Assembly (NCBI RefSeq): GCF_003258365.1
Contig: NZ_QHKM01000006.1
Span: 62,001 to 126,000 of the forward strand
Source of the DNA: Hymenobacter edaphi
GTDB taxonomy: Bacteria; Bacteroidota; Bacteroidia; Cytophagales; Hymenobacteraceae
Length of the DNA: 64,000 nucleotides
Direction of reading: 5' to 3'
Both the position numbers and the translations under genes were made by a program. This document shows positions 1 through 64,000 of the stretch, piece after piece. The notes below the pieces were generated by a model. That model searched no databases and was not told the origin of the DNA. It saw only the letters and a list, made by a program, of their open reading frames with translations. How positions within the stretch are numbered: position 1 is the stretch's first letter; the number at the start of each line of letters is the position of its first letter.

Positions 1-206
1 CGACGCCCGCTTTTCGCTGCTGCCCGCGTAGCCGCTCGGGCCGAGGATGACCACCGTCATCGGTTGTGGTGACGAGGGTCGTGGCGCTGCGCGGGGCAAT
101 ACCCGATCTTACCAGCAACCCTTACTCCGGGCGGGCTTTCCTGGCCAGCACCGGCCCGCCAATCGGCTGCTTGGCCGCGCGGCGCCCCCTTTTCCACGAC
201 CACCCC

Positions 207-525
207 ATGACGACCGACGCTCCGTTGCCAGCCCCGCGCACCGACGCCGACGTGCCGATCTGGGTGCAGGCTTTTTACCACAGCATACGCCACGACCCGG
301 TGCTGCGGCAGGGGGGGCTGCCCACGGCGCCCGCCCGACCCCAGTGGCGCCGCCGCACCATGGCCTTCGGGCACACCGTGCTGCTGCTGCCGCAGCAGGT
401 GAACTGCTTGCCCACTGGCGCCAGGTTTTCCTGACGACCATGGACGAGCCTTTGGGCGGCCTCGCTACCGCCGAAATCAAAGCGCGGGTGCTTAATCTGG
501 CTGCTACAGCAGTACCACCAAGCCC
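207..525 (+). pseudogene. Decayed group III truncated hemoglobin
   Basis: From the ATG at 207 one frame reads a group III truncated-hemoglobin N-terminus (DADVPIWVQAFYHSIRHDP, then W...TMAFGHTVLLL, resembling the helix E/G region W..HLP.M..FWHTVLL) and stops at 434. The next frame carries the matching C-terminus (HWRQVFLTTMDEPLGGLA, then TAEIKARVLNLA) to about 520. The middle, which holds the YxGNP loop and the proximal histidine region, is missing. A frameshift plus an internal deletion would explain this. Intact members are about 125-135 residues and bind heme and O2 or NO. No functional product is expected. The family call rests on motif resemblance only. Confidence 0.55.
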
Positions 526-703
526 TGGCGCTACAGTAGTAACGGCCGGTTCTGATGCTGGCGGGCGGCTACAGCCTCCGGGTACTGGTCAGCACAGCGT
601 GGGCGCCCGGCCGAGGCCAGTTCCGGGCTGCTTTCCGGGCGTGCAGCGCCCTATTGCCCGCGGCTCTTTCCCCTTTTCACTTCCACCCTTGCGGCCCCTG
701 ATT

Positions 704-1078
704 ATGAAAGTCTGTCTGTATAGCGCGTTGCTGGGCCTGCTCACCGGTTGGGCCCTGCCAACCCAGGCCCAAACGCCGGTTGATTCGGCTCGGGCGCGCC
801 TGCAAACCCAGCAGGAGCGTACCCAGGCGGCCGAGCAGGTGCTGGCCGCTCAGCGCCGCCAAACGGCGGCCAGCCGCGCCACCGCCGCCGAAACCGAAGC
901 AGCCCTGAAACAGCAGCGCCGCGACCTGCAGACCCAGAAGCGGCAGCTCAAGGACCAGCAGCTAGCTGCCGACGACGACCACGCGCGCGAAAAACTGGCC
1001 CGCGACCAGGTGCGCACCGAAAAGGCGCGTACCCGCGACCAGAAAAAGCAGCTCCGCACCGGTTCCCCGACGCCCTAG
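704..1078 (+). CDS. Secreted coiled-coil small protein
   Basis: The 124-residue protein begins with a clear signal peptide (MKVCLYSALLGLLTGWALPTQAQ). The rest is almost entirely Gln, Arg, Ala, Lys and Glu with no glycine or aromatic core, which predicts one long coiled coil from about residue 30 to the end. The ATG at 704 is chosen because it starts the signal peptide; the frame stays open upstream with no plausible coding sequence. The composition resembles short periplasmic coiled-coil proteins of Bacteroidota. No catalytic motif is visible and I do not assign a function. Confidence 0.6.
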   Translation: MKVCLYSALLGLLTGWALPTQAQTPVDSARARLQTQQERTQAAEQVLAAQRRQTAASRATAAETEAALKQQRRDLQTQKRQLKDQQLAADDDHAREKLARDQVRTEKARTRDQKKQLRTGSPTP

Positions 1079-1144
1079 CGCCGGTTCTTTGCTGATTCCC
1101 ATTTCGTTCCCCTGCCCACGCCCGTCCGCCCCCCCCTTCGCCCC

Positions 1145-1423
1145 ATGCCCGTTCCGTACCTCCCCGATGCGCCGCTGCTGTTAGCCCTGGGCTTCGTGCC
1201 GTACCGCTCACCCTCCGGCCAAACCCGCCACAGCCGCCCCAGCGCCTGCGGGCAGGAAACGATAGTGCTCTACGACGACGGCGAGCTGGCACTGCTCGAA
1301 GCCGTCAACGGCCAACTGCTCTACAGCTTCCAGGGCCGCGTCGCGTCCGAAGCCGAGCTGCGGGTGCTGCTGCGCCAGGTCAACTGGGCCACCGAGCCCC
1401 ACGCTTACTCCCTAACCGAATAA
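1145..1423 (+). CDS. Hypothetical protein, 92 aa
   Basis: Small soluble protein without signal peptide or membrane segment. It has an LGFVPY element near the N-terminus and a Leu-rich amphipathic C-terminal third (ASEAELRVLLRQVNW). It ends 8 bases before the start of the next gene, which has similar size and layout, so the two probably form an operon. No family recognised. Confidence 0.55.
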   Translation: MPVPYLPDAPLLLALGFVPYRSPSGQTRHSRPSACGQETIVLYDDGELALLEAVNGQLLYSFQGRVASEAELRVLLRQVNWATEPHAYSLTE

Positions 1424-1431
1424 CCCTCCCC

Positions 1432-1773
1432 ATGACCGATCAGTACCTGCGAAGCCTCGGCTTTTCGCCCCTGTCCGAAGACGCCCGCACGGGCCGCCCG
1501 GCCTTTGCCCGCGCCTGGCGCTACCAGCACGACCTGCAGGCCCTCGACGGGACGAGCGTGTTCATCGAGCACCCGCTGGGCATCGACCGCTGCCGGCTGA
1601 GCGCCACCCTCGCGCCCCTGCGCAGCGAGGAGGTATTTGCGGATATGGCCCTGCAGGACCGGCCCGCTCTGGAAGCGGCCCTGGCCGCCTTCTACCAGGC
1701 GCACGGCGGGGTGGGCACGCCGCGGCTCGTCGTGGCAACGGATCAGTTCCGGCCCTACTTCCGGCCCCACTAA
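1432..1773 (+). CDS. Hypothetical protein, 113 aa
   Basis: Soluble protein with no signal peptide. It opens with YLRSLGFSPL, echoing LLLALGFVPY in the preceding gene, and has an amphipathic stretch (DRPALEAALAAFYQAHGG) at the place where the neighbour has EAELRVLLRQVNW. The two may therefore be diverged copies of one small fold. The 8-base gap suggests coupled expression. A bidirectional terminator hairpin follows at 1814. No function assigned. Confidence 0.55.
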   Translation: MTDQYLRSLGFSPLSEDARTGRPAFARAWRYQHDLQALDGTSVFIEHPLGIDRCRLSATLAPLRSEEVFADMALQDRPALEAALAAFYQAHGGVGTPRLVVATDQFRPYFRPH

Positions 1774-1813
1774 CCCGGCCGCCGGGGCCCGCCCCCGCCA
1801 GGCTGGTTGAAAA

Positions 1814-1847
1814 CGAAACGGCCTCCGAGCAATCGGAGGCCGTTTCG
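1814..1847. terminator. Bidirectional terminator hairpin
   Basis: Perfect 15-base inverted repeat (CGAAACGGCCTCCGA, loop GCAA) between two convergent genes, with A-rich sequence on the left. Confidence 0.8.
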
Positions 1848-1871
1848 GCAGTTAGGGGTAGCGGCAGCGGT

Positions 1872-2912
1872 TTACAGGCTGGCTATGTCGATAACGAAGC
1901 GGTAGCGGACGTCGCCCTTGACCATACGCTCGTAGGCCTGGGTGATGTCCTGAATGTTGATCAGCTCGATGTCGGACACGATGTTGTGCTCGGCGGCGAA
2001 ATCCAGCATTTCCTGGGTTTCGGCAATGCCGCCGATGGTGGAGCCCGATACGCTCTTGCGGCCCGGAATCAGGGCGAAGGCCGGAATTTCCAGCGGCTTG
2101 GGCGGCGCCCCCACCAAAATGTGCGTGCCGCCGGTTTTGAGCAGCGTCAGGTACATGGGCACGTCGTGGTCGGCGGCCACGGTGTCGAGGATGAAGTCAA
2201 ACGAGCCCTGCACGGCCTTGAGCTGCTCCTCGTCCTTGGTGACGACGAAGTGGTGCGCGCCCAGGGCTTTGGCGTCGGCTTCCTTGGCGGGCGAGGTGCT
2301 GAGCACGGTCACCTCGGCCCCGAAGGCCACGCCCCACTTCACGCCCATGTGGCCCAGCCCGCCCAGGCCCACGACGGCCAGCTTGTGGCCCGCGCCCACG
2401 CCCCAGTACTTAAGGGGCGAATACGTGGTGATGCCGGCGCAGAGCAGCGGAGCCACGGCGGCCAGGTCGAGCTTGTCGGACACACCTACCACGAATTCCT
2501 CGCGCACCACGATGGTGGTGGAGTAGCCGCCGTAGGTGGGCTGTCCGCTGCGGTCCAGGGCGTTGTAGGTCTGGGTGGCGCCTTCCAGGCAGTACTGCTC
2601 CAGGTCGGCCTGGCAGTTCTCACACACCTGGCAGGAGTCGACCAGGCAACCCACGCCGGCCAGCTGGCCGACCTGGAACTTCCGGACGTGGCCGCCGACC
2701 TGGCTGATGCGGCCGACGATTTCGTGGCCGGGCACCATCGGGAAAATGCCCGGGAACCACTCGTTTTTGATCTGGTGCAGGTCGCTGTGGCACACGCCGC
2801 AGAAAAGAATATCGATCTGCACGTCGTGCGGGCCGACCTCGCGGCGCTCGAAGCTCCAGGGAGCCAGGTCCGAGGTGGGGCTTTGGGCCGCGTAGCCTTT
2901 GGTCTGAATCAT
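1872..2912 (-). CDS. NAD(P)-dependent zinc alcohol dehydrogenase, YahK/AdhA-like
   Basis: Medium-chain dehydrogenase of 346 residues that probably reduces aldehydes with NAD(P)H in the cytosol. Catalytic-zinc ligands are seen in CGVCHSDLH and GHEIVG, the structural-zinc cysteines in the DSCQVCENC stretch, and the cofactor-binding turn in VVGLGGLGHMGVK. This order and length match the YahK/cinnamyl-alcohol-dehydrogenase group. The ATG at 2912 (MIQTKGYAAQS) is preferred over an in-frame start at 2954, because the latter lies inside a good promoter -7 element at 2952-2959. The gene is transcribed alone and converges on the small gene pair to its left. Confidence 0.9.
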   Translation of the reverse strand: MIQTKGYAAQSPTSDLAPWSFERREVGPHDVQIDILFCGVCHSDLHQIKNEWFPGIFPMVPGHEIVGRISQVGGHVRKFQVGQLAGVGCLVDSCQVCENCQADLEQYCLEGATQTYNALDRSGQPTYGGYSTTIVVREEFVVGVSDKLDLAAVAPLLCAGITTYSPLKYWGVGAGHKLAVVGLGGLGHMGVKWGVAFGAEVTVLSTSPAKEADAKALGAHHFVVTKDEEQLKAVQGSFDFILDTVAADHDVPMYLTLLKTGGTHILVGAPPKPLEIPAFALIPGRKSVSGSTIGGIAETQEMLDFAAEHNIVSDIELINIQDITQAYERMVKGDVRYRFVIDIASL

Positions 2913-2951
2913 AGGAAAGGGTGCTGAATGCGAAAAACGTGGTTGAGTGCG

Positions 2952-2979
2952 CAAAGCTACGGGGTGCCTTGCCGGGCAA
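2952..2979 (-). promoter_or_regulatory. Bacteroidota-type promoter of the alcohol dehydrogenase gene
   Basis: On the minus strand: TTG, 17 bases, TAGCTTTG, an exact match to the TAnnTTTG -7 consensus. It lies about 40 bases before the chosen ATG. Confidence 0.6.
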
Positions 2980-3106
2980 TGCTACGGTTTTCAACGGGAT
3001 GAGTATACTTTTCAACGCCCCACCGCGCCGCGCGGCGTTTTTAACATCGGTAAAAAGAAACGCGGGGCCCGGCCCGGACCTTTGCCCCACACGTTTCGTT
3101 TTCGCC

Positions 3107-3433
3107 ATGCAGTGGTTGTTGTTGATGTTGGCCGGGCTGGCCGAAGTGGCCTTTGCCTTCTGCCTGGGCAAGGCCCGGCTTGCGGCGGGCCCCGCGTCCG
3201 GCGGGTGGTACGCGGCCTTCGCGGGCTGCGCCGCCCTGAGCTTTTACCTGCTCAACCGTAGCCTGGCCTTTTTGCCGCTGGGCACCGCCTACGCCGTCTG
3301 GACGGGCATTGGCGCCGTGGGCACGGCCGTGCTGGGCATCGTCGCGTTTGGCGACCCGCTCACCGGCCCGCGCCTGTTTTTCCTCACGCTGCTGATTGGC
3401 TCGGTGCTGGGCTTGAAGGCGGTGTCGCACTAA
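3107..3433 (+). CDS. SMR family transporter (Gdx/SugE or EmrE-like)
   Basis: A 108-residue inner-membrane protein with four predicted transmembrane helices and the invariant glutamate of the small multidrug resistance family in helix 1 (AGLAEVAFAF, Glu13). Members work as antiparallel dimers and exchange protons for guanidinium or lipophilic cations. The family signature WTGIGAVGTAVLGIVAFGD is present. The substrate cannot be told from the sequence. The start at 3107 gives normal family length; an upstream in-frame start would add an unconserved, non-hydrophobic tail. Its stop codon overlaps, on the opposite strand, that of the Crp-type regulator. Confidence 0.85.
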   Translation: MQWLLLMLAGLAEVAFAFCLGKARLAAGPASGGWYAAFAGCAALSFYLLNRSLAFLPLGTAYAVWTGIGAVGTAVLGIVAFGDPLTGPRLFFLTLLIGSVLGLKAVSH

Positions 3434-4008
3434 GGGCGCGGGCCCTGCTTCAGCCGGGCGCGTACGCGGCTCAGCGTAACCTGGGTGATGCCCAGGTAAG
3501 AGGCGATGTGGCCCAGCGCCACGCGCTGCAACAACTCGGGCCGCTGCTGCAGCAAATCGGCGTACCGCTCCTCGGCGGTGCGAAACTGGCGGGCAATGAG
3601 CTGCTGCTCGGTCTGCAGCCACACGCGCTCCACCATCACCCGGCCCCAGTTGGCCAGGTGCACATCGGTGCGGTACAGCTGCCGGAGCGCCGGCATGCCG
3701 AGCCGGAACAACCCGCTGTCTTCCAGCAGCTCGATGGTTTCGTAGCTCACGGCCTGCTCGGTGTAGCCGCGAATCGAGGCGAGTACCGCCCCTTCGGCGG
3801 AAAACCAGAAGGTGACCTCCCGGTCGGCCCGCCGGGCGTAGGCCCGCGCGAGGCCGCGCTGCAGCACGTAGATATGGTGGGCGAGCTGGTCGTCGCGAAA
3901 CAAGGAGGTGCCTTTCGGCAATTCCACATACTCGGCCAGGGCCAGCACCCGGGCCAGCGAGGCGGGCGGCAGCGGATACGTGGCTTGCAGAATTTCCGGC
4001 AGGGTCAT
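3430..4008 (-). CDS. Crp/Fnr family transcriptional regulator
   Basis: 192 residues: a cyclic-nucleotide-binding-like beta roll (about 15-125, including LPKGTSLFRDDQLAHHIYVL), a dimerisation helix with EQQLIARQFRTAEERY, and a C-terminal winged helix (ALGHIASYLGITQVTLSRVR) with little after it. It lacks an iron-sulfur cysteine set, so it is not a canonical Fnr. Bacteroidota carry many such single-gene regulators, often next to the transporter or enzyme they control. The convergent SMR gene, overlapping by 4 bases at the stops, is a neighbour but not a proven target. The ATG at 4008 is chosen because it matches the family N-terminus. Confidence 0.85.
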   Translation of the reverse strand: MTLPEILQATYPLPPASLARVLALAEYVELPKGTSLFRDDQLAHHIYVLQRGLARAYARRADREVTFWFSAEGAVLASIRGYTEQAVSYETIELLEDSGLFRLGMPALRQLYRTDVHLANWGRVMVERVWLQTEQQLIARQFRTAEERYADLLQQRPELLQRVALGHIASYLGITQVTLSRVRARLKQGPRP

Positions 4009-4101
4009 GCGCAGCAGTAGAAGGGCAGCAGGCAAAGATCGGGCGCCGCGCTGGCAATGCGGCCGCGCGGCGTAGTTAACGCACCACACCCCACGAACCT
4101 T

Positions 4102-4632
4102 ATGAATCAACTGGTCATCAAGTTAGCCACGCTGCGGGACGTGGACCAGCTGCAACGCATCAGCCGGCAAACGTTTTATGAAACATTCGCGGCCAGCAAC
4201 TCCGCCGAGAACATGGCGCGCTACCTGGAAGAAGGGTTGGCCCGGGAAAAACTGGCGACGGAACTGCAGAATCCGCACTCGGCGTTTTATTTCGCCGAGC
4301 TGGATAACACCGTCGTCGGGTACCTGAAAGTCAACACGGGACCGGCCCAAACCGAGTTGCAGGAGGTCGAAGCGCTTGAAATCGAGCGTATTTACGTGTT
4401 GCAGGCATATCAGGGGCAGCACGTCGGGCAGCGGCTGTACGACCGGGCCCTGCAGCTGGCCGCGCAGGCCCGGGCCCATTACGTATGGCTGGGGGTGTGG
4501 GAAGGAAACCCGCGGGCCATCGGCTTTTACCAGAAAAACGGCTTCGTCGCGTTCGGCCGGCACGTGTTCGTGCTGGGCGACGATGCCCAGACCGATATCC
4601 TGATGAAACGCGTCCTGCCGGGCTCGGCCTGA
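4102..4632 (+). CDS. GNAT N-acetyltransferase, PaiA-like
   Basis: 176-residue cytosolic acetyltransferase. The N-terminus (ATLRDVDQLQRISRQTFYET) and the middle block ALEIERIYVLQAYQGQHVGQ match PaiA-type spermine/spermidine acetyltransferases. The acetyl-CoA pyrophosphate loop is QGQHVG, and the C-terminal NPRAIGFYQKNGF strand-helix is typical of GNAT folds. The conserved tail LGDDAQTDILM is also present. The ATG at 4102 starts the recognised fold. The natural acceptor is uncertain; polyamines are a family-based guess. The gene stands alone between a divergent regulator and a gene-free stretch. Confidence 0.85.
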   Translation: MNQLVIKLATLRDVDQLQRISRQTFYETFAASNSAENMARYLEEGLAREKLATELQNPHSAFYFAELDNTVVGYLKVNTGPAQTELQEVEALEIERIYVLQAYQGQHVGQRLYDRALQLAAQARAHYVWLGVWEGNPRAIGFYQKNGFVAFGRHVFVLGDDAQTDILMKRVLPGSA

Positions 4633-4961
4633 CCGACGCCCCCGGCCGCTTTGCCGCGGAGGTGGCTCCCTCGGCAGTGCTGCTGCGGCCACTGGCGCCC
4701 TGGGCAGTCGGCCCGGCTGGTCCGAAGCCGCAATGCCCGGCAGCGCGCCCAAATCCGCGCCTGACCGGTCCCGACCCGGGACCTAAGCCAGATGCTGGCC
4801 GTGAGCCAGGCGCCGGTCCGCGCCGCCACGCGTCTGCCGCCGGGGCAACGCGTTTTTTGAGCAGTGCCCGCAAGCTTCGTCATGGCAAGTGGCTCAGCGA
4901 CAGGGTGGGCGGCAGGCCGCGGTTTGTTTGTCCGGGGTCTGGGTCGAGCCCTGGAAAAGCA
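4633..4961. other. Gene-free GC-rich interval
   Basis: About 330 bases with no credible reading frame on either strand and no RNA gene seen. Only short GC-rich self-complementary words occur. Confidence 0.5.
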
Positions 4962-4994
4962 AAAACCCTCTCTGTGCAGTACAGAGAGGGTTTT
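4962..4994 (-). terminator. Terminator of tRNA-Phe
   Basis: Perfect 14-base inverted repeat (AAAACCCTCTCTGT, loop of 5) just after the tRNA 3' end, giving a U-run on the minus strand. Confidence 0.8.
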
Positions 4995-4997
4995 CTG

Positions 4998-5070
4998 TGG
5001 TGATGGACGGAATCGAACCGCCGACACAAGGATTTTCAGTCCTTTGCTCTACCAGCTGAGCTACATCACC
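4998..5070 (-). tRNA. tRNA-Phe (GAA)
   Basis: 73-nucleotide cloverleaf. Acceptor GGTGATG pairs with CATCACC, the anticodon stem AAGGA/TCCTT encloses CTGAAAA (anticodon GAA), and the T arm contains TTCGATT. CCA is not encoded. A good promoter lies 28 bases upstream and a terminator directly downstream. Confidence 0.97.
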
Positions 5071-5097
5071 AGGTTGCCTTGGTGGCTGAATGGAGCG

Positions 5098-5127
5098 CAA
5101 AACTACAAACGCAGATTCACAATGCAA
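5098..5127 (-). promoter_or_regulatory. Promoter of tRNA-Phe
   Basis: Minus strand: TTG, exactly 19 bases, TAGTTTTG. This is a full match to the Bacteroidota TTG/TAnnTTTG consensus, ending 27 bases before the tRNA. Confidence 0.75.
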
Positions 5128-5161
5128 GTTTTCGAACAAAAAAAATCTTGCCACGAAAACG

Positions 5162-5192
5162 GAATACTTTTGTAGGCGTAGCAAAAGTATTC
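5162..5192. promoter_or_regulatory. Palindrome containing two opposed -7 elements
   Basis: Perfect 11-base inverted repeat GAATACTTTTG with a 9-base centre. Each arm holds TACTTTTG, an exact TAnnTTTG match, so there is one -7 box on each strand. It lies 44 bases before the GTG start at 5236. No well-spaced -33 TTG was found for either strand. It could be a symmetric operator, a divergent promoter pair, or a leader hairpin. Confidence 0.4.
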
Positions 5193-5235
5193 GGCATGCC
5201 TACTATCTTGCCGGCCCACCATTCCCCCCCGTTCC

Positions 5236-6621
5236 GTGGTACAAGTGCTTCAACAAATTCTCTTTCTGCTCGTCGCAGTCCTGGGCATCGGGCTGTTTGC
5301 GTGGCAGGTGCGAAAGATTCGCGCCAACATTCTGCAGGGCAAGGACCGCCTGATGGGCGGCTCCGTGGCCGAGCGCGTCAACAAAACCCTGCTCGTCGCC
5401 TTCGGCCAGCAGAAGATGTTCAAGCGTATCACGCCCGCCCTGCTCCACCTGGTGGTGTACGTGGGCTTCCTCGTCATCAACATCGAGGTCATCGAAATCA
5501 TGATTGACGGCCTGGCCGGCTCGCACCGCATTCTGCGGGTGCTCGGCCCGGGCTACGACGCGCTGATGGCCACCAACGAGGTGCTCGGCGCGCTGGTTAT
5601 CGTGGCCGTGGCCGCCTTCTGGTGGCGCCGCAACCGCACGCAGCCCGTGCGCCGCCTGACCGGCGTGGAGCTGCGCGCCTGGCCCAGGCTCGACGCCAAC
5701 ATCATTCTGTACGTGGAAGTGGCGCTGATGCTGGCCCTGTTCACCATGAACGCGGCCGACCTGAAGCTGCACCAGCTGCGCGGCGAAGAAATGCCCGGCA
5801 CCTTCCCCGTCAGCGCCCTGCTGGTGGGCCTGATGCCCGACAACGTGACGGCCCTGCACGTGCTGGAGCGCGTGGGCTGGTGGATTCACATCGTGGGCAT
5901 CCTGGCGTTCCTGAACTACCTGCCCTCGTCCAAGCACTTCCACATCATCATGGCCTTCCCGAACGTGTACTACTCGCGTTTGGTCCCGCAGGGCCAGTTT
6001 TCCAACGTCGACAGCATCACCCACGAGGTGAAGGCCATGCTTGACCCGAGCTACCAGGTACCCGCCCCGCCCACCGACGCCGCCGGCAACCCGGTGGTGC
6101 AGCGTTTCGGGGCCAAGGACGCCGACGATTTGCCCTGGACCAACCTGCTCAACGCCTACTCCTGCACCGAGTGCGGCCGCTGCACCTCGGTGTGCCCGGC
6201 CAATATCACCGGTAAGCTGCTCTCCCCGCGCAAAATCATCATGGACACGCGCGACCGGCTTGAGGAGAAATTCAACTCCCCGCTGATTTTCGAGCCCAAC
6301 AAGTACCAAGGCGAGGAGCGCATGCAGGTGGATGAGGAAGGCTCCCTGGTGCGCGGCTACGTGACGCCCGAGGAGCTGTGGGCCTGCACCACCTGCAACG
6401 CCTGCGTGGAAGCCTGCCCGGTCAACATCAACCCGCTGGACAGCATCATCGAGATGCGCCGCTACCTGGTGCTGGAAGAGTCGGCCGCGCCGAACTCGCT
6501 GAACGTGATGTTCTCCAACATCGAAAACAACGGCGCCCCCTGGGCCTTCTCGCCGTCGGACCGCTTCAACTGGGCCGACGACCTGTACGTGGCTGACAAG
6601 GAGACAGGAATTAGAAGCTAG
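5236..6621 (+). CDS. Membrane iron-sulfur protein, HdrD/GlpC-like electron-transfer subunit
   Basis: 461 residues. An N-terminal membrane part with several helices (about residues 1-255; HLVVYVGFLVINIEV is one) is followed by a cytosolic double [4Fe-4S] ferredoxin domain with CTECGRCTSVCP near 310-321 and CTTCNACVEACP near 383-394. This is the layout of heterodisulfide-reductase-like quinone-linked proteins. The CCG-domain half is encoded separately by the next gene. In Bacteroidota and actinobacteria such pairs are thought to pass electrons from flavoproteins, possibly electron-transferring flavoprotein, to menaquinone; that role is inference here. The start is GTG at 5236, just after the palindromic promoter region. 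Translation stops only 75 bases before its partner. Confidence 0.8.
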   Translation: MVQVLQQILFLLVAVLGIGLFAWQVRKIRANILQGKDRLMGGSVAERVNKTLLVAFGQQKMFKRITPALLHLVVYVGFLVINIEVIEIMIDGLAGSHRILRVLGPGYDALMATNEVLGALVIVAVAAFWWRRNRTQPVRRLTGVELRAWPRLDANIILYVEVALMLALFTMNAADLKLHQLRGEEMPGTFPVSALLVGLMPDNVTALHVLERVGWWIHIVGILAFLNYLPSSKHFHIIMAFPNVYYSRLVPQGQFSNVDSITHEVKAMLDPSYQVPAPPTDAAGNPVVQRFGAKDADDLPWTNLLNAYSCTECGRCTSVCPANITGKLLSPRKIIMDTRDRLEEKFNSPLIFEPNKYQGEERMQVDEEGSLVRGYVTPEELWACTTCNACVEACPVNINPLDSIIEMRRYLVLEESAAPNSLNVMFSNIENNGAPWAFSPSDRFNWADDLYVADKETGIRS

Positions 6622-6687
6622 GAGCCAGAATACTCCTGCTAATTCCTGAACCCCATTCTATCTCCTCCCTCCCGACTTCTAGCTTCT
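6605..6687. repeat. Nested inverted repeats at the Fe-S/CCG gene junction
   Basis: CAGGAATTAG (6605-6614) pairs with CTAATTCCTG (6639-6648). AGAAGCTAG (6613-6621, containing the stop codon) pairs with CTAGCTTCT (6679-6687). These two alternative stems sit between the stop of one gene and the start of the next. Confidence 0.5.
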
Positions 6688-6696
6688 CAAAAAAAT

Positions 6697-7596
6697 ATGG
6701 CTGAGCAAGTAGCCAAACGACAAGTTTCCGTGCCGCTGATGGCCGACCTCGCAGCCCGCGGCGAATCGCCCGAGGTGCTCTTCTGGGTTGGCTGCGCCGG
6801 TGCGTTCGACGACCGGTACAAGCGCGTGACCCGCGCCTTTGTGCGCATTCTGGAGCACGTGGGCGTGAAGTACGCCGTGCTGGGCATGGAAGAAACCTGC
6901 ACCGGTGACCCGGCCAAGCGCGCCGGCAACGAGTTCCTATTTCAGATGCAGGCCATGCAGAACATCACCACCTTCGACGGCTACGGCATCAAGAAGATTG
7001 TGACGGCCTGCCCGCACTGCTTCAACACCATCAAGAACGAGTACCCCGCGCTGGGCGGCAATTACGAGGTCATTCACCACAGCACCTTCCTGCAGCAGCT
7101 CATCAACGAGGGCCGCGTGAAAGTGCAGGGGGGCGAATCCTACAAAGGCCGGCGCATCACCTTCCACGACAGCTGCTACCTGGGCCGCGCCAACGACATT
7201 TACGAAGCCCCGCGCGAGGTGCTGGCCGCCCTCGATGCCGACCTGGTGGAGATGAAGCGCAGCAAAGCCAACGGCCTGTGCTGCGGCGCCGGTGGCGCCC
7301 AGATGTGGAAAGAGCCCGAGCCCGGCAAAAAGGACATCAACGTGGAGCGCACCGAGGAAGCCCTGGCCACCCTCGACGGCAACGCCGCCGCCCTGGACGC
7401 CCTCTACGGCGTGGAAAGCGGCAACGCGGGGGCTACACCTTCGCCGAACAAGGCCGACAACGGCATCATCGCCGTGGGCTGCCCCTTCTGCATGACCATG
7501 ATGAGCGACGGGGTAAAGAACAAGGAGCGCGAAAGCTCGGTACAGGTATTCGACCTGGCCGAACTGGTGGCCTCCGCCGAGGGCCTCAACGCCTAA
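6697..7596 (+). CDS. CCG-domain (Fe-S)-binding protein, HdrB/LutA-like
   Basis: 299-residue soluble partner of the preceding membrane protein. It carries two cysteine-rich CCG domains, the first with VGCAGAFDDR and TACPHCFNTIKNEY, the second with HDSCYLGRANDIY, LCCGAGGAQMW and VGCPFCMTMMSDG. In heterodisulfide reductases and related enzymes these cysteines hold a noncubane or additional Fe-S cluster at the active site. Together the two genes make a complete HdrD-like unit split over two polypeptides. The substrate is unknown; feeding electrons to menaquinone is the most likely role. A short non-conserved Ala/Gly/Pro insertion (about 235-250) separates the final motif from the core. A terminator hairpin follows. 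Confidence 0.82.
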   Translation: MAEQVAKRQVSVPLMADLAARGESPEVLFWVGCAGAFDDRYKRVTRAFVRILEHVGVKYAVLGMEETCTGDPAKRAGNEFLFQMQAMQNITTFDGYGIKKIVTACPHCFNTIKNEYPALGGNYEVIHHSTFLQQLINEGRVKVQGGESYKGRRITFHDSCYLGRANDIYEAPREVLAALDADLVEMKRSKANGLCCGAGGAQMWKEPEPGKKDINVERTEEALATLDGNAAALDALYGVESGNAGATPSPNKADNGIIAVGCPFCMTMMSDGVKNKERESSVQVFDLAELVASAEGLNA

Positions 7597-7629
7597 GCCC
7601 GGCCATAAGGCCAAACCTGCTACCTTTCA

Positions 7630-7674
7630 GGCCCGCGCCGCCGGAACTTTTGTCCGGGGCGCGGGCCTTCTCAT
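7630..7674 (+). terminator. Terminator after the CCG-domain gene
   Basis: GC-rich hairpin (GGCCCGCGCCGCCGG / CCGGGGCGCGGGCC, loop of about 9) followed by TTCTCATTTT. Confidence 0.65.
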
Positions 7675-7740
7675 TTTGGGCCGCAGTTGCTTCATTACGG
7701 GCCTGGCCGCGCGCTGCGCCCTGCCTTTCTCTCTATCTAT

Positions 7741-8235
7741 ATGTTCGTCGCTTTTCACGAACTCCCCGCCACGGCCCGCGTCTGGATTTACCAGGCCAGC
7801 CGCCCCCTCACCGACGCCGAGCTGACGGCCGTGCAGCCCGCCCTGCAGCAGTTCTCGGAAGCCTGGACCAGCCACGGCCGTACCCTGCGCGCCTCGGCCG
7901 AGTTTCGCTACCGCCAGTTCCTCGTCATCGGCCTCGACGAAGCCGTGGCCGATGCCAGCGGCTGCTCCATCGATGCCTCCGTGCGCTTCGTGCGCGAGCT
8001 GGAAGCGGCGCTGGGCCTGACGCTGCTGGCCAAGGAAGAACTGGCGTTTCTGGCGCCCGACGGGCAGGTACAGCTCGTGCCGCGCCGCGAACTGAAGCAG
8101 GCCGTGCTGGCCGGGCGGCTGCAGCCCGACTCGCCGTATTTCGACAACACTATTGCCCAGCGCGCGGCGCTGGAAACGGCCTGGCCGGCCCCGGCCGCAA
8201 CGACTTGGCTGGCCCGTTATTTTGCTGGCAACTAG
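7741..8235 (+). CDS. Conserved Bacteroidota protein (often labelled ABC transporter ATPase)
   Basis: 164-residue soluble protein starting MFVAFHELPATARVWIYQA, with the conserved block SGCSIDASVRFVRELE in the middle. This family is widespread in Bacteroidota and is usually annotated as an ABC transporter ATPase, but it has no Walker A, signature or Walker B motif, so that name is not supported by the sequence. The ATG at 7741 aligns with the family start. It is monocistronic, preceded by the terminator of the CCG gene. Function unknown. Confidence 0.75.
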   Translation: MFVAFHELPATARVWIYQASRPLTDAELTAVQPALQQFSEAWTSHGRTLRASAEFRYRQFLVIGLDEAVADASGCSIDASVRFVRELEAALGLTLLAKEELAFLAPDGQVQLVPRRELKQAVLAGRLQPDSPYFDNTIAQRAALETAWPAPAATTWLARYFAGN

Positions 8236-8258
8236 GAAAAAATCCGGAGCAGCGGCGG

Positions 8259-8280
8259 AATACTATGTAAACTTAGTATT
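8259..8280. promoter_or_regulatory. Short palindrome upstream of the PorE-like gene
   Basis: AATACTA/TAGTATT inverted repeat with an 8-base centre, in the AT-rich part of the upstream region. Possibly an operator. No clear -7/-33 pair was found here. Confidence 0.25.
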
Positions 8281-8360
8281 ATTGCTAGCCCCAATTTGGG
8301 CAGGTTCCACCCGAACCACCTCCACACCCACCACCCCACCTTCTCTCTTTCTACCACCTT

Positions 8361-10409
8361 ATGAAGAACCTCATCGTTGCTTGCGCAGCGGCTGGCTCGG
8401 TGGCCGTCCTGGGCGGCTGCGCCGCGTCGGGCGGGCTGAGCAAAGCCGATAAGCGCTTTGCCCGTGGCGAGTATGAAACCGCCATTGAACTCTACAAGGC
8501 CGATGTGGCCAAGGGCAAGGACATTGCCACGGCCAACTACAAAATTGCCGAGGCGTACCGCATGTCGAACCGCATCGAGCAGGCCGAGCAGTACTACAAG
8601 GCTGCGCTGGACGGTGGGGTGAAAAACGCCGATGCGCCGTTTTACTACGGTCTGGCCCTGAAAGCCAACGGCAAGTACGAGGAAGCCGCCACGCAGCTGG
8701 AGCAGTACTCCACCAGCGGCACCAACCGCACGCTGGTCGCCCGCGCCGAGCGCGAAGCGCAGAACGCCAAGGCCGTACCCGGCCTGATGGCCATGCGCAA
8801 CAACAACGAAGTAACGCCGCTGGACCAGATCAACACGGCCTCGTCGGACTTCAGCGCCACCATCAAGCCCGATACCAAGGAGCTGGTGTTTGCCTCGGGC
8901 CGCGACGGGAAGAAGTTCGCCGGCAACGGTGAAGGGTTTAATCACCTCTACGCCATCAAGTTCGATGACGCGGAGAAGATGACGGGTGGAACGGTGATGC
9001 CCTACGAGTCGGTGGCCATGGGTGGCGCTGCTGCTGCTCCGGCCCCGGCCGCTACCGGCACCACGCCGGCCCCGGCTGCTCCGGCCAAGAGCGACAAGGA
9101 CGCCGGCAAGCCGGTGTTCAACAAGCCGAACATGCACCAGGCCTCGGCGACTTTCTCGCCCGACGGCAAAATGATGATTTTCGCCCGCTCGAACGACGGC
9201 TCGAAGAAAGGCCTGCTGAGCGTGGACCTGTTCGTGTCGTACTTCCGCGGCGGCACCTGGACCGAGCCCGAACTGGTGCGCGGCGTGAACAACAGCAAGG
9301 CCGACGACTTCTCGCCGGTACTCTCGCCCGATGGGCAGACGCTGTACTTCGCCTCGTCGCGCCCCGGCGGGCAGGGCGGCAACGACATCTACAAGTCGAC
9401 GCTGGGCGCCAACAACCGCTTCTCGGCTCCCGAGAACCTGGGCGACCAGATCAACACTCCCGGCAACGAAAACTTCCCGGCCGTAGCGCCGGATGGCATG
9501 CTGTACTTCTCGTCGGACGGGCACCCGGGCTTCGGGAAGCTCGACCTGTTCCGGGTGGAGAAAAACGGCAAGGTGACCAACCTGGGCGCCCCGATCAACA
9601 GCACTGGCGACGATTTCGCCCCGCTCCTGACGGGCACCGACATGGGCGTGTTCTCGTCGAACCGCGCCGGTGGCAAGGGTTCGGACGACCTGTACATGTT
9701 CCGCAAGAAGCCGCTTAAGCTCGTGACCTTCTACGCCGAAGGCAAGGTGCTGGGCAAAGACGCCAAAACCGGCGCTACCGAGCCGCTGGCCAACGAAACG
9801 GTAACCATCACCAACGCCAACGGCCAGAAGCAGGACGTGCAGGCCGGTGCCGATGGCTCGTTCAAGGTGAAGCTGGACACTTCCGCGACCTACTCCCTCG
9901 TGGCGGACCGCGGCGGCTACTTCACGGCCCGCCAGAGCGTGAGCACCGTGGGCAAAGTGCCGGCGCAGGATCAGCTGGCTAACGAGCAGAACGACATCAG
10001 CATTCCGGTGACGCTGACGCTCGACAAAATCGTCGTGAACAAGGCCATCGTGGTGGACAACATCTTCTACGACTACAACAAGTGGGACATTCGCCCGGAC
10101 GCGGCTACCGAGCTGGACAAGCTGGTGCAGACGCTGGTGGACAACCCGGACATCAACATCGAGCTTAGCTCGCATACCGATGCCCGCGGTAAGGATGCCT
10201 TCAACCAGACCCTGTCGCAGAAGCGGGCGCAGTCGGCCGTAGACTACATCATTTCCAAAGGTGTACCCGCCACGCGCATCACGGCCAAGGGTTACGGCGA
10301 AACCAAGCCGGTAATCAAGACTGCGAAGACCGAGGAGGAGCACCAGAAGAACCGTCGCACGGAATTCAAGGTGACCAAAATCAACGCGGCTCCTTCGACG
10401 ACCAACTAA
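8361..10409 (+). CDS. PorE-like T9SS lipoprotein (TPR, PD40 propeller, CRD, OmpA)
   Basis: 682-residue outer-membrane lipoprotein with lipobox LGGC (Cys20). Domain order: tetratricopeptide-like helices (about 28-125), a PD40/WD40-type beta-propeller with TFSPDGKMMIFARS and VLSPDGQTLYFASSRPGG repeats (about 155-450), a carboxypeptidase-regulatory-like fold (about 453-540), and a C-terminal OmpA peptidoglycan-binding domain (NIFYDYNKWDIRPDA, then HTDARGKDAFNQTLSQKRA). Order and length match PorE of the type IX secretion system, which anchors the trans-envelope machine to peptidoglycan. Other TPR-PD40-OmpA paralogues exist, so the exact identity is inferred. An Ala/Pro-rich linker near residues 217-235 interrupts the propeller. 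A strong terminator follows. Confidence 0.8.
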   Translation: MKNLIVACAAAGSVAVLGGCAASGGLSKADKRFARGEYETAIELYKADVAKGKDIATANYKIAEAYRMSNRIEQAEQYYKAALDGGVKNADAPFYYGLALKANGKYEEAATQLEQYSTSGTNRTLVARAEREAQNAKAVPGLMAMRNNNEVTPLDQINTASSDFSATIKPDTKELVFASGRDGKKFAGNGEGFNHLYAIKFDDAEKMTGGTVMPYESVAMGGAAAAPAPAATGTTPAPAAPAKSDKDAGKPVFNKPNMHQASATFSPDGKMMIFARSNDGSKKGLLSVDLFVSYFRGGTWTEPELVRGVNNSKADDFSPVLSPDGQTLYFASSRPGGQGGNDIYKSTLGANNRFSAPENLGDQINTPGNENFPAVAPDGMLYFSSDGHPGFGKLDLFRVEKNGKVTNLGAPINSTGDDFAPLLTGTDMGVFSSNRAGGKGSDDLYMFRKKPLKLVTFYAEGKVLGKDAKTGATEPLANETVTITNANGQKQDVQAGADGSFKVKLDTSATYSLVADRGGYFTARQSVSTVGKVPAQDQLANEQNDISIPVTLTLDKIVVNKAIVVDNIFYDYNKWDIRPDAATELDKLVQTLVDNPDINIELSSHTDARGKDAFNQTLSQKRAQSAVDYIISKGVPATRITAKGYGETKPVIKTAKTEEEHQKNRRTEFKVTKINAAPSTTN

Positions 10410-10435
10410 GCAGCGGCTGACGCCAACGCTGAACC

Positions 10436-10469
10436 AAGCCCCCGCACCACCCGGTGCGGGGGCTTTTTT
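10436..10469 (+). terminator. Terminator after the PorE-like gene
   Basis: Perfect 13-base stem (AAGCCCCCGCACC, 4-base loop) followed by a T-run. Confidence 0.9.
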
Positions 10470-10688
10470 GTGGCCCGAATTTGGGCTACGCCGGCCCTCT
10501 GGTGCAGTGCGCCTCTCCCAGCACGGTTGGCCATCAGCTGCTCCGGCATCCGGTGCCAGGCGGCTTGAGAGGGAGCCACATTGCTCTGCCGGCTGGTTGG
10601 CCGCTGCGCCGCATGCTTTGGCACAGATGTTGGCTTAGGGCGGGGCAGCGGCCCCGTTGTGGTGGGGGCGTTTTGCCTCTCTTCAGCT

Positions 10689-11666
10689 ATGAAAAATATC
10701 TTACTACTGGGCCTGAGCCTGCTGCTGACGGCGCAGGTGGCCCTGGCCATTCCGGCGGGCCTGGCCGTGCGCTCCGAGCGCGGCCTGCCTTTCCGCCTTC
10801 GCCTCGACGGCTACCGCATCGGCGGGCGCACGGGCATGACCGACGTCCGCTTCGGGCGCCTCGCGCCGGGGCAGCACTGGGCCGAGTTTCAGCTGCCGGC
10901 CAACGGGGGCGTGCTCACTTTCCGCACCCGCGTCGACCTGGTGCCGGGGCGCGAAACGCGCTTCGTGCTGGTGACGCGCCGCGGCTACCCGCCGGTATTG
11001 CAGCGCGTGAGCGAAGCCCCGCTGCCCGGCTGGGCTGGCGGCCGCGGCCCCGGCCGCCCCGATGACTACGGCTACCAGTGCCAGCCCACGCCCTTCGGTG
11101 GCCCCAGCAGCTGGCCCGCCCCCGGCACCCGCGACGACTGGTTTGGCCGCGGCGACGAGGGGGGCTACGGCAACGGAAACTACGGCGGCAATGCGCCCGG
11201 GCCGTACAATCAGCCGAACCAGACGCCTGGGGGCAACTACCCGCAACCGGGCAATAGTGGCGGCAACGGTGGCAACGGCACTAACGGTTATCCGCAGCCG
11301 GGCAATAATGGCGGTAGCTACGGCAACGGCGCTTACGGCAATGCGGGCGGCTACCCGGCCAATCAGCGCCACCTGCTGACCCCACAGGAAACCGAGCAGC
11401 TGGTGCAGGCCGTGCGGGCCCGCTCTTTTGAGGACCAGAAAGTGCTGCTGGCCCGGCAGGCCCTGGCCGAAAGCGACATCCGCAGCGAGGACCTGCGCCG
11501 CCTGCTCCAAGGCTTCGATTTCGACAAGGGGAAACTGGAGCTGGCCAAGTTCGCCTACGCCCGGGTGGCCGACCGGCAGAACTTTTACCGCATCTACGAG
11601 GTGTTCAGCTTCGACGCCAGCGTGCGGGAGATGCAGCAGTTCATCGAGCAGAACCGCGGGGCCTAG
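10689..11666 (+). CDS. Secreted DUF4476 protein with Gly/Asn/Pro linker
   Basis: 325 residues: signal peptide (MKNILLLGLSLLLTAQVALA), an N-terminal beta-rich region (about 22-110), a long Gly-Asn-Tyr-Pro low-complexity linker (about 130-225) and a helical C-terminal DUF4476 domain (LTPQETEQLVQAVRARSFED to the end). DUF4476 is common in Bacteroidota envelope proteins and has no known activity. The ATG at 10689 starts the signal peptide. The gene lies between two terminators and is probably transcribed alone. Confidence 0.75.
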   Translation: MKNILLLGLSLLLTAQVALAIPAGLAVRSERGLPFRLRLDGYRIGGRTGMTDVRFGRLAPGQHWAEFQLPANGGVLTFRTRVDLVPGRETRFVLVTRRGYPPVLQRVSEAPLPGWAGGRGPGRPDDYGYQCQPTPFGGPSSWPAPGTRDDWFGRGDEGGYGNGNYGGNAPGPYNQPNQTPGGNYPQPGNSGGNGGNGTNGYPQPGNNGGSYGNGAYGNAGGYPANQRHLLTPQETEQLVQAVRARSFEDQKVLLARQALAESDIRSEDLRRLLQGFDFDKGKLELAKFAYARVADRQNFYRIYEVFSFDASVREMQQFIEQNRGA

Positions 11667-11693
11667 CTACGCTGGCAGCCGCTCAGAGCAAGA

Positions 11694-11731
11694 AAAAACG
11701 CCCCGACGCACGCGTGCGTCGGGGCGTTTTT
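11694..11731. terminator. Bidirectional terminator
   Basis: Perfect 19-base palindrome (AAAAACGCCCCGACGCACG and its complement) between the DUF4476 and DUF4293 genes, with A-runs and T-runs on both sides. Confidence 0.9.
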
Positions 11732-11780
11732 GTTTCCGTTGTTGCCGGGCATGTCAGGGCAACAGGTTGATAAACTGTAG

Positions 11781-12251
11781 TTAGCGCAGGCGGTCCATGG
11801 AGCGGACCAGCTTTTCGTCGCGGCGGATGAAGCGGTTGGCCAGCAGGTTGAGCAGCAGCGCCAGGGTGGGCAGGTAGAAGCCGGCTTCGAAGGTGCCGGG
11901 CATTTTCACGTTGACCATCTGCTCGCCTACTTGGGTAACGTAGTACCAGCAGGCGCCGATGGTGGCCGAGATGAGCAGCAGGTTCAGGGAGCCGAGCATG
12001 AGCTGGGTCATGCGCTTCTGGTACTGGAAGATTTCGGCCAGGGCCACGAGGGCCGAAATGGCGGCCAGGGCGGCAATGGCGTAGGTGGCCAGGGGCGCCT
12101 GGGCGGGATTAGTGGACGTCAGGTGCGTGGCCGTGAGCGTAACGGTCTGGTTGGTTTGCGGATCGGTTTTGGCCCAGATCGGCAGAAACAGTACGCAGAC
12201 CATGCAAATGGCGAGCAGCAGCAGAAAAACGCTTTGAATTCTTTGTATCAT
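11781..12251 (-). CDS. DUF4293 family membrane protein
   Basis: 156-residue inner-membrane protein starting MIQRIQSVFLLLLAICMV with four predicted helices. The start MIQRIQS and the helix pattern are typical of DUF4293, a family confined to Bacteroidota with unknown role. The ATG at 12251 is chosen because the longer in-frame start at 12368 lies upstream of a clear -7 element (12292-12299) and inside the divergent thiolase gene. The gene is divergent from the thiolase. Confidence 0.85.
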   Translation of the reverse strand: MIQRIQSVFLLLLAICMVCVLFLPIWAKTDPQTNQTVTLTATHLTSTNPAQAPLATYAIAALAAISALVALAEIFQYQKRMTQLMLGSLNLLLISATIGACWYYVTQVGEQMVNVKMPGTFEAGFYLPTLALLLNLLANRFIRRDEKLVRSMDRLR

Positions 12252-12291
12252 CTTTGTTGTTATGAGCGAATGGCTGGCCGAAGACGGCCGG

Positions 12292-12299
12292 CAAAAGTA
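12292..12299 (-). promoter_or_regulatory. -7 element of the DUF4293 gene
   Basis: Minus-strand TACTTTTG, an exact TAnnTTTG match 41 bases before the ATG. A -33 TTG at standard spacing was not seen. Confidence 0.45.
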
Positions 12300-12331
12300 G
12301 CCAAAAGACTCCGCTAACCCGCATTCTTCCA

Positions 12332-13531
12332 ATGCCTGAAGCCTATATCGTCGACGCGGTGCGTACACCCGTCGGCAAGTTTGGCGGCGCCCTCAGCGCC
12401 GTGCGCCCCGACGACCTGACCGCCGTAGTGCTGCGCGAACTGCTGCGCCGCAACTCCGCCATCGACCCCAAAACCATTGAAGACGTCATCATCGGCGCGG
12501 CCAATCAGGCCGGGGAGGACAACCGCAACGTGGCCCGCATGGCCGCCCTGCTGGCTGGCCTGCCGCTGTCGGTAGCCGGCGTGACGGTGAACCGCCTCTG
12601 CGCCTCCGGCCTGCAAAGCATCATCGACGCCACCCGCGCTGTGCGCTCGGGCGACGGCGACGTGTACCTGGCCGGCGGGGCCGAGAGCATGACCCGCGCT
12701 CCGTTCGTCATGGCCAAGTCGGAAACGGCCTTCGGGCGCGACTTCACCGCCCACGACACCACGCTGGGCTGGCGCTTCGTCAACCCCAAGCTGGCCAAGC
12801 TGCACCACCCGTATTCCATGGGCGAAACCGCCGAGAACGTGGCCAAGCAGTACGGCATCACGCGCGAGGAGCAGGATCAGTGGGCCTTCGACTCGCAGCG
12901 CAAGTACCAGCGCGCCTTCGAAAAAGGCCGCTTCCGCCGCGAAATCGTGCCGGTGTTCGTGGCTCAGCCCAAGACTGAGGCCGTAATGTTCGACACCGAC
13001 GAGCACCCGCGCGCCACGGCTTTGGAGAAACTGGCGACGCTGAAGCCGGCTTTTATCCCGAACGGCTCGGTGACGGCCGGCAACTCGGCGGGCATCAACG
13101 ACGGCGCCGCCGCCACGCTGGTGGTGAGCGAAGAAGTAGTGAAGCGCCTGAACCTGAAGCCGCTGGCCCGCGTGGTATCGTCGGCCGTGGCGGGCGTCGA
13201 TCCGGCCATCATGGGCGTGGGGCCGATTCCGGCCACGCAGAAAGCCCTGCAGCGCGCTGGGCTGAGCATCAACGACATCGATCTGATTGAGCTGAACGAG
13301 GCCTTTGCGGCCCAGGTCATTGCCGTCATGCGCGAGCTGAACATGGACCCGGCCAAAATCAACGTCAACGGCGGCTCCATTGCCATCGGGCACCCGCTGG
13401 GCGCCTCGGGGGCGCGCATCACGGCCACGCTGCTGCACGAGATGCAGCGCCGCGACGACGTGCGCTACGGCCTGGCCACGATGTGCGTCGGGGTAGGGCA
13501 GGGGGCGGCTATCATCTACGAGAAGCTGTAA
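12332..13531 (+). CDS. Thiolase (acetyl-CoA C-acyltransferase, PcaF/FadA-like)
   Basis: 399-residue thiolase that cleaves 3-oxoacyl-CoA with CoA, or condenses two acyl-CoAs, in the cytosol. The nucleophilic Cys is in NRLCASGLQS (about residue 90), the catalytic His in IGHPLGASGA (about 353) and the second Cys in CVGVGQGAA (about 385). The blocks ANQAGEDNRNVARMA and GGAESMTRAPFVM resemble 3-oxoadipyl-CoA thiolases as well as fatty-acid thiolases, so the substrate is open. Its stop overlaps the start of the next gene by one base, so the two are translationally coupled. Confidence 0.92.
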   Translation: MPEAYIVDAVRTPVGKFGGALSAVRPDDLTAVVLRELLRRNSAIDPKTIEDVIIGAANQAGEDNRNVARMAALLAGLPLSVAGVTVNRLCASGLQSIIDATRAVRSGDGDVYLAGGAESMTRAPFVMAKSETAFGRDFTAHDTTLGWRFVNPKLAKLHHPYSMGETAENVAKQYGITREEQDQWAFDSQRKYQRAFEKGRFRREIVPVFVAQPKTEAVMFDTDEHPRATALEKLATLKPAFIPNGSVTAGNSAGINDGAAATLVVSEEVVKRLNLKPLARVVSSAVAGVDPAIMGVGPIPATQKALQRAGLSINDIDLIELNEAFAAQVIAVMRELNMDPAKINVNGGSIAIGHPLGASGARITATLLHEMQRRDDVRYGLATMCVGVGQGAAIIYEKL

Positions 13532-14094
13532 TGGCGGCCGCCCCGGCCCCCGACCTGCTGCGGCCCGTGCTGCCGCTGGCGGTGGCCGGGGCGCGCCTGC
13601 GGCCTTTCGAAGCTGCCGACGCGCCCGCGCTGGCCCGCCACGCCAATGACCGGGACATCTGGCGCAACCTGCGCGACCGGTTTCCGCACCCCTACACCCT
13701 GGCTGACGCCGAGTGGTACGTGCAGTTTGTGGACGCCGATGGTAGCCGCGACCTGCACCTGTGCATCGAAGTCGACGGCGAGGCGGCGGGTAGCATCAGC
13801 GTGCTGTTTCAGGACGATATCAGCCGCCGCTCGGCCGAAATCGGCTACTGGCTGGGCCGCGCCCACTGGGGCCGTGGCATCGTGCCGGCCGCCGTGCGGG
13901 CCCTGGCCGGCTACGCGCTGACGCATTTTGACCTATGCCGGCTCTACGCCACCGTGTTCGAGTACAACCCGGCCTCGGCGCGGGTGCTGGAAAAAGCCGG
14001 TTTCGAGCTGGAAGGCCGGCTGCGGCGCAGCATTACCAAGGACGGCCAAACCGTCGACGGCCTGCTCTACGCGTTGCTTCATTCTGAATGCTGA
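13531..14094 (+). CDS. GNAT acetyltransferase, RimJ/RimL-like
   Basis: 187 residues. The start ATG shares its first A with the TAA stop of the thiolase gene, so it is probably translated by reinitiation. RimJ/RimL hallmarks are the N-terminal LRPFEAADAPALARHAND, the acetyl-CoA site GRAHWGRGIVPAAVRAL and the C-terminal EYNPASARVLEKAGFELEG. Members acetylate protein N-termini or small amines. The acceptor is unknown. Coupling to a thiolase is not a typical pairing and does not identify a substrate. Confidence 0.85.
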   Translation: MAAAPAPDLLRPVLPLAVAGARLRPFEAADAPALARHANDRDIWRNLRDRFPHPYTLADAEWYVQFVDADGSRDLHLCIEVDGEAAGSISVLFQDDISRRSAEIGYWLGRAHWGRGIVPAAVRALAGYALTHFDLCRLYATVFEYNPASARVLEKAGFELEGRLRRSITKDGQTVDGLLYALLHSEC

Positions 14095-14198
14095 ATTGAG
14101 GGTACGGCCATACCCCAGCCGGTTTGGGTGGTCTGGTTCAGACCTCCGAACCTCATCAGGCCGCCCCGATTCCTAATTCAGCATTCCCAATTCAGAAT
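14081..14198. repeat. Inverted repeat between the acetyltransferase and truA
   Basis: AATGCTGAATT around the stop codon of the upstream gene pairs perfectly with AATTCAGCATT at 14174-14184. A second word ATTCAGAAT/ATTCTGAAT extends the stem. The repeat occupies nearly the whole gap between the two genes. Confidence 0.5.
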
Positions 14199-14203
14199 TG
14201 CCC

Positions 14204-15028
14204 TTGCGCTACTTCCTCGAACTCGCCTACGACGGCACGGCTTACCGAGGCTGGCAGATGCAGCCCGCGGCCCCGAGCGTGCAGCAGGAGCTGGACCGCC
14301 GCCTCACGCAGATTCTGCGGCAGCCGGTGTACTCGCTCGGCAGCGGCCGCACGGACTCGGGCGTGCACGCCAGCCACCAGGTCGCGCACTTCGACGCGGA
14401 GCTGCCGGCGGGCCTGAGCCTGGAGCAGCTGCTGTACCGCCTGAACCGCGCCCTGCCCTCCGACATCGGGGCCTACGCCCTCACGCCGGTGCAGCCCGAC
14501 GCGCACGCCCGCTTTTCGGCCGTGGCGCGCTCCTACGAGTACCACGTGGCGCTGCGCCGGGACCCGTTTCGGCGCGACCAGGCCCTGTGGCTGGATAAAG
14601 CGCCCGACGTGGCGGCCATGAACGAGGCGGCCCAGTACCTCGTCGGGCAGCGCGACTTCACGGCCTTTTCCAAAGTGAAAGGGGCCGAAACGCACTACGT
14701 GTGCTGGGTGCACGAGGCCGGCTGGCACCCCACGCCCCACGGGCTGATGTTCCGCATCCGGGCCAACCGCTTCGTGCGCGGCATGGTGCGGCTGGTGGTG
14801 GGCACCCTGCTCGACGTGGGACGGGGCCGCCTCACGCCCGCGCAGTTTGCCGACATTCTGCACCGGCAGCAGCGCATTGCGGCCAGCGGGGCGGCGGCGG
14901 CACACGGGCTGTTTCTGAGCCGGGTGGAGTATCCGCCGGAGGTGCTGCTGCCGGGCCCGGAGCCGCAGCAGAAGCCGTTTTTCGTGACGGATGCGGAGCT
15001 GCAGCCGTTTTACTGGCAGCAGAAGTAG
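14204..15028 (+). CDS. truA: tRNA pseudouridine(38-40) synthase
   Basis: Modifies uridines 38-40 in the anticodon stem-loop of tRNAs. The catalytic aspartate lies in GRTDSGVHA (about residue 50), and the RNA-binding and C-terminal blocks FRIRANRFVRGMVRL are intact. No ATG fits. The reading frame opens with two TTG codons (14198 and 14204), and the second gives the normal family N-terminus (MRYFLELAYDGTAYRGWQ). The start region is bound into an intergenic inverted repeat. The length of 274 residues is normal. Confidence 0.92.
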   Translation: MRYFLELAYDGTAYRGWQMQPAAPSVQQELDRRLTQILRQPVYSLGSGRTDSGVHASHQVAHFDAELPAGLSLEQLLYRLNRALPSDIGAYALTPVQPDAHARFSAVARSYEYHVALRRDPFRRDQALWLDKAPDVAAMNEAAQYLVGQRDFTAFSKVKGAETHYVCWVHEAGWHPTPHGLMFRIRANRFVRGMVRLVVGTLLDVGRGRLTPAQFADILHRQQRIAASGAAAAHGLFLSRVEYPPEVLLPGPEPQQKPFFVTDAELQPFYWQQK

Positions 15029-15214
15029 ACCTCACCCCCCCGGCCCCCTCTCCTTAGGGAGAGAGAAGGGGAGCCAAACGATATTTCTAAGTAGCAGGAA
15101 GCGTACCTATCAATGCCTAACGGGCGCGCTTTCTGCTTTTAATGCACCGCCTGACTACTGTTGCTGAATTCTGGCTCCCCCTCTCCCTAAGGAGAGGGGG
15201 CCGGGGGGTGAGGT
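15029..15214. repeat. Long inverted repeat with CTCACCCCC ends
   Basis: Arms of about 43-48 bases (15029-15076 and 15172-15214) start ACCTCACCCCC and are near-perfect complements. The loop is about 95 bases with no gene. The arm contains CTCTCCTTAGGGAGAG, itself a palindrome. This looks like a non-coding mobile (MITE/REP-like) element inserted between truA and the ABC exporter gene. Confidence 0.7.
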
Positions 15215-15294
15215 CCTTGCCGTAACTTGCGCCCCCATTGGGCGGTTTACTGCCGTACCCATTCTCCCGCCCACCTAATCCCCACCCGCTGCCC

Positions 15295-17073
15295 GTGGAA
15301 TCCGCTGCGCCCGCCGCTACCTCCGCCAAAGCCGGCAATATCTTCGACTGGCAGGTGCTGCGGCGCCTGATGGTCTATATCCGGCCTTACCGCGGCGTGT
15401 TTGCGCTGCTCATCGTCCTGACCATTGCCACGGCCGCGCTGGGCACGGTGCGCCCCTTCCTGATTCAGCAGATGGTGGACGTGCAGATCAGCAGCGGCGA
15501 CTGGCCGGGGCTGAACCGCATGTTTGCCCTGCTGCTGGGCTTGCTGGTGGTGCACACCGGCGTGAGCTACCTGCAGACCTACTACGGCGGCTGGCTGGGC
15601 CAGTACATCGTGCGCGACATCCGCGTCGACCTCTACCGCCACATCCTGAACCTGCGGCTGCAGTTCTTCGACCGCACGCCCATCGGGGTGCTGGTCACGC
15701 GCAACATTTCGGACGTGGAAACCTTGTCGGATGTGTTCAGCGAGGGGCTGGCGGCCATGATTGGCGACATTCTGCAGCTGGTGTTCATCATGGCCTTCAT
15801 GTTCTATATCGACTGGCGGCTGACGCTGGTGAGCCTCTCGGTGATTCCGCCGCTGCTCTTCAGCACCTACGTGTTCAAGGAGAAGGTCAAGAAGTCGTTT
15901 CAGGAGGTGCGCACGGCCGTGGCCAACCTTAACGCCTTCGTGCAGGAGCACCTGACGGGCATGAACATCGTGCAGATTTTCAACAACGAGCAGCGCGAGT
16001 TCCGCAAGTTCGAGGCGCTGAACAAGGAGCATACCGCGGCCAACATCCGCTCGGTGCTCTACTATTCGGTGTACTTCCCGGTGGCCGAGGTGCTGGGCGC
16101 GGTGGGCGTGGGCCTGCTGGTGTGGTACGCCTCGCACGGGCAAATCGAAGGCACCATCTCCAAGGGCGCGCTGATTGCCTTCATCATGTACAACGCGCTG
16201 TTTTTCCGGCCCATCCGCCAGATTGCCGACCGGTTCAACACCCTGCAACTGGGCCTGGTGAGCACCGAGCGCCTGCTCAAGCTGCTCGACAGCCAGGAGT
16301 TTATTCCCGACGAGGGCACGCGCCAGCCGACGACCCTGAAAGGCGCGGTGGACTTCCGCCACGTCTGGTTTGCCTACAACGAGCCGGAATGGGTGCTCAA
16401 GGACATCAGCTTCGAGGTGAAGCCGGGGCAGACGGTGGCCTTCGTGGGCGCCACCGGCGCGGGCAAGACCAGCATCATCAACCTGCTCTCGCGCTTCTAC
16501 GACATTCAGCAGGGCGAAATCTGCGTCGACGGGCACGATTTGCGCGAGTACGACCTGAAGGCCCTGCGCAAGCACATCGGCGTGGTGCTGCAGGACGTGT
16601 TCCTCTTCAACGGCACGATTCAGGACAACATCACCCTGGGCAACGACGACATCACCGAGGCCCAGATCTGGCACGCCGCCCGGCTCGTGGGGGCCGATAA
16701 GTTTATCGAGCGGCTGCCCGGCGGCTTGCAGTACAAGGTGATGGAGCGCGGCTCCACGCTGTCGGTGGGGCAGCGCCAGCTCATCAGCTTCGTGCGCGCC
16801 CTGGTGTACGACCCGCGCATTATCATCCTCGACGAGGCCACGTCCTCGGTCGACTCCGAAACGGAGGAAATGATTCAGCAGGCCATCGAAAAGCTGATGC
16901 TGGGCCGCACGTCCCTGGTCATTGCCCACCGCCTAAGCACCATCCAGAAAGCTGACCGCATCATCGTGCTCGACCGCGGCGAAATCAAGGAAAGCGGGCA
17001 ACACGAGGAGTTGCTGCGCCTGCCCGGCGGCTACTACGCCCAGCTCTACCAGATGCAATATGTAACCGAATAG
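15295..17073 (+). CDS. ABC exporter (MsbA-like fused permease/ATPase)
   Basis: 592 residues: six-helix membrane domain (about 25-320) and a nucleotide-binding domain with Walker A GATGAGKTS (about 384), signature LSVGQRQ (about 489) and Walker B IIILDEATSSVD (about 507). It works as a homodimer or heterodimer exporting lipids, peptides or drugs from the inner membrane; the substrate is not evident. GTG at 15295 is preferred because the sequence before it has no conserved features. The signature LSVGQ in place of LSGGQ is a common variant. A second exporter of this type is at 31074-32858. Confidence 0.88.
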   Translation: MESAAPAATSAKAGNIFDWQVLRRLMVYIRPYRGVFALLIVLTIATAALGTVRPFLIQQMVDVQISSGDWPGLNRMFALLLGLLVVHTGVSYLQTYYGGWLGQYIVRDIRVDLYRHILNLRLQFFDRTPIGVLVTRNISDVETLSDVFSEGLAAMIGDILQLVFIMAFMFYIDWRLTLVSLSVIPPLLFSTYVFKEKVKKSFQEVRTAVANLNAFVQEHLTGMNIVQIFNNEQREFRKFEALNKEHTAANIRSVLYYSVYFPVAEVLGAVGVGLLVWYASHGQIEGTISKGALIAFIMYNALFFRPIRQIADRFNTLQLGLVSTERLLKLLDSQEFIPDEGTRQPTTLKGAVDFRHVWFAYNEPEWVLKDISFEVKPGQTVAFVGATGAGKTSIINLLSRFYDIQQGEICVDGHDLREYDLKALRKHIGVVLQDVFLFNGTIQDNITLGNDDITEAQIWHAARLVGADKFIERLPGGLQYKVMERGSTLSVGQRQLISFVRALVYDPRIIILDEATSSVDSETEEMIQQAIEKLMLGRTSLVIAHRLSTIQKADRIIVLDRGEIKESGQHEELLRLPGGYYAQLYQMQYVTE

Positions 17074-17195
17074 GTGAGCTGGTGAGGTGGTGAAATGGTG
17101 AGTTGACGTTCCGTTTGCGCAGGATGCGCGGTTCGCCCCACCAGAACATCAAACTCACCATCTCACCACCTCACCATTTCACCATTTCACCATTC
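17073..17195. repeat. TGA-rich word repeat hairpin between ABC exporter and GyrI-like gene
   Basis: The left arm 17073-17104 is made of tandem GGTGA(g/a)NT-type 7-8-base words beginning at the last base of the stop codon. The right arm 17152-17183 is its complement with few mismatches and continues as CACCATTT words up to the start codon at 17196. The loop is about 47 bases. Confidence 0.7.
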
Positions 17196-17726
17196 ATGGC
17201 CCGTTGGTTTTTCATTATTGGCGGCGTACTGCTGCTGGGTTTTGCCGGGGTCTACACCTGGCTGGGGGGCTTCAGCACCCCGCAGATTGACCTGATTACC
17301 ACCGGACAGCCCGTCTTTCTGGCGGGCAAGGCTTACAAAGGCCTGCCCGACAAGCAGTTCGGCAAGCTTTACGCTGAGGCCAACGAACTGTACCGCAAGG
17401 GCACCCTGAAGGGCACGCTCGGCAACATCTACTACAACGACGCCGTGGCCGAAGGCGAGGAAATCGATGCCTTCGTGGGCCTAGTGGTGGCCGATACCGT
17501 CAGCCAGGCGCTGCCGGTGGGCTACCGCTACCGCAGCTTCGCGGCGGGGCAGCGCGTGCTGCGGGCCCGCGTGAAGGCCAACTTCATGCTGGCGCCGGGC
17601 CGGCTCTACCCCGCCCTGCAGGAGGCGGTGAAGGCGCGCAAGCTCACCTCGCGCAACGTCTTCTTGGAGCAGTTTCCGGAAGATGCCCCGGCCGAGATGC
17701 TGCTGGTGGTAGCCGCGCCGAAATAG
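17196..17726 (+). CDS. GyrI-like domain protein with N-terminal membrane anchor
   Basis: 176 residues: one N-terminal hydrophobic segment (WFFIIGGVLLLGFAGVYTWL) followed by a GyrI-like/effector-binding domain (about 40-172), recognised by the spaced Tyr/Glu pattern in the regions GNIYYNDAVAEGEE and DAFVGLVVADT. Such domains bind small hydrophobic or cationic molecules. Here there is no DNA-binding part, so this is not a transcription factor as it stands. The ATG at 17196 directly follows the right arm of the intergenic repeat. Confidence 0.6.
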   Translation: MARWFFIIGGVLLLGFAGVYTWLGGFSTPQIDLITTGQPVFLAGKAYKGLPDKQFGKLYAEANELYRKGTLKGTLGNIYYNDAVAEGEEIDAFVGLVVADTVSQALPVGYRYRSFAAGQRVLRARVKANFMLAPGRLYPALQEAVKARKLTSRNVFLEQFPEDAPAEMLLVVAAPK

Positions 17727-17792
17727 CCCGAAAAGTCCAGCGGCTCCCACCCGGTCATCGGGCGAGGACCGCCCCTGGGGCCGCCGGCCGGC

Positions 17793-18521
17793 TTAGCGGC
17801 CGGCCCGCCACGCGTCGGGCATGGTGAGGCCCACGCTCAGCACCCAGGGCGACAGATCGGCCTGCCGGCCGAAGCGCGTGGCGCCGGCCCACTGCTGGTA
17901 GTAGGCGTGGGCCGTCAGCCACAGGTCGGGGCGCAGCTTGTAGGTGGCCGCGGCCCCGGCCAGTCCCACCAGCCCCACTGAGGTGGCCACGGTTTTGGCG
18001 TGGGTGGCCGGCTCGCAGCCGCAGCCCTGCTGGCCCCGCTCGGCCACCTGTTGGCTGCGGTCGGCCAGGGTGGCTACGCCCGCGCCCAGGCCGCCGAGCA
18101 GGCCGGCGCGGAAGCGGGCGTTGTCGAGCAGAAAGGCGTGGGCCCGGCCCGTCAGGCTGTAGAGCCCGAGCATGGGCTTGCCCACGTCGGCTACGCCCAG
18201 GCTGGAGCCGATGCGCGTAGGCAGGGCCACGGTGCCGGCCAGGCTGGCCTGCAGGCGTGGTGCCACGCGGTAGCTGCCGGCCACCTCGGCCCCACCGAAG
18301 CCGGTGCGCGGGCTAGCCAGGACCGCCAGGCCGAAGAATGCTCCCCAGCGGCTGGGCACGAAGGGCCGGTCCACGGTGTCGGCGCAGGGCTGGTGGCGGC
18401 CGGCCACGTACACCCAGGGATAAACGGCCGCGTAGGGCACGCAGCGGGCGCCGCGCTGGGCGGCGGCGGGCTGACTCCAGGCCAGGCCGGCCAGTAGCAG
18501 CGCGAGTAGGGTTGTTTTCAT
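17793..18521 (-). CDS. Secreted outer-membrane-like hypothetical protein
   Basis: 242 residues with a signal peptide (MKTTLLALLLAGLAWSQPAAAQ) and alternating Gly-rich short strands ending in hydrophobic residues, which suggests a small outer-membrane beta-barrel (8-10 strands). Two Cys in CVPY and CADT and a CGC pair (QQGCGCEPATH, in a loop) are notable for an envelope protein. No family recognised. It is transcribed alone, divergent from the threonine leader region. Confidence 0.5.
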   Translation of the reverse strand: MKTTLLALLLAGLAWSQPAAAQRGARCVPYAAVYPWVYVAGRHQPCADTVDRPFVPSRWGAFFGLAVLASPRTGFGGAEVAGSYRVAPRLQASLAGTVALPTRIGSSLGVADVGKPMLGLYSLTGRAHAFLLDNARFRAGLLGGLGAGVATLADRSQQVAERGQQGCGCEPATHAKTVATSVGLVGLAGAAATYKLRPDLWLTAHAYYQQWAGATRFGRQADLSPWVLSVGLTMPDAWRAGR

Positions 18522-18712
18522 GGAGCTAATAGGTAAGAGTGAAAGATAAAAGGCGGACCGAAGCCCGCAGCCCGCGTAATCCGCGCCGGCCGGGGCGGCG
18601 CGGTAGCATCAAATAGTGTTCCGCTGTTATTTATTCGTTGCCCCGGACTGCGAAAAATTTGCGTATCCACCAGCGGCTGCCTTTCTTTAGCCCAACGCCC
18701 TCACCATCAGCC

Positions 18713-18796
18713 ATGCGCTTCGGCCCGACCACAACCGCCACCACGACCACAACCGCCCGCTACGGGTGGGTCGGCGGCGCGCGCACGAGGGGCTAA
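18713..18796 (+). CDS. thrL: Threonine-rich leader peptide of the thrA attenuator
   Basis: A 27-residue peptide (ATG at 18713, TAA at 18794-18796) with 8 Thr in residues 6-14 (TTTATTTTT). Its stop lies 60 bases before the aspartokinase-homoserine dehydrogenase start, and an intrinsic terminator hairpin lies in between. This is the arrangement of thr leader peptides in gamma-proteobacteria, where stalling at Thr codons under threonyl-tRNA shortage prevents terminator formation. The peptide sequence is unrelated to the E. coli one except for the Thr run. Confidence 0.75.
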   Translation: MRFGPTTTATTTTTARYGWVGGARTRG

Positions 18797-18856
18797 TCAA
18801 CCCGGTTTCGCATCATTCAGCCAACGCCTTCCCGCCGCCCGGGAAGGCGTTTTTTT
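18725..18856 (+). promoter_or_regulatory. Transcription attenuator before thrA
   Basis: Terminator: AACGCCTTCCCG (18823-18834), 5-base loop, CGGGAAGGCGTT (18840-18851), seven Ts up to 18856, with thrA starting at 18857. Upstream, CCGACC (18725-18730) can pair with GGTCGG (18769-18774). The overlapping GGCGGCG (18773-18779) can instead pair with CGCCGCC (18833-18839), which would break the terminator stem. A ribosome stalled on the Thr codons (18728-18754) would cover the first segment and favour the second pairing. The alternative stems were found by eye and not folded. Confidence 0.65.
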
Positions 18857-21322
18857 ATGCCCGCACTCATGAACATTCTCAAATTCGGCGGCACGTCCGT
18901 CGGCTCCGTGGCCAGCATCAGCACCCTGCTCGACGTGGTAGCCCGCGAAGTGGCCCGCGGCGAGCGGCCCGTCGTCGTCCTCTCGGCCATGAGCGGGGTG
19001 ACCAACCTGCTGCTGGCCGCCGCCGAAGACGCTGCCGCCGGCCGGCCCGTCACCACCTCGCTGATGGAGCTGGAAAACCGCCACTTCGGGGTGGTAAAGT
19101 CCCTGCTCGACGCGGCCCGCCAAAACCCGGTGCTCACGCGCCTGAAGCTGCTCTTCAACGAGTTGGAAGATTTGCTGCACGGCATCGGCAGCCTGCGCGA
19201 GCTAACGCCGCAAACCCTGGACCGGGTGCTGAGCTACGGCGAGCGGTGCGCCACCTTCCTGGTCAGCGCCCTGGCCGCGGGGCGCTTCCCCGAGGCGCTG
19301 TGCGTGGAGGCCACCGAGCTGATCCGGACCGACGCGCACTATGGGCAGGCGCGGGTGGACACCGAGCTGACCGAGCAGCTCATCCGCGGCTTCGTGCGGG
19401 AGCACCCGGGCCGGCTGCTGTTCGTCACCGGCTTCATCGCCCGCAACGCCCAGGGCCGCGTCACCACCCTGGGCCGCGGCGGCTCCGACTACACCGCCGC
19501 CATCCTCGGGGCGGCGCTGGGCGCCCAGGAAATCCAGATCTGGACCGACGTGAACGGCATGATGACGGCCGACCCGCGCATGGTGAAAAAGGCGTTTTCG
19601 CTGCCTGAGCTGAGCTACACCGAGGCCATGGAGCTGTCGTACTTCGGAGCCAAGGTCATCTACCCGCCCACGATGATTCCGGCCTTCATGAAGCGGATTC
19701 CCATCGTCATCCGGAACACCTTCGACCTGGACTTTGCCGGCACCACCATCCGCCACGACTGCCAGCCCTCGGCGCTGCCCATCAAGGGCATATCGAGCAT
19801 CAACGACGTGAGCGTCATCAACGTGGAGGGCTCGGGGATGGTGGGCAAGGCGGGCTTCAGCGGGCGGCTGTTTTCCTTGCTGGCCCGGGAGCAGATCAAT
19901 GTCATCCTCATCACCCAGGCCTCGTCGGAGCACAGCATCACCTTCGCGGTGGCGCCCCACGACGCGGTGCGGGCCCGGGAGCTGATTGGGCAGGAGTTTG
20001 AGCTGGAGCTGCAGGCCCGCAAGCTGGAGCTGCCCGGCATCGAGCAGGACCTGGCGGTGCTGGCCATTGTGGGCGAAAACATGAAGCAGACGCCGGGTAT
20101 TGCCGGCAAGCTGTTTCAGGCCCTGGGCCGCAACGGCGTCAACGTGCGGGCCATTGCCCAGGGCTCCTCGGAGTACAACATTTCGGTTATCATCGGGCGG
20201 GCCGACCTAGCCAAGGCCCTGAACGCGGTGCACGATGCCTTCTTCGTGGAGCTGACCAAGACCCTGCACGTCTTCGCGCTGGGCACCGGCAACATCGGCC
20301 GCACCCTGCTCGGGCAGCTGCACGCCCACCGGGACTTCCTGCGCGAGCAAAACGGCGTGCAGGTGCGGGTGGTGGGTTTGAGCAACTCGCGCCGCATGGT
20401 CATCGACCCCAGCGGCCTGCCCCTCGACGGCTGGGAAGCCGCCTTGAATAACGGCCACTCCGAGCCGGCCGACCTCGCCCGCTTCGTGGCCCGCATGAAG
20501 CAGCTGAACCTGCCCAACTGCGTGCTTCTCGACAACACTGCCGCCCCCGAGCCGGCCGCGCACTACGCCGACGCGCTGCGCCACAGCATTTCGGTGGTGA
20601 CGTGCAACAAAATAGCCAACTCCGGCCCCTACCAGCAGTACCGCGAGCTGCGCGACGCCGCCCGCCAGCACGGGGCCGACTTCTACTACGAAACCAACGT
20701 GGGCGCGGGCCTGCCCATCATTCGCACCCTGCGCGACCTGCGCACCTCCGGCGACCGGGTGGAGCGCATCGAGGCCATTCTGTCGGGTACCATCTCGTTT
20801 ATCTTCAACAACTTTCGAGGCGAGGCGTCCTTCCACGACATCGTGCGCGAGGCCCAGCAGCGCGGCTACACCGAGCCCGACCCGCGCGACGACCTAAACG
20901 GCCGGGACTTCATGCGCAAGATGCTCATCCTGGCCCGCGACGCCGGCCACCCGCTGGAGCCCGACGACGTCATCATCGAGCCCATGCTGCCCGCCGCCTG
21001 CCTGCAGGCGCCCACGGTGGCGGCCTTCTACGAGCAGCTGCGGGCCCACGAAGCCTACTTCAGCGAACTGAAAGACCGCGCCGCCGCTGCCGGCCAGGTG
21101 CTGCGCTACATCGGGCAGCTCGAAGACGGCCGGGCCCGCATCAGCCTGCAGATGGTCGACGAGCAGCACCCCTTCTACCAGCTTTCCGGCGCCGACAACG
21201 TTATTTCTTTCACCACGGAGCGCTACAAGGAGCGGCCCCTGGTGGTGAAAGGCCCCGGCGCCGGCGCCGAAGTCACGGCCGCCGGCGTATTTGCCGACCT
21301 GGTGAACGTGGGCACGCGGTAG
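18857..21322 (+). CDS. thrA: Bifunctional aspartokinase/homoserine dehydrogenase
   Basis: 821 residues catalysing the first and third steps from aspartate to threonine and methionine. The aspartokinase domain starts at KFGGTSVGS, with GRGGSDYTAA and an ACT-type regulatory region in the middle (NVEGSGMVGKAGFSGRLF; GRNGVNVRAIAQGSSEYNIS). The NAD(P) site of homoserine dehydrogenase is FALGTGNIGRTLLGQL near residue 470, followed by YYETNVGAGLPI. Product feedback by threonine is expected from the ACT region. Control by attenuation is predicted from the leader. thrB and thrC lie 5 kb downstream rather than adjacent. Confidence 0.95.
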   Translation: MPALMNILKFGGTSVGSVASISTLLDVVAREVARGERPVVVLSAMSGVTNLLLAAAEDAAAGRPVTTSLMELENRHFGVVKSLLDAARQNPVLTRLKLLFNELEDLLHGIGSLRELTPQTLDRVLSYGERCATFLVSALAAGRFPEALCVEATELIRTDAHYGQARVDTELTEQLIRGFVREHPGRLLFVTGFIARNAQGRVTTLGRGGSDYTAAILGAALGAQEIQIWTDVNGMMTADPRMVKKAFSLPELSYTEAMELSYFGAKVIYPPTMIPAFMKRIPIVIRNTFDLDFAGTTIRHDCQPSALPIKGISSINDVSVINVEGSGMVGKAGFSGRLFSLLAREQINVILITQASSEHSITFAVAPHDAVRARELIGQEFELELQARKLELPGIEQDLAVLAIVGENMKQTPGIAGKLFQALGRNGVNVRAIAQGSSEYNISVIIGRADLAKALNAVHDAFFVELTKTLHVFALGTGNIGRTLLGQLHAHRDFLREQNGVQVRVVGLSNSRRMVIDPSGLPLDGWEAALNNGHSEPADLARFVARMKQLNLPNCVLLDNTAAPEPAAHYADALRHSISVVTCNKIANSGPYQQYRELRDAARQHGADFYYETNVGAGLPIIRTLRDLRTSGDRVERIEAILSGTISFIFNNFRGEASFHDIVREAQQRGYTEPDPRDDLNGRDFMRKMLILARDAGHPLEPDDVIIEPMLPAACLQAPTVAAFYEQLRAHEAYFSELKDRAAAAGQVLRYIGQLEDGRARISLQMVDEQHPFYQLSGADNVISFTTERYKERPLVVKGPGAGAEVTAAGVFADLVNVGTR

Positions 21323-21437
21323 GCAAGGCGGAACGCCAGCTCCCCGCCCGTTTGGAGGCAGAAGTAGTTGCGGCGTCGCTGACGAAGCCTGGCATGCCGC
21401 CGCTACGTAGGTAACGGACCCTTAGCGCCCTGGCCTG

Positions 21438-21830
21438 ATGAAAATTATCATTGAACACGTGCATCAAGAGCCATTTCACTCCGTGACCCGGCAGGACGTT
21501 GCCACGGTACTGAAAATCATTCCTGCGGATTGGGTTGGTCCGGCGCACGTATTTCTGATTTCCGGGCAGAAGCTGGAGTCCACCGTTCATGACCGTCCCG
21601 TACTGCTGAACGGGGTAACATTCAGGATCATGTCCAGAGGGCAAAACAAATCGGCTGTTATCAAGGCCTTGCTGCTGGAATTGGCCGCGCAGGCTACCAG
21701 GACGTTCCCCCGCAAATTCCACCGGTTCGATAAAGTGCAGCTCCGGAAACTGGAAGAAACCATAGCGCCGTACTACCTGCGCCTCCTGGCGGCCATGGGC
21801 CCGGTGGCAACGCCCAGCCGGCGCGGGTAG
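21438..21830 (+). CDS. Hypothetical protein, 130 aa
   Basis: Soluble basic protein. It starts MKIIIEHVHQEPFHSVTRQD and contains IIPADWVGPAHVFLISGQ and a C-terminal helical stretch. Codon use is visibly less GC-rich than its neighbours, suggesting more recent acquisition. The end region (LLLELAAQATRTFPRKFHRF) looks like a conserved helix. I do not recognise the family. It lies between thrA and the convergent metalloprotease, with a shared terminator. Confidence 0.6.
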   Translation: MKIIIEHVHQEPFHSVTRQDVATVLKIIPADWVGPAHVFLISGQKLESTVHDRPVLLNGVTFRIMSRGQNKSAVIKALLLELAAQATRTFPRKFHRFDKVQLRKLEETIAPYYLRLLAAMGPVATPSRRG

Positions 21831-21895
21831 CCCACCCTGCCAGGCGGGTTCTTTGCCGCTGGAAAACGGCGGTTGCACGCTGGCCACTCAAATCA

Positions 21896-21930
21896 AAAAG
21901 GCCCGCGCTACTTAGTAGCGCGGGCCTTTT
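21896..21930. terminator. Bidirectional terminator with GTAGCGCGGGC palindrome
   Basis: 16-base perfect arms (AAAAGGCCCGCGCTAC) with a 3-base loop between convergent genes. The same word recurs at 30946-31069 and 59646-59671. Confidence 0.8.
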
Positions 21931-21948
21931 CGGAACCGTACCCTCCAA

Positions 21949-24900
21949 TTACTCGACCACCACGCGGCGCACGGCCGGGGCCTGACCGGCCACCTGCACC
22001 GTGAGCAGGTAGGTGCCCGGGGCGAGGCCCGCCGTCGATACTTCCGTGGCCGTGCCGCTGAAGCTACGCTCGGCCACGCGCTGGCCCAGCACGTTGCGCA
22101 GGGTGGCGGTGCCGGCCGGCGTCGGGGCGGGCAGCGTCACGTGGAAGGCGGCCTGGGTGCCGGCTGGGTTGGGCCACACCTGGAAGGCCGTGGTGGCAGC
22201 CTCCTTGGCGGCCAGCGGCGCGCAGGTGGAACTCAGGGCGAAGGTGCCCACTTCGTCGTCCCAGCCCGATACCATCACCAGGTAGGTGGTGCCGGCGGTG
22301 GAGGTGAAGCTCACCGTCGAGGCCACCGAGTTGGCGCTGCAGCTGGGGCCGCTGGCGTCGTCGTTGCCGGTCACGCAGGTGTAGTTGCCGCAGCTGCCGG
22401 TGAAGACGAACAGCTTGGTGTCGAAGTTGGTGGTGGCCGAGCAGGTTGTCAGCGTGATCAGGCCGCCGGTGCCCACGATGCGGTAGAACACCCCGCCCTG
22501 GTCGACGGTGGTGGTGCAGGTGGCCGTTGGGTCGCCGGTGGCGGTGGCGCCCTCGGTGGTGCCCGTCACGGCAGCGGCGCCGCAGGTCAGCGTTGCGGCG
22601 TTGGCGCAGAGGTCATTGGCCGGGGGCGGGGCCAGGGTGCGGAAGCTTACCGCCGCGGCCGGGAAGGTGCCGCCGGCGGTGCAGGTGCCCGTCACGCGCA
22701 CCACGTAGGTGGTGGCCGAAGCAAGGCCCGTCAGCGTCACGGGGCCGGCCGTCACCGTTTGGGTGGTGGTGGCGGGCACCGTCGTGATGGTGTAGCTGCC
22801 GCCGCCGGGCGTGCCCAGGAAGCTCAGCGTGGCCGAGGTCAGCGCGATGTTGCTCACGGCCAGCTCGGAGGGGGCCAGGCAGGGCGCGGGGGCGGTGGTG
22901 GTGAAGCTCACCGTGGCCGCGGCCGAGGTGCTGCCGCTGCCGCAGCTGCTCACCACCTGCACCGTGTAGCTGGTGCCGGGCGTCAGGCCGCTGAGGGTCA
23001 CGGGGCCGGCCGTCACCGTTTGGGTGGCGGTGGCGGGCGAGGTCGTCACCACGTACGGGGTGGCGCCGCTGACGGTGGTGAAGCTGAGCGTGGCGCCGGT
23101 GTTGCTAATGCCGCTGATGGTCAGGGCCGTGGCCGGGGCGCAGGGGCTGGCGGTGCTGATGGTGAAGTCGGCGTTGGAAATGTCGAAGAAGTAGTTGTCG
23201 GCTGCTTCCACCATGATGCGGGCCGTGGTGGTGGCCACGCTGGGCGTCGTCACCGTGGCCGTGCCGCTGTTGGCCACGCCGCGGGCCAGGAAGGTGGGGT
23301 AGGTCAGGCCGCCGTCGGTGCTCAGGCGGATGTTGACGGTGGCGCAGCTCACCGGCGCGGCCGTGGTATTGGCCACGTCCCAGCTCACGGTCTGCGTGCT
23401 GCCGCCGGCCCAGGTCAGGCCGGCCGCGGTGGGCGCCGTCACCACGAAGGGGCCGGCCGTGCTCGTCACCGGCAGCTTCAGCGAGTCGCTGCTGCCCACG
23501 CCGCCGATAACGCCCAGCGGGCCGTTGTGCTGGTCGCGGGCGGTGCACTTAAAGGTCAGGCGGCGCGTGACGGTGGGCAGCCGCTCGCCGATGACGACGG
23601 TGTTGTTGACCAGGTCGGAGAGGCGTGGGAAGTAGCGCGTGGGCGAGGTCGTGGGCACCCAGGAGCGGAACAGCGGCACGTTGTTGTTGGCCGTCTGGGC
23701 GGCCGTAGGCGAGCCGGCCGAGCCCCGGTCGATTTCCTCCCAGCTGTAGGTCAGCGCGTCGCCTTCCACGTCGAGGGCGCTGGCCGTCAGGCGGAAGGGC
23801 GTGCCGATGGGCAGGGTTCGGGCGGCCGGAATGCTCACCACCGGCGCCGCGTTGCCGGTGGCCGTGGTCACCGGGCAGGGCGTAGACACGATGAAGGCGC
23901 GCATCTCCTCGTAGTTGCCCACGTGGAAGTAGGCGTCGGAGTTCGGCTGCAGGTTCTGGGCGCCGCAGATGCCGGCGTAGCCCATGATGGTGCTGCCCGA
24001 GCCGGGCTCCCAGGCCGCGCCGGCGCTGCGGTTGCCGCCCCCGCAGCTGCCGGTGCTGCCGTTGAAGGGGTGCGAGCCGCTGAACTGGTGCCCCATCTCG
24101 TGGGCCACGTAGTCGATGTCGAAGGCGTCGGCCACCGGCGAGGAGCTGCCGGTCACGCCGCGGGCCTTGTTGCCGTTGCGGCACACCACCGCGTAGCCGG
24201 CCACGCCGCCGCCGCCGGTGCTGAACACGTGCCCGATGTCGTAGTTGGCCGTGCCGATGAGGTTGTCCACGTTGGTCTGGTTCTGCCCCAGCATGGTTGA
24301 GCCGCTGTTGTTGGTGTACGGGTCGGTGGCAGCGTTCAGGTACACCAGCTGGTCGTTGTTGCCCACCAGCACCAGCCGCACGGCCAGCTCCTTCTCGTAC
24401 ACGCCCACCACGCGGTTGATGCTCGTCACGATGGCCGACAGCACCAGCGGCAGGGTACCGCCGTGGAAGGCCGCGTACTCGCCCGTGGTGGCCACGGCCA
24501 CCCGGTAGGTGCGCAGCTGCCCGCCGGCGGCTATGTGGGCCGTGGTGCCGTTGTAGGCCGGCAGGGTGGGCGCCAAGCCGCCCCCCGCCGCCCGGGCCGC
24601 GTCCTTGGCCGCGGGCTGAAAGTCGCAGCCGCCCTGCTCGATGGCGCCGGCTTTGATGGCGTGCTTGCTGAAGCTGAGGTAGTGCTGGGTGTCGCCGCGG
24701 CGGGCCGGCTCGATAAAGGTGGTGCCGGTGACGGGCGAGAGAATCTGGGCGTGGAAGCCGGCCGGTGTCAGGTCGAGGCGCACGGTGGCGGCCGCGTCGT
24801 CGAGGCCGCGCCCGGCGTAGGTCTGGATATCGGGGTAGCGGGTGGCCAGGCCCGGCGCCATTACGCTGCTCTGCCACACGGCGAAGCGCTGGGTGCCGCC

Positions 24901-25167
24901 CTCGGGCAGGGGCAGGTTGAGCACCAGCGGCTGGGCGCCGGTGCGGGTTTCGGGCGGGGCCGTGGCCAGCACGGCGCGGGCCGCGGCGGGGTCCAGCGCC
25001 AGCGCCCGGGCGTGGTGCAGGGCCGCGGCCAGGGGCGAGGCGGCGGGCTCGGCGTCGCGCAGCAGCGTCGCCGCCGGTTGCTGGGCCGCGGCGCCGCCCA
25101 AAGAGAGCAGCAGCGCCAGCCCGCTCAGCAGCGGCCGGGCCGAAGCGGATAGGTAACGGTGTTTCAA
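21949..25167 (-). CDS. Reprolysin-like (M12B-type) metallopeptidase with T9SS sorting domain
   Basis: 1072-residue secreted protease. In order: signal peptide (LLSGLALLLSLGGAAAQQ), propeptide-like region, metallopeptidase domain with HEMGHQFSGSHPF (zinc His356 and His360, Glu357; third ligand H366), Ig-like region, two fibronectin-III modules (ATALTISGISNTGATLSF; SELAVSNIALTSATLSF), a CUB/DOMON-like Cys-rich region, and a C-terminal type A sorting domain (QVWPNPAG, ending in VRRVVVE). It should cross the outer membrane by the type IX system. The start is TTG at 25167: an in-frame start further out would lie upstream of the -7 box at 25198 and before the signal peptide. Confidence 0.85.
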   Translation of the reverse strand: MKHRYLSASARPLLSGLALLLSLGGAAAQQPAATLLRDAEPAASPLAAALHHARALALDPAAARAVLATAPPETRTGAQPLVLNLPLPEGGTQRFAVWQSSVMAPGLATRYPDIQTYAGRGLDDAAATVRLDLTPAGFHAQILSPVTGTTFIEPARRGDTQHYLSFSKHAIKAGAIEQGGCDFQPAAKDAARAAGGGLAPTLPAYNGTTAHIAAGGQLRTYRVAVATTGEYAAFHGGTLPLVLSAIVTSINRVVGVYEKELAVRLVLVGNNDQLVYLNAATDPYTNNSGSTMLGQNQTNVDNLIGTANYDIGHVFSTGGGGVAGYAVVCRNGNKARGVTGSSSPVADAFDIDYVAHEMGHQFSGSHPFNGSTGSCGGGNRSAGAAWEPGSGSTIMGYAGICGAQNLQPNSDAYFHVGNYEEMRAFIVSTPCPVTTATGNAAPVVSIPAARTLPIGTPFRLTASALDVEGDALTYSWEEIDRGSAGSPTAAQTANNNVPLFRSWVPTTSPTRYFPRLSDLVNNTVVIGERLPTVTRRLTFKCTARDQHNGPLGVIGGVGSSDSLKLPVTSTAGPFVVTAPTAAGLTWAGGSTQTVSWDVANTTAAPVSCATVNIRLSTDGGLTYPTFLARGVANSGTATVTTPSVATTTARIMVEAADNYFFDISNADFTISTASPCAPATALTISGISNTGATLSFTTVSGATPYVVTTSPATATQTVTAGPVTLSGLTPGTSYTVQVVSSCGSGSTSAAATVSFTTTAPAPCLAPSELAVSNIALTSATLSFLGTPGGGSYTITTVPATTTQTVTAGPVTLTGLASATTYVVRVTGTCTAGGTFPAAAVSFRTLAPPPANDLCANAATLTCGAAAVTGTTEGATATGDPTATCTTTVDQGGVFYRIVGTGGLITLTTCSATTNFDTKLFVFTGSCGNYTCVTGNDDASGPSCSANSVASTVSFTSTAGTTYLVMVSGWDDEVGTFALSSTCAPLAAKEAATTAFQVWPNPAGTQAAFHVTLPAPTPAGTATLRNVLGQRVAERSFSGTATEVSTAGLAPGTYLLTVQVAGQAPAVRRVVVE

Positions 25168-25197
25168 GGTGGTTGGGATTGAATGAGTGTGATTTGT

Positions 25198-25205
25198 CAA
25201 ATGTA
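25198..25205 (-). promoter_or_regulatory. -7 element of the metallopeptidase gene
   Basis: Minus-strand TACATTTG (exact TAnnTTTG), 30 bases before the TTG start. No -33 TTG at normal spacing. Confidence 0.45.
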
Positions 25206-25340
25206 AGCGCTGGCACTGCTGACGGCCGCGTAATAGCGGGCAAGAAATTACGCTGGAGTGGCCGCCGCCCGGCCCGGGCGGCGGCCGTTTGCTCATCCCG
25301 GGCCGGGGCCGTAGTTTGAGCCGCCATCCGTTTTCGCCGC

Positions 25341-26309
25341 TTGACTTCGCTACAGCACTTTATTGACCGGCTGACCCGCCTGAACGTCGATTCGCAGCTG
25401 CGCGCCGGCGTCCGGGTGGAGTCGCCCTACAAGCCGGCCCTGCTGCTGGCCGTGCTCGATGGCGTCGAGGGCGGCCAGATTGCCGACAACCGCATTGCCA
25501 TTACCCCCGAGCTGATTGCGGCCTTCAAGGCGTATTGCGAGCTGCTCAGCCCCGGGCCGGAATACCGGGCGGCACCTTTTCAGCTGCCGTTCTTCCACTT
25601 GCAGGGCCGCAACGACGCCCGGCGCTTCTGGTTTCTGCACGCCCGGCCGGGCCACGAGCTGGTCCTGACGTCCTCCCGCTCGGTGCGCAGCTTCGGCCAC
25701 CTGCGCGACGTCGTCGCCCACGCGTCGCTGGACCCGGCGCTGTGGGCGCTGCTGCAGGAGCCCGTCGCGCGCGAAGCCATCCGGCAGGCCCTGCTACAAC
25801 GCTACTTTCCGCTGACGCAGCAGTACTTCCGCCCGCAGGTCGGGCAGCAGAAGCTCGATGAGCTGGGCCGCCAGCTGCTGCAGGAAAGCCCGGCTACCTA
25901 CCAGCGGCAGCTCGACCTGACCGACGAAACCGACGTCTTCCTCCGCAAAGGCGCCTTCGTGCAGCAAGTCCTGCGGGCCTACCAGTCCACCTGCGCCGTC
26001 TCGGAGCTGCAGCTCATTGCCACCAGCGGCGCCGCGCCCCTGCTCGACGCCTGCCACATCGTGCCCTGGGCCGTCAGCCACGACGATACCATCGGCAACG
26101 GCCTCGCGCTCTGCCCCAACCTGCACCGCGCCTTCGACCGGAAGCTGTTCTGGATTGACGACGAGTACCGGGTGCGCGTAGCGCCGGGCTTCGGCGAGCT
26201 GAACGGGCACGACTACGGGGTGCAGCGCTTCAACGGCAAGCTGCTCCGGCTGCCCCGGGTCCGGGAATGGTGGCCGCGGGCGGAGAACTTCCGGCAACAG
26301 CGGGGCTGA
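25341..26309 (+). CDS. HNH endonuclease with sulfur-binding-domain-like N-terminus
   Basis: 322 residues. The C-terminal half holds an HNH nuclease: DACHIVPWAVSHDD (about 234-247), NGLALCPNLHRAFD (about 253-266) and a following KLFWIDDEY strand. The N-terminal part has PYKPALLLAVLDGVEGG and, about 60 residues on, PFFHLQGRNDARRFWFL, a pattern seen in HNH proteins whose N-terminal domain reads modified DNA (for example phosphorothioate-binding domains of ScoMcrA type). It is a solitary gene with a TTG start at 25341 and no methylase or dnd genes nearby. A modification-dependent restriction role is inference. Confidence 0.75.
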   Translation: MTSLQHFIDRLTRLNVDSQLRAGVRVESPYKPALLLAVLDGVEGGQIADNRIAITPELIAAFKAYCELLSPGPEYRAAPFQLPFFHLQGRNDARRFWFLHARPGHELVLTSSRSVRSFGHLRDVVAHASLDPALWALLQEPVAREAIRQALLQRYFPLTQQYFRPQVGQQKLDELGRQLLQESPATYQRQLDLTDETDVFLRKGAFVQQVLRAYQSTCAVSELQLIATSGAAPLLDACHIVPWAVSHDDTIGNGLALCPNLHRAFDRKLFWIDDEYRVRVAPGFGELNGHDYGVQRFNGKLLRLPRVREWWPRAENFRQQRG

Positions 26310-26404
26310 GCCCGCCCCGGCCCCCGCTGGCCGCTGCTAAGCGCCGGCGTTTATATTTACCCATTCACCCCAAGCCTCCGTCGCCCCGGCCTTGCTCACT
26401 TGTT

Positions 26405-27340
26405 ATGCCCGCTGATTCCGTCCGCGTATTCGCCCCCGCCACCGTGGCCAACGTCGTCTGCGGCTTCGATATCCTGGGCTTCGCCGTCGAGCGGCCCGGC
26501 GACGAGGTGCTGATGACGCGCCGCCCCGCGCCCGGCGTGCGCATCACCCGCATCAGCGGCGACGAGGGCCGCCTGCCCCTGGCCGCCGAGCGCAACACCG
26601 TCAGCGCCAGCGTGCAGATGCTGCTGCGCCACCTCGGCCGCGAGCAGGAAGTGGGCGTCGACATCGAGCTGCACAAGCACATGCCCATCGGCAGCGGGCT
26701 GGGCAGCAGCGCGGCCAGCACCGTGGCCGGCCTCTGGGCCATCAACGAGCTGCTGGGCCGCCCGCTCACCGCCCTGGAGCTGCTGCCCTTTGCCATGCAG
26801 GGCGAGGAGCTGGCCTGCGGCGCCGGCCACGCCGACAACGTGGCCCCGGCCCTGCTCGGCGGCATGGTGCTCATCCGCAGCTACGCCCCGCTGGACGTGG
26901 TGCGCCTGCCCGCCCCCGCGCTGCACTGCGCCATCGTGTACCCCCACGTAGAGGTGCCCACCCGCGACGCCCGCCAGCTCATCCGCCAGACGGTGCCGCT
27001 CAAGGACGCCGTCACGCAGTGGGGCAACGTGGCCGGGCTGGTCAGCGGCTTGTTTCTGAACGACGTCGGGCTGATCGGCCGCAGCATGCAGGACGTGCTG
27101 GTAGAGCCGGTGCGCGCCATGCTCATCCCCGATTTCTACCGCCTGCGCGAGCTGGCCCTGCAGGCCGGCGCCATTGGCTTCGGCATCTCCGGCTCGGGGC
27201 CCTCGGTTTTCGCCTTCGCCCCCGACGAAGCCACTGCCGCCGCCATTACCGAGCAGCTGCGGCGGCACCTGTCCGGGCTGGGCGTGGGCAGCCAGGGCTA
27301 CGTGTCGGCCATCAACCAGCAGGGCCCGCGGGTTTTGTAA
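26405..27340 (+). CDS. thrB: Homoserine kinase
   Basis: 311-residue GHMP kinase that phosphorylates homoserine with ATP to O-phosphohomoserine. The ATP-binding loop is MPIGSGLGSSAAS (about 95-107), and the C-terminal GISGSGPSVFAF motif is the third GHMP signature. The N-terminus VRVFAPATVANVVCGFDILG is typical of ThrB. The ATG at 26405 is chosen on this match. TATATTTA at 26352-26359 could be a weak -7 element. thrC follows after a 67-base gap with a small palindrome. Confidence 0.95.
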   Translation: MPADSVRVFAPATVANVVCGFDILGFAVERPGDEVLMTRRPAPGVRITRISGDEGRLPLAAERNTVSASVQMLLRHLGREQEVGVDIELHKHMPIGSGLGSSAASTVAGLWAINELLGRPLTALELLPFAMQGEELACGAGHADNVAPALLGGMVLIRSYAPLDVVRLPAPALHCAIVYPHVEVPTRDARQLIRQTVPLKDAVTQWGNVAGLVSGLFLNDVGLIGRSMQDVLVEPVRAMLIPDFYRLRELALQAGAIGFGISGSGPSVFAFAPDEATAAAITEQLRRHLSGLGVGSQGYVSAINQQGPRVL

Positions 27341-27356
27341 TTGACAATGAAGAATC

Positions 27357-27394
27357 AGTCCGTCATGTCTCGGCTTCGCTCGATATGACGGACT
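27357..27394. repeat. Palindrome between thrB and thrC
   Basis: AGTCCGTCAT (27357-27366) pairs with ATGACGGACT (27385-27394); the loop contains TCGGCTTCGCTCGA. It resembles the ends of the larger CGTCAT/ATGACG elements at 35.6, 37.3 and 54.6 kb. Confidence 0.6.
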
Positions 27395-27407
27395 AAACCA
27401 GCCGCCA

Positions 27408-28721
27408 ATGCTCCTCTACAGCACCAACGACCACGCCCTGCGCGTGCCTTTCCGCGAAGCCCTGTTCAACAGCCTGCCCGCCGACCGCGGCCTGTACCTG
27501 CCCGTCGACATTCCGCGGCTGCCGGCGGACTTCTGGGAGCGGGTGCCCGAACTGAGCCTGCCGCAGCTGGCCTACGAGCTGGCCCGCGCCCTGCTGCAGG
27601 ACGCCGTGCCGGCCGAGGCCCTGCGCCGCCTCATCGACGAGGCCATCGACTTTCCGGCGCCCGTGGTGGCACTGGCGGCCGACACCTACGTGCTGGAGCT
27701 GTTTCACGGTCCCTCGCTGGCCTTCAAGGACTTCGGGGCGCGCTTTATGAGCCGGCTGATGGGCTACTTCCTGCAGCAGGAAGGCGGCCGCCCCCTCGAC
27801 GTGCTGGTGGCCACCTCCGGCGACACCGGCGGGGCCGTGGCCCTGGGCTTTCTGGGCGTGCCGGGCGTGCGCGTCACCATTCTGTACCCGCGCGGCAAGG
27901 TCAGCCCCATTCAGCGCCAGCAGCTCACCACCAACGGCCAGAACATCCGCGCCCTCGAAGTCGACGGCACCTTTGACGACTGCCAGGCCCTGGTGAAGCA
28001 GGCCTTCGGCGACGCGGCGCTGAACGAGCGGTTCCGGCTGACCTCGGCCAACTCCATCAACATTGCCCGGCTGATTCCGCAGGCGTTTTACTACGTGAAT
28101 GCCTACGCCCAGCTGCGGCGGCAGGGCAGGGGCGAAGTCGTATTTGCGGTGCCCAGCGGCAACTTCGGCAACCTCGGCGCCGGCCTGCTGGCCTGGCGCC
28201 TGGGTTTGCCGGTGCGCCAGTTTCTGGCCGCCACCAACGCCAACGACACCGTGCCCGTCTTCCTGCGCACCGGCCGGTACCAGCCCAAGCCCTCGGTGGC
28301 CACGCTCTCCAACGCCATGGACGTGGGCAACCCCAGCAACTGGGCCCGCATCACCGACCTGTTCCGCGCCGACCCCGCCGCGCTGACCGACCTCGTCAGC
28401 GGCTACAGCTTCAGCGACGCCGACACCCGCGCCGCCATCCGGCAGGTATTCGACCAGTTCGGCTACGTGGTGTGCCCGCACACGGCCATTGCCTGGCGGG
28501 CCTGGCAGCAGTGGCAGCAGGAGCACCCGCAGGAGGCCGCCACCGGCGTGTTCCTGGCCACAGCCCACCCCTGCAAGTTCCCCGACGTCTTCCCCGCCGA
28601 CGTGGCGGCCCGCATCGACGTGCCGCCCGCCGCAGCGGCGCTGGCCGGCCGCCCCGAGCACCAAACGCCCCTGGCGGCCGACTTTGACGCCTTCAAGCGC
28701 TACCTGCTGAGCCAGACCTGA
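27408..28721 (+). CDS. thrC: Threonine synthase
   Basis: 437-residue PLP enzyme converting O-phosphohomoserine to threonine. The PLP lysine lies in SLAFKDFGARFM (about Lys107), with the phosphate loop in ATSGDTGGAVALGF. The N-terminal MLLYSTNDHALRVPFREAL and the length fit the long (class 1/E. coli-like) type. It stands downstream of thrB in the same orientation and is probably cotranscribed, though the palindrome in the gap may act as a partial terminator or mRNA stabiliser. Confidence 0.95.
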   Translation: MLLYSTNDHALRVPFREALFNSLPADRGLYLPVDIPRLPADFWERVPELSLPQLAYELARALLQDAVPAEALRRLIDEAIDFPAPVVALAADTYVLELFHGPSLAFKDFGARFMSRLMGYFLQQEGGRPLDVLVATSGDTGGAVALGFLGVPGVRVTILYPRGKVSPIQRQQLTTNGQNIRALEVDGTFDDCQALVKQAFGDAALNERFRLTSANSINIARLIPQAFYYVNAYAQLRRQGRGEVVFAVPSGNFGNLGAGLLAWRLGLPVRQFLAATNANDTVPVFLRTGRYQPKPSVATLSNAMDVGNPSNWARITDLFRADPAALTDLVSGYSFSDADTRAAIRQVFDQFGYVVCPHTAIAWRAWQQWQQEHPQEAATGVFLATAHPCKFPDVFPADVAARIDVPPAAAALAGRPEHQTPLAADFDAFKRYLLSQT

Positions 28722-28871
28722 TAAGTTCCTTGGCCTGTCATTGGCAGCAACGCGAAGGGGCTCGTCGCGCCCGAGAGACTGATGCGCATCGGTTGCTTTC
28801 CGGGGCGAGCAGGCTTGTTGCTAGCGCCTGCGGCTGAGGCGGCGCCGGGCAGACGCGCCCGGCCCGGACGC

Positions 28872-28908
28872 AAAAAAGCCCGCCGACCTGTGACAGTCGG
28901 CGGGCTTT
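28872..28908 (-). terminator. Terminator of tRNA-Pro(GGG)
   Basis: Minus-strand hairpin: AAAGCCCGCCGAC pairs with GTCGGCGGGCTTT, loop of 8, U-run after it. Confidence 0.8.
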
Positions 28909-28910
28909 CG

Positions 28911-28984
28911 TCGGAGTGGCAGGATTCGAACCTGCGACCTCCAGCACCCCATGCTGGCGCGATACCAGGCTACGCTACACCCCG
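28911..28984 (-). tRNA. tRNA-Pro (GGG)
   Basis: 74 nucleotides. Acceptor CGGGGTG pairs with CACTCCG (one G-U), the anticodon stem CCAGC/GCTGG encloses ATGGGGT (anticodon GGG), and the T arm has TTCGAAT. The C1-G72 start is typical of tRNA-Pro. CCA not encoded. Confidence 0.95.
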
Positions 28985-28990
28985 AGCGTT

Positions 28991-29012
28991 GGCGCCTTTC
29001 GGGAAAGGCGCC
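28991..29012. repeat. Hairpin between the two tRNA-Pro genes
   Basis: GGCGCCTTT/AAAGGCGCC with a 4-base loop. No U-run, so perhaps a processing site or weak terminator. Confidence 0.4.
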
Positions 29013-29066
29013 GGTACATTGTCCTCCGCAACAACCGCCTGGTATGAGGGCTGCTGCTTTTTGTAG

Positions 29067-29140
29067 TCGGGGTGGCAGGATTCGAACCTACGGCCTCTAC
29101 GTCCCGAACGTAGCGCGCTACCGGGCTGCGCTACACCCCG
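29067..29140 (-). tRNA. tRNA-Pro (CGG)
   Basis: 74 nucleotides. Acceptor CGGGGTG/CACCCCG, anticodon stem CTACG/CGTAG around TTCGGGA (anticodon CGG), T arm with TTCGAAT. It lies first behind the promoter at 29160-29191 and is probably cotranscribed with tRNA-Pro(GGG). Confidence 0.95.
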
Positions 29141-29159
29141 TTTTCGGACAATGTGGGTG

Positions 29160-29191
29160 CAAATGTACACGCTAATCTTGCATTGACGCAA
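29160..29191 (-). promoter_or_regulatory. Promoter of the tRNA-Pro pair
   Basis: Minus strand: TTG, 21 bases, TACATTTG (exact TAnnTTTG), 20 bases before tRNA-Pro(CGG). Confidence 0.7.
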
Positions 29192-29356
29192 TGCCGGCGT
29201 AAGATTTTTTTCAGCGAGCCAAGAGGTGGTTTCGGGCACGAAAATTGGCTGTTGGGCGTTTTGAACCGCTGCGCGGCGCGTTGCGGACTGATAACCACGG
29301 CCAAGCGCCGCGAAACCCGTATCTTAGCGCCGTCAAAACGCCGCCGTTTCCACCTT

Positions 29357-29728
29357 ATGAAAGCGTTTCTTTACTCCGCATTTTTTCTGGCTCTGCCCAC
29401 CCTCGGCCTTGCCCAAACGGCTACTACCGACAAGCCGACGGCCCTGATTACGGCCGGTTCGGAGCAGGCCAAGGCCGATGGGCCCAGCATTACGTTCAAC
29501 GTGGAGGCCAACCCGGTGAACAACACCCTGCGCGTGCGCACCAACGCCAAGGGTCCCATGCAGCTGGAAGTCAATGACTCGGACGGGCGGCCGGTGCTGA
29601 CCAAGGCGCTGTCGGCCACCGGCGCGGCCATGTCGGTGCCGCTGGGCAACCTGCCCAACGGCAGCTACGTGGTGCGCTGCTCCGTAGCCGATAAGACCTT
29701 TATGCGCCGCGTCACGCTGGGCCAGTAA
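29357..29728 (+). CDS. Small secreted protein consisting of a T9SS-like sorting domain
   Basis: 123 residues: signal peptide (MKAFLYSAFFLALPTLGLAQ), about 25 variable residues, then a region that reads like a type A T9SS C-terminal domain: NVEANPVNNTLRVR in place of YPNP, LEVNDSDGRPVL, PLGNLPNGSYVVRC and a basic C-terminal strand (TFMRRVTLGQ). There is no cargo domain. It could be a free CTD-like partner, a cargo remnant, or an unrelated small beta-sandwich. The ATG at 29357 starts the signal peptide. A terminator follows. Confidence 0.65.
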   Translation: MKAFLYSAFFLALPTLGLAQTATTDKPTALITAGSEQAKADGPSITFNVEANPVNNTLRVRTNAKGPMQLEVNDSDGRPVLTKALSATGAAMSVPLGNLPNGSYVVRCSVADKTFMRRVTLGQ

Positions 29729-29753
29729 GCCCGCGTCAGCGTTGTTATTTTGC

Positions 29754-29787
29754 GCCTCCTGGCTTTTGGGCCGGGAGGCTTTTTTTA
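29754..29787 (+). terminator. Terminator after the small secreted protein gene
   Basis: Hairpin GCCTCCTGGC/CCGGGAGGC (with a bulge), loop of 7, followed by seven Ts. Confidence 0.75.
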
Positions 29788-29809
29788 TTGCTCTGCTGGC
29801 TGCTGCACC

Positions 29810-30949
29810 ATGCCCGATCTACTGTCCTACTGGGAAAAACACTCCTTTCTGCAAGGCTTCGACGTAGCCGTGGTGGGCGGCGGGCTGGTAGGCCTGACGG
29901 CGGCCATCTTTACCAAGCGGCGCCGGCCCCAGGCCCGGGTGCTGGTGCTGGAGCGCGGCGTGCTGCCCAACGGTGCCAGCACTAAAAACGCCGGTTTCGC
30001 CTGCTTCGGCAGCGTGTCGGAGCTGGTGGAGCAGGAGCGCAAGGGCGGCACGGCGGCCCTGCTCTCGGTGGTGCGCTACCGCTGGGAGGGGCTGCGCCTG
30101 CTGCGCGAACTGCTCGGCGACGCGGCCATAGCCTACGAGCCGCTGGGCGGCTACGAGCTGTTTCGCGACGACGAAGCCGCGCTGGCCACCGACTGCCGCG
30201 CCCGGCTCGACTACTACAACCAGTTGCTGGCGCCCGTCATCGGCGAGCCGGAAATCTTCCGGGTGGCCGACCAGCGCCGGGCCGAATTCGGATTCGCGGG
30301 CGTGCACAGCATCCTCGAAAACGTGGCCGAAGGCGCCCTCGACACCGGCCGCCTGATGCACGCGCTGCTGCGCCTGGCCTGGCAGGAGGGCGTGGTGGTG
30401 CTGCACGGCGTGCCTGTCACGGCCCTGGAAAGCGGGCCGGCGGCGGTAACGCTGCGCACTCCGCTGGCCGAAATCGAAGCCGGGCAGGTACTGCTGGCTA
30501 CCAACGCCTTCAGCCGGCAGTTCTTCCCCGACCTCGACGTGACGCCCGGCCGCGGGCAGGTGCTGGTGACGGCGCCCGTGCCCGGCCTGCACCTGCCCGG
30601 CACCTTCCACTACGACCGGGGCTACTACTACTTCCGCCCGCTGCCCGGCCAGCGCCTGCTGCTCGGCGGCGGCCGCCACCTCGACTTCGCCGCCGAAGCC
30701 ACCACCAAGCCCGGCCTCACGCCGCTGGTGCAGCAGCGGCTGGAGCAGCTGCTGCGCGAGGTGATTTTGCCGGGCCGCGACGTGGCCATCGAGCAACGCT
30801 GGAGCGGCGTCATGGGCTTCGGGCAGGAGCTGGAGCCGTTCGTCGGGGAGCTGGCGCCGCGCATCTACGGGGCGCTGCGCTGCAACGGTATGGGCGTGGC
30901 TATGGGCGCGCAGAGCGGACTGCGGGCGGCGGAACTGCTGGCGTTGTAG
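29810..30949 (+). CDS. FAD-dependent oxidoreductase (DadA/glycine-oxidase-like)
   Basis: 379 residues. The FAD-binding dinucleotide fold is at the N-terminus (FDVAVVGGGLVGLTAAIF), with an acidic end ARVLVLERG. It continues with STKNAGFACFG, the flavin site of DAO-type proteins, and a C-terminal RWSGVMGFGQELEPFVG and CNGMGVAMG block. This is the amine/amino-acid oxidase class (DAO superfamily), probably oxidising an N-methyl or D-amino acid with electrons passed to oxygen or quinone. The substrate is unknown. The ATG at 29810 follows directly on the terminator, so its promoter must lie in or before it. Confidence 0.82.
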   Translation: MPDLLSYWEKHSFLQGFDVAVVGGGLVGLTAAIFTKRRRPQARVLVLERGVLPNGASTKNAGFACFGSVSELVEQERKGGTAALLSVVRYRWEGLRLLRELLGDAAIAYEPLGGYELFRDDEAALATDCRARLDYYNQLLAPVIGEPEIFRVADQRRAEFGFAGVHSILENVAEGALDTGRLMHALLRLAWQEGVVVLHGVPVTALESGPAAVTLRTPLAEIEAGQVLLATNAFSRQFFPDLDVTPGRGQVLVTAPVPGLHLPGTFHYDRGYYYFRPLPGQRLLLGGGRHLDFAAEATTKPGLTPLVQQRLEQLLREVILPGRDVAIEQRWSGVMGFGQELEPFVGELAPRIYGALRCNGMGVAMGAQSGLRAAELLAL

Positions 30950-31069
30950 CGCGGGCTTTGGCCCGCGTATGGGAGGACGACGCTAGAACAGTGTCGTTTG
31001 CGCAACTAAGAATTACTATCTGGCGGACGCGGGCTGAACCGAAGGTCGGCGTAGCCAAGCCCGCGCTAC
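30946..31069. repeat. Palindromic element with GTAGCGCGGGC ends
   Basis: The ends GTAGCGCGGGC (30946-30956, covering the stop codon of the oxidoreductase) and GCCCGCGCTAC (31059-31069) are perfect complements. A second short stem is at the left end. The inside contains AATTACTATCTGGCG, similar to the core of the CGTCAT-ended elements. It lies between convergent genes. Confidence 0.6.
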
Positions 31070-31073
31070 TGCC

Positions 31074-32858
31074 TTACGCTTCCTCGCTCTGCAGCTGCCG
31101 CTCGTAGAGGGCGCGGTACAGGCCCTCGGGCTCGGCCATCAGCGCCTCGTGGGTGCCGTGCTGCACGATGCGGCCGTCGTCGAGCACCAAGATGTGGTCG
31201 GCCAGCTTCACCGACGACACGCGGTGGGAGATGATGAGGCTGGTGCGGTTCAGCATGATGCGCTGCAGGCTGGCCAGGATGGCGTTTTCGGTCTTAGTGT
31301 CGACGGCCGAAAGCGAATCGTCCAAGATCAGGATGCTGGGCTCCTTGATGAGGGCCCGGGCAATGCTGACGCGCTGCTTCTGCCCGCCCGAGAGGGTGAT
31401 GCCCCGCTCGCCCACTTTCGTGTCGAAGCCCTCGGGGAAGCGCACGATGTTTTCGTACACGTCGGCGTCCTTGGCGGCCTGTTCGATCTGCTGCTGGGTG
31501 CTGTGGTCGAGGCCGAAGGCAATGTTGCGGCCGATGGTGTCGGAGAACAAAAACACGTCCTGGGGCACGTAGCCGATCTGGCTGCGCAAGGACGTGAGCG
31601 TGTAGTCGCGCACGTCCACGCCGTCGATGAGGATGCGGCCGCTCGACACGTCGTAGAGGCGGCAGAGCAGGTTGGCCACCGTCGTCTTGCCCGAGCCGGT
31701 GTTGCCGATGACGGCCAGCGTGTGGCCCGGCTGAATGCGGAACGACACGTCCTGCAGAGCCCGAATGCCGGTGTCGGGGTACACGAACGACACGTTCTCG
31801 AACACGATGTCGCCCTCGATGGGCCGCTCGACGTTGTTCAAGGAGACGATGTCGGTCTTCTGATCCAGGAACTCGTTGATGCGGGCCTGCGAGGCTTCGG
31901 CGCGCTGCACCAATGACGACGTCCAGCCCAGGGCCGTAACCGGCCAGGTGAGCAGGTTCACGTAAATCAGGAACTCGGCGATGGTGCCGGTGGTGATGGT
32001 GCCGCGGATAACTTCCTGCCCGCCAATCCAGACCGTGACGACCGTGCTGATGCCCGAAAGGAACATGATAAGCGGGAAGAACAGCGAGTTGACGAAGTTC
32101 AGGCTCAGCGACTTGCCGCGGTACTCATCGGAGGCGGCGGTGAAGTTGCGGTGCGAGTCCTCCTCGCGCACGAAGCTCTTGATGACGCGCACGCCCGAAA
32201 ACGCCTCCTGCACGAACGTCGTCATGCCCGCCAGCGCCTTCTGAATGTCGTCGGATTTCTTCTCAATCAGGCCGTTGACGTAGAAGATGCTCACGCTCAG
32301 GATGGGCAGTGGCAGCAGCGTGAGCAGCGTGAGCTTCACGTTGACAATCAGCATCAGGGGCACGATGAGCAGGAACAAAATGACCAGCTGCATGAAATAC
32401 ATGATGGCCGGCCCGATGTACATGCGCACCCGGCCCACGTCCTCCGAAATGCGCGACATCAGGTCGCCGGTGCTGTGGCGGCGGTAGAAGCTCAGCGGCA
32501 AGGACTGGTAGTGCTGGTAGATTTCGTTTTTCTGGTCGTTTTCGATGTGCCGGCTCATCACGATGAGCGTCTGGCGCATGAAGAACAGAAACACCCCGCG
32601 CAGCAAAGCCAGCAGGATGATGAGCGTGCCGTAGAGCACGATGTTGCGCCCGAACAGCGAGTACACTTCCTGCTGCGCCCGGGTGCCGGCGAAGAGGTGG
32701 TAGAGGGCAATGCCCTCCTGCACCAGGTCGAAGGCGTAGCGCACCACCTGGGCCGGAAAAATAGCCAGCAGGGTGCTCAGGGCCACGAACAGCACCCCGC
32801 CGAGGAAGTGCCACTTGTAGCGAATCAGGTACTTATCGGTAGCGCGGAGTGCTTTCAC
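31074..32858 (-). CDS. ABC exporter (MsbA/multidrug type)
   Basis: 594 residues: six transmembrane helices (about 15-320), Walker A GNTGSGKTT (about 385), signature LSGGQKQR (about 487), Walker B SILILDDSLSAVD (about 508) and the switch SHRVSS. The D in place of E after Walker B (LDDS) is a variation that can weaken ATP hydrolysis and is seen in some heterodimeric exporters. The start is a GTG at 32858. It stands divergent from leucine dehydrogenase and could pair with the exporter at 15295, but nothing in the sequence shows that. Confidence 0.88.
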   Translation of the reverse strand: MKALRATDKYLIRYKWHFLGGVLFVALSTLLAIFPAQVVRYAFDLVQEGIALYHLFAGTRAQQEVYSLFGRNIVLYGTLIILLALLRGVFLFFMRQTLIVMSRHIENDQKNEIYQHYQSLPLSFYRRHSTGDLMSRISEDVGRVRMYIGPAIMYFMQLVILFLLIVPLMLIVNVKLTLLTLLPLPILSVSIFYVNGLIEKKSDDIQKALAGMTTFVQEAFSGVRVIKSFVREEDSHRNFTAASDEYRGKSLSLNFVNSLFFPLIMFLSGISTVVTVWIGGQEVIRGTITTGTIAEFLIYVNLLTWPVTALGWTSSLVQRAEASQARINEFLDQKTDIVSLNNVERPIEGDIVFENVSFVYPDTGIRALQDVSFRIQPGHTLAVIGNTGSGKTTVANLLCRLYDVSSGRILIDGVDVRDYTLTSLRSQIGYVPQDVFLFSDTIGRNIAFGLDHSTQQQIEQAAKDADVYENIVRFPEGFDTKVGERGITLSGGQKQRVSIARALIKEPSILILDDSLSAVDTKTENAILASLQRIMLNRTSLIISHRVSSVKLADHILVLDDGRIVQHGTHEALMAEPEGLYRALYERQLQSEEA

Positions 32859-32976
32859 GAGAGGGCGGGAGAGGGGCCGGTAGCCGGGGAGCGGGCGGCG
32901 AAAAAATGGGGCAAGAAAGCGGACGGGCCACCTGCCTTACGAACGTTCGGGCTGGGCGTAGTCGGAAAAAACGGGC

Positions 32977-32984
32977 TACCTTTG
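32977..32984 (+). promoter_or_regulatory. -7 element towards leucine dehydrogenase
   Basis: TACCTTTG, exact consensus. It would give a leader of about 150 bases. No TTG at -33 spacing. Confidence 0.4.
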
Positions 32985-33006
32985 TAGCCGGTTTCGGAGC
33001 GGTGGC

Positions 33007-33014
33007 CAAAGGTA
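33007..33014 (-). promoter_or_regulatory. -7 element towards the ABC exporter
   Basis: Minus-strand TACCTTTG, only 22 bases from the plus-strand element. The two face away from each other with overlapping upstream halves. Confidence 0.4.
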
Positions 33015-33145
33015 CTGCGCAGCGGGAAGTCAGTAGTCTGCAAGCCGGCCATGACTCCCTTTTGTGCGGAAAAACGTAGGTAACCGAGTCGATAACCGAC
33101 CCGCCCCCCAATCATCCCTACCCATTCCCACAAATCATTTTCCCC

Positions 33146-34237
33146 ATGGTTGAGATTCAAGCCCTGCCCGAGACGAGCATTTTCGGTCAGATTGCTGACT
33201 ATCAGCACGAACAGGTCGTGTTCTGCCACGACCACGAAACCGGTCTGAAGGCCATCATCGGCATCCACAACACCGTGCTCGGGCCCGCCCTCGGCGGCAC
33301 GCGCATGTGGCACTACGCCTCGGAAGCCGAAGCCCTCAACGACGTGCTGCGCCTCTCGCGCGGCATGACCTACAAGGCCGCCATTTCGGGCCTCAACCTG
33401 GGCGGGGGCAAAGCCGTCATCATCGGCGACGCCAAAACCATCAAGACCGAAGCCCTGCTGCGCAAGTTCGGGCGCTTCGTGCAGAACCTCAACGGCAAGT
33501 ACATCACGGCCGAGGATGTGAACATGACCACCAAGGACATGGAGTACATCCGCATGGAAACCAAGCACGTAGCCGGCCTGCCCGAATCGATGGGCGGCTC
33601 GGGCGACCCGTCGCCGGTAACCGCGTACGGCACCTACATGGGCATGAAGGCCGCCGCCAAGAAGGCGTTCGGCTCGGATAGCCTCGCCGGCAAGCGCATT
33701 GCCGTGCAGGGCGTGGGCCACGTGGGCACCTACCTGCTGGAGCACCTCACCAAGGAGGGCGCCCACATCGTGCTGACTGACTACTACAAGGAGCGCGCCG
33801 AGGAAGCCGGGGCCAAGTTCGGCGCCAAAGTCGTCGGCCTCGACGACATCTACGACCAGGACGTGGACATCTACTCGCCCTGCGCGCTGGGGGCCACTAT
33901 CAACGACGACACCATCGACCGGCTGAAGTGCTCGGTGGTGGCGGGCTGCGCCAACAACCAGCTCAAGGACGAGAACGTGCACGGCCCGGCCCTGGTCGAC
34001 CGCGGCATCCTCTACGCCCCGGACTTCCTCATCAACGCCGGCGGCCTGATCAACGTCTACTCCGAAGTGACGGGCAGCAACCGCCAGGGCGCCCTCACCC
34101 AGACTGAAAAAATCTACGACTACACCCTCCAGGTTCTGGAGAAAGCCGCCGCCGAGGGCTTGCACCCGCAGCAGGCGGCCATCCGCCAGGCCGAGCAGCG
34201 CATCGCCGCTATCGGCCGGGTGAAATCGACTTACTAA
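33146..34237 (+). CDS. Leucine (Glu/Leu/Phe/Val) dehydrogenase
   Basis: 363 residues. The catalytic Lys is in GLNLGGGKAVIIGD (about 85-98) and the NAD site is IAVQGVGHVGTYLLEHL (about 188-204). The length and GPALGGTRMW block match leucine dehydrogenases, which reversibly deaminate branched-chain amino acids with NAD. It heads a colinear block with nusB and the IDH/yajC/coaE genes, as in other Bacteroidota. The gap to nusB is filled by a perfect 30-base inverted repeat. Confidence 0.9.
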   Translation: MVEIQALPETSIFGQIADYQHEQVVFCHDHETGLKAIIGIHNTVLGPALGGTRMWHYASEAEALNDVLRLSRGMTYKAAISGLNLGGGKAVIIGDAKTIKTEALLRKFGRFVQNLNGKYITAEDVNMTTKDMEYIRMETKHVAGLPESMGGSGDPSPVTAYGTYMGMKAAAKKAFGSDSLAGKRIAVQGVGHVGTYLLEHLTKEGAHIVLTDYYKERAEEAGAKFGAKVVGLDDIYDQDVDIYSPCALGATINDDTIDRLKCSVVAGCANNQLKDENVHGPALVDRGILYAPDFLINAGGLINVYSEVTGSNRQGALTQTEKIYDYTLQVLEKAAAEGLHPQQAAIRQAEQRIAAIGRVKSTY

Positions 34238-34240
34238 AGC

Positions 34241-34327
34241 GGTGAGATGGTGAGATGGTGAAATGGTGAGTTTGATGTTCAGGAACTCAGAACGACACTC
34301 ACCATTTCACCATCTCACCATCTCACC
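34241..34327. repeat. Perfect 30-base inverted repeat of TGA-rich words
   Basis: The left arm 34241-34270 consists of four GGTGA(g/a)AT-type words. The right arm 34298-34327 is the exact complement. The loop is 27 bases. The repeat sits 3 bases after the leucine-dehydrogenase stop codon and 14 bases before the nusB start. Confidence 0.85.
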
Positions 34328-34341
34328 ATTTCCAAAAAAGA

Positions 34342-35532
34342 ATGCTCAACCGCCGTACGCTTCGCATCAAAGTCATGCAGGCCCTTTACGCCTACGACCA
34401 GGCCGTGTCGTCTGACTACCTCTTGGCCCTGGACCGCATTGGCGAAGCTTTTCAGCCTGACCTCAACTCCATGGTTCCCCAGGACCGTCGCCTGCTGCAG
34501 GGCCAGCAGAAGATGGCCGAAGTGGGTTTCCGCGAGTGGCACAAGGCCGGCGGTACGCAGGCCCCCGAAGAGCTGGACAACAAGGAAGTAAATGATGCCG
34601 TGAAGGACGCCATCAATTACTACCAGAAGCAGGTGCAGAAGGAAACCACCTTCTACCTGGGCCAGATGCTGCAGGCCACCGAGAGCATCCACGACCAGTA
34701 CCTGCACCTGCTCAACCTGCCCGCCGCCCTGCGGCAGGTGCTGGAAGAGGAGCGGCAGCGCGAAGCCCGCCGCTTCACGCCCAACAAGGACCAGGTGGCC
34801 GATACCACCAAGCTGGAGCAGAACCCGGTGGCGCTGAAGATCGAAGCCAACAAGCAGCTGCAGGAGCAAACCATCCGCCGTACCCTGCAGTGGGGCGGCG
34901 AAGACGAGATGGAAGCCCTGCGCAGCGCCTGGCGCAACGAGATGCGCACCGACGCGGAGCTGCTGAGCTACCTCGCGGCCCCGGCCGGCGACTACGCGGC
35001 CGATCAGGAAATCCTCAAGCACATCTACAAAACCTACGTCTTCAAGGGCGAAGCCATTCCCAACCTGCTGGAGGCCCAGGACCTGAACTGGGAGGAAAAC
35101 CGCAGCATCGTCAAGAACCTGGTGGTGAAGACGCTGAAGATGCTGGAAGAGGGCACCGACGAAAACCTGGAGCTGCTCAGCCTCTCGGCCAACTGGAAGG
35201 AAGACAAGGAGTTTGCCGAAACGCTCTACAAACAAACCCTGGCCGATGACGCCCGCTCCGAGCAGCTTATCGGCGGGGCCGTGCAGAACTGGGACGTGGA
35301 GCGCGTGGCCCTGCTCGACAAGATCATCCTGAAGATGGCCCTCTGCGAGATGCAGCTGTTCCGCAGCATTCCGGTGAAGGTGACCATCAACGAGTACATC
35401 GAAATCAGCAAGCTCTACAGCACGCCCAAAAGCAAGCAGTTCGTCAACGGCATCCTCGACAAGCTGGCCCAGGACCTGCAGGCCAGCGGCGCCATCCGCA
35501 AGTCGGGCCGCGGCTTGCTGGACAACCAGTAA
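34342..35532 (+). CDS. nusB: Transcription antitermination protein NusB (long Bacteroidota form)
   Basis: 396 residues. The C-terminal half (about 270-385, with WDVERVALLDKIILKMALCE and IPVKVTINEYIEISKLY) is the NusB fold that binds boxA RNA with S10 (NusE) and supports rRNA antitermination. The N-terminus LNRRTLRIKVMQALYAYDQA also belongs to it, and a charged helical insertion (about 60-230) separates the parts. This long form is normal in Bacteroidota; E. coli NusB is about 139 residues. Confidence 0.9.
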   Translation: MLNRRTLRIKVMQALYAYDQAVSSDYLLALDRIGEAFQPDLNSMVPQDRRLLQGQQKMAEVGFREWHKAGGTQAPEELDNKEVNDAVKDAINYYQKQVQKETTFYLGQMLQATESIHDQYLHLLNLPAALRQVLEEERQREARRFTPNKDQVADTTKLEQNPVALKIEANKQLQEQTIRRTLQWGGEDEMEALRSAWRNEMRTDAELLSYLAAPAGDYAADQEILKHIYKTYVFKGEAIPNLLEAQDLNWEENRSIVKNLVVKTLKMLEEGTDENLELLSLSANWKEDKEFAETLYKQTLADDARSEQLIGGAVQNWDVERVALLDKIILKMALCEMQLFRSIPVKVTINEYIEISKLYSTPKSKQFVNGILDKLAQDLQASGAIRKSGRGLLDNQ

Positions 35533-35567
35533 GCCCGGGCGGGCAAGGCCGGCCGGGCGCTTATAAA

Positions 35568-35680
35568 AGAACGTCATTCCGAGCGAAGCCGAGGAATCTC
35601 GCTGGATAGTAATCTTCTAGTTTGGGCTACTATCTGGCATCAGCCCGCGAGATGTCTCGACAAGCTCGACATGACGTTCT
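35568..35680. repeat. CGTCAT-ended palindromic element (copy 1)
   Basis: About 113 bases, starting AGAACGTCATTCCGAGC and ending GCTCGACATGACGTTCT. The inner part contains GATAGTAATC...GGGCTACTATC. It stands after nusB with no coding capacity. Two further copies are at 37251 and 54611. Confidence 0.7.
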
Positions 35681-35797
35681 GGTGGCTTGGCAGTCTGATA
35701 AAGCTCACGCTTAAAACCCCCGGCCCGCGGCTACCGTTGAGCGCGTAGGTTTCTTACCTTGCCCGCGCATTCCATTCCTCCCTTTTCGCTCCGCCCC

Positions 35798-36112
35798 ATG
35801 GCCAGCAAAACCACTACCGGCATCGTGTGCTTCACGACCGGCGCCCTCGCCGGGGCCGCCGTTGCCCTCCTGTTCGCCCCCGAAAAAGGCCGCGAAACCC
35901 GCAGCTGGCTGAGCTATCAGCTGGAGCGCACCCGCGAAATCCTGGCCGACCTGACGGAAAGCCTCGTGACCAGCCGTACGGAGGAAGGCCCCTCCTCGGC
36001 CCGCGCCGAGGGCCAGCGCGTCATCCGCGACGCCAAGGACAAGGCCGAGCAGCTGCTCGGCGACGTGGACCAGCTCATCAACCAGATCAACTCGCGCCGG
36101 ACGGCGCTGTAA
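35798..36112 (+). CDS. YtxH domain protein
   Basis: 104 residues with one N-terminal Gly/Ala-rich membrane segment (GIVCFTTGALAGAAVALLFA) followed directly by APEKGRETR, the hallmark of YtxH proteins, and a helical acidic/basic tail suited to a coiled coil. Such proteins are associated with envelope stress in Firmicutes and Bacteroidota; the role is unclear. The ATG at 35798 matches the family start. Confidence 0.8.
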   Translation: MASKTTTGIVCFTTGALAGAAVALLFAPEKGRETRSWLSYQLERTREILADLTESLVTSRTEEGPSSARAEGQRVIRDAKDKAEQLLGDVDQLINQINSRRTAL

Positions 36113-36118
36113 GCTTTC

Positions 36119-36200
36119 AATGAGTGAATGAGCGAATGAGTGATTGAGTGGAACAGGCAGCCCCAGGCCTCACTCAATCACTCATTCGCTCATTCACTCG
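36119..36200. repeat. TGAATGAG word inverted repeat
   Basis: Left arm 36122-36150 and right arm 36171-36199 are perfectly complementary over 29 bases. The left arm is made of GAGTGAAT/GAGCGAAT/GAGTGATT words. The loop is 20 bases. It lies between the YtxH stop and the IDH start at 36220. Confidence 0.85.
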
Positions 36201-36219
36201 TTTATTCATTCTCCTCGTC

Positions 36220-37221
36220 ATGCATACCATCACCCTCATCCCCGGCGACGGCATCGGCCCCGAAATCACCCGCGCCGTGCAGGACATCTTCGCCGCCGCT
36301 CAAGTCCCCGTGCAGTGGGAAGAGCAGAACGCCGGTCAGACCACCTTCGACCAGTCGGGCGAGCTGCTGCCCCAGGCCCTGTTCGACTCGCTGGAAAAGA
36401 ACCGTGTAGCCCTGAAAGGCCCCATCACCACGCCGGTGGGTAAGGGCTTCCGCTCCATCAACGTGAGCCTGCGCCAGAAGTACGACCTGTACCAGAACCT
36501 GCGCCCGGCCAAGACCACGGAAGGCATTTCGTCGCGCTACTCGGGCGTCGACATCGTGCTGTTCCGCGAAAACACCGAGGGCCTGTACGCCGGCCTGGAG
36601 CTGTGGGACGAGCACCACGGCATCGGCGACTCCATTGCCCGCGTGTCGGTGGCCGGGGCGCGCAAGATCTGCCGCGCCGCCTTCGCCTACGCCGCCAAGC
36701 ACGGCCGCAAGAAGGTGACGCTGGCCCACAAGGCCAACATCCTGAAGGTGCCCGGCAAGATTATGCTCGACGCCGCCGCTGAGGCCGCCCGCGAGTTTCC
36801 GCAGGTGCAGTACGAGGACAAGATCATCGACAACATGTGCATGCAGCTGGTAACCAAGCCGGAGCAGTTCGACGTGATTGTGACGACTAACCTGTTCGGC
36901 GACATCCTCTCGGACCTGTGCGCCGGTCTGGTAGGCGGCCTGGGCGTGGTGTCGGGCGCCAACATCGGCGACGACATGGCCATCTTCGAAGCCGTACACG
37001 GCTCGGCCCCGGACATTGCCGGCCGCGGCATTGCCAACCCCACGGCCCTGCTGCGCTCGGCCCTGCTGATGCTGGAGCACCTGGGCGAAAAGGAGGCGGC
37101 CACCCGCATCGAAGACGCGCTGAACGAGACACTGCGCCACAAGGAGCAGTGCACCGGCGACCTGGGCGGCCAGGCCAGCACCCAGCAGTTTGCCCAGAAC
37201 GTGATTAACAACCTGAAGTAA
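36220..37221 (+). CDS. NAD-dependent isocitrate dehydrogenase (isopropylmalate/isocitrate DH family)
   Basis: 333 residues. The substrate-binding helix region [15 protein letters not shown] and [10 protein letters not shown] with the AHKANILK and [12 protein letters not shown] blocks place it in the beta-decarboxylating dehydrogenase family. The ENTEGLYAG motif and the serine/asparagine pattern of [10 protein letters not shown] suit the short NAD-type isocitrate dehydrogenase rather than LeuB. It converts isocitrate to 2-oxoglutarate in the TCA cycle. No leuCD genes are near. The ATG at 36220 is directly after the inverted repeat. Confidence 0.85.
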
Positions 37222-37250
37222 GCGGCGGACTTAACGCCTGCTTGTTCCGG

Positions 37251-37352
37251 CCGTCATGCTGAGCTGGCCGAAGCATCTCTACTGCTGGTGTCGGGTAGTA
37301 ATTTCTATCCGGCGAAGCGGTGGGGAGGCTTCAGCCAGCTCAGCATGACGTT
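37251..37352. repeat. CGTCAT-ended palindromic element (copy 2)
   Basis: About 100 bases with ends CCGTCATGCTGAGCTGG and CAGCTCAGCATGACG. The inside contains GGGTAGTAATTTCTATCCGG. It lies between IDH and DUF1573. Confidence 0.75.
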
Positions 37353-37387
37353 CTTTTTGACCGGCATGCAAGTACTGCTCATTGCCG

Positions 37388-37395
37388 TATCTTTG
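37388..37395 (+). promoter_or_regulatory. -7 element of the DUF1573 gene
   Basis: TATCTTTG (exact TAnnTTTG) 60 bases before the ATG, just beyond the palindromic element. No -33 at standard spacing. Confidence 0.4.
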
Positions 37396-37454
37396 GCCTT
37401 GAACGCCCGCGGCGTCGCCCCGACCCGCGGCGCCGTTTTCACTTAGCTCATTCC

Positions 37455-37976
37455 ATGAAACGCACTTTGTTCTCCGCCCTGCTGGCCGCCGGCCTGCTCA
37501 CGATGGGCGCCTGCAACCAGCAGAAAACCGAAGTCGGCGAGGCCGGCATGAACCAGGCCGCCACCCAGGCGGCCGACGCGGCCAACCCCACCGTGGACAA
37601 CCCCAATGTGGCGGCCGAAACCGCCGCTCCGAACCCCGACGCGCCGGTGCTGACCTTCAGCGAATCGGAGTTTGACTTCGGCTCGATTCAGCAAGGCGAG
37701 GTGGTAAAGCACACTTTCGAATTCACCAACACCGGCAAGACCCCGCTGCTCATCGACAACGCCCAGGCGTCGTGCGGGTGCACCGTGCCGCAGTGGCCCA
37801 AAGACCCGGTAGCGCCCGGCGCCAAAGGCAAAATTGACGTGCAGTTCGACTCGCACGGCAAGGCGGGCGTGCAGAACAAGACCGTGACCGTGACGGCCAA
37901 TACCCAGCCCAGCACCACGGTGGTGACCATCAAAGGCACCGTGCTCGACGGCGCAGCCGGCCCGGTACGCCAGTAA
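37455..37976 (+). CDS. DUF1573 lipoprotein
   Basis: 173 residues with lipobox MGAC (Cys19) and one DUF1573 beta-sandwich (about 68-165; EFDFGSIQQGEVVKHTFEF and ASCGCTVPQWP). Such domains resemble MSP/ASH folds and occur in many secreted Bacteroidota proteins. Location: inner leaflet of the outer membrane, or exported. It precedes yajC in the conserved block. Function unknown. Confidence 0.85.
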   Translation: MKRTLFSALLAAGLLTMGACNQQKTEVGEAGMNQAATQAADAANPTVDNPNVAAETAAPNPDAPVLTFSESEFDFGSIQQGEVVKHTFEFTNTGKTPLLIDNAQASCGCTVPQWPKDPVAPGAKGKIDVQFDSHGKAGVQNKTVTVTANTQPSTTVVTIKGTVLDGAAGPVRQ

Positions 37977-37983
37977 TTCCGGT

Positions 37984-38060
37984 TTGTGAGTTAATGAGTT
38001 AGGGAGTTTGTGAGTAACATCACCGACTTTCTAACTCATTGCTTTTTACCCTCCTAAACT
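37984..38060. repeat. Imperfect inverted repeat of TGAGTT words
   Basis: AATGAGTTAG (37993-38002) and CTAACTCATT (38031-38040) pair perfectly; the flanking words GAGTTTGTGAG and CTAAACTCAGCTCA extend the stem loosely. Same position (stop to start) as the other TGA-word repeats. Confidence 0.5.
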
Positions 38061-38066
38061 CAGCTC

Positions 38067-38387
38067 ATGCTCCTTTCTCTTCTCCTGCAAGTCCCGACGG
38101 GCTCGAACAGCCCCCTGCAGTACGCGTTTCCGCTGCTGCTGCTGGGCGTCTTTTACTTCTTCATGATCCGGCCGCAGCAGAAGCGCTCGGCCGAGGCCAA
38201 GAAGCTGCGCGAAAACCTGAGCAAAGGCAGCCAGGTGGTGACCATCGGCGGGCTGCACGGCCGGGTGGTGGAGCTGAGCGACGAGAAAGTGACGCTGGAA
38301 GTCGACAAGGGCACGCGCCTGACCTTCGACCGCACGGCCATTGCCCGGCAGCTCGGCGGGGGCAAGACGGCCGAACCGGCCGCCTAA
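38067..38387 (+). CDS. yajC: Preprotein translocase subunit YajC
   Basis: 106 residues: one N-terminal transmembrane helix (LQYAFPLLLLGVFYFFMIRP), the signature RPQQKRSAEAKK, and the beta-rich C-terminal VVTIGGLHGRVVELSDEKV. It associates with SecDF of the Sec system in the inner membrane. It is followed by ybbR and coaE, the standard order in Bacteroidota. Confidence 0.95.
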   Translation: MLLSLLLQVPTGSNSPLQYAFPLLLLGVFYFFMIRPQQKRSAEAKKLRENLSKGSQVVTIGGLHGRVVELSDEKVTLEVDKGTRLTFDRTAIARQLGGGKTAEPAA

Positions 38388-38423
38388 GTCCTTATATTAG
38401 TGCTTTCTTCCCACTAGAAAGCC

Positions 38424-39404
38424 ATGCCCCTGCAAGCCGCCCGTTCCCTGGCCCACTGGTTTATCCGGCCGCTGTCGGAGCCGGAGCGCAGCTTCTGGCG
38501 GGTGGTAACCTCGTGCTTTCTGGCGGCCGTGATTCTGTGGCTGCTCAACGCGCTCAACAAAACCTACACCACCCGCATCAGCTACCCGCTGCAGTGGCAC
38601 TACGACGAGGCGCGCTTTATCCCGGTGCGGCCGCTGCCCACGCTGGTGGACGTGCAGGTGACGGGCCGCGGCTGGAAGCTGCTGCGCAACACCCTGGGCC
38701 TGGACATCCGGCCGGCCGAGGTAATCGTGCGGCGGCCGCTGGGCAGCGGCGCCATTGCCGGCAGCACGCTGCGCCCGGGCCTGATCGGGGCCATGGAAAG
38801 CCTGCAGCTCAACGCGGTGCTCACCGACACGGTTTACTTTGAGTTCGACCAGCTGGTGACGCGGCAGCTGCCGCTACGCCTGAGCCCGGCGGCCGATGGC
38901 GCGGCCCTGCCCTACGCGGCGCGCTTCGAGCCGGCGACGGTGACGTTTCGCGGGCCGGCCACCACCCTCAACGCCCTGCCTAACTACTACCAGGTGCACC
39001 TGCCCAAAGCCCCGGCCGGCCGCTCCGACGGCACCATCATCGTGCCCATCGGCGGGCCGGCGCTGGTGGAAACCGACGTGCAGCAGGTGCAGGTGAAGCT
39101 GCAGCCGCGGGCCGTGCGCACCCGCAAGGTGCTGGTGACCCCGACGCTGCACAACGCCCCGGCCGACTCGGCCCTGCGCCTGCAGCCCGCGCAGGTGAGC
39201 GTGACTCTGGAGTATTTTCCCGAAGACTCGGCCCGGCTCAACCTGGAGCAGGTGCAGGTGTTTGCCGATTACCGGCAGCTGCGCCGCCAGGATTCCACCG
39301 TGCAGCTGCTGTTTCGGCCGCTGCCCTACACCGTGCGCGGAGCCCGCATCGGCGGCGCCCCCACGGCCCGCGTGCTGCCGGCCGCGGCCCGCGCCGCGGA
39401 CTAA
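38424..39404 (+). CDS. YbbR-like domain protein
   Basis: 326 residues. One N-terminal transmembrane helix (VVTSCFLAAVILWLLNAL) and several YbbR repeats (about 50-320), recognised by the strand pattern YPLQWHYDE, VDVQVTGRGWKLL and VTLEYFPEDS. YbbR proteins regulate the di-adenylate cyclase DacA in Firmicutes; the Bacteroidota homologue sits between yajC and coaE and its role is unproven. It starts 36 bases after yajC. Confidence 0.8.
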   Translation: MPLQAARSLAHWFIRPLSEPERSFWRVVTSCFLAAVILWLLNALNKTYTTRISYPLQWHYDEARFIPVRPLPTLVDVQVTGRGWKLLRNTLGLDIRPAEVIVRRPLGSGAIAGSTLRPGLIGAMESLQLNAVLTDTVYFEFDQLVTRQLPLRLSPAADGAALPYAARFEPATVTFRGPATTLNALPNYYQVHLPKAPAGRSDGTIIVPIGGPALVETDVQQVQVKLQPRAVRTRKVLVTPTLHNAPADSALRLQPAQVSVTLEYFPEDSARLNLEQVQVFADYRQLRRQDSTVQLLFRPLPYTVRGARIGGAPTARVLPAAARAAD

Positions 39405-39505
39405 ACGCCCTGCGCCGGGCGTGGCCAACGGCTCCGTAGTGCCCGCCGGTCCGAGGTGGTTGTGCCCGTTTGTTGCTGTTGCCGCAACGTATTGTTTTGC
39501 GCGAC

Positions 39506-39522
39506 GCGAACGGAAAGTTCGC
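39506..39522. repeat. GCGAAC-GGAAA-GTTCGC hairpin
   Basis: 6-base stem with a GGAAA loop before coaE. A near-identical word is at 56675-56696. Confidence 0.4.
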
Positions 39523-39542
39523 GCCACAACTGACTTCCAGCT

Positions 39543-40184
39543 ATGTTGAAGATTGGCATTACCGGCGGCATTGGCTCGGGCAAGACGGTGGTCTGCCGCC
39601 TCTTCGCCCTGCTCGGCGTGCCGGTGTACGACGCCGATACCCGCGCCAAGTGGGTAATGAACCACGACCCGGTGCTGCGCGCCAGTCTGGAAGCAGCCTT
39701 CGGGCCCGATACCTACACCGAGGCCGGGCTGAACCGCACCTTCCTGGCTCAGCTGGCCTTCAACAGCCCCGAGCAACTGGCCCGGCTCAACGCCCTGGTG
39801 CACCCGCGCGTGGGCCACGACTTTGCGGCCTGGGCCACGGCGCAGCAGCACGCCGGCCACGCCTACGTGCTCAAGGAAGCCGCGCTGCTCTACGAGTCGG
39901 GTTCGTGGCAGCAGCTCGACCGCATCATCACGGTGTACGCGCCGCAGCCCATTCGCGAGCGGCGCGTGCTGCACCGCGACCCGCACCGCACCCCGCAGGA
40001 CGTGCTCAACATCATCGGCAAGCAACTCAGCGAGGAGGAAAAGCTGCGCCGGGCCGATTTTGTGGTGCGCAACGACGACGCCGAGCCCGTGCTGCCGCAG
40101 GTGCTGGCCCTGCACGCGCAGCTGCTGGCCCTGGCCGCTACCGCCGCGCCCGCCGAAACACCGACAGCGCCTTCAGCCCGTTGA
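39543..40184 (+). CDS. coaE: Dephospho-CoA kinase
   Basis: 213 residues. The P-loop is GGIGSGKT (residues 8-15); the CoA-domain lid and DADTRAKWVMN, and LVHPRVGHDF and KEAALLYESG, are typical. It catalyses the last step of CoA synthesis. Its last 47 bases overlap, on the opposite strand, the 3' end of the downstream membrane protein gene, so both stops are inside the neighbour's coding sequence. Confidence 0.95.
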   Translation: MLKIGITGGIGSGKTVVCRLFALLGVPVYDADTRAKWVMNHDPVLRASLEAAFGPDTYTEAGLNRTFLAQLAFNSPEQLARLNALVHPRVGHDFAAWATAQQHAGHAYVLKEAALLYESGSWQQLDRIITVYAPQPIRERRVLHRDPHRTPQDVLNIIGKQLSEEEKLRRADFVVRNDDAEPVLPQVLALHAQLLALAATAAPAETPTAPSAR

Positions 40185-41772
40185 CGCGCAGCTGGTACAC
40201 TTCCCGGCCCATCGAGTCGGCGTAGGACTCGGGGTGCCAGCGGTAGTTGCTGATAAAGTATTCGGCCTCCTTTTGCGGCGCCACGCGCACCAGGCGCTGC
40301 CGCTCGGCGGGGGCCAGCACCTGCATGTTGTTGTACACCGGCTCGGGGCGGTAGGAGCGCACGGTAATCTGCGCGGCCGGGTCGTGGTCCAGAATCCACT
40401 GCAGGCCCTGCCGGTACGTCAGCCCCCAGTAGTCCCGCTCGTAGCCGGCTTCGAGGGTGGCGGGCGACAATAGGCTGAAATACAGCTGCTGATGAGGATG
40501 GTCGCGCACGAGGCGCCACAGCGGCTCCAGGGCCCCGGCGGCCAGCAGCGCGGCTACGCCGATGGCCACCGGGCGGCGGCGGGGGCGCTGCCACTGCCGC
40601 CGCCCGCGCAACAGCGCCTGCAGCCCGTGCAACCCCACCAGCACGAAGGCCGGGTAGACGAAATACAAGTGGCGCCAGCCGTCGTAGAGCACCGAGTTGA
40701 ATACGACCACGGCCACCAACGGCCCGAGCAGCCAAGCGCCGGTCAGCACGTCGAGGGTGCCGGCGTAGGTGCGCAGCACCCGCAGCGGGCGGCGGCCGTA
40801 GCACAGCAGCCACGCGGCCGCGCCCAGCCCGAAGGCCGCGGTATAGGCCAGCGGGGTGGTGATGAGCAGCCACCACGGCACGTAATGCCAGGGCAAATCG
40901 AGCGCCGACACCCAGCTGCCGCCGTAAAGCACGGTGGAAGCACCCCGCGAAAATTGCCGGAAGCTGCTGAACGCCTGCGTGAAGTGCGCCCAGGGCTGCT
41001 CCCACAGGTACGGCCAGCACAGCACCGTGGTGGCCGCGCTCAGCAGCAGCCACAGCCCGGCGGCCGGCAGCAGGTGGCGGCCGCCCGTGCCGCGGCGGCG
41101 CCCCAGCCACAGCGTCAGGCCCAGCAGGGTCAGCGGCACGAGCAGCACGCCGTTGACGCGCAGGGCAATGGCCGCGCCCGTAGCCACGCCGTGCCAGAAG
41201 CCGCGCCCGGCCGTGGGGCGGCGCAGCAGGCGGGCCAGCGTGAACATGCCCACGGTGAAAAAGGCGAGGAACAGGCCGTCCTTGGCGTTGTAAAACGCAT
41301 CGGCGAAGAGGCGGGGCGTGCAGTACAGCACCGCCGTGCCCAGCAGGGCCAGCCGCCAGTTGCGGAAGCGCAGGCGGGCCAGCCCGTAGAAGGCGAGCAG
41401 GCCGCCGGTGTAGAGCAGGTAAATGAGCAGGTGGCGCGTCCAGTACACCTGCTGGGGCTCCTCCAGGCGCAGCAGCTTCTGCAGCAGGATGGAGGGCAGC
41501 TCGAACACCACGCCGTGGTCCTGGTCGGGGTAGGTGGCCAGCTCCGGAATCAGCGCGTAGTTGTCCTGACCGCGGGCCACGGCGGGGGCCAGCTTGTCGG
41601 CCACGTACTTGGCATTGACCATGCCGTTGAGTCGGTCCACCGGCTCGTCCCACGACACGCCGTAGTCGCGGTGCAGCAACAGGCCCAGCAGCAGCACCGC
41701 CCCAAAAAACGCCGGTACCAGCCAGCGGCCGGAGCGGAAAGCGGAAAGCAGCGGGGCGGAGGGGGCGGGCAT
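40138..41772 (-). CDS. Polytopic membrane protein, PMT/ArnT-like glycosyltransferase
   Basis: 544 residues with about 12 predicted transmembrane helices. It carries the GT-C acidic motif near the first periplasmic loop (DYGVSWDEPVDRLNGM), followed by a long membrane part and a C-terminal soluble tail. This layout suggests transfer of a sugar from a polyprenyl-phosphate donor at the periplasmic face. Acceptor unknown. The ATG at 41772 is chosen because the alternative at 41799 lies within the -7 box. It is divergent from another GT-C-like gene. Confidence 0.72.
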   Translation of the reverse strand: MPAPSAPLLSAFRSGRWLVPAFFGAVLLLGLLLHRDYGVSWDEPVDRLNGMVNAKYVADKLAPAVARGQDNYALIPELATYPDQDHGVVFELPSILLQKLLRLEEPQQVYWTRHLLIYLLYTGGLLAFYGLARLRFRNWRLALLGTAVLYCTPRLFADAFYNAKDGLFLAFFTVGMFTLARLLRRPTAGRGFWHGVATGAAIALRVNGVLLVPLTLLGLTLWLGRRRGTGGRHLLPAAGLWLLLSAATTVLCWPYLWEQPWAHFTQAFSSFRQFSRGASTVLYGGSWVSALDLPWHYVPWWLLITTPLAYTAAFGLGAAAWLLCYGRRPLRVLRTYAGTLDVLTGAWLLGPLVAVVVFNSVLYDGWRHLYFVYPAFVLVGLHGLQALLRGRRQWQRPRRRPVAIGVAALLAAGALEPLWRLVRDHPHQQLYFSLLSPATLEAGYERDYWGLTYRQGLQWILDHDPAAQITVRSYRPEPVYNNMQVLAPAERQRLVRVAPQKEAEYFISNYRWHPESYADSMGREVYQLRVNGLKALSVFRRARR

Positions 41773-41796
41773 CGGGAGGGGAAACAGCGGAAGGCG

Positions 41797-41804
41797 CAAA
41801 GGTA
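41797..41804 (-). promoter_or_regulatory. -7 element of the left GT-C gene
   Basis: Minus-strand TACCTTTG, 25 bases before the ATG at 41772. Confidence 0.45.
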
Positions 41805-41837
41805 GCGGCGGCCGCGTACGCTTTGGCGCCCAGCCGA

Positions 41838-41845
41838 TACCTTCG
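41838..41845 (+). promoter_or_regulatory. -7-like element of the right GT-C gene
   Basis: TACCTTCG, one base from TAnnTTTG, immediately before the ATG at 41851. If real, the mRNA would be almost leaderless. Confidence 0.25.
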
Positions 41846-41850
41846 CGCCT

Positions 41851-43110
41851 ATGCTACGTCGTCGGCCCCTGCTGTTCTGGATGCTGGCCCTGGGGCTGGT
41901 GCTGCTACGCCTGGCGCTGCTCGGGCGCCACAACCCCGGCCTGGAGTGGAACTGGGACGAAGTGCGCAACGCCCGCATTGCCGAGCACTGGCTGCAGGGC
42001 CGCGGCTACGTCAGCTACGACGCCGTGCGCCAGCAATTCCGGCCCGATGCCTTCCACGCCAGCTTCCCGGTGTGGGTGTACGCCGCCTGGTTTAAGCTCG
42101 GCCTGCCCCGGCACTACTTCACGGCGGCCGTGTACCTGCTCACGGCCGTGGGCGGCGTGGTCACGCTGCGCTACGCCGAGCGGCTACTGCGCTGGTACCG
42201 CCTGCCGCCGCCCGCCGCGTGGCTGGGCGGGCTGTTGCTGGCGCTGTACCCCTCGGTGCTCTGGTACATCGGGGCGTGGTTCTGGTACGAAAACCTGTGC
42301 CTGCCCGCGCTGGTGTGGGCCACCTACCAGCTGCTGCGCCTGCTCGACGGGCGGCCGCTGCCCCTGGCCAAGGCAGGGCTGCTGGCCGCGGTAGTCGCCG
42401 GGTCTTGCCTGCTGCGCGGCTACCTGCTGGCCGTGTACGGCGGCCTGTTTGTCCTGCTGCTCTGGCAGGCCTGCCGCCAGCCCGCGGCGCGGCGCCGGGT
42501 GGCGTGGCGCCCGGCCCTGCTCACGCTGGCCCTGACCTTGCTGCTGCACCTGCCCATCTTCGTCAAAAACCACCGCCTGTTCGGGGCTTACATTTTGAGC
42601 ACCCAGCCCGGCTTCGAGCTGCTGCAGGGCCACAATCCCGTTACGCAGGGCCGCTTTATGTTCGATTGGGACGAGCCCGCCCGGCCGTTTGCCCAATGGG
42701 TGGGCCGGCAGATTCCCCAACTCTCCGGGCTGAATCAGTACCAGGAAAGCCAGGCCCGCGCCCGCCTGGCCCGGCAGTGGATCAGCGGGCACCCCGCCGC
42801 CGAGCTGCGCCTGCTGGCGCGTAAGCTGCTGGTGTTCTTCAGCCCCGAAAACTTCGTGGCCGACAACTTCCGCACCCGCTACCACCCGCTGACGGCCGCC
42901 GTGCACCTGGCCTTTCTGCTGAGCGTGCTGGCCACGGCCCTGCGCTGGCGCGGGCTGCGCTTCCACCGGCCCGATGCCCTGCTGCTGCTGCCGGTAGCGG
43001 TGGTCTTGCTGCTAAGCCTGGTGTTTTTTGTGGGCTACCGCTGGCGCCTGTTCGCCGAGCCGGCCTTCGTCCTGTTTCCGCTGATTACCTGGCAGCGGCT
43101 GCGCCGGTAG
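41851..43110 (+). CDS. Polytopic membrane protein, GT39/GT83-like glycosyltransferase
   Basis: 419 residues with about 10 predicted transmembrane helices. The first loop carries LEWNWDEVRNARIAEHW, the acidic motif of GT-C enzymes. It may transfer sugar from a polyprenyl donor to a lipid or protein at the periplasmic face. It is divergent from a similar but not closely related gene, with only 78 bases between the two starts, so the two probably share a regulatory region. Confidence 0.7.
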   Translation: MLRRRPLLFWMLALGLVLLRLALLGRHNPGLEWNWDEVRNARIAEHWLQGRGYVSYDAVRQQFRPDAFHASFPVWVYAAWFKLGLPRHYFTAAVYLLTAVGGVVTLRYAERLLRWYRLPPPAAWLGGLLLALYPSVLWYIGAWFWYENLCLPALVWATYQLLRLLDGRPLPLAKAGLLAAVVAGSCLLRGYLLAVYGGLFVLLLWQACRQPAARRRVAWRPALLTLALTLLLHLPIFVKNHRLFGAYILSTQPGFELLQGHNPVTQGRFMFDWDEPARPFAQWVGRQIPQLSGLNQYQESQARARLARQWISGHPAAELRLLARKLLVFFSPENFVADNFRTRYHPLTAAVHLAFLLSVLATALRWRGLRFHRPDALLLLPVAVVLLLSLVFFVGYRWRLFAEPAFVLFPLITWQRLRR

Positions 43111-43839
43111 CCGGCCGCTGGTGCGCTGCCGGGCGCCCCGGCCCGGAATCTGGCGCAAACCGACGTTGTTCATAAATAAATCATATTGGATTCGGCCAAC
43201 GTCTATTGACTGGGCAAGTCTTGTCACCTACCTTGCCCGCATCATCCCGCACGTTTCGGCGGCCCCGGCTTTTACTACACGGCGCCCCGGCTATACACTT
43301 ACCCGCAGGGTCACACCCCCACGCGGCCGCTTCTACGCTTTCCGCTTTCTTACTGCCTGCCTACGCACCGGCTACGCTGTGCGTACCAGCGCCGAGCCAC
43401 GCCCGTAGCTCGGCGGCGGGTGCGCGTCTCAGTTATCTGGCGGCGTTTTTAGCTGTTCTGGTCCTGCGCAGGCAGGCGGGAAGGAGGACGCATTCTATCC
43501 ACCACTAGCCTCATGCTGTGCCCGGCACGGCAGGCCTAGCCGACTCCTCATTCTATGCGTGCCCGCCACTTCTGCCCGCCGCCGGCCAGCCCCTAACAGC
43601 TAGCCCCGTTGCTTGTGCCGCGCCCCCGCCCCTGCGGGTTTCGGCCGCCTCCTGACTGCTCCGCGCTGGAGTCGGTTGGGCAGCGCCTTGTGCGGAAAAA
43701 TACAATTTATGTTCACTGGGTGGCTCCTCGTAGGGAGCCTGCTTGCCAGTGCCTTAGCCCGTGCCTCGCCCGGCCTCTGATTTTGTGCTTTTCACTACCG
43801 GGCACCGCCTGTCCGGCCATAATCAACCCTTCTTTTATC
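43111..43839. other. Long gene-free region upstream of the M4 metalloprotease
   Basis: 729 bases with no credible coding frame. It has a promoter-like site at 43206-43236 and a GC-rich tract with many short repeats (CCCGCC, GGCAGGC). No tRNA, known riboswitch or repeat-array pattern was recognised. If the promoter is used, the mRNA leader would be about 600 bases. Confidence 0.5.
43206..43236 (+). promoter_or_regulatory. Promoter-like site upstream of the M4 protease gene
   Basis: TTG, 20 bases, TACCTTGC. This is the normal spacing, with a -7 box lacking one T compared with TAnnTTTG. Confidence 0.35.
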
Positions 43840-46647
43840 ATGAAAAAAAGCTACCTGAGTTACGCCTGGCTGTTCGCCGGCCTGCTCGCGCCCGCTGCCC
43901 TGCAGGCGCAGGATTCCGGCCCCAAGCCGCACCGCACGTTGGCCCGCAACGGCGAGCCGGCATTGGTCGAGTTTCGCAGCCAGGGGCTGCAGTACCGGAC
44001 GGATCAGGTGCAGCGCCTGTTCGCCTCGGAGCTGCGCCTGGGGCCACACGACCAGCTGTTGCGCCAGGAAGCGCCGGCCACCGATGCCATCGGGGTGGCG
44101 CACGAGAAGTTTCAGCAGTTCTTTAAAGGAGTAAGGGTCGAGGGCAACAACTACACGGTTCACAGCCGGGAAGGCGTGGTGGAATCATTGAGCGGCCACT
44201 TCGAGCGCATTCCCGAGGGCCTCTCGGCCACGCCGGCCCTGCCGGCCGACAAGGCGCTGGCGGCCGCGCTCAGGCACGTGGGCGCCACCCGCTACATGTG
44301 GCAGGACCCCCGGGCGGAAGCCCAGCTGCGTGAGCAGGAGCACAACGACCGCGCCACCTACGCCCCAACCGGCGAGCTGGTGGTGGTGCACGCCCCCGCC
44401 CGGCGCAAACCGGCCGCGGAAGCCCGCACGGTGCTGGCCTGGAAGTTCAACATCTACGCGCAGGAGCCCGTCAGCCGCGCCTACGTGTACGTGGACGCCC
44501 ATTCGGGGCAGGTGGTGTTGGTCAACGACATCATCAAGCACGCCACCGGCACCTTCGAAACGCGCTACAGCGGCACCCAGACCGGCAATACCGAGCCGGG
44601 CGGCTGGGGGTACGAGCTGCGCGACAACTCCCGGGGCGGCGGCATCGAAACGTGGGACTACAACGCCGGCTCGATCTTCACCGACAACGATAACAACTGG
44701 ACGGCTGCCGAGTACGACAACGCCGACAAGGACAACGCTGCCCTCGATGCCCACTGGGGCGCCCAGGCCGTGTACGATTACTGGAAAAACGTCCACAACC
44801 GGAACAGCTACGACGGGCAGGGCGGCACGCTGCGCAGCTACGTGCACTACGGCACTGGCGTCGACAACGCGTACTGGGCCGGCAACGGGACCATGTACTA
44901 CGGCGACGGCTCGTATTACTTCACGCCGCTTACTTCGCTGGATGTGTGCGCCCACGAAATGGGCCACGGCATCTGCGAAACCACGGCCAACCTCTACTAC
45001 GGCTACGAGTCGGGGGCGCTGAACGAGGGCTACTCCGACGTGTGGGGCGCCGTTATCGAAAACTACAAAGCCCCGAACAAGCAGAACTGGCTGATCGGGG
45101 AGGAAATTACGATTGGCGGCGGGGCGCTGCGCTCGATGAGCGACCCCCACGCCTACGGGCAGCCGGCCTACTACCAGGGCCAGTACTGGGACCCGTTCGA
45201 GGAGGTTCACACCAACAGCGGCGTGTTCAACCACTGGTTTTACATCCTGAGCACGGGCAAGGCGGGCGTGAACGAGGGCGGCAATGCGTACCGCGTCAAC
45301 GGCATTGGCATGGCGGAGGCCGCCAAAATTGCCTTCCGGGCCGAAAGCCAGTACCTGAGCATGTGGAGCGAGTACTGGGACGCGCGCACCTACACCATTC
45401 AGGCCGCCATCGACCTGTACGGCTACGGCTCGGCCGAGGAAATAGCGGTGACCAACGCCTGGTTTGCCGTCGGTATTGGGGCCGCGCACCCCGGCCTGCC
45501 CTTCGCGCCCTTCAGTACCCACCAGATTCTGGCCAAGCACAGCGGCAAGGCCCTCGATATCAACAAGGCCAGCCAGAGCCCCGGCGCCGCCGCTATTCAG
45601 TGGCCCTTCGACCCCTACACGCTCAACCAGTTCTGGTACATTCAGCCGGTAAGCAGCAACGCCTATAAGCTGACCGCCGCCCACAGCGGGCAGGCGCTGG
45701 AAATCGGCGGCAGCAACACCAACGCCGGGGCCCTGGCCAACCAGTGGCCTTACGTGGGCGGCGCCAACCAGCAGTTCCGAATCGAAAACGTGGGCGGCAA
45801 TGATTTCCGCATCGTGGCCCAGCACAGCGGGCAGGCCCTGGAAGTGGGCGGCGCCAGCCAGGACGACCGGGCCACGGTGAACCAGTGGCCCTACCAGGGC
45901 ACCGACCACCAGAAATGGAACCTCGCGCAGGTCGGCGTCTACAAGATTGTCAACAAGCACAGCGGCCAGGCGCTGGACATCCGCCAGGCCAGCCAGACGG
46001 GCGGGGCCGGCGCCATCCAGTGGCCCTTCGATCCGAACACGTCCAACCAGTACTGGGAAATCCAGAGCGTGGGCAACGGGCGCTACAAGCTGATTGTGCA
46101 GCACAGCGGGCAGGCCCTGGAAATTGGCGCGGCCAACACCAACCCCGGCGCCCTGGCCAACCAGTGGCCCTACTGGGGCGGCACCAACCAGCAGTTTGAA
46201 ATCGAAAGCGTGGGCGGCGGCGCGTTCCGCATCATCGCCGTGCACAGCGGGCAAGTGCTGGAAGTGGGCGGCGCCAGCACCGCCGACGGCGCTACCATAA
46301 ACCAGTGGCCCTACCAGGGCACCGACCACCAGAAATGGTACATCCAGAGCATCTACCGCGACTACATCCCGCGGCCGGCGGGGAGCACGGCCGACGTGAC
46401 GCAGGCCCCGCTTACCAACACGCTGGCGCTGTATCCGAACCCGGCCAGCAACCAGCTGACGCTGGCCGTCGCCGGCACCGGCCAGCTGAGCACCGCCACC
46501 ATCACCGACGCCCGCGGCGCCGTGTTGCTGACCGGCCGCCCCGATGCCAGCGGCAAGCTGGACATCAGCAAGCTTAAGCGCGGCCTCTACTTCGTTACCG
46601 TCAGCGACGGCACGCGCACCTACCGGCAGAAGTTTGCCAAGGACTAA
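43840..46647 (+). CDS. Thermolysin-like (M4) metalloprotease with two ricin-type modules and T9SS sorting domain
   Basis: 935 residues. Signal peptide (MKKSYLSYAWLFAGLLAPAALQAQ), FTP/PepSY propeptide (about 30-220), M4 catalytic domain with HEMGH (372-376; zinc His372, His376, Glu373) and the third ligand Glu396 in NEGYSD. Then six repeats of about 46 residues, each around a HSG(Q/K)AL(D/E)I core and QWP, forming two ricin-type beta-trefoils (about 560-840). Last comes a T9SS type A domain (LALYPNPASNQLTL, ending in TYRQKFAKD). It probably degrades protein while bound to glycans. The ATG at 43840 starts the signal peptide; no good start precedes it. Confidence 0.9.
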   Translation: MKKSYLSYAWLFAGLLAPAALQAQDSGPKPHRTLARNGEPALVEFRSQGLQYRTDQVQRLFASELRLGPHDQLLRQEAPATDAIGVAHEKFQQFFKGVRVEGNNYTVHSREGVVESLSGHFERIPEGLSATPALPADKALAAALRHVGATRYMWQDPRAEAQLREQEHNDRATYAPTGELVVVHAPARRKPAAEARTVLAWKFNIYAQEPVSRAYVYVDAHSGQVVLVNDIIKHATGTFETRYSGTQTGNTEPGGWGYELRDNSRGGGIETWDYNAGSIFTDNDNNWTAAEYDNADKDNAALDAHWGAQAVYDYWKNVHNRNSYDGQGGTLRSYVHYGTGVDNAYWAGNGTMYYGDGSYYFTPLTSLDVCAHEMGHGICETTANLYYGYESGALNEGYSDVWGAVIENYKAPNKQNWLIGEEITIGGGALRSMSDPHAYGQPAYYQGQYWDPFEEVHTNSGVFNHWFYILSTGKAGVNEGGNAYRVNGIGMAEAAKIAFRAESQYLSMWSEYWDARTYTIQAAIDLYGYGSAEEIAVTNAWFAVGIGAAHPGLPFAPFSTHQILAKHSGKALDINKASQSPGAAAIQWPFDPYTLNQFWYIQPVSSNAYKLTAAHSGQALEIGGSNTNAGALANQWPYVGGANQQFRIENVGGNDFRIVAQHSGQALEVGGASQDDRATVNQWPYQGTDHQKWNLAQVGVYKIVNKHSGQALDIRQASQTGGAGAIQWPFDPNTSNQYWEIQSVGNGRYKLIVQHSGQALEIGAANTNPGALANQWPYWGGTNQQFEIESVGGGAFRIIAVHSGQVLEVGGASTADGATINQWPYQGTDHQKWYIQSIYRDYIPRPAGSTADVTQAPLTNTLALYPNPASNQLTLAVAGTGQLSTATITDARGAVLLTGRPDASGKLDISKLKRGLYFVTVSDGTRTYRQKFAKD
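45523..46350 (+). repeat. Internal duplication within the M4 protease gene
   Basis: Two blocks of about 415 bases (from about 45523 and 45943) encode three ricin-type repeats each. They are nearly identical at many codons, for example AACCAGTGGCCCTACCAGGG occurs in both, so the second trefoil arose by a recent in-frame duplication. Confidence 0.7.
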
Positions 46648-46671
46648 CGCCCCGCTACCGGCTTGATCGGC

Positions 46672-46704
46672 AAGGCCCCGGCGCAGCGTGCGTCGGGGCC
46701 TTTG
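46672..46704 (+). terminator. Terminator after the M4 protease gene
   Basis: AAGGCCCCGGCGCA/TGCGTCGGGGCCTT stem (one G-U) with a 3-base loop, then TTG. Beyond it to 46954 no gene was seen. Confidence 0.65.
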
Positions 46705-46954
46705 TGCCGGCTCAGCAGGGCCGAGGGCCGCCAAACATGCCTACGGTCGGGTACTCGCGGCCGGGGGCGTGCCTTGGCCGGCAGGGCTCCAGGTAAAACT
46801 ACCTGCCCTGGGCAATCAGGTGTTTCTACGCTAAGGAACGCCGCCCCGGTTTTGAACATTTGTCGCCGCCTCTTTCGGCCGGTCCCGCGCTACTGACCGG
46901 CCGGCGCCAGCCCCGCCACGGTCCCGTTTTTCTTCACCACTAGCAGCCATACCC

Positions 46955-48574
46955 ATGCCCCAATACACCCGTAACAACGCCTGGAACAACGGCGGTACGT
47001 TCGACAATCCCGATGTGCTGTGGTACGCGAAGGGCGTCGGCCAGATGATGCGCCGCGCCCTCAATGACCCGACCAGCTGGTGGTTTTACGCCGCCATCCA
47101 CGGCGAGTACGTGAATCCCGCCACGGCGTGGTACCCCAGCCCGGCTGCCTTCCCGGCCTGGGGCTACATCACCTCCCCGCCCAGCGTACCGACCTCGCCG
47201 CTGCCTTCGCCGGCCATGCAGGAGTTGTACTGGAACCAGTGCCAGCACGGCAGCTGGTATTTTCTGCCCTGGCACCGGGGCTACCTGATGGCGCTGGAAA
47301 CGCAGCTGCGGCAGGACATCGTGGCTCAGGGCGGCCCCGAAACCTGGGCGCTGCCCTACTGGAACTACTTCGGGGGAGAAGCCGGCAGCCAGTTTCAGAT
47401 GCCGCCCGCTTTTGCCGCGCAGACGCTGCCCGACGGAAGCCCGAACCCGCTGTACCTGGCCATGCGCTACGGCCCCGATGGCGACGCTAACATCTACGTG
47501 CCCACGGCCGCCGGCGAAGCCGCCCACCCCAACGACCCCAAACTGCCCCCGGTAGCCAACGAAGTCACCGAGCAGCCGGCGCTGAGCGAAACCCAGTTTT
47601 CGAAGGCCGACCCGCTGTACGGCTTTGGAGGGCCGGACACGGGCTTCTCCCACGACGGCGGGCACTTCGGGCGCCTGGAAAGCAATCCGCACAATAAGGT
47701 GCACGTGTACGTCGGCGGCACGCCGAGCAACACGGCCCTCTATGGCCTGATGGCCGACCCCGGCACGGCCGCGCTCGACCCGATTTTCTACCTGCACCAC
47801 TGCAACATCGACCGCCTGTGGGCCGTCTGGAACGCCAGCGGCAACGCCAACCCAACCGCCCCGAGCTGGTTGGACGGCCCGGCCCAACAGTTTGCCATGC
47901 CCGACCCCAACGGCCAGCCGTGGTACTACACGCCGGGCCAGATGTCGGACCTCGGCGCCCTTGATTACCACTATCAGGAGCTGCTGAGCCAGCCGGCCGT
48001 CGAGCCGGCGCTGGCCACGCGGCTGGTGCTGCTGGGGGCTGCAGCCGCCGCCGCCAAAGTAGCCAGCGAGCCGGCTGCCCCGGTTGCCCCGCGGCAGCCC
48101 GAGCTGCTCGGCGCCAACCGGGGGGCGCTGCGTATCCAGACCGGGGGCACGCAGACGCTGGTGAAAATGGACCCGAGCGTGCGCCACAAAACGGAGGTAA
48201 GCCTGGCCCGCGCAGCCGAAACCGCCCAGCCCGACAGCGCCTTCCTCAAGCTGGAAAATGTGCGGGGCACCTTCGACGCCACGGTGCTGCAAGTGTACGT
48301 GCAGGCGGCCACCGGGGCCGCGGGCGGCGACAAAGCCCTGCTGGCTGACACGGTTGCGCTGTTTGGCCTGCGCCGGGCCAGTGCCGCCGACGGGCAGCAC
48401 GGCGGGGAGGGGCTGACCCTGGTGCTGGACATCACCCACATCCTGGATCAGCTGCACCTGGCCGGGGGCCTGACGGCTGATGCCCTGCAGGTCGACATCG
48501 TGCCTAACCGCCCGCTGCCTGATGGCGGCGTTGTCGAGGTCGGCCGCGTGAGCGTGTACCGCCAGGCATTCTAA
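46955..48574 (+). CDS. Tyrosinase/polyphenol-oxidase family copper enzyme with C-terminal extension
   Basis: 539 residues. Type-3 copper centre: CuA His49 (AAIHGEY), His98 (CQHGSWYF), His107 (LPWHRGYL); CuB His246 and His250 (HNKVHVYVGG) and His282 (DPIFYLHHCNIDRLW). Cys96 lies two residues before His98, the C-x-H arrangement that forms a thioether in fungal and plant enzymes. After the core (about 1-345) there is a Pro/Ala linker and a beta-rich C-terminal domain (about 405-539), as in plant PPO. It oxidises phenols to o-quinones. No signal peptide is visible. It leads a tight three-gene cassette. Confidence 0.88.
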   Translation: MPQYTRNNAWNNGGTFDNPDVLWYAKGVGQMMRRALNDPTSWWFYAAIHGEYVNPATAWYPSPAAFPAWGYITSPPSVPTSPLPSPAMQELYWNQCQHGSWYFLPWHRGYLMALETQLRQDIVAQGGPETWALPYWNYFGGEAGSQFQMPPAFAAQTLPDGSPNPLYLAMRYGPDGDANIYVPTAAGEAAHPNDPKLPPVANEVTEQPALSETQFSKADPLYGFGGPDTGFSHDGGHFGRLESNPHNKVHVYVGGTPSNTALYGLMADPGTAALDPIFYLHHCNIDRLWAVWNASGNANPTAPSWLDGPAQQFAMPDPNGQPWYYTPGQMSDLGALDYHYQELLSQPAVEPALATRLVLLGAAAAAAKVASEPAAPVAPRQPELLGANRGALRIQTGGTQTLVKMDPSVRHKTEVSLARAAETAQPDSAFLKLENVRGTFDATVLQVYVQAATGAAGGDKALLADTVALFGLRRASAADGQHGGEGLTLVLDITHILDQLHLAGGLTADALQVDIVPNRPLPDGGVVEVGRVSVYRQAF

Positions 48575-48597
48575 AAACCCAATTTGCTGCCGGGCCC

Positions 48598-49422
48598 ATG
48601 ATTTACAACCCTCGGGAGTACGCGCGGCTCCGCAACAGCGTGCTGGTCGTGAGCCTGCTGGCGTGGCTGGTGCTGCTGCGGCCGGCCGCCGCACCCGTCG
48701 CCTACGGGGCCGCCGCGCCGCCCGTGATGTCGTACTGCTCGGCCAGCCCGGCGGCCCTGGCCCTGACGGCACCGGCTGCGAGCAGCCCGGCGTCTTGGAC
48801 CACTCAGCTCACCGTGGCCCAGTCCCTGTTTGGGGGCTGGGCCCTGATGCTTGTGGCCATGATGGCGCCCCTGCTGATTCAGCCCATCTACCACATCCGA
48901 GCCACCAGCTTTGCCCGGCGGCGGGCCCGTTCCACCACGTTGTTTGTCGCCGGCTATGGTGGCGGCTGGCTGGTGGGCGGCGCCTTTCTGCTCGCGCTAG
49001 AGCTGGCCGCCGGCCTGTGGGCGCCCGAGTCGTACCTGCCGGCCGGGCTGGTAGCGCTGGTTGCGTTGATCTGGCAGGCCTCGCCGGCCAAGCAGCGGTA
49101 CCTGAACCGGTGCCACCGCCACCGGCCCCTGGCCGCGTTTGGCGCAGAGGCCGACCGCGACGCACTGATGATGGGCGTGGAGCACAGCCGCTGGTGCGTC
49201 GGCTCCTGTTGGGCCGCCATGCTCTTGCCGATGCTGCTGCCCCACGGCCATTTCGCCGCGATGCTGGGAATAAGCGTACTAATGGTGTGTGAGCGGCTCG
49301 ACCCACCCCGCACCCCGGCCTGGCGGTGGCGTGGCTTCGGTACGGCCTTGCGGTACGTGAGCCTGCGCCTGCGAGGGCCGAAGCGCAGCCCGGCTCCCGC
49401 CGCGCTGGGAGTAGGGGCTTAA
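48598..49422 (+). CDS. DUF2182 predicted metal-binding membrane protein
   Basis: 274 residues with a hydrophobic N-terminus and about five helices. DUF2182 hallmarks: WALMLVAMMAP (about 81-91), CHRHRP (172-177) and HSRWCVGSCWAAM (196-208), with a terminal VCERL. Its conserved His, Cys and Met residues lie in or near the membrane. The family is thought to bind metal, and copper handling would fit the tyrosinase partner; neither is proven. It starts 23 bases after the tyrosinase and ends 11 bases before the next gene, so all three should be on one mRNA. Confidence 0.75.
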   Translation: MIYNPREYARLRNSVLVVSLLAWLVLLRPAAAPVAYGAAAPPVMSYCSASPAALALTAPAASSPASWTTQLTVAQSLFGGWALMLVAMMAPLLIQPIYHIRATSFARRRARSTTLFVAGYGGGWLVGGAFLLALELAAGLWAPESYLPAGLVALVALIWQASPAKQRYLNRCHRHRPLAAFGAEADRDALMMGVEHSRWCVGSCWAAMLLPMLLPHGHFAAMLGISVLMVCERLDPPRTPAWRWRGFGTALRYVSLRLRGPKRSPAPAALGVGA

Positions 49423-49433
49423 TTAGCAGTACC

Positions 49434-49913
49434 ATGGATCTGCCTCAGAACGCCGAACAGCTAGGTGTCAGCGCCGAACAACTTCCCGTCGTCGGGGCAG
49501 GCCTGCGTACCAGCGTGCGGCTCACGCCGGCGGGCCGCCGCTACCTGGCCGCCGCTGCCGGTCACGCGGCGCCGGCCCAGCTATACCTGACCCTGGAAAA
49601 CGTTCACGGCACGCGGGATGCGACCGTGTTGAACGTGTACCTGGTTTTCTCCGAGGCGGGTGAGGCCGGCGGGGAACGTCAATTACCGGCGGGCAGTGCC
49701 GCGCTGTATGGCTTGCGCCGGGCCAGCAACCCGCAGGGAAGCAACCGCGCCGGCCTTACGCTGACCTTCGACATCACGCCCCTGCTGGCGGAGCTCCGGG
49801 CTTCGCCGGGGCTGCAGAACGACGGTATCCGCGTCAGCATCATCCCGGATCGGCCATTGCCCGCCACCTCCGATATTGTCATCGGGCGCGTCAGCATCTT
49901 CCGGATGCTTTAA
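49434..49913 (+). CDS. Free-standing homologue of the tyrosinase C-terminal domain
   Basis: 159 residues without a signal peptide. It aligns over about 130 residues with the C-terminal extension of the tyrosinase two genes upstream. Shared blocks: LTLENVHGTRDATVLNVY against LKLENVRGTFDATVLQVY; ALYGLRRAS against ALFGLRRAS; SIIPDRPLP against DIVPNRPLP; and GRVSIFRM against GRVSVYRQ. It therefore arose by duplication of the shielding domain. It may act as a trans cap, maturation factor, or substrate-presenting subunit; none is shown. The start ATG at 49434 lies 11 bases after the DUF2182 stop. Confidence 0.8.
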   Translation: MDLPQNAEQLGVSAEQLPVVGAGLRTSVRLTPAGRRYLAAAAGHAAPAQLYLTLENVHGTRDATVLNVYLVFSEAGEAGGERQLPAGSAALYGLRRASNPQGSNRAGLTLTFDITPLLAELRASPGLQNDGIRVSIIPDRPLPATSDIVIGRVSIFRML

Positions 49914-50216
49914 GCCCAGCTGGGAGAAAGAGGCCTGGCTCCGCCACGCGCAGCCGGAAAGCCCGGGGCCGGCTTCTGAGCGAGCTTGTCGGGCCGGGAA
50001 AGGGGAATCCCGCCGTTTTCGGGGGGGATTAATCCGCTTGTTTTCTGCGGCCCGGGACCTGAGGAATTTACCTTACGATATAAGGGTCAAGTGGTGCCTT
50101 CTTCAGCCGGTCCAATTGACTGGCCCGGGTCAGGGCTTCCGGTATTCAAGCGCCTGATGTTCGACGCGGGCAGAATTCCTTGCGGAAGGGGTTTGCGGGC
50201 GGCGCCGTGGAAAAGC
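49914..50216. other. Gene-free interval after the tyrosinase cassette
   Basis: About 300 bases without a credible gene. The region is lower in GC towards its right end; no repeat or RNA recognised. Confidence 0.4.
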
Positions 50217-50249
50217 AAAAAGCCCGTTTCCGAGGCGGGAACGGGCTTT
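50217..50249 (-). terminator. Terminator of tRNA-Val(CAC)
   Basis: Minus-strand hairpin with AAAGCCCGTTTCC paired to GGGAACGGGCTTT (one mismatch) and a T-rich end. Confidence 0.75.
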
Positions 50250-50253
50250 GATG

Positions 50254-50328
50254 TGGGAAGTAAAGGATTCGAACCTTCGACCTCTTGCGTGTGAAGCAAG
50301 CGCTCTAAACCAACTGAGCTAACCTCCC
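50254..50328 (-). tRNA. tRNA-Val (CAC)
   Basis: 75 nucleotides. Acceptor GGGAGGT/ACTTCCC (one G-U), anticodon stem CTTGC/GCAAG around TTCACAC (anticodon CAC), T arm GTTCGAA. CCA not encoded. Confidence 0.93.
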
Positions 50329-50343
50329 GGAATGTGTTAATAG

Positions 50344-50373
50344 AAAAACCACTTAGTTCTTCGCACTAAGTGG
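50344..50373 (-). terminator. Terminator between the two tRNA-Val genes
   Basis: Minus-strand stem CCACTTAGT/ACTAAGTGG with a 7-base loop followed by a U-run (As at 50344-50348 on the plus strand). It suggests tRNA-Val(CAC) is reached by read-through or has its own promoter. Confidence 0.7.
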
Positions 50374-50384
50374 CTGTATTTCAG

Positions 50385-50462
50385 TGGTGGGGGATGACGG
50401 GTTCGAACCGCCGACCCTCTGCTTGTAAGGCAGATGCTCTGAACCAGCTGAGCTAATCCCCC
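50385..50462 (-). tRNA. tRNA-Val (TAC), CCA encoded
   Basis: Acceptor GGGGGAT pairs with ATCCCCC, anticodon stem TCTGC/GCAGA around CTTACAA (anticodon TAC), T arm GTTCGAA. The 3' CCA is encoded in the genome (50385-50387), unlike the other tRNAs here. Confidence 0.95.
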
Positions 50463-50497
50463 GGCTACATTCGGGGTGGCTGCCCCGTTTGTGGATG

Positions 50498-50528
50498 CAA
50501 ATATGGTGGGTGTTTTTGGAAAGCGCAA
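50498..50528 (-). promoter_or_regulatory. Promoter of the tRNA-Val genes
   Basis: Minus strand: TTG, 20 bases, CATATTTG, one base from the consensus, 35 bases before tRNA-Val(TAC). Confidence 0.55.
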
Positions 50529-50783
50529 CAGTGCCCGCGCAATTTCAACCGGTTTATAAGCCGGGGCGCAGCAACGTTTTCAGAATCAGGAGTAAAAATT
50601 TTGGCGGAGACACCAAAAAGCAATGCTGCTGCGGACCGGGGCAGCTCCGGGTGGCCGCCGGCACCGGACAGGACCCGAAGCCACCCGGCTGGTACGCTTA
50701 TCAACATTTAGCGGCCGGGCTGCGTTAAGGACACCGTTGCCGCGCCTCTTTCCCTCTCATCCTTTTCCAAACGCCTACCCGAC
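50529..50783. other. Gene-free interval before the TerB-like gene
   Basis: About 255 bases, no gene seen. It should contain the promoter for the gene at 50784, but no clear TAnnTTTG was found. Confidence 0.35.
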
Positions 50784-51677
50784 ATGCAGCCCGAAGAAGT
50801 ATTCAGCCAATACTCAGAGCCCGAAAAGACGGCCTACCTCAGCGTCATTGCCAGCCTAGCTACCGCCGACCGCCAAGCCTCGCAGCCGGAAGGCGAATTT
50901 TTGAGCCAGATGGCGCAGGTGATGGGCCTCTCGCCCCAGAGCACCCAGCAGGTGCTGCAGGCCGCGCAGGATTCCACCAACGACACCATCAAAACCAACC
51001 TCGACCAGCTGCGCGGCAGCAACCTGCGCTACTCGCTGGTGACGGATCTGGTCAGCTTTGCCCGCGCCGACGGCTCCTACGCCAACGACGAAGAAGTGAT
51101 GGTCAACAAGATTTCCCAGTACCTAGGCGTAAACCAGCAGCAGGTGCAGACCATCGAAAACGTGGTGCAACAGACGCAGCAGGCCCAGGTGCAGCAGCCC
51201 GAACAGGCGCCACAAGGCCTGATGGATTCGCTCGGCGACAAGCTGCGCTCGGTGGGCATTCCGCCCCAGGCCGCCCTGGGGGGCCTCATTGCCGTGGCCG
51301 CGCCCATGGTACTGTCGCGCGTGATGGGCGGTAACCGGGGCGGGGGCCTCGGCGGCATGATGGGCGGCGGCGGTCTGGGCAGTGTGCTCGGCGGTGGCGG
51401 CATGGGGGGCATGGGCGGCGGCCTCGGCGGTCTGCTGGGCGGCGTGCTCGGCAGCGGTGTGCTCGGCAGCATGATGGGCGGCGGTGGCGGCAGCTACGGG
51501 CGGCAGCCTGCCGGCTACGGGGTGCCCGGCGGCGGCCTTGGCGGCCTGATGAACGTGCTCGGCGGCCTTGGCGGCAACTCGCAGATGGGGCCGCGCAGCA
51601 CCGGCGGCGGTGGCCTGGGCGGCCTGATGGGGGGCGGTCTGGGCAGCGTGCTCGGCGGCCTGCTGGGCGGGCGCTAA
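50784..51677 (+). CDS. TerB-like domain protein with Gly-rich tail
   Basis: 297 residues. The N-terminal helical part (about 1-125) resembles the TerB/tellurite-resistance fold (EKTAYLSVIASLATADRQ, then FARADGSYANDEEVMVNKI). A Gln-rich linker (about 128-150) leads to a Gly/Met-rich low-complexity tail (about 175-297) made of GG-L-GG, GGMGG and GSVLGGLL repeats. Hydrophobic residues within the Gly tail may insert into or associate with a membrane. No signal peptide. Function unknown; TerB-like domains often link envelope stress with metal sensing. A strong terminator follows. Confidence 0.65.
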   Translation: MQPEEVFSQYSEPEKTAYLSVIASLATADRQASQPEGEFLSQMAQVMGLSPQSTQQVLQAAQDSTNDTIKTNLDQLRGSNLRYSLVTDLVSFARADGSYANDEEVMVNKISQYLGVNQQQVQTIENVVQQTQQAQVQQPEQAPQGLMDSLGDKLRSVGIPPQAALGGLIAVAAPMVLSRVMGGNRGGGLGGMMGGGGLGSVLGGGGMGGMGGGLGGLLGGVLGSGVLGSMMGGGGGSYGRQPAGYGVPGGGLGGLMNVLGGLGGNSQMGPRSTGGGGLGGLMGGGLGSVLGGLLGGR

Positions 51678-51699
51678 GCGTTTTATAAGCAGTTGCAGG

Positions 51700-51746
51700 T
51701 CGCGTCGGCGGCAACCGGGATTCCCGGCTGCCGCCGACGCGATTTT
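51700..51746 (+). terminator. Terminator after the TerB-like gene
   Basis: 21-base stem (TCGCGTCGGCGGCAACCGGGA and its complement with one mismatch) followed by TTTTGCG. Confidence 0.8.
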
Positions 51747-51828
51747 GCGTTTGCCGTTGGCTGCGTTCGGGATATTCTCCGCATCTTTTACCCGTCAAAA
51801 TTCAGTTAATTCCTCTCGCTCGTTCCTA

Positions 51829-53382
51829 ATGCCGCATCGTTTACTCGTCCCATTATTACTGTTAAGCGCTGCCGGCCGCGGGCTGGCTCAGTCCACTCCG
51901 GAGGCCGTGCGGGCATCTTTGCCGCTGCGCTCCGTGACGGTGGCCCTGAATCAGGCCGAGCTGGAACACCGCGGCACCGTAACGCTGCCCGCCGGGCGCA
52001 GCACGGTGTGGGTGGAAGGCGTCGCCAGCAGCTTCAGCGACCAAAGCCTGCAGGTGGAAACTTCCGACAACGCCCAGTTGCTGACCGTCAGCAGCGAAGC
52101 CGTGCGCCCGCCGGCGGGGCGTACGCCTACCGACAGCCTGAGCCTGCTGGATGCGCGTCTGCGCCGCCTCGACGCGGAGGTGAAGGCGCTGGAAGAAGAA
52201 CGGAACTTCCTGCTCGCCAACCGCACGCTGCCCGCGGGCACGCAGGCCGGCTGGAGCACGGAGCTGCAGAAGGGCGCCACTTTCCTGCGCACCCGCCTGC
52301 CCGATATCCAGACGCAGACCGAAACGCTGACGGCCCGCCGCCAGCAGCTTGCCAACCGCCGCACCCTGCTGGCCAACGGCACCACCGGGCCGCAGCGGCT
52401 GCGGGTGGCGTTGCTGCTGGAGCTGGCCCGGCCCGGCGCCGTCAGCCTGACGCTGCGCTACGTCAATACCGCCTGCCTGTGGGAGCTGCGGCCCGAAATC
52501 CGGGTGCCTGAATCGGGCCGCAAGCTGATTGTCAACTCCTTCGCCAAGGTTAGCAACGGCTCGGGGCTGGATTGGACCAACGTGCAGCTGCGCCTGAAAA
52601 ACGAGGAAGTGGAGCCGAACGTGACCAAGCCCGATCTGACGCCCTGGGCCATGAACTTCCGGAGCAGCACCGGCGGGGAAGGGCGCGTGGATAAGTTTGT
52701 GGTGAAGGGCAACGCCAGCGGCAAGGCCACGGCTGCCGAACCCAGCAGCGTGTACACCGTGCCCGAGCCCGTCAGCGTAAGCCAGGGCAACGACTACCTG
52801 GCGCGCCTGGCCGAGCAGACGCTGCCCGCTCGTCCCGAGTACGTTACCATTCCCAAGCTGTCGGAGAAAGTGTTTCTGCAGGCCAAGGTGACGGGCTGGG
52901 AAGGGCTGTTCCTGCCCGACGAGGAGTTCGGCGCCAATGTGTACTACGCCGGGGCCTACGTGGGCGAAACCGAAATCGACCCGCGGGCTTTCAACGACTC
53001 GCTGGAAATCAGCCTGGGCCACGACAACCTGATTACGGTGGGCCGCACCAAAACCCAGGATTTCAACGGCAAGGCGGCGCTCAACGGGCAGCAGCGCACC
53101 CAGGTGACCTACGAAATAAACGTGCGCAACCGCCACGCCCAAGCCGTGCGCGTGCGCGTGCTCGACCAGATTCCGGTGTCGCAGGAAAGCGACCTGAAAG
53201 TAAAGCTGGAAAGCTCCGACGGGGCGGAGCTGGACGAGGCCAGCGGCAAGCTGACCTGGCTGCTCGCCCTGGCCGGGGGCACCAGCAAACGAGTGCGCTT
53301 CACCTTCACGGTGGAGTACCCCAAAGGCCGAACCGTGGATTTCCAGCGGCCGCGCACTATCCGCTCCCCCAAGTTTCGCTAA
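51829..53382 (+). CDS. Secreted DUF4139/DUF4140 protein
   Basis: 517 residues with a signal peptide (MPHRLLVPLLLLSAAGRGLAQ). The N-terminal DUF4140 region (about 35-130) ends in a long coiled coil (SLLDARLRRLDAEVKALEEE), and the DUF4139 beta-rich part spans about 200-510. Such proteins are widespread in Bacteroidota and Myxobacteria and are often called mucoidy-inhibitor MuiA-like. Envelope located; activity unknown. The ATG at 51829 starts the signal peptide. It converges on the MscS gene with a 9-base gap. Confidence 0.8.
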   Translation: MPHRLLVPLLLLSAAGRGLAQSTPEAVRASLPLRSVTVALNQAELEHRGTVTLPAGRSTVWVEGVASSFSDQSLQVETSDNAQLLTVSSEAVRPPAGRTPTDSLSLLDARLRRLDAEVKALEEERNFLLANRTLPAGTQAGWSTELQKGATFLRTRLPDIQTQTETLTARRQQLANRRTLLANGTTGPQRLRVALLLELARPGAVSLTLRYVNTACLWELRPEIRVPESGRKLIVNSFAKVSNGSGLDWTNVQLRLKNEEVEPNVTKPDLTPWAMNFRSSTGGEGRVDKFVVKGNASGKATAAEPSSVYTVPEPVSVSQGNDYLARLAEQTLPARPEYVTIPKLSEKVFLQAKVTGWEGLFLPDEEFGANVYYAGAYVGETEIDPRAFNDSLEISLGHDNLITVGRTKTQDFNGKAALNGQQRTQVTYEINVRNRHAQAVRVRVLDQIPVSQESDLKVKLESSDGAELDEASGKLTWLLALAGGTSKRVRFTFTVEYPKGRTVDFQRPRTIRSPKFR

Positions 53383-53391
53383 CCGCCGGCC

Positions 53392-54549
53392 CTAGAGCAC
53401 CGAGCCGCTGGGCGCCGTGCCCGAGCTGATGCCCGGGTCGGCCAGCATGCGCACCACGGTGGTGTTGGTGGCGAAGGAGCCGCCGTGGGCCTCCACAATT
53501 TCCAGGATGCGGTAGTTGACTTCCTCCTTGATGTCGAGATATTCGTCGTAGGTGGCCACCTGCACGAAGTACTGCACCGTCAGGTCGCGGCCCGACTGGG
53601 TGAGGCCGGTAAGCTTGGTTTGTACTTCCTCCGGAATGACGCGCTCGTGCCGGCGCAGGTAGTCGTGCAGCTCGCGGGCAATGGCCAGCAGCTGCTCGCG
53701 GGTGGTGTCGTGGCTGAAGTTCAGGGTGAAGCTCACGCGCCGGGCCGTGCGCAGCGAGAGGTTGTCCAAGGGCTTGTCAATCATGGACTTGTTGGGCACC
53801 GTCACGTAGCTTTTCTCGGCCGTGCGCAGGCGGGTGCTCCGAAAGCCCACCTTTTCCACCGTGCCCGTGATGCCGCCCACCGTCACCAGGTCGCCCACCT
53901 GAAAGGGCCGGTCGAGGAAGATGGTGAACGAGGCAATCAGGTTTTCCAGGCTTTCCTTGGCGGCGAAGGCCACGGCCAGGCCGCCGATGCCCAGGCCGCC
54001 GATGAGCGCCGTCACGTTGACCCCGAATACCTGCCCGAGCATCACCAGAAAGGCGAAAATCAGGATGATGACCTTCACGAAGTCCTTGGCGAAGGGAATA
54101 AACTGCGCGTCGAGGCGGGTGTTGCTGGCCGTCAGCAGCTCGGCGCGGCGGCGGTACACCAGCTCGGCAAAGTCGATGAGGCGCAGCATCACCCAGGCCA
54201 GGGCCGAAATCACCCCGATCTGGTACAGGGCAAACGCCAGCTTCTTGGGCCAGGGCGTCGAGCGGGCGAGGTTGTCGGTCACGTCGGCCGGGTAGTCGAG
54301 CACGTTGAAGGCCAGAAACAGCGTGAACAGAAACAGCAGTACCGACAGCGGCTGAATCAGCAAGTCGTTCAGCTCCTGCTCGGTCACGCCCGCCGTGTAG
54401 CGCTTGATGACGCGGTAAAAGACCTTGGAAACGATGCGCGAGAGCAGCCGCCGCAGTCCGAAGCCCAGCAGCAGGATGATGCCGCTGACCAGGTACTGCC
54501 CCAGCGTGTTGCCGAAAAAGTGCTGATTAAGAAGCTGTTGAATCTTCAT
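53392..54549 (-). CDS. Mechanosensitive channel of the MscS family
   Basis: 385 residues. Several N-terminal helices, then the pore helix and beta domain signature VTALIGGLGIGGLAVAFAAK, LENLIASFTIFLDRPFQVGD and the C-terminal alpha/beta vestibule. Opens on membrane tension to release osmolytes during hypoosmotic shock. It converges with the DUF4139 gene and is followed upstream by a palindromic element and the Glu/Leu dehydrogenase gene in the same orientation. Confidence 0.9.
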   Translation of the reverse strand: MKIQQLLNQHFFGNTLGQYLVSGIILLLGFGLRRLLSRIVSKVFYRVIKRYTAGVTEQELNDLLIQPLSVLLFLFTLFLAFNVLDYPADVTDNLARSTPWPKKLAFALYQIGVISALAWVMLRLIDFAELVYRRRAELLTASNTRLDAQFIPFAKDFVKVIILIFAFLVMLGQVFGVNVTALIGGLGIGGLAVAFAAKESLENLIASFTIFLDRPFQVGDLVTVGGITGTVEKVGFRSTRLRTAEKSYVTVPNKSMIDKPLDNLSLRTARRVSFTLNFSHDTTREQLLAIARELHDYLRRHERVIPEEVQTKLTGLTQSGRDLTVQYFVQVATYDEYLDIKEEVNYRILEIVEAHGGSFATNTTVVRMLADPGISSGTAPSGSVL

Positions 54550-54610
54550 AGGGAGCGGGAGTAACTGGTCGGTAACGCGGGGCGGTCGGAGCCGGCTGAA
54601 CTACAGAAGA

Positions 54611-54703
54611 ACGTCATGCTGGGCTTGTCGAAGCATCTCTATCAGATAGTAAAATCACTATCCAGCGAAGCGCTAGAGATGCTTCAACAAGCTCAGCATG
54701 ACG
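54611..54703. repeat. CGTCAT-ended palindromic element (copy 3)
   Basis: 93 bases with ends ACGTCATGCTGGGCTTGTC and ACAAGCTCAGCATGACGT. The central stem is GATAGT...ACTATC. The right arm contains GAGATGCTTCAACAAGC, matched by GCTTGTCGAAGCATCTC on the left. It lies between two genes of the same orientation. Confidence 0.8.
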
Positions 54704-54731
54704 TGCATGTAGTTATTCCAGATGCTTCAGG

Positions 54732-55958
54732 TTACACCAGCTGCCGCAGCGCCAGCTCGAAGGACGTGCGGGCCAGGTGCAGCTCGCGCCCCTGGGCGTG
54801 GCTACGCTCCAGGGCCCGCAGGATGGTGCGCGAGATGTCGCCGAAGATGGCCTGGTCGGTGATTTCGGCGTTGGTTTCCATCAGGTAGGCGAAAACGCGC
54901 GCCATGCCGCAGTTGGCAATGAAGTCGGGCACCACGGCCACGTGCGCATCGGCAAACTCGCCGGTGGGACCGAAAAAGATTTCCGGGTCGGCGAAGGGCA
55001 CGTTGGCCCCGCAGCTGATAACCTCCAGCCCACCGGCCAGCAACTGCTCCACCTGCTGGCGCGTGACCAGGCGCGAGGCCGCCGCCGGCACGAAGATTTC
55101 GGCGCCCGAGGTCCAGATATGCTCGTTCACTTCGTTGAACGACAGCATGTTGTCGGCCGTCAGCGCGTTGCCCTGACGCCGGAGCAGCAGGTCCCGGATT
55201 TCCGCGAACGAGAAGCCCTCCGGCTTCAGCAGCCCGCCGGCCCGGTCGATGATGCCGGTGATGATGGCGCCCTGCTGGGCCAGGTAGTAAGCGGCGGCAG
55301 CGCCCACGTTGCCCCAGCCCTGGATGATGGCGCGCTTGCCCCGCACGTCCTGGTCTTGCCAGAGGCGGTAGTAGTGGCGCACGCCCTCGGCCACGCCGTA
55401 GCCGGTGATGAGGTCGGCCACGGTGTAGCGGCGGGCGCGGTCGGGGGTATACTGCTCGTCTTCGACCACCTTAATCACGCCCTGGCGCAGCTGGCCCACT
55501 TTCTGAATCTTCTGCGGCTCGCTGGCGCGGTAGTGCCCCGTCACGATGCCCTCCTGCGGGTGCCACAGGCCGTAGTCCTCCGTAATCGGAATGACCTCGT
55601 GGATTTCGTCCACGTTCAGGTCGCCGCCGGTGCCGTAGTAGTTTTTCAGCAGCGGAATGACGGCGCGGTACCAGCGCTCCAGCACGCCGCGCTTGCGCGG
55701 GTCCTGCGGGTCGAAGTTGATGCCCGACTTGGCCCCGCCGATGGCCGGCCCCGACACGGTGAACTTCACCTCCATGGTCTTGGCCAGGCTTTCCACCTCG
55801 CGCTTGTCGAGGCCCTTGCGCATGCGGGTGCCGCCGCCGGCCGCCCCGCCGCGCAGGGAGTTGATGACCACCCAGCCCTCGGCCTCGGTTTCGGAGTCTT
55901 TCCACTCAAAGACGATTTCGGGACGCTTGTTTTCGAAGGTGGCCAGCAGGTCGCGCAT
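54732..55958 (-). CDS. Glu/Leu/Phe/Val dehydrogenase, divergent group
   Basis: 408 residues. It has GGAAGGGTRM (substrate loop), the catalytic Lys in GGAKSGINFD and the NAD site IIQGWGNVGAAAAYYLA (about 210-226). It differs clearly from the leucine dehydrogenase at 33146: it is longer and has a distinct C-terminus. It may act on glutamate or another amino acid; the substrate cannot be read from the sequence. Such paralogues are common in Bacteroidota. A -7 box lies 78 bases before the ATG. Confidence 0.82.
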   Translation of the reverse strand: MRDLLATFENKRPEIVFEWKDSETEAEGWVVINSLRGGAAGGGTRMRKGLDKREVESLAKTMEVKFTVSGPAIGGAKSGINFDPQDPRKRGVLERWYRAVIPLLKNYYGTGGDLNVDEIHEVIPITEDYGLWHPQEGIVTGHYRASEPQKIQKVGQLRQGVIKVVEDEQYTPDRARRYTVADLITGYGVAEGVRHYYRLWQDQDVRGKRAIIQGWGNVGAAAAYYLAQQGAIITGIIDRAGGLLKPEGFSFAEIRDLLLRRQGNALTADNMLSFNEVNEHIWTSGAEIFVPAAASRLVTRQQVEQLLAGGLEVISCGANVPFADPEIFFGPTGEFADAHVAVVPDFIANCGMARVFAYLMETNAEITDQAIFGDISRTILRALERSHAQGRELHLARTSFELALRQLV

Positions 55959-56035
55959 GGAAGAAGGGGGAAGGGTAGGGGGATGGGGAAATGCCGGGCA
56001 AGGCTTCGTCGCGGACGCAAACCGGGGCGGCGCGC

Positions 56036-56043
56036 CAAAGGTA
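56036..56043 (-). promoter_or_regulatory. -7 element of the Glu/Leu dehydrogenase gene
   Basis: Minus-strand TACCTTTG; no TTG at the usual -33 spacing. Confidence 0.4.
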
Positions 56044-56129
56044 CGGCCACCCGCGCAATCGGGGAATTTTGTATTTCAACAACCTCAGAGAAAGTCAGTC
56101 GTCCCGAAATGAGGCAAAAAGGCAACCTG

Positions 56130-56153
56130 TATAGGAACTTTAGACTATAGGAA
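56130..56153 (+). promoter_or_regulatory. Direct repeat TATAGGAA upstream of the ArsR-type gene
   Basis: TATAGGAA at 56130-56137 and 56146-56153, 16 bases apart (about 1.5 helical turns), in the AT-rich upstream region of the regulator. A possible operator site. Confidence 0.3.
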
Positions 56154-56211
56154 GCACGTATTACCCGTACCGTATCGCTACGGGCTCCACACTCCACCTT
56201 TGTACGTCTCC

Positions 56212-56520
56212 ATGAAACCACTGCTTTCGCGCGTAGAATCGAAAAAAGTGGATAAGGCTGCCGCGATGCTCAAGGTTCTGGCTCACCCCAAGCGCCTGGC
56301 CATCGTTGATTTGCTTGGTAAAGAAGATAAAATGACCGTGACGGAAATCTACCGCACGCTCGGATTGCCTCAAGCTATTGCATCTCAGCACCTTATCACC
56401 CTGAAAGACCGCGGCATCCTCTCGTCTTTCAAAGTCGGCACCAAGATCTATTACTCCCTCTCCATCCCGAAGCTGCTCGACGTTATCGATACGCTCGAAG
56501 GCTGCTGCGACACGATGTAA
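56212..56520 (+). CDS. ArsR-family winged-helix regulator
   Basis: 102 residues with an ArsR-type HTH: LKVLAHPKRLAIVDLLGK, TVTEIYRTLGLPQAIASQHL (recognition helix) and the wing DRGILSSFKVGTKIYYSLS. It lacks the CxC metal motif of ArsR/SmtB in the recognition region but ends in GCCDTM, with two adjacent cysteines that might bind metal or respond to oxidation. Codon use is less GC-rich than in its neighbours. No obvious target gene is adjacent, so it may act on distant genes or itself. The ATG at 56212 is preferred to an upstream in-frame start at 56200. Confidence 0.8.
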   Translation: MKPLLSRVESKKVDKAAAMLKVLAHPKRLAIVDLLGKEDKMTVTEIYRTLGLPQAIASQHLITLKDRGILSSFKVGTKIYYSLSIPKLLDVIDTLEGCCDTM

Positions 56521-56545
56521 GGGACACCAACCTAGCATGAGCCCA

Positions 56546-56590
56546 AAGGCCCGGCTTCTCCAGCGAGAAGCCGGGCCTTCGGGTTTTGTA
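56546..56590 (+). terminator. Terminator after the ArsR-type gene
   Basis: Perfect 15-base stem AAGGCCCGGCTTCTC with a CAGC loop, then CGGGTTTTG. Confidence 0.75.
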
Positions 56591-56674
56591 GCGGGCCCTT
56601 TGGCCACGCCGGCCTTTGCTCAGTTCGCGCATTCCGAAACGCTGGTCATTGCCGGATTCGTCGTTCCGGCTTAC

Positions 56675-56736
56675 GCGAGCGGAAAGTTCGCGCTACATAT
56701 TAATGACAGCGCCACCGCTGGTTGGGCGGTGGCGCT
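56675..56736. repeat. Two adjacent hairpins with GCGCTAC/GGTGGCGCTAC words
   Basis: GCGAGCGGAAAGTTCGC (56675-56691), then AGCGCCACCGC/GCGGTGGCGCT (56708-56736, 7-base loop). The first copies the word before coaE at 39506. The pair lies beyond the hemA stop and may terminate hemA transcription. Confidence 0.4.
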
Positions 56737-56767
56737 ACGTATCGGGCTGGGCCAGTGGCGGTTTTAT

Positions 56768-58042
56768 TTAGGCCGTGGCCTGCTGGCGTTCCAGGTCGAA
56801 CAGGTCATTGAGCACGTCGATGAGCTGGTCGGCCTGGTCGCGCTTGCAGGCGGCTTTGAGCTGCAGTACGTGCTGCTTCAATACCTTCTGCATCAGGGCT
56901 TTGGTGATGTCGTCGAGGCGCTTGGCTTCTTCGGGCGACACCTTTTTCTGGTAGCGGTCCAGCTCTTCCTGGCGCAGGCTTTCCAGGGCACCTTTGATTT
57001 TGTGAATCACCGGGCCCACCATCATTTCGCGGCTCCACTCGTCGAGGCCGGCGAGGGTTTCCTCGATGATGCTGCGCACCTGCGGCACGGCGGCCAGGCG
57101 GCGCTCCACAGCGGCCGAGGCGCGCGACTGAATGGAGTCGATGTTGTAGAGCAGCACGCCGGGCACGCGCTCCACGTCGGCCTCGATGCTGCGCGGCACC
57201 GAAAGGTCGATGAAGAACTTGTAGCTCAGCACTTCCAGGCGCTCCACCAATTCCACGGTGAAGTAGGGGGTGTCGCGGGCAATGGAGGAAATAACCACGT
57301 CGGACTCGCGCAGGGCCTCGGTCAGGTTTTCGAAGTCAATGACTTTCAGGCCTTCGCACTCGGCGGCCAGCAGCTCGGCCTTGGAGCGGGTGCGGTTGCA
57401 GATGGTCACGTCGGCGAAGTTCTTGTTGCCGGCAAGGTGGCGGCACACGTCGGCGCCGATTTCGCCCAGGCCCACCACCAGCACGCGCGGGTTGGCCACG
57501 TCGGCGGTCAGCTCTTCCACCAGCTCCACGGCGGCGTAGGAGGTGGAGGCTGCCCCGTCGCGGAAGGCGGTTTCCTGCTGCACGCGCTTGTTGGTGAAGA
57601 ACACCGAGTGCAGCAGGCGGTGCAGGAAGGGCCCGGCCGCGTCGGCATCGGCCGACCACTGGTAGGCCTGCTTCACCTGGTTGCTGATCTGCAGGTCGCC
57701 CACCACCTGCGCATCGAGGCCCATGGCTACCTCGAAGAGGTGACGGGCGGCTTCGTCGCAGTTGTTGCGGACGCTGAAGTACTCGTAGTAATCGGCCATG
57801 TCGGCCACGCCCTTGAGCTGGCCGAGGGCCTCGATGATGGCGGGGCTCTGGTCGCGCTCGGCGGCGTAGTAGATTTCGGTGCGGTTGCAGGTGCTGAGCA
57901 CAAGCAGGTCCGCGAGGCCAAGCTGCTGGTGCAGCGTGTCGAGGAAACGACGGCAGGCCGGTTCATCCAACGCAATCAGCTCGCGAATCGCGAGGGGTGC
58001 GGTTTTATAGGATAGCCCTACGGCCTTAAACGGGTGGGTCAT
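56768..58042 (-). CDS. hemA: Glutamyl-tRNA reductase
   Basis: 424 residues. It reduces glutamyl-tRNA with NADPH to glutamate-1-semialdehyde, the first committed step of C5 tetrapyrrole synthesis. Catalytic Cys52 in LVLSTCNRTEIYY; NADPH fold VLVVGLGEIGADV (about 180-192); C-terminal dimerisation helices. The ATG at 58042 is chosen over a TTG at 58078 because the latter lies within the -7 box TAATTTTG. No hemL/B genes are near. Confidence 0.95.
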   Translation of the reverse strand: MTHPFKAVGLSYKTAPLAIRELIALDEPACRRFLDTLHQQLGLADLLVLSTCNRTEIYYAAERDQSPAIIEALGQLKGVADMADYYEYFSVRNNCDEAARHLFEVAMGLDAQVVGDLQISNQVKQAYQWSADADAAGPFLHRLLHSVFFTNKRVQQETAFRDGAASTSYAAVELVEELTADVANPRVLVVGLGEIGADVCRHLAGNKNFADVTICNRTRSKAELLAAECEGLKVIDFENLTEALRESDVVISSIARDTPYFTVELVERLEVLSYKFFIDLSVPRSIEADVERVPGVLLYNIDSIQSRASAAVERRLAAVPQVRSIIEETLAGLDEWSREMMVGPVIHKIKGALESLRQEELDRYQKKVSPEEAKRLDDITKALMQKVLKQHVLQLKAACKRDQADQLIDVLNDLFDLERQQATA

Positions 58043-58075
58043 AGCGGGAGCTACGGGCGACGTAGAAGTGGACGA

Positions 58076-58083
58076 CAAAATTA
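58076..58083 (-). promoter_or_regulatory. -7 element of hemA
   Basis: Minus-strand TAATTTTG, an exact TAnnTTTG, 34 bases before the ATG. Confidence 0.45.
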
Positions 58084-58388
58084 CGGCGCAATTCGCAAGG
58101 GTGAAAACCCGAAAACAACCTTCGTGGTTCGACGCCGGGCTGAACTGCGTTTTTGGCGGGTTAAAACGGCTTCCGGGGCTGGCTAAATGACAAAAATCAT
58201 TTGGGCCGGTCTCGGTTTAAGCCGCTTGGGCGCAACGGGTTAAAGGTAGGCAGGCGGGTGGGGCGGCGTCAATCCCCAAATGATGTGGCCCATTGCCCGG
58301 GCCGCAGGCTCAGCGGCAGAATAATCTCGGGGCGCCGGCGGGCGGGGCCGAACGGCGCGGGGAGGCATCGGTGGAGGGCGGGGCTACG

Positions 58389-58396
58389 TACTTTCG
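58389..58396 (+). promoter_or_regulatory. -7-like element of the histidine kinase gene
   Basis: TACTTTCG, one base from consensus, 62 bases before the GTG start. Confidence 0.25.
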
Positions 58397-58457
58397 CAGT
58401 TGCTGTACGCGTTGGGGTAGCCGGTTTGGTTGCCTGCGGCCGCCTTTTCCTCTGCCT

Positions 58458-59642
58458 GTGCTTCCCATTTACGACCAAAAATCCCGAATCAAGCTGCTCA
58501 TCGTGGTGCTGGCGCTGGTTATCGGCGCCGTCACGGTAGTGTATACCAACCTGCTGGTGAGCCGCCTGGCGGAGCGGGAGCAGCAGCAGATCGACCGGTA
58601 CGCCCGCACGCAGCGGTTTTTGATTGGGACCGAGCAGGAAGATGCCACGACGGATTTCCTGCGCACCGAAATCATCATGGAAAACTCGAATGTCCCGGTT
58701 ATCCTGGCCGACGGCGACGGCAACATCGTGGACTCGCGCAACATCACGATGCCCAGCGGCTTGAACGAGGCGCGGCGGCAGGCCTTTCTGCAGAACGAGA
58801 TGGAGGACATGAAAGAGCAGCACCCGCCCATTGTCATCAAGATTGGCGGCGGCTTGCGCAACTACATCTACTATAAAGACTCGCTGATTCTGACGCAGCT
58901 CCGCACCTACCCGCTGGTGCAGCTGGGCGTTATTGCTTCGCTGGCCGTCATTGCCTACCTGGTGTTCAGCACCTCGCGGCGGGCCGAGCAAAACCGCGTG
59001 TGGGTGGGCCTGGCCAAGGAAACGGCCCACCAATTGGGCACTCCGCTGAGCAGCATGCTGGCCTGGGTGGATTACATGCGGTCCTCGGAGCGCTTTGCGG
59101 GGGAAGAAGTGGTGGAAGAGCTGGACAAGGACGTGAAGCGCCTGCAGATCATTACGGAGCGCTTCTCCAACATCGGCTCGGTGCCGGTGCTCAAGGACGA
59201 AAACATCCGCGACGTGGCCGAGCGGGCCATTGATTACCTGAAGGTGCGGGTGTCGCGCAAAGTGGCCTTCAAGGTGGAAAGCCTGCTGGACCCCGAAACC
59301 ACGGCCAAAGTGAACATTCCGCTGCTGGAGTGGGTCATCGAGAACATCTGCAAAAACGCCGTCGACGCCATGGACGGGCGCGGCTCCATCACGCTCATCA
59401 TCCGTCACGGCGGGCGCAACAACCGGCAGATTGCCCTCGATATCACCGATACCGGCAAGGGCATTCCGAAAAGCAAGTTCGAGACGGTGTTTCAGCCCGG
59501 CTACACCACCAAGAAGCGCGGCTGGGGCCTCGGGCTGGCCCTGGCCAAGCGCATCATCGAGAACTACCACAAGGGCCGGCTGTACGTGCGCTGGTCGGAG
59601 GTGGGCAAGGGCACCACGTTCCGGGTGTTGCTGAACGGGTAG
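58458..59642 (+). CDS. Sensor histidine kinase, orphan
   Basis: 394 residues. Two transmembrane segments (LLIVVLALVIGAVTVVYTN; LVQLGVIASLAVIAYLVF) flank a short periplasmic region (about 38-145), so the sensor is small. Dimerisation/phosphoacceptor box KETAHQLGTPLSSM with His192 region, then ATPase boxes N (VIENICKNAVDAM), G1 (DITDTGKGIP) and G2 (RGWGLGLALAKRI). The start is a GTG at 58458; upstream in-frame sequence is non-conserved. No response regulator gene is adjacent, so its partner is elsewhere. Confidence 0.85.
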   Translation: MLPIYDQKSRIKLLIVVLALVIGAVTVVYTNLLVSRLAEREQQQIDRYARTQRFLIGTEQEDATTDFLRTEIIMENSNVPVILADGDGNIVDSRNITMPSGLNEARRQAFLQNEMEDMKEQHPPIVIKIGGGLRNYIYYKDSLILTQLRTYPLVQLGVIASLAVIAYLVFSTSRRAEQNRVWVGLAKETAHQLGTPLSSMLAWVDYMRSSERFAGEEVVEELDKDVKRLQIITERFSNIGSVPVLKDENIRDVAERAIDYLKVRVSRKVAFKVESLLDPETTAKVNIPLLEWVIENICKNAVDAMDGRGSITLIIRHGGRNNRQIALDITDTGKGIPKSKFETVFQPGYTTKKRGWGLGLALAKRIIENYHKGRLYVRWSEVGKGTTFRVLLNG

Positions 59643-59645
59643 GCT

Positions 59646-59671
59646 GTAGCGCGGGCTGAAGCCCGCGCTAC
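59646..59671. terminator. GTAGCGCGGGC palindrome, bidirectional terminator
   Basis: GTAGCGCGGGC, 4-base loop TGAA, GCCCGCGCTAC between convergent genes with stops 3 and 1 bases away. Confidence 0.7.
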
Positions 59672-59672
59672 A

Positions 59673-60740
59673 TCATCGGTTCGTTATTTCCACGTAGGCG
59701 TTGCCCGTCACGGGCTTGCCGTGCTGGGTGCCGGTGACGCGGCACATGCCTTCCCAGTAGTTGAGTGCGGGCAGGGCTTTGAACAGCTTCAGGCTCAGCT
59801 CCTGCTGGGGCACCAGGGGTTCCACGGTCAGGTCGTAGCCCTGGGCAGGCACCTGCACGCGCCAGCGCGAGGGGTAGCGGCGGCCGGTGCCGGGGCTTTG
59901 CCAGTGGTCGAGGGCCTCCAGCGTGAAGTGCTTTTCCTCCAGGTGCTGGTTTTCGCCTTTGGGGCCGAACAACGAGCCGCCGCCGATGCGCTGGCCGGTT
60001 TTTTTCTGGTGCACGGTGTAGAGCATCAGGTCGTCGCCGGATTCGTGGAGCTGAATGCTGAGCCAGTCCCAGGCAATGTCGCGCTTGTTGACCGAGCCGC
60101 AGTTCCACTGCCGGTCGTACCACAGCTCGCCCGTCACCGGGCGGGGCTGGCCGTCGAGGGTGAGGGTGCCGGTAGTGGTCAGGCGGGGGTAGCTGTAGTA
60201 GCCGGCTTTGGCCAGCGGGCCGTACTGCTCGTAGCCGGTGCCGCCGTGCAGCAGCACGGGCTTGGCGGGCGTGGTGCTGAGCTGAAAGCCGGTACCGGGG
60301 TGGGTGGTCATCTGGGCCTGCAGCTGGTAGCGGCCTTCCTGGCCGTCGAGCTGCCAGAGTTGGTTCTGCTTGGGCAGGCGCAGGCGCACAGGCAGGGAAT
60401 CGGGCAGCAGGCGTGCCTGGGGCTGCAGGGCGTAGTCGTAGTGGAAGCGCTGGTGCTTGGGGTCCGTCACGGCCACGTTCACCATCAGGTAGTCACGCTT
60501 GCCGGAGGGGTTGAAGTGAAAGAATACGTACTCGATGCCGTACTGGTCGCCCGACTGCGCGTCGCGCAGGTGACCGGTGAAGTACCACCATTCCACGGAG
60601 TTGCGCGGGTGCACGGCTTCTTCTTGGGGCAGCTGGGCGCGCTCCGCGAACGTGTCGTGTTTGGTGGTGGGCCGGAGCAGGCAGCTGGTGGGGCCGGTGA
60701 GCAGGAGCAGGGCGGTGGCAACCGGAAGCAGCTTGTTCAT
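59673..60740 (-). CDS. Lipocalin-like (CrtC/AttH family) lipoprotein
   Basis: 355 residues. N-terminal signal with a Cys (LLLLTGPTSC) that may be lipidated, then SVEWWYFTGHLRDA, characteristic of carotenoid 1,2-hydratase (CrtC)/AttH-type two-lipocalin proteins, and GELWYDRQWNCGSVNKRDIAWDW later. CrtC-like enzymes hydrate carotenoids; many homologues outside carotenoid clusters have unknown substrates. No carotenoid gene is near in this window. Confidence 0.75.
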   Translation of the reverse strand: MNKLLPVATALLLLTGPTSCLLRPTTKHDTFAERAQLPQEEAVHPRNSVEWWYFTGHLRDAQSGDQYGIEYVFFHFNPSGKRDYLMVNVAVTDPKHQRFHYDYALQPQARLLPDSLPVRLRLPKQNQLWQLDGQEGRYQLQAQMTTHPGTGFQLSTTPAKPVLLHGGTGYEQYGPLAKAGYYSYPRLTTTGTLTLDGQPRPVTGELWYDRQWNCGSVNKRDIAWDWLSIQLHESGDDLMLYTVHQKKTGQRIGGGSLFGPKGENQHLEEKHFTLEALDHWQSPGTGRRYPSRWRVQVPAQGYDLTVEPLVPQQELSLKLFKALPALNYWEGMCRVTGTQHGKPVTGNAYVEITNR

Positions 60741-60803
60741 CGGCAGGATAAGCCCCTGCGCGCCCGAAAAGTTTCGGTCGGCCGGGCTACGCCGCCGGCC
60801 CCG

Positions 60804-61355
60804 CTACTGGGCCGACGTACGCCGCGGCACCGGCCGCGAAGGCGTCTTGCCCAGCCGGCGCACTTCGCGTCGGGGCAGCGCCGGGAGTGGCCGGGGCTGC
60901 GTCACCGCGGAGTCGCGCTGCACCACGACGCGCAGCAGCGAATCGGCCGGCTGCTGCAGAAAGGCTACTGGCACTGCCTGCAGCCGAAAAGCAGGGGCCT
61001 TTACCTGCAGGGTGTCGGTGGGGCTGTTGGCCAGCTGGTCGGCAGTCAGGTCGAAGGCGAAGTAGCCCTGCTCGTCGCTCTGCGTGCCCAGGGCCAGGTG
61101 CTTGAGCCACAGCGCGGCGGCGGGCAGCGGCTCCTGGGTGTAGGCATCGAGCAGGCGCCCGCGCAGGCGGTAGGCCGTGGTATCGGGTAGGCGGGTTGGG
61201 CGGGCCGGTTGGGCCGGCGCAGACCGGGGCAGACTTGGCGCGGCCAGGTTTGGACGGCCGGCCGCCATCAGCAACACGGCTCCTAGCCCGAGGCAGGCTG
61301 TATAAACGAATGTATAAGTCCGGCTGGAACCAGCCGAATCATCGGAAAAGCGCAT
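60804..61355 (-). CDS. Membrane-anchored carboxypeptidase-regulatory-like protein
   Basis: 183 residues: one transmembrane helix near residue 13-32 (TYTFVYTACLGLGAVLLMAA), a Pro/Ala-rich linker and a carboxypeptidase-regulatory-like (CRD) fold from about 58 to 145 (LRGRLLDAYTQEPLPAAALW, SDEQGYFAFDL), with a basic tail. It lies 79 bases after the gene at 61435 and shares with the gene at 62038 the CRD fold, but not the four-Cys domain. Probably one operon of three. Confidence 0.6.
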   Translation of the reverse strand: MRFSDDSAGSSRTYTFVYTACLGLGAVLLMAAGRPNLAAPSLPRSAPAQPARPTRLPDTTAYRLRGRLLDAYTQEPLPAAALWLKHLALGTQSDEQGYFAFDLTADQLANSPTDTLQVKAPAFRLQAVPVAFLQQPADSLLRVVVQRDSAVTQPRPLPALPRREVRRLGKTPSRPVPRRTSAQ

Positions 61356-61434
61356 AAATCGGGGATAGGGGCGCGCAAGGTACGCAAAGCCGGGGGCAAG
61401 GTTAAGCCGGCTTTGGGCGTTGCGTCGAACCCGA

Positions 61435-61980
61435 TCAGTGCAGCCAGTCTTCCAGCTGGAGCAGGAATGGGCGGGGCGGCTCGGCCAAGACCGTGATGCG
61501 GACGCCCGGAATGGCACCGCCTATAACAGCGCGCTGCGGCAGCGGTTGGGCGTGCCGAATTGGCTCGTCGGGTTGAGACTCCCCGGCAAGCGGTGCTGCG
61601 GCCGGCCGTAAGGCCCGCGGCCGGGCAATCAAGGGGCGCAGGCGCTGCTCGGGCCAGACGGGCCGCTGGGCAGCGGCGTCGGTTGGCGTCAGGGCTGCCC
61701 AGACGACCGCGCCGGCCACCAGCCAGCGGTACCAGCGAGGGGGCCGCAACCGGGGCTGAAGGAAGAGCGGGCGGTCGAGCTGATCGGGCCTGAAACGGCC
61801 GCAGATGCTGGCAGTGGCGCGGGAAAACCAACGCAGCAGCTCCGCATCACTCATGCCGGTGAAATCGACCACTACTGTACGGCAGGCGGCGCAGTGGCGG
61901 CCCTGCCCGGCGGGCGTCAGCTGCTGCCAGTCTTCGTGGCAGGGCTGCGGGACGGTAAGAACAAAAGCGGAATCCGGCAT
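61435..61980 (-). CDS. Four-cysteine domain protein with one membrane segment
   Basis: 181 residues. Residues 1-70 carry VPQPCHEDWQQLTPAGQG, RHCAACRTVVVDFTGMSDAEL and SICGRFRPDQLDRP, giving a C...CxxC...C set. This block closely resembles the N-terminus of the product of 62038. After it comes a hydrophobic segment (WYRWLVAGAVVWAALTP), then a Pro/Arg-rich and short beta-rich tail. The four-Cys part would stay in the cytosol and the tail in the periplasm. Zinc binding is likely but unproven. No known function. Confidence 0.65.
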   Translation of the reverse strand: MPDSAFVLTVPQPCHEDWQQLTPAGQGRHCAACRTVVVDFTGMSDAELLRWFSRATASICGRFRPDQLDRPLFLQPRLRPPRWYRWLVAGAVVWAALTPTDAAAQRPVWPEQRLRPLIARPRALRPAAAPLAGESQPDEPIRHAQPLPQRAVIGGAIPGVRITVLAEPPRPFLLQLEDWLH

Positions 61981-62037
61981 CGGGCGGCATGTTGAGTACC
62001 CTGCATGGATGCGCCGGCCAGCCTGATTCCATAGGCC

Positions 62038-62736
62038 TTAGTCGATGTCGGGGGGCGTGAACGTGACGGTTGATATCCGGGGCGGGGGCGGCACCGACTT
62101 TGGCCGGTGCGGCACAAACGTCTCGCCGGGTTCCAGCACCAGGTGGGATTCGCCCAGGACGGCTGCCATGCCGCGCAGGCGCACCGTCAGCTCGGCCGCC
62201 AGCGGCACGCGCCGGCCGATGTAGTAGTCGTGGGTGGAATCGGGGGAAGCGGCTACGTAGAGCAGGGAGTCGCGCAGGGCGGGTGGCAGGCGCAGCGCGA
62301 AGCGGCCGGCGGCGTCAGTGCGCGCCTGCACGGTGCTGTCGGCCAGGCTGGTCACGTAGGCCCCGGCCAGCGGGCGGCCGGAGTCGAGGTCGACTACCAG
62401 CCCACGCACCAGCACGTCGGCCGGCGTGGCGGCGGGCGGCGTCCGGAGCTGCAGCTGCCCGGGCGCGGGCGTTTCGCAGCCGCTCAGGGCCAGGGCCGCG
62501 GCGGCCAGCCAGGCGGGCCAGGTGCGCGGGGCCTGGTGCTGGGGTAGTTGACGCGGGCGAAACCGACCGCAGCGGCGGCCGTGGCGGCTGAGCCAGGCCA
62601 GCACTTCCACCTCGCTCATCTGGGTAAAATCGACCACTACTTTCTCGCAGGCGGCGCAGTAGCGGCCGCCGGCTACGGGCGTCATCCGCGCCCAATCGGC
62701 GGGGCAGGGCTGCGGAACGGAGAGGCGAGTAGCCAT
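62038..62736 (-). CDS. Four-cysteine domain protein with carboxypeptidase-regulatory fold
   Basis: 232 residues. It starts with the block VPQPCPADWARMTPVAGG, RYCAACEKVVVDFTQMSEVE and RRCGRFRPRQLPQ (four Cys), then a hydrophobic segment ending in LALSGCE, and a periplasmic CRD domain (about 100-190; VRGLVVDLDSGRPLAGAYVTS). Same layout as 61435 plus a recognisable fold. The lipobox-like LSGC after an internal hydrophobic segment is unusual. The ATG at 62736 aligns the domain starts. It is the first gene of a three-gene minus-strand run. Confidence 0.68.
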   Translation of the reverse strand: MATRLSVPQPCPADWARMTPVAGGRYCAACEKVVVDFTQMSEVEVLAWLSRHGRRCGRFRPRQLPQHQAPRTWPAWLAAAALALSGCETPAPGQLQLRTPPAATPADVLVRGLVVDLDSGRPLAGAYVTSLADSTVQARTDAAGRFALRLPPALRDSLLYVAASPDSTHDYYIGRRVPLAAELTVRLRGMAAVLGESHLVLEPGETFVPHRPKSVPPPPRISTVTFTPPDID

Positions 62737-62834
62737 GGGGAGGAGCGGCACTACCGGCGAAAGAAACCGGCTCTGAATAACCGAAAACGGCGCGGCCGGG
62801 AAATGCCAACGCGCAACGCCGCCGCATTATTTTC

Positions 62835-62843
62835 TATCTTTTG
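62835..62843 (+). promoter_or_regulatory. -7-like element before the permease
   Basis: TATCTTTTG, one T longer than TAnnTTTG, 27 bases before the TTG start. Confidence 0.25.
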
Positions 62844-62869
62844 GGCCTCCAAATTCTATTCTCCCCGCT

Positions 62870-64000
62870 TTGCCTCCCTCTACGCTCCCTCCCACGCGCT
62901 CGGCCGGCCTGTTTCGGCGCAAGGCGCTATCCGACCTGCTGGCCAACCCGCCCGCTGATGAAGACCTGCACGGCTCGCACCCCGGTGAGCATGGCCTGGC
63001 CCGCCACCTGACGGTGCGCGACCTGACCGCCCTGGGCATTGCCGCCGTTATCGGGGCCGGTATTTTCAGCACCATCGGCAACGCCTCGCACGACGGCGGC
63101 CCGGCCGTGTCGCTGCTGTTCGTCTTCACCGCCATTGCCTGCGCCTTCTCGGCGTTGTGCTACGCGCAGTTTGCGGCCACCATCCCCGTGTCGGGCTCGG
63201 CCTACACCTACGCCTACGCCTCCTTCGGCGAGCTGGCGGCCTGGATTATCGGCTGGGCCTTGATTATGGAGTACGCCGTGGGCAACATCGTGGTGGCTAT
63301 CAGCTGGTCGGACTACTTCACCGGCCTGCTCGACGGCGTCGGGGTGCACCTGCCCATCTGGCTGACGATGGGCATGCAGAGTGCCCACAAGCACTACAAC
63401 GCCGTGCTGGCGCTGATGCAGGCCGGCAAGCCGCTGAGCGAGGCTTCGGCGGCGCAGCTGGAAGGCTACAAGGCCTGGGCCGCCGCGCCCGAGCTGCCGG
63501 GCGGCCTGCGCCTGGTGCTGGACCTGCCGGCCGGCCTTATCACCCTGGCCATTACCGCCTTGGTGTACGTGGGCATCAAGGAGTCGAAAAACGCCTCCAA
63601 CCTGCTGGTGGTGCTCAAGCTGGCCGTGGTGGCGGTGGTTATCCTGGTGGGCGCTTTCTACGTGCAGCCCGAAAACTGGAGCCCCTTCGCCCCCAACGGC
63701 ATCGGCGGCGTGCTCAAGGGCGTGTCGGCCGTGTTCTTCGCCTACATCGGCTTCGATGCCATCAGCACCACGGCCGAGGAGTGCAAAAACCCCCAGCGTG
63801 ACCTGCCGCGCTCCATGATTTACGCGCTGGTTATCTGCACCGTCCTCTACGTCATCATCACGCTGGTACTCACCGGTATGGTGAACTACAAGGAGCTGGC
63901 CGTGGGCGACCCGCTGGCTTACGTGTTCAACAAAGTGGGCGTGACCTGGCTGGGCAAAATCGTGGCCGTGTCGGCGGTGCTGGCCATGGCCTCGGTGCTG
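62870..64000 (+). CDS. APC-superfamily amino acid permease (partial, runs off the window)
   Basis: At least 377 codons with at least nine predicted helices. IGAGIFSTIGNASHDGGPAV is the helix 1 binding motif of the amino acid/polyamine/organocation family, and PVSGSAYTYAYASFGEL and GFDAISTTAEECKNPQRDLP match YfnA/cationic amino acid transporters. It imports amino acids by proton or sodium symport or exchange. The start is a TTG at 62870; no ATG fits. The C-terminal part is missing at the window edge. Confidence 0.85.
   Translation, partial: MPPSTLPPTRSAGLFRRKALSDLLANPPADEDLHGSHPGEHGLARHLTVRDLTALGIAAVIGAGIFSTIGNASHDGGPAVSLLFVFTAIACAFSALCYAQFAATIPVSGSAYTYAYASFGELAAWIIGWALIMEYAVGNIVVAISWSDYFTGLLDGVGVHLPIWLTMGMQSAHKHYNAVLALMQAGKPLSEASAAQLEGYKAWAAAPELPGGLRLVLDLPAGLITLAITALVYVGIKESKNASNLLVVLKLAVVAVVILVGAFYVQPENWSPFAPNGIGGVLKGVSAVFFAYIGFDAISTTAEECKNPQRDLPRSMIYALVICTVLYVIITLVLTGMVNYKELAVGDPLAYVFNKVGVTWLGKIVAVSAVLAMASVL

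Follow-up and report, generated by a model that had tools for sequence, protein, structure and literature searches.

A second, separately encoded DUF7868 lid in a tyrosinase-PpoB2 operon of Hymenobacter edaphi

The window (the whole 64,000-nucleotide stretch of Hymenobacter edaphi DNA analysed here) encodes a tyrosinase with a fused C-terminal lid, a membrane protein of the PpoB2 (DUF2182) family and, as a third gene, a free-standing lid of the same family as the fused one. What appears to be new, in the literature searched, is the conserved, separately encoded second lid in a tyrosinase-PpoB2 operon; the tyrosinase-PpoB2 pair itself is already known. The unit is defined by its gene content, gene order and protein families, its third gene is linked to one clade of enzymes, and the free lids retain the placeholder residue. 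We propose, at roughly even chances, that the free lid may act in trans, its aromatic residue plugging the dicopper pocket while the enzyme is loaded with copper or activated.

Organization of the locus

The features of the locus are as follows.

46955..48574, + strand: tyrosinase with fused C-terminal lid, 539 aa (PF00264 core at residues 40-294, DUF7868 lid at 382-537)
48098..48565, + strand: fused DUF7868 lid domain, residues 382-537 (Pfam E 1.8e-50)
48362..48364, + strand: codon of Phe470, placeholder position of the fused lid, located by alignment with Phe397 of HcTyr1 and counting
48598..49422, + strand: PpoB2/DUF2182 integral-membrane protein, putative copper chaperone, 274 aa (PF09948)
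49434..49913, + strand: free-standing DUF7868 lid protein (P0003), 159 aa from the ATG at 49434
49707..49709, + strand: codon of Tyr92, placeholder position of the free lid (ALYGLRRAS), located by alignment

The three same-strand genes lie within 3 kb with intergenic gaps of 23 and 11 bases, exactly as the first-pass annotation had described them. It had also taken the third protein for a free copy of the C-terminal domain of the first, which agrees with the DUF7868 matches in both, an identity of about 41% and the shared blocks (LENVRGTFDATVL / LENVHGTRDATVL, with GLRRAS in both); the domain that it placed at residues 405-539 is real but starts near 382. In the 6.04-Mb genome (E up to 0.001), DUF7868 was matched twice, about 1.4 kb apart, and PF09948 and PF00264 once each, all at this locus. 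Because these are the sole genome matches to the three families and the layout recurs in other genomes, the arrangement is not a product of chance.

The tyrosinase and its fused lid

The core of the first protein matches Tyrosinase (PF00264, E 9.3e-37; 127.9 bits against a curated cut-off of 22.6) and its lid matches DUF7868 (PF25271). Six copper-ligand histidines (H49, H98, H107, H246, H250, and H282) were assigned from the alignment and motifs by comparison with the ligands of HcTyr1. Their columns do not vary among the sequences compared (47 of 47), and visual inspection showed no signal peptide at the N-terminus (MPQYTRNNAWNNG...). The predicted structure (pLDDT 87.7, pTM 0.91) aligns with HcTyr1 of Hahella sp. 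CCB MM4 (PDB 8b74) over 415 residues (Z 36.9, rmsd 2.6), an enzyme of the same architecture, namely a core followed by a DUF7868-type lid with an aromatic placeholder (Phe397; PMC11609597). The corresponding position is Phe in all 61 fused lids examined and is Phe470 here. The lid of HcTyr1 is fused, whereas the present locus has an additional free one; neither "PpoB2" nor "chaperone" appears in the main text of the HcTyr1 paper (PMC11609597).

PpoB2 as the probable copper supplier

The second protein matches PF09948 (E 3.7e-29; 102.4 bits against a curated cut-off of 28.7), a family formerly called DUF2182 and at present named "PpoB2, Copper chaperone" in Pfam. Residues M84, M89, H173, C200, M208, and M222 do not vary across the alignment (89 of 89 sequences, duplicates included). 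The gene adjoins the tyrosinase gene here and, among the best 80 of 185 relatives, in 79. In Marinomonas mediterranea, PpoB2 (COG5486/PF09948) is the second gene of a tyrosinase operon and is reported to transfer copper specifically to that tyrosinase (PMC2855505, in excerpt), so that a tyrosinase and a PpoB2-family membrane copper chaperone share one operon there as they do here. The excerpt mentions the second gene and no free lid, and the likeness was drawn by description rather than by sequence. The suggestion in the first-pass annotation that the DUF2182 protein may supply copper is thus supported by this precedent and by the pairing in related loci, although it is not new. Its statement that no system of this composition had been described does not hold for the first two genes, known as PpoB1-PpoB2 and near-universally paired in this enzyme group; we accordingly make no claim of novelty for them. 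It stands for the free lid, for which no prior description was found in the titles and abstract openings of the literature searched, and no literature was found under the names DUF2182 or DUF7868 (most subscription papers were outside the scope of both searches).

The free lid protein

P0003 matches DUF7868 over residues 7-157 (E 1.8e-35; 122.7 bits against a curated cut-off of 25; profile positions 2-157 of 158) and no other Pfam family (E up to 1). It is a separate ORF with its own start and is not fused to a tyrosinase core, unlike the DUF7868 members known from structure. On sequence comparison, it is best read as a diverged paralogue of the fused lid. Its fold is predicted to be that of the lid: the best match of the model (pLDDT 91.5, pTM 0.87) is the lid of HcTyr1 (8b74, Z 15.2), well above the other, jelly-roll-like matches, such as carbohydrate-binding modules and pro-domains (Z 8-10.4). 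The lid of apple MdPPO1 (6els, 6elt, 6elv) takes Foldseek ranks 2 and 3, with Z of about 10 that is not above unrelated jelly rolls.

A placeholder aromatic is present in all 20 separately encoded lids compared (13 Phe and 7 Tyr, with Tyr92 here), after removal of 28 duplicate, near-duplicate or broken loci, which was also done for the lid tree. Among 19 free lids, no Cys, His or Met column reaches 50%, which weakens the idea of the free lid as a copper binder, and we set it aside. Several near-invariant residues of the fused lids are lost from the free ones (Glu8, Gly11, Asp48, His104, Asp119, and Arg157 in P0003 numbering), and for this reason the free lid may dock in a different way from the fused one, if at all. 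The dN/dS of 0.18 between the window and locus L043 indicates that the free lid is under selection, although it evolves faster than the enzyme (0.08 for the tyrosinase core). Two Burkholderia pairs show weak constraint, with 0.54 and 0.56 for the free lid and 0.36 and 0.56 for the tyrosinase.

Distribution and phylogeny of the free lids

The first-pass annotation had made its proposal depend on co-occurrence in other genomes, and this is what we found among the relatives sampled: besides the pairing with PpoB2, 14 operons from Bacteroidota, Verrucomicrobiota, and Burkholderiales carry the free lid as the third gene, and five further loci have it at other positions. The Acinetobacter free lid is encoded upstream of the tyrosinase and away from PpoB2. 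An additional lid is present in 16 of 80 loci (best 80 of 185), and most PpoB2-linked tyrosinases are without one; three contigs (L054, L076, and L110) stop less than 400 bases past PpoB2, where free lids may have been missed, and L054 is a "without" row in both core trees. A search of Bacteroidota genomes located no free lid apart from a tyrosinase-PpoB2 pair, and every other DUF7868 match there shares one reading frame with a tyrosinase core. In the 14 operons, the start of the free lid overlaps the stop of PpoB2 by 4 or 8 bases in eight and follows it by 11-56 bases in six.

Phylogenetic analysis of the tyrosinase core, built without the lid columns, places the 14 third-gene operons in one clade (98/92), corresponding to one change, which contains no sampled enzyme without a free lid; no loss is seen among its sampled members. 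In the 47-row core tree, all 12 third-gene rows also group together (98/88). For the 14 operons, the tree of the free lids and that of the cores have 7 of 11 splits in common, a number reached by none of 2000 leaf permutations (maximum 4). The lid tree, with long branches, divides the third-gene free lids into two groups and leaves L028 unplaced, and thus does not demonstrate a single origin for them; its bootstrap had not settled, and the placement of L082 and L118 (whose lid falls below the Pfam cut-off, 21.6 against 25 bits) is unsure.

Two loci required separate classification. In the Paludibacterium MAG L115, the sole lid has a gene of its own, whose ATG is preceded by a Shine-Dalgarno-like GGGAG; the locus was classed as a split enzyme rather than an additional lid, and its lid still figures in the placeholder count of 20. 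In an Acidobacteriaceae MAG (L089), the separate lid ORF results from an in-frame stop within one reading frame, and additional sequence follows the lid; it was not counted as a free lid.

When ORFs of at least 100 aa in the surroundings of the 14 third-gene loci were compared, these three genes were the only ones to recur beyond a single bacterial family (one contig, L048, spans only 5.4 kb). Other shared protein families were confined to one genus, or once to Burkholderiaceae (L045 and L051), and were not taken as further cassette genes. The M4-type peptidase gene directly upstream (43609-46647) was dropped as a candidate lid-cleaving partner, with matches in 3 of 91 sources scanned (the window, L124, and L121; E up to 1e-5). 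Another such gene, near a Rhizobium plasmid tyrosinase, had also suggested this idea.

Proposed role of the free lid and alternatives

The three genes would form a single operon that matures and controls a type-3 copper tyrosinase, a latent and probably cytoplasmic enzyme. Membrane-bound PpoB2 would pass copper to the enzyme, whose fused lid would hold Phe470 over the dicopper pocket. We infer that, if the fused lid is missing, displaced or cleaved off, the free lid may bind this enzyme in trans, and that its aromatic (Tyr92 here, Phe or Tyr elsewhere) would enter the pocket otherwise taken by the Phe of the fused lid. The pocket might thereby stay open yet plugged while copper is loaded, or the freshly loaded or lid-cleaved enzyme might be re-capped; the timing would be part of the same proposal, and the effect may be to inhibit, to chaperone or to activate. 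Such plugging or re-capping has a parallel in the Streptomyces caddie MelC1, a protein of another family, whose Tyr98 sits in the tyrosinase pocket (PMC6312201, in excerpt). MelC1 is likewise a separate small protein in the same operon as its tyrosinase, MelC2 (PMC6312201, PMC9454253, both in excerpt), but it belongs to PF06236 (PMC11608171), which P0003 does not match. MelC1 itself assists copper transport, and its tyrosinase is without a C-terminal lid (PMC11608171; PMC9454253, in excerpt), whereas no Cys, His or Met is conserved among the free lids and the tyrosinase here has a lid. Of the earlier idea that the free domain caps or loads the enzyme in trans, capping fits the co-occurrence and the retained aromatic, and loading by copper binding is weakened.

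The trans-acting lid is favoured by the families, the recurrence of only these three genes beyond a single bacterial family, the 14-operon clade, the gene spacing, the tree congruence, the placeholder, the dN/dS of 0.18, the match to the HcTyr1 lid fold and L115, together with the precedents of PpoB2 for copper transfer and of caddie Tyr98. Against it count the loss of near-invariant fused-lid residues, the faster evolution of the free lid, the two weakly constrained Burkholderia pairs, the presence of an additional lid in only 16 of 80 loci (best 80 of 185) and the split lid tree; moreover, with the pocket already covered by the fused lid, the existence of another has to be accounted for. Alternatively, the free lid might compete for the pocket, displace the fused lid and speed its self-cleavage, giving an operon-borne switch from latent to active enzyme, which we consider unlikely. 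The C-terminal domain of apple MdPPO1 folds alone and, when made separately, raises the self-cleavage rate of the latent pro-enzyme in trans in a concentration-dependent manner (PMC6563526, in excerpt), although that lid is a laboratory construct or cleavage product and the one here has its own gene. HcTyr1, the nearest solved relative, slowly loses its lid by self-cleavage, with an approximately 10-fold gain in activity (PMC11609597), and according to a 2022 review, experiments have yet to supply any data on how bacterial tyrosinases are activated in vivo (PMC9454253, in excerpt). However, the lid of Hahella HcTyr2 is required for activity and stability, and the loss of many residues conserved in fused lids would weaken competition. 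Nor are the self-cleavage linkers of third-gene enzymes clearly distinct (42-45 residues, n=12, versus 28-47 in the other 35; Mann-Whitney p 1e-4 in a test that ignores kinship), and we make no claim for a longer linker as their trait.

The start/stop overlaps in 8 of 14 operons, with the other six within 56 bases, make translational coupling possible, and PpoB2 is reported to be copper-specific for its own tyrosinase (PMC2855505, in excerpt). Both would suit a free lid that binds the membrane protein instead of the copper pocket and tethers or presents the enzyme for copper transfer. This is decidedly improbable in our judgement, as it leaves the placeholder aromatic, among the best-kept features, unexplained, and in Acinetobacter the free lid lies on the other side of the tyrosinase from PpoB2. 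The jelly-roll-like fold, shared with carbohydrate-binding modules, pro-domains and others, would also allow the free lid to cap or regulate another protein or a small molecule, or to serve as a structural subunit of a heteromer, in each case without acting directly at the copper site; the retained placeholder and the confinement of free lids to the tyrosinase-PpoB2 pair in the Bacteroidota genomes searched make this very unlikely. Finally, rapid evolution, weak constraint in the two Burkholderia pairs and long branches are what a decaying duplicate without function might present, but ORFs that stay open in 14 operons across three phyla, the dN/dS between the window and L043, the kept placeholder and the lack of losses among sampled clade members leave hardly any probability for decay.

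Significance

The three-gene unit may show how latent tyrosinases are copper-loaded or switched on inside the bacterial cell. A more speculative idea, which we rate as doubtful, is a fourth bacterial tyrosinase architecture, in which a spare lid would exchange with the fused lid and PpoB2 would feed copper during the plug swap, so that loading and activation would become one genetically encoded cycle. With its natural, conserved free lid, the locus offers a clean three-gene system for telling apart, gene by gene, lid exchange, trans-capping and PpoB2-dependent metallation. The free lid would be the natural counterpart of the free plant lid that speeds self-cleavage in vitro, and may provide a handle on tyrosinase activity in biocatalysis.

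Composition of the tyrosinase cassette

The layout described in the first-pass annotation, three genes on the plus strand separated by 23 and 11 bases, was borne out with exact coordinates, and Pfam assigned the products as follows.

46955-48574, +, tyrosinase (PF00264 plus a C-terminal DUF7868 domain, PF25271, the fused lid)
48598-49422, +, DUF2182 membrane protein (PF09948)
49434-49913, +, free domain (DUF7868 alone, the free lid)

At E <= 0.001, the 6.04-Mb genome contains two DUF7868 matches, one PF09948 match and one PF00264 match, all in the cassette. Immediately 5' of it lies a gene for a large exported-looking protein (43609-46647, +). It is classed as an M4-type metallopeptidase because it matches a peptidase annotated as M4 at a related tyrosinase locus (L124), and ricin-type lectin-like repeat blocks and a sorting-tail-like C-terminal end are visible by eye; M4 matches close to tyrosinases were also observed at L124 and L121 (3 of 91 sources in total).

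The pairing of tyrosinase and DUF2182 is already known. The current Pfam name of DUF2182 is 'PpoB2, Copper chaperone', and in Marinomonas mediterranea PpoB2, encoded by the second gene of a tyrosinase operon, reportedly transfers copper specifically to the tyrosinase of that operon (PMC2855505). Searching contigs of 84,980 species with the tyrosinase core yielded 185 relatives, and the 80 best of them were analysed. The co-occurrence sought in other genomes was found at 79 of these 80 loci, the exception (L089) having a stop inside the tyrosinase frame, and core and lid share one frame at 78. Six PpoB2 residues (M84, M89, H173, C200, M208, and M222 as numbered in the window) do not vary among 89 aligned sequences including duplicates, a pattern in keeping with copper handling. 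At L026 (7348-9405, -) and L030, the tyrosinase contains a long insert in the CuB region, between the VGG and GLMADPG blocks, which by eye resembles a LecA-like domain (candidate); Pfam names nothing in the L026 insert, the one tested, at E <= 0.01.

The new element is that a fused lid is accompanied by a second copy of it encoded on its own. This combination appears in none of the three bacterial tyrosinase architectures (separate caddie, fused C-terminal lid, or neither) set out in a review (PMC9454253), and our search, mostly of titles and abstracts and covering few subscription papers, found no published description of a free or trans DUF7868 lid with a tyrosinase.

Distribution and inheritance of the free lid

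A lid in a separate ORF was detected at 18 of the best 80 of the 185 loci, and an additional free lid at 16 once L089 (in-frame stop) and L115 (split enzyme) are set aside. Among these 16, the free lid is the third gene after PpoB2 in 11, lies between tyrosinase and PpoB2 in two (Flagellimonas L082 and Rheinheimera L118), and is upstream of tyrosinase in three (Acinetobacter L117, L119, and L122). Together with the window and two further genomes, G053 (L025) and G463 (L028), the 11 make 14 third-gene operons; with start codons of our choice, the free-lid gene overlaps the end of PpoB2 by 4 or 8 bases in eight and begins 11-56 bases after it in the remaining six. DUF7868 scored above the Pfam cut-off in 9/10 free lids tested (L118 fell below). 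The domain is rare in Bacteroidota (5/204 family genomes, 9/390 in the order sample and 7/395 in the phylum sample, which overlap), and all matches there are of two kinds, lids fused to a tyrosinase core and third genes next to PpoB2.

Apart from the three cassette genes, none of the gene families around the 14 third-gene loci is shared across more than one bacterial family. A Burkholderia stagnalis plasmid (L123) has the gene order of L051, and its third gene carries no annotation beyond hypothetical protein; ~2.5 kb downstream of this cassette, at 9200-10120, lie genes for a methyltransferase and a multinuclear iron protein of the DUF692 family. Around the 14 loci these families do not recur outside Burkholderiaceae. 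The longest ORF of the Flagellimonas free lid (L082:7515-8081, +) opens, as in a lipoprotein, with a hydrophobic segment and a cysteine, which may mean that the lid is exported or that translation begins further downstream.

In a tree of 49 tyrosinase cores, with lid columns excluded, all 14 third-gene enzymes group together (98/92) to the exclusion of every other sampled core; the clade covers Bacteroidota, Verrucomicrobiota, Burkholderiaceae, and Oxalobacteraceae, and a 47-row tree agrees (12 third-gene rows in one clade). One state change suffices for the third-gene free lid, although the contig of a near outgroup (L054) stops soon after PpoB2 and could hide a free lid. For the 14 operons, 7/11 splits are common to the free-lid and core trees, compared with a maximum of 4 in 2000 leaf permutations, none of which reached 7. 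By these trees, the free lid is inherited together with one kind of enzyme. The lid tree is less clear than the core tree: free lids of Bacteroidota-Verrucomicrobiota (97/80) and of Burkholderiales (80/99) group, and L028 is unplaced. Since all free lids together require five changes in it, those of Acinetobacter, Flagellimonas, and Rheinheimera are likely to have arisen separately. The Acinetobacter free lid (L117, L119, and L122, 5482-5937), upstream of tyrosinase and strongly diverged with LFG retained at the placeholder (the position whose aromatic residue, in the fused lid of the Hahella tyrosinase HcTyr1, reaches into the copper pocket), probably arose independently.

Between the window and L043, dN/dS rises from 0.08 in the core through 0.14 (fused lid) and 0.17 (PpoB2) to 0.18 (free lid), with synonymous changes near saturation; in the Acinetobacter pair L117/L122 it is 0.02 (tyrosinase) and 0.21 (free lid). 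Constraint is weaker throughout the cassette in two Burkholderia pairs, with values of 0.54 and 0.56 for the free lid, 0.36 and 0.56 for tyrosinase, and 0.49 and 0.56 for PpoB2.

Structure and conserved residues of the free lid

The free-lid model (pLDDT 91.5, pTM 0.87) best matches, among solved structures, the Hahella tyrosinase HcTyr1 (Z 15.2, rmsd 3.2, 132 residues). Next in the Foldseek ranking come 6elt and 6elv, structures of the isolated apple MdPPO1 C-domain, but their Z of ~10 is level with that of unrelated jelly-roll proteins, among them an N-glycanase (10.4) and TGF-beta pro-domains. The whole-tyrosinase model (pTM 0.91) matches HcTyr1 at Z 36.9 (rmsd 2.6, 415 residues).

Phe397 of the HcTyr1 lid enters the copper pocket (PDB 8b74; PMC11609597); by alignment and counting, its counterparts are Phe470 in the window tyrosinase and Tyr92 in the free lid. 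Among 81 lids, counted after removal of 28 duplicate, near-duplicate or broken loci, the placeholder is Phe in 61/61 fused lids and aromatic in all 20 separately encoded lids including L115 (13 Phe, 7 Tyr). Leu66, Leu91, Gly93, and Gly107 are retained in 19/19 free lids, whereas six residues that hardly vary in fused lids (Glu8, Gly11, Asp48, His104, Asp119, and Arg157) are missing from free lids or occur there only sporadically. Because the placeholder stays aromatic while these other fused-lid-typical residues do not persist, it is, unlike them, under constraint; those other residues may contact the core.

Possible role of the free lid

We think that the free lid is a putative trans-acting lid for the tyrosinase of its own operon: with the fused lid away, its aromatic side chain would occupy the dicopper pocket. 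The first-pass annotation had also considered it a copper loader, which is argued against if carrying copper itself is meant; the free-lid alignment has no conserved Cys, His or Met column, and since conserved metal ligands are lacking, the free lid is unlikely to be a copper carrier, a task that PpoB2 could fill instead.

As a trans-acting lid, it might serve as a cap or loading aid, for which the Streptomyces caddie is a precedent, likewise a separate protein with an aromatic residue (Tyr98) in the pocket, as reported during copper loading (PMC6312201). It might instead be an activator: PMC6563526 reports faster self-cleavage of latent apple enzyme given separately made apple lid, and HcTyr1 slowly cleaves off its own lid and becomes ~10x more active, in contrast to HcTyr2, which requires its lid (PMC11609597). 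The sequence evidence does not discriminate between these two roles.

In a Paludibacterium MAG (L115:1458-3732), core and DUF7868 lid are two genes (a stop, then ATG) followed by PpoB2, with a ribosome-binding-like GGGAG directly before the lid ATG. If the assembly is right, this one assembled genome holds a natural enzyme with its sole lid in trans, suggesting that a lid is able to work in trans. The third gene, the free lid, is a new part of the cassette.
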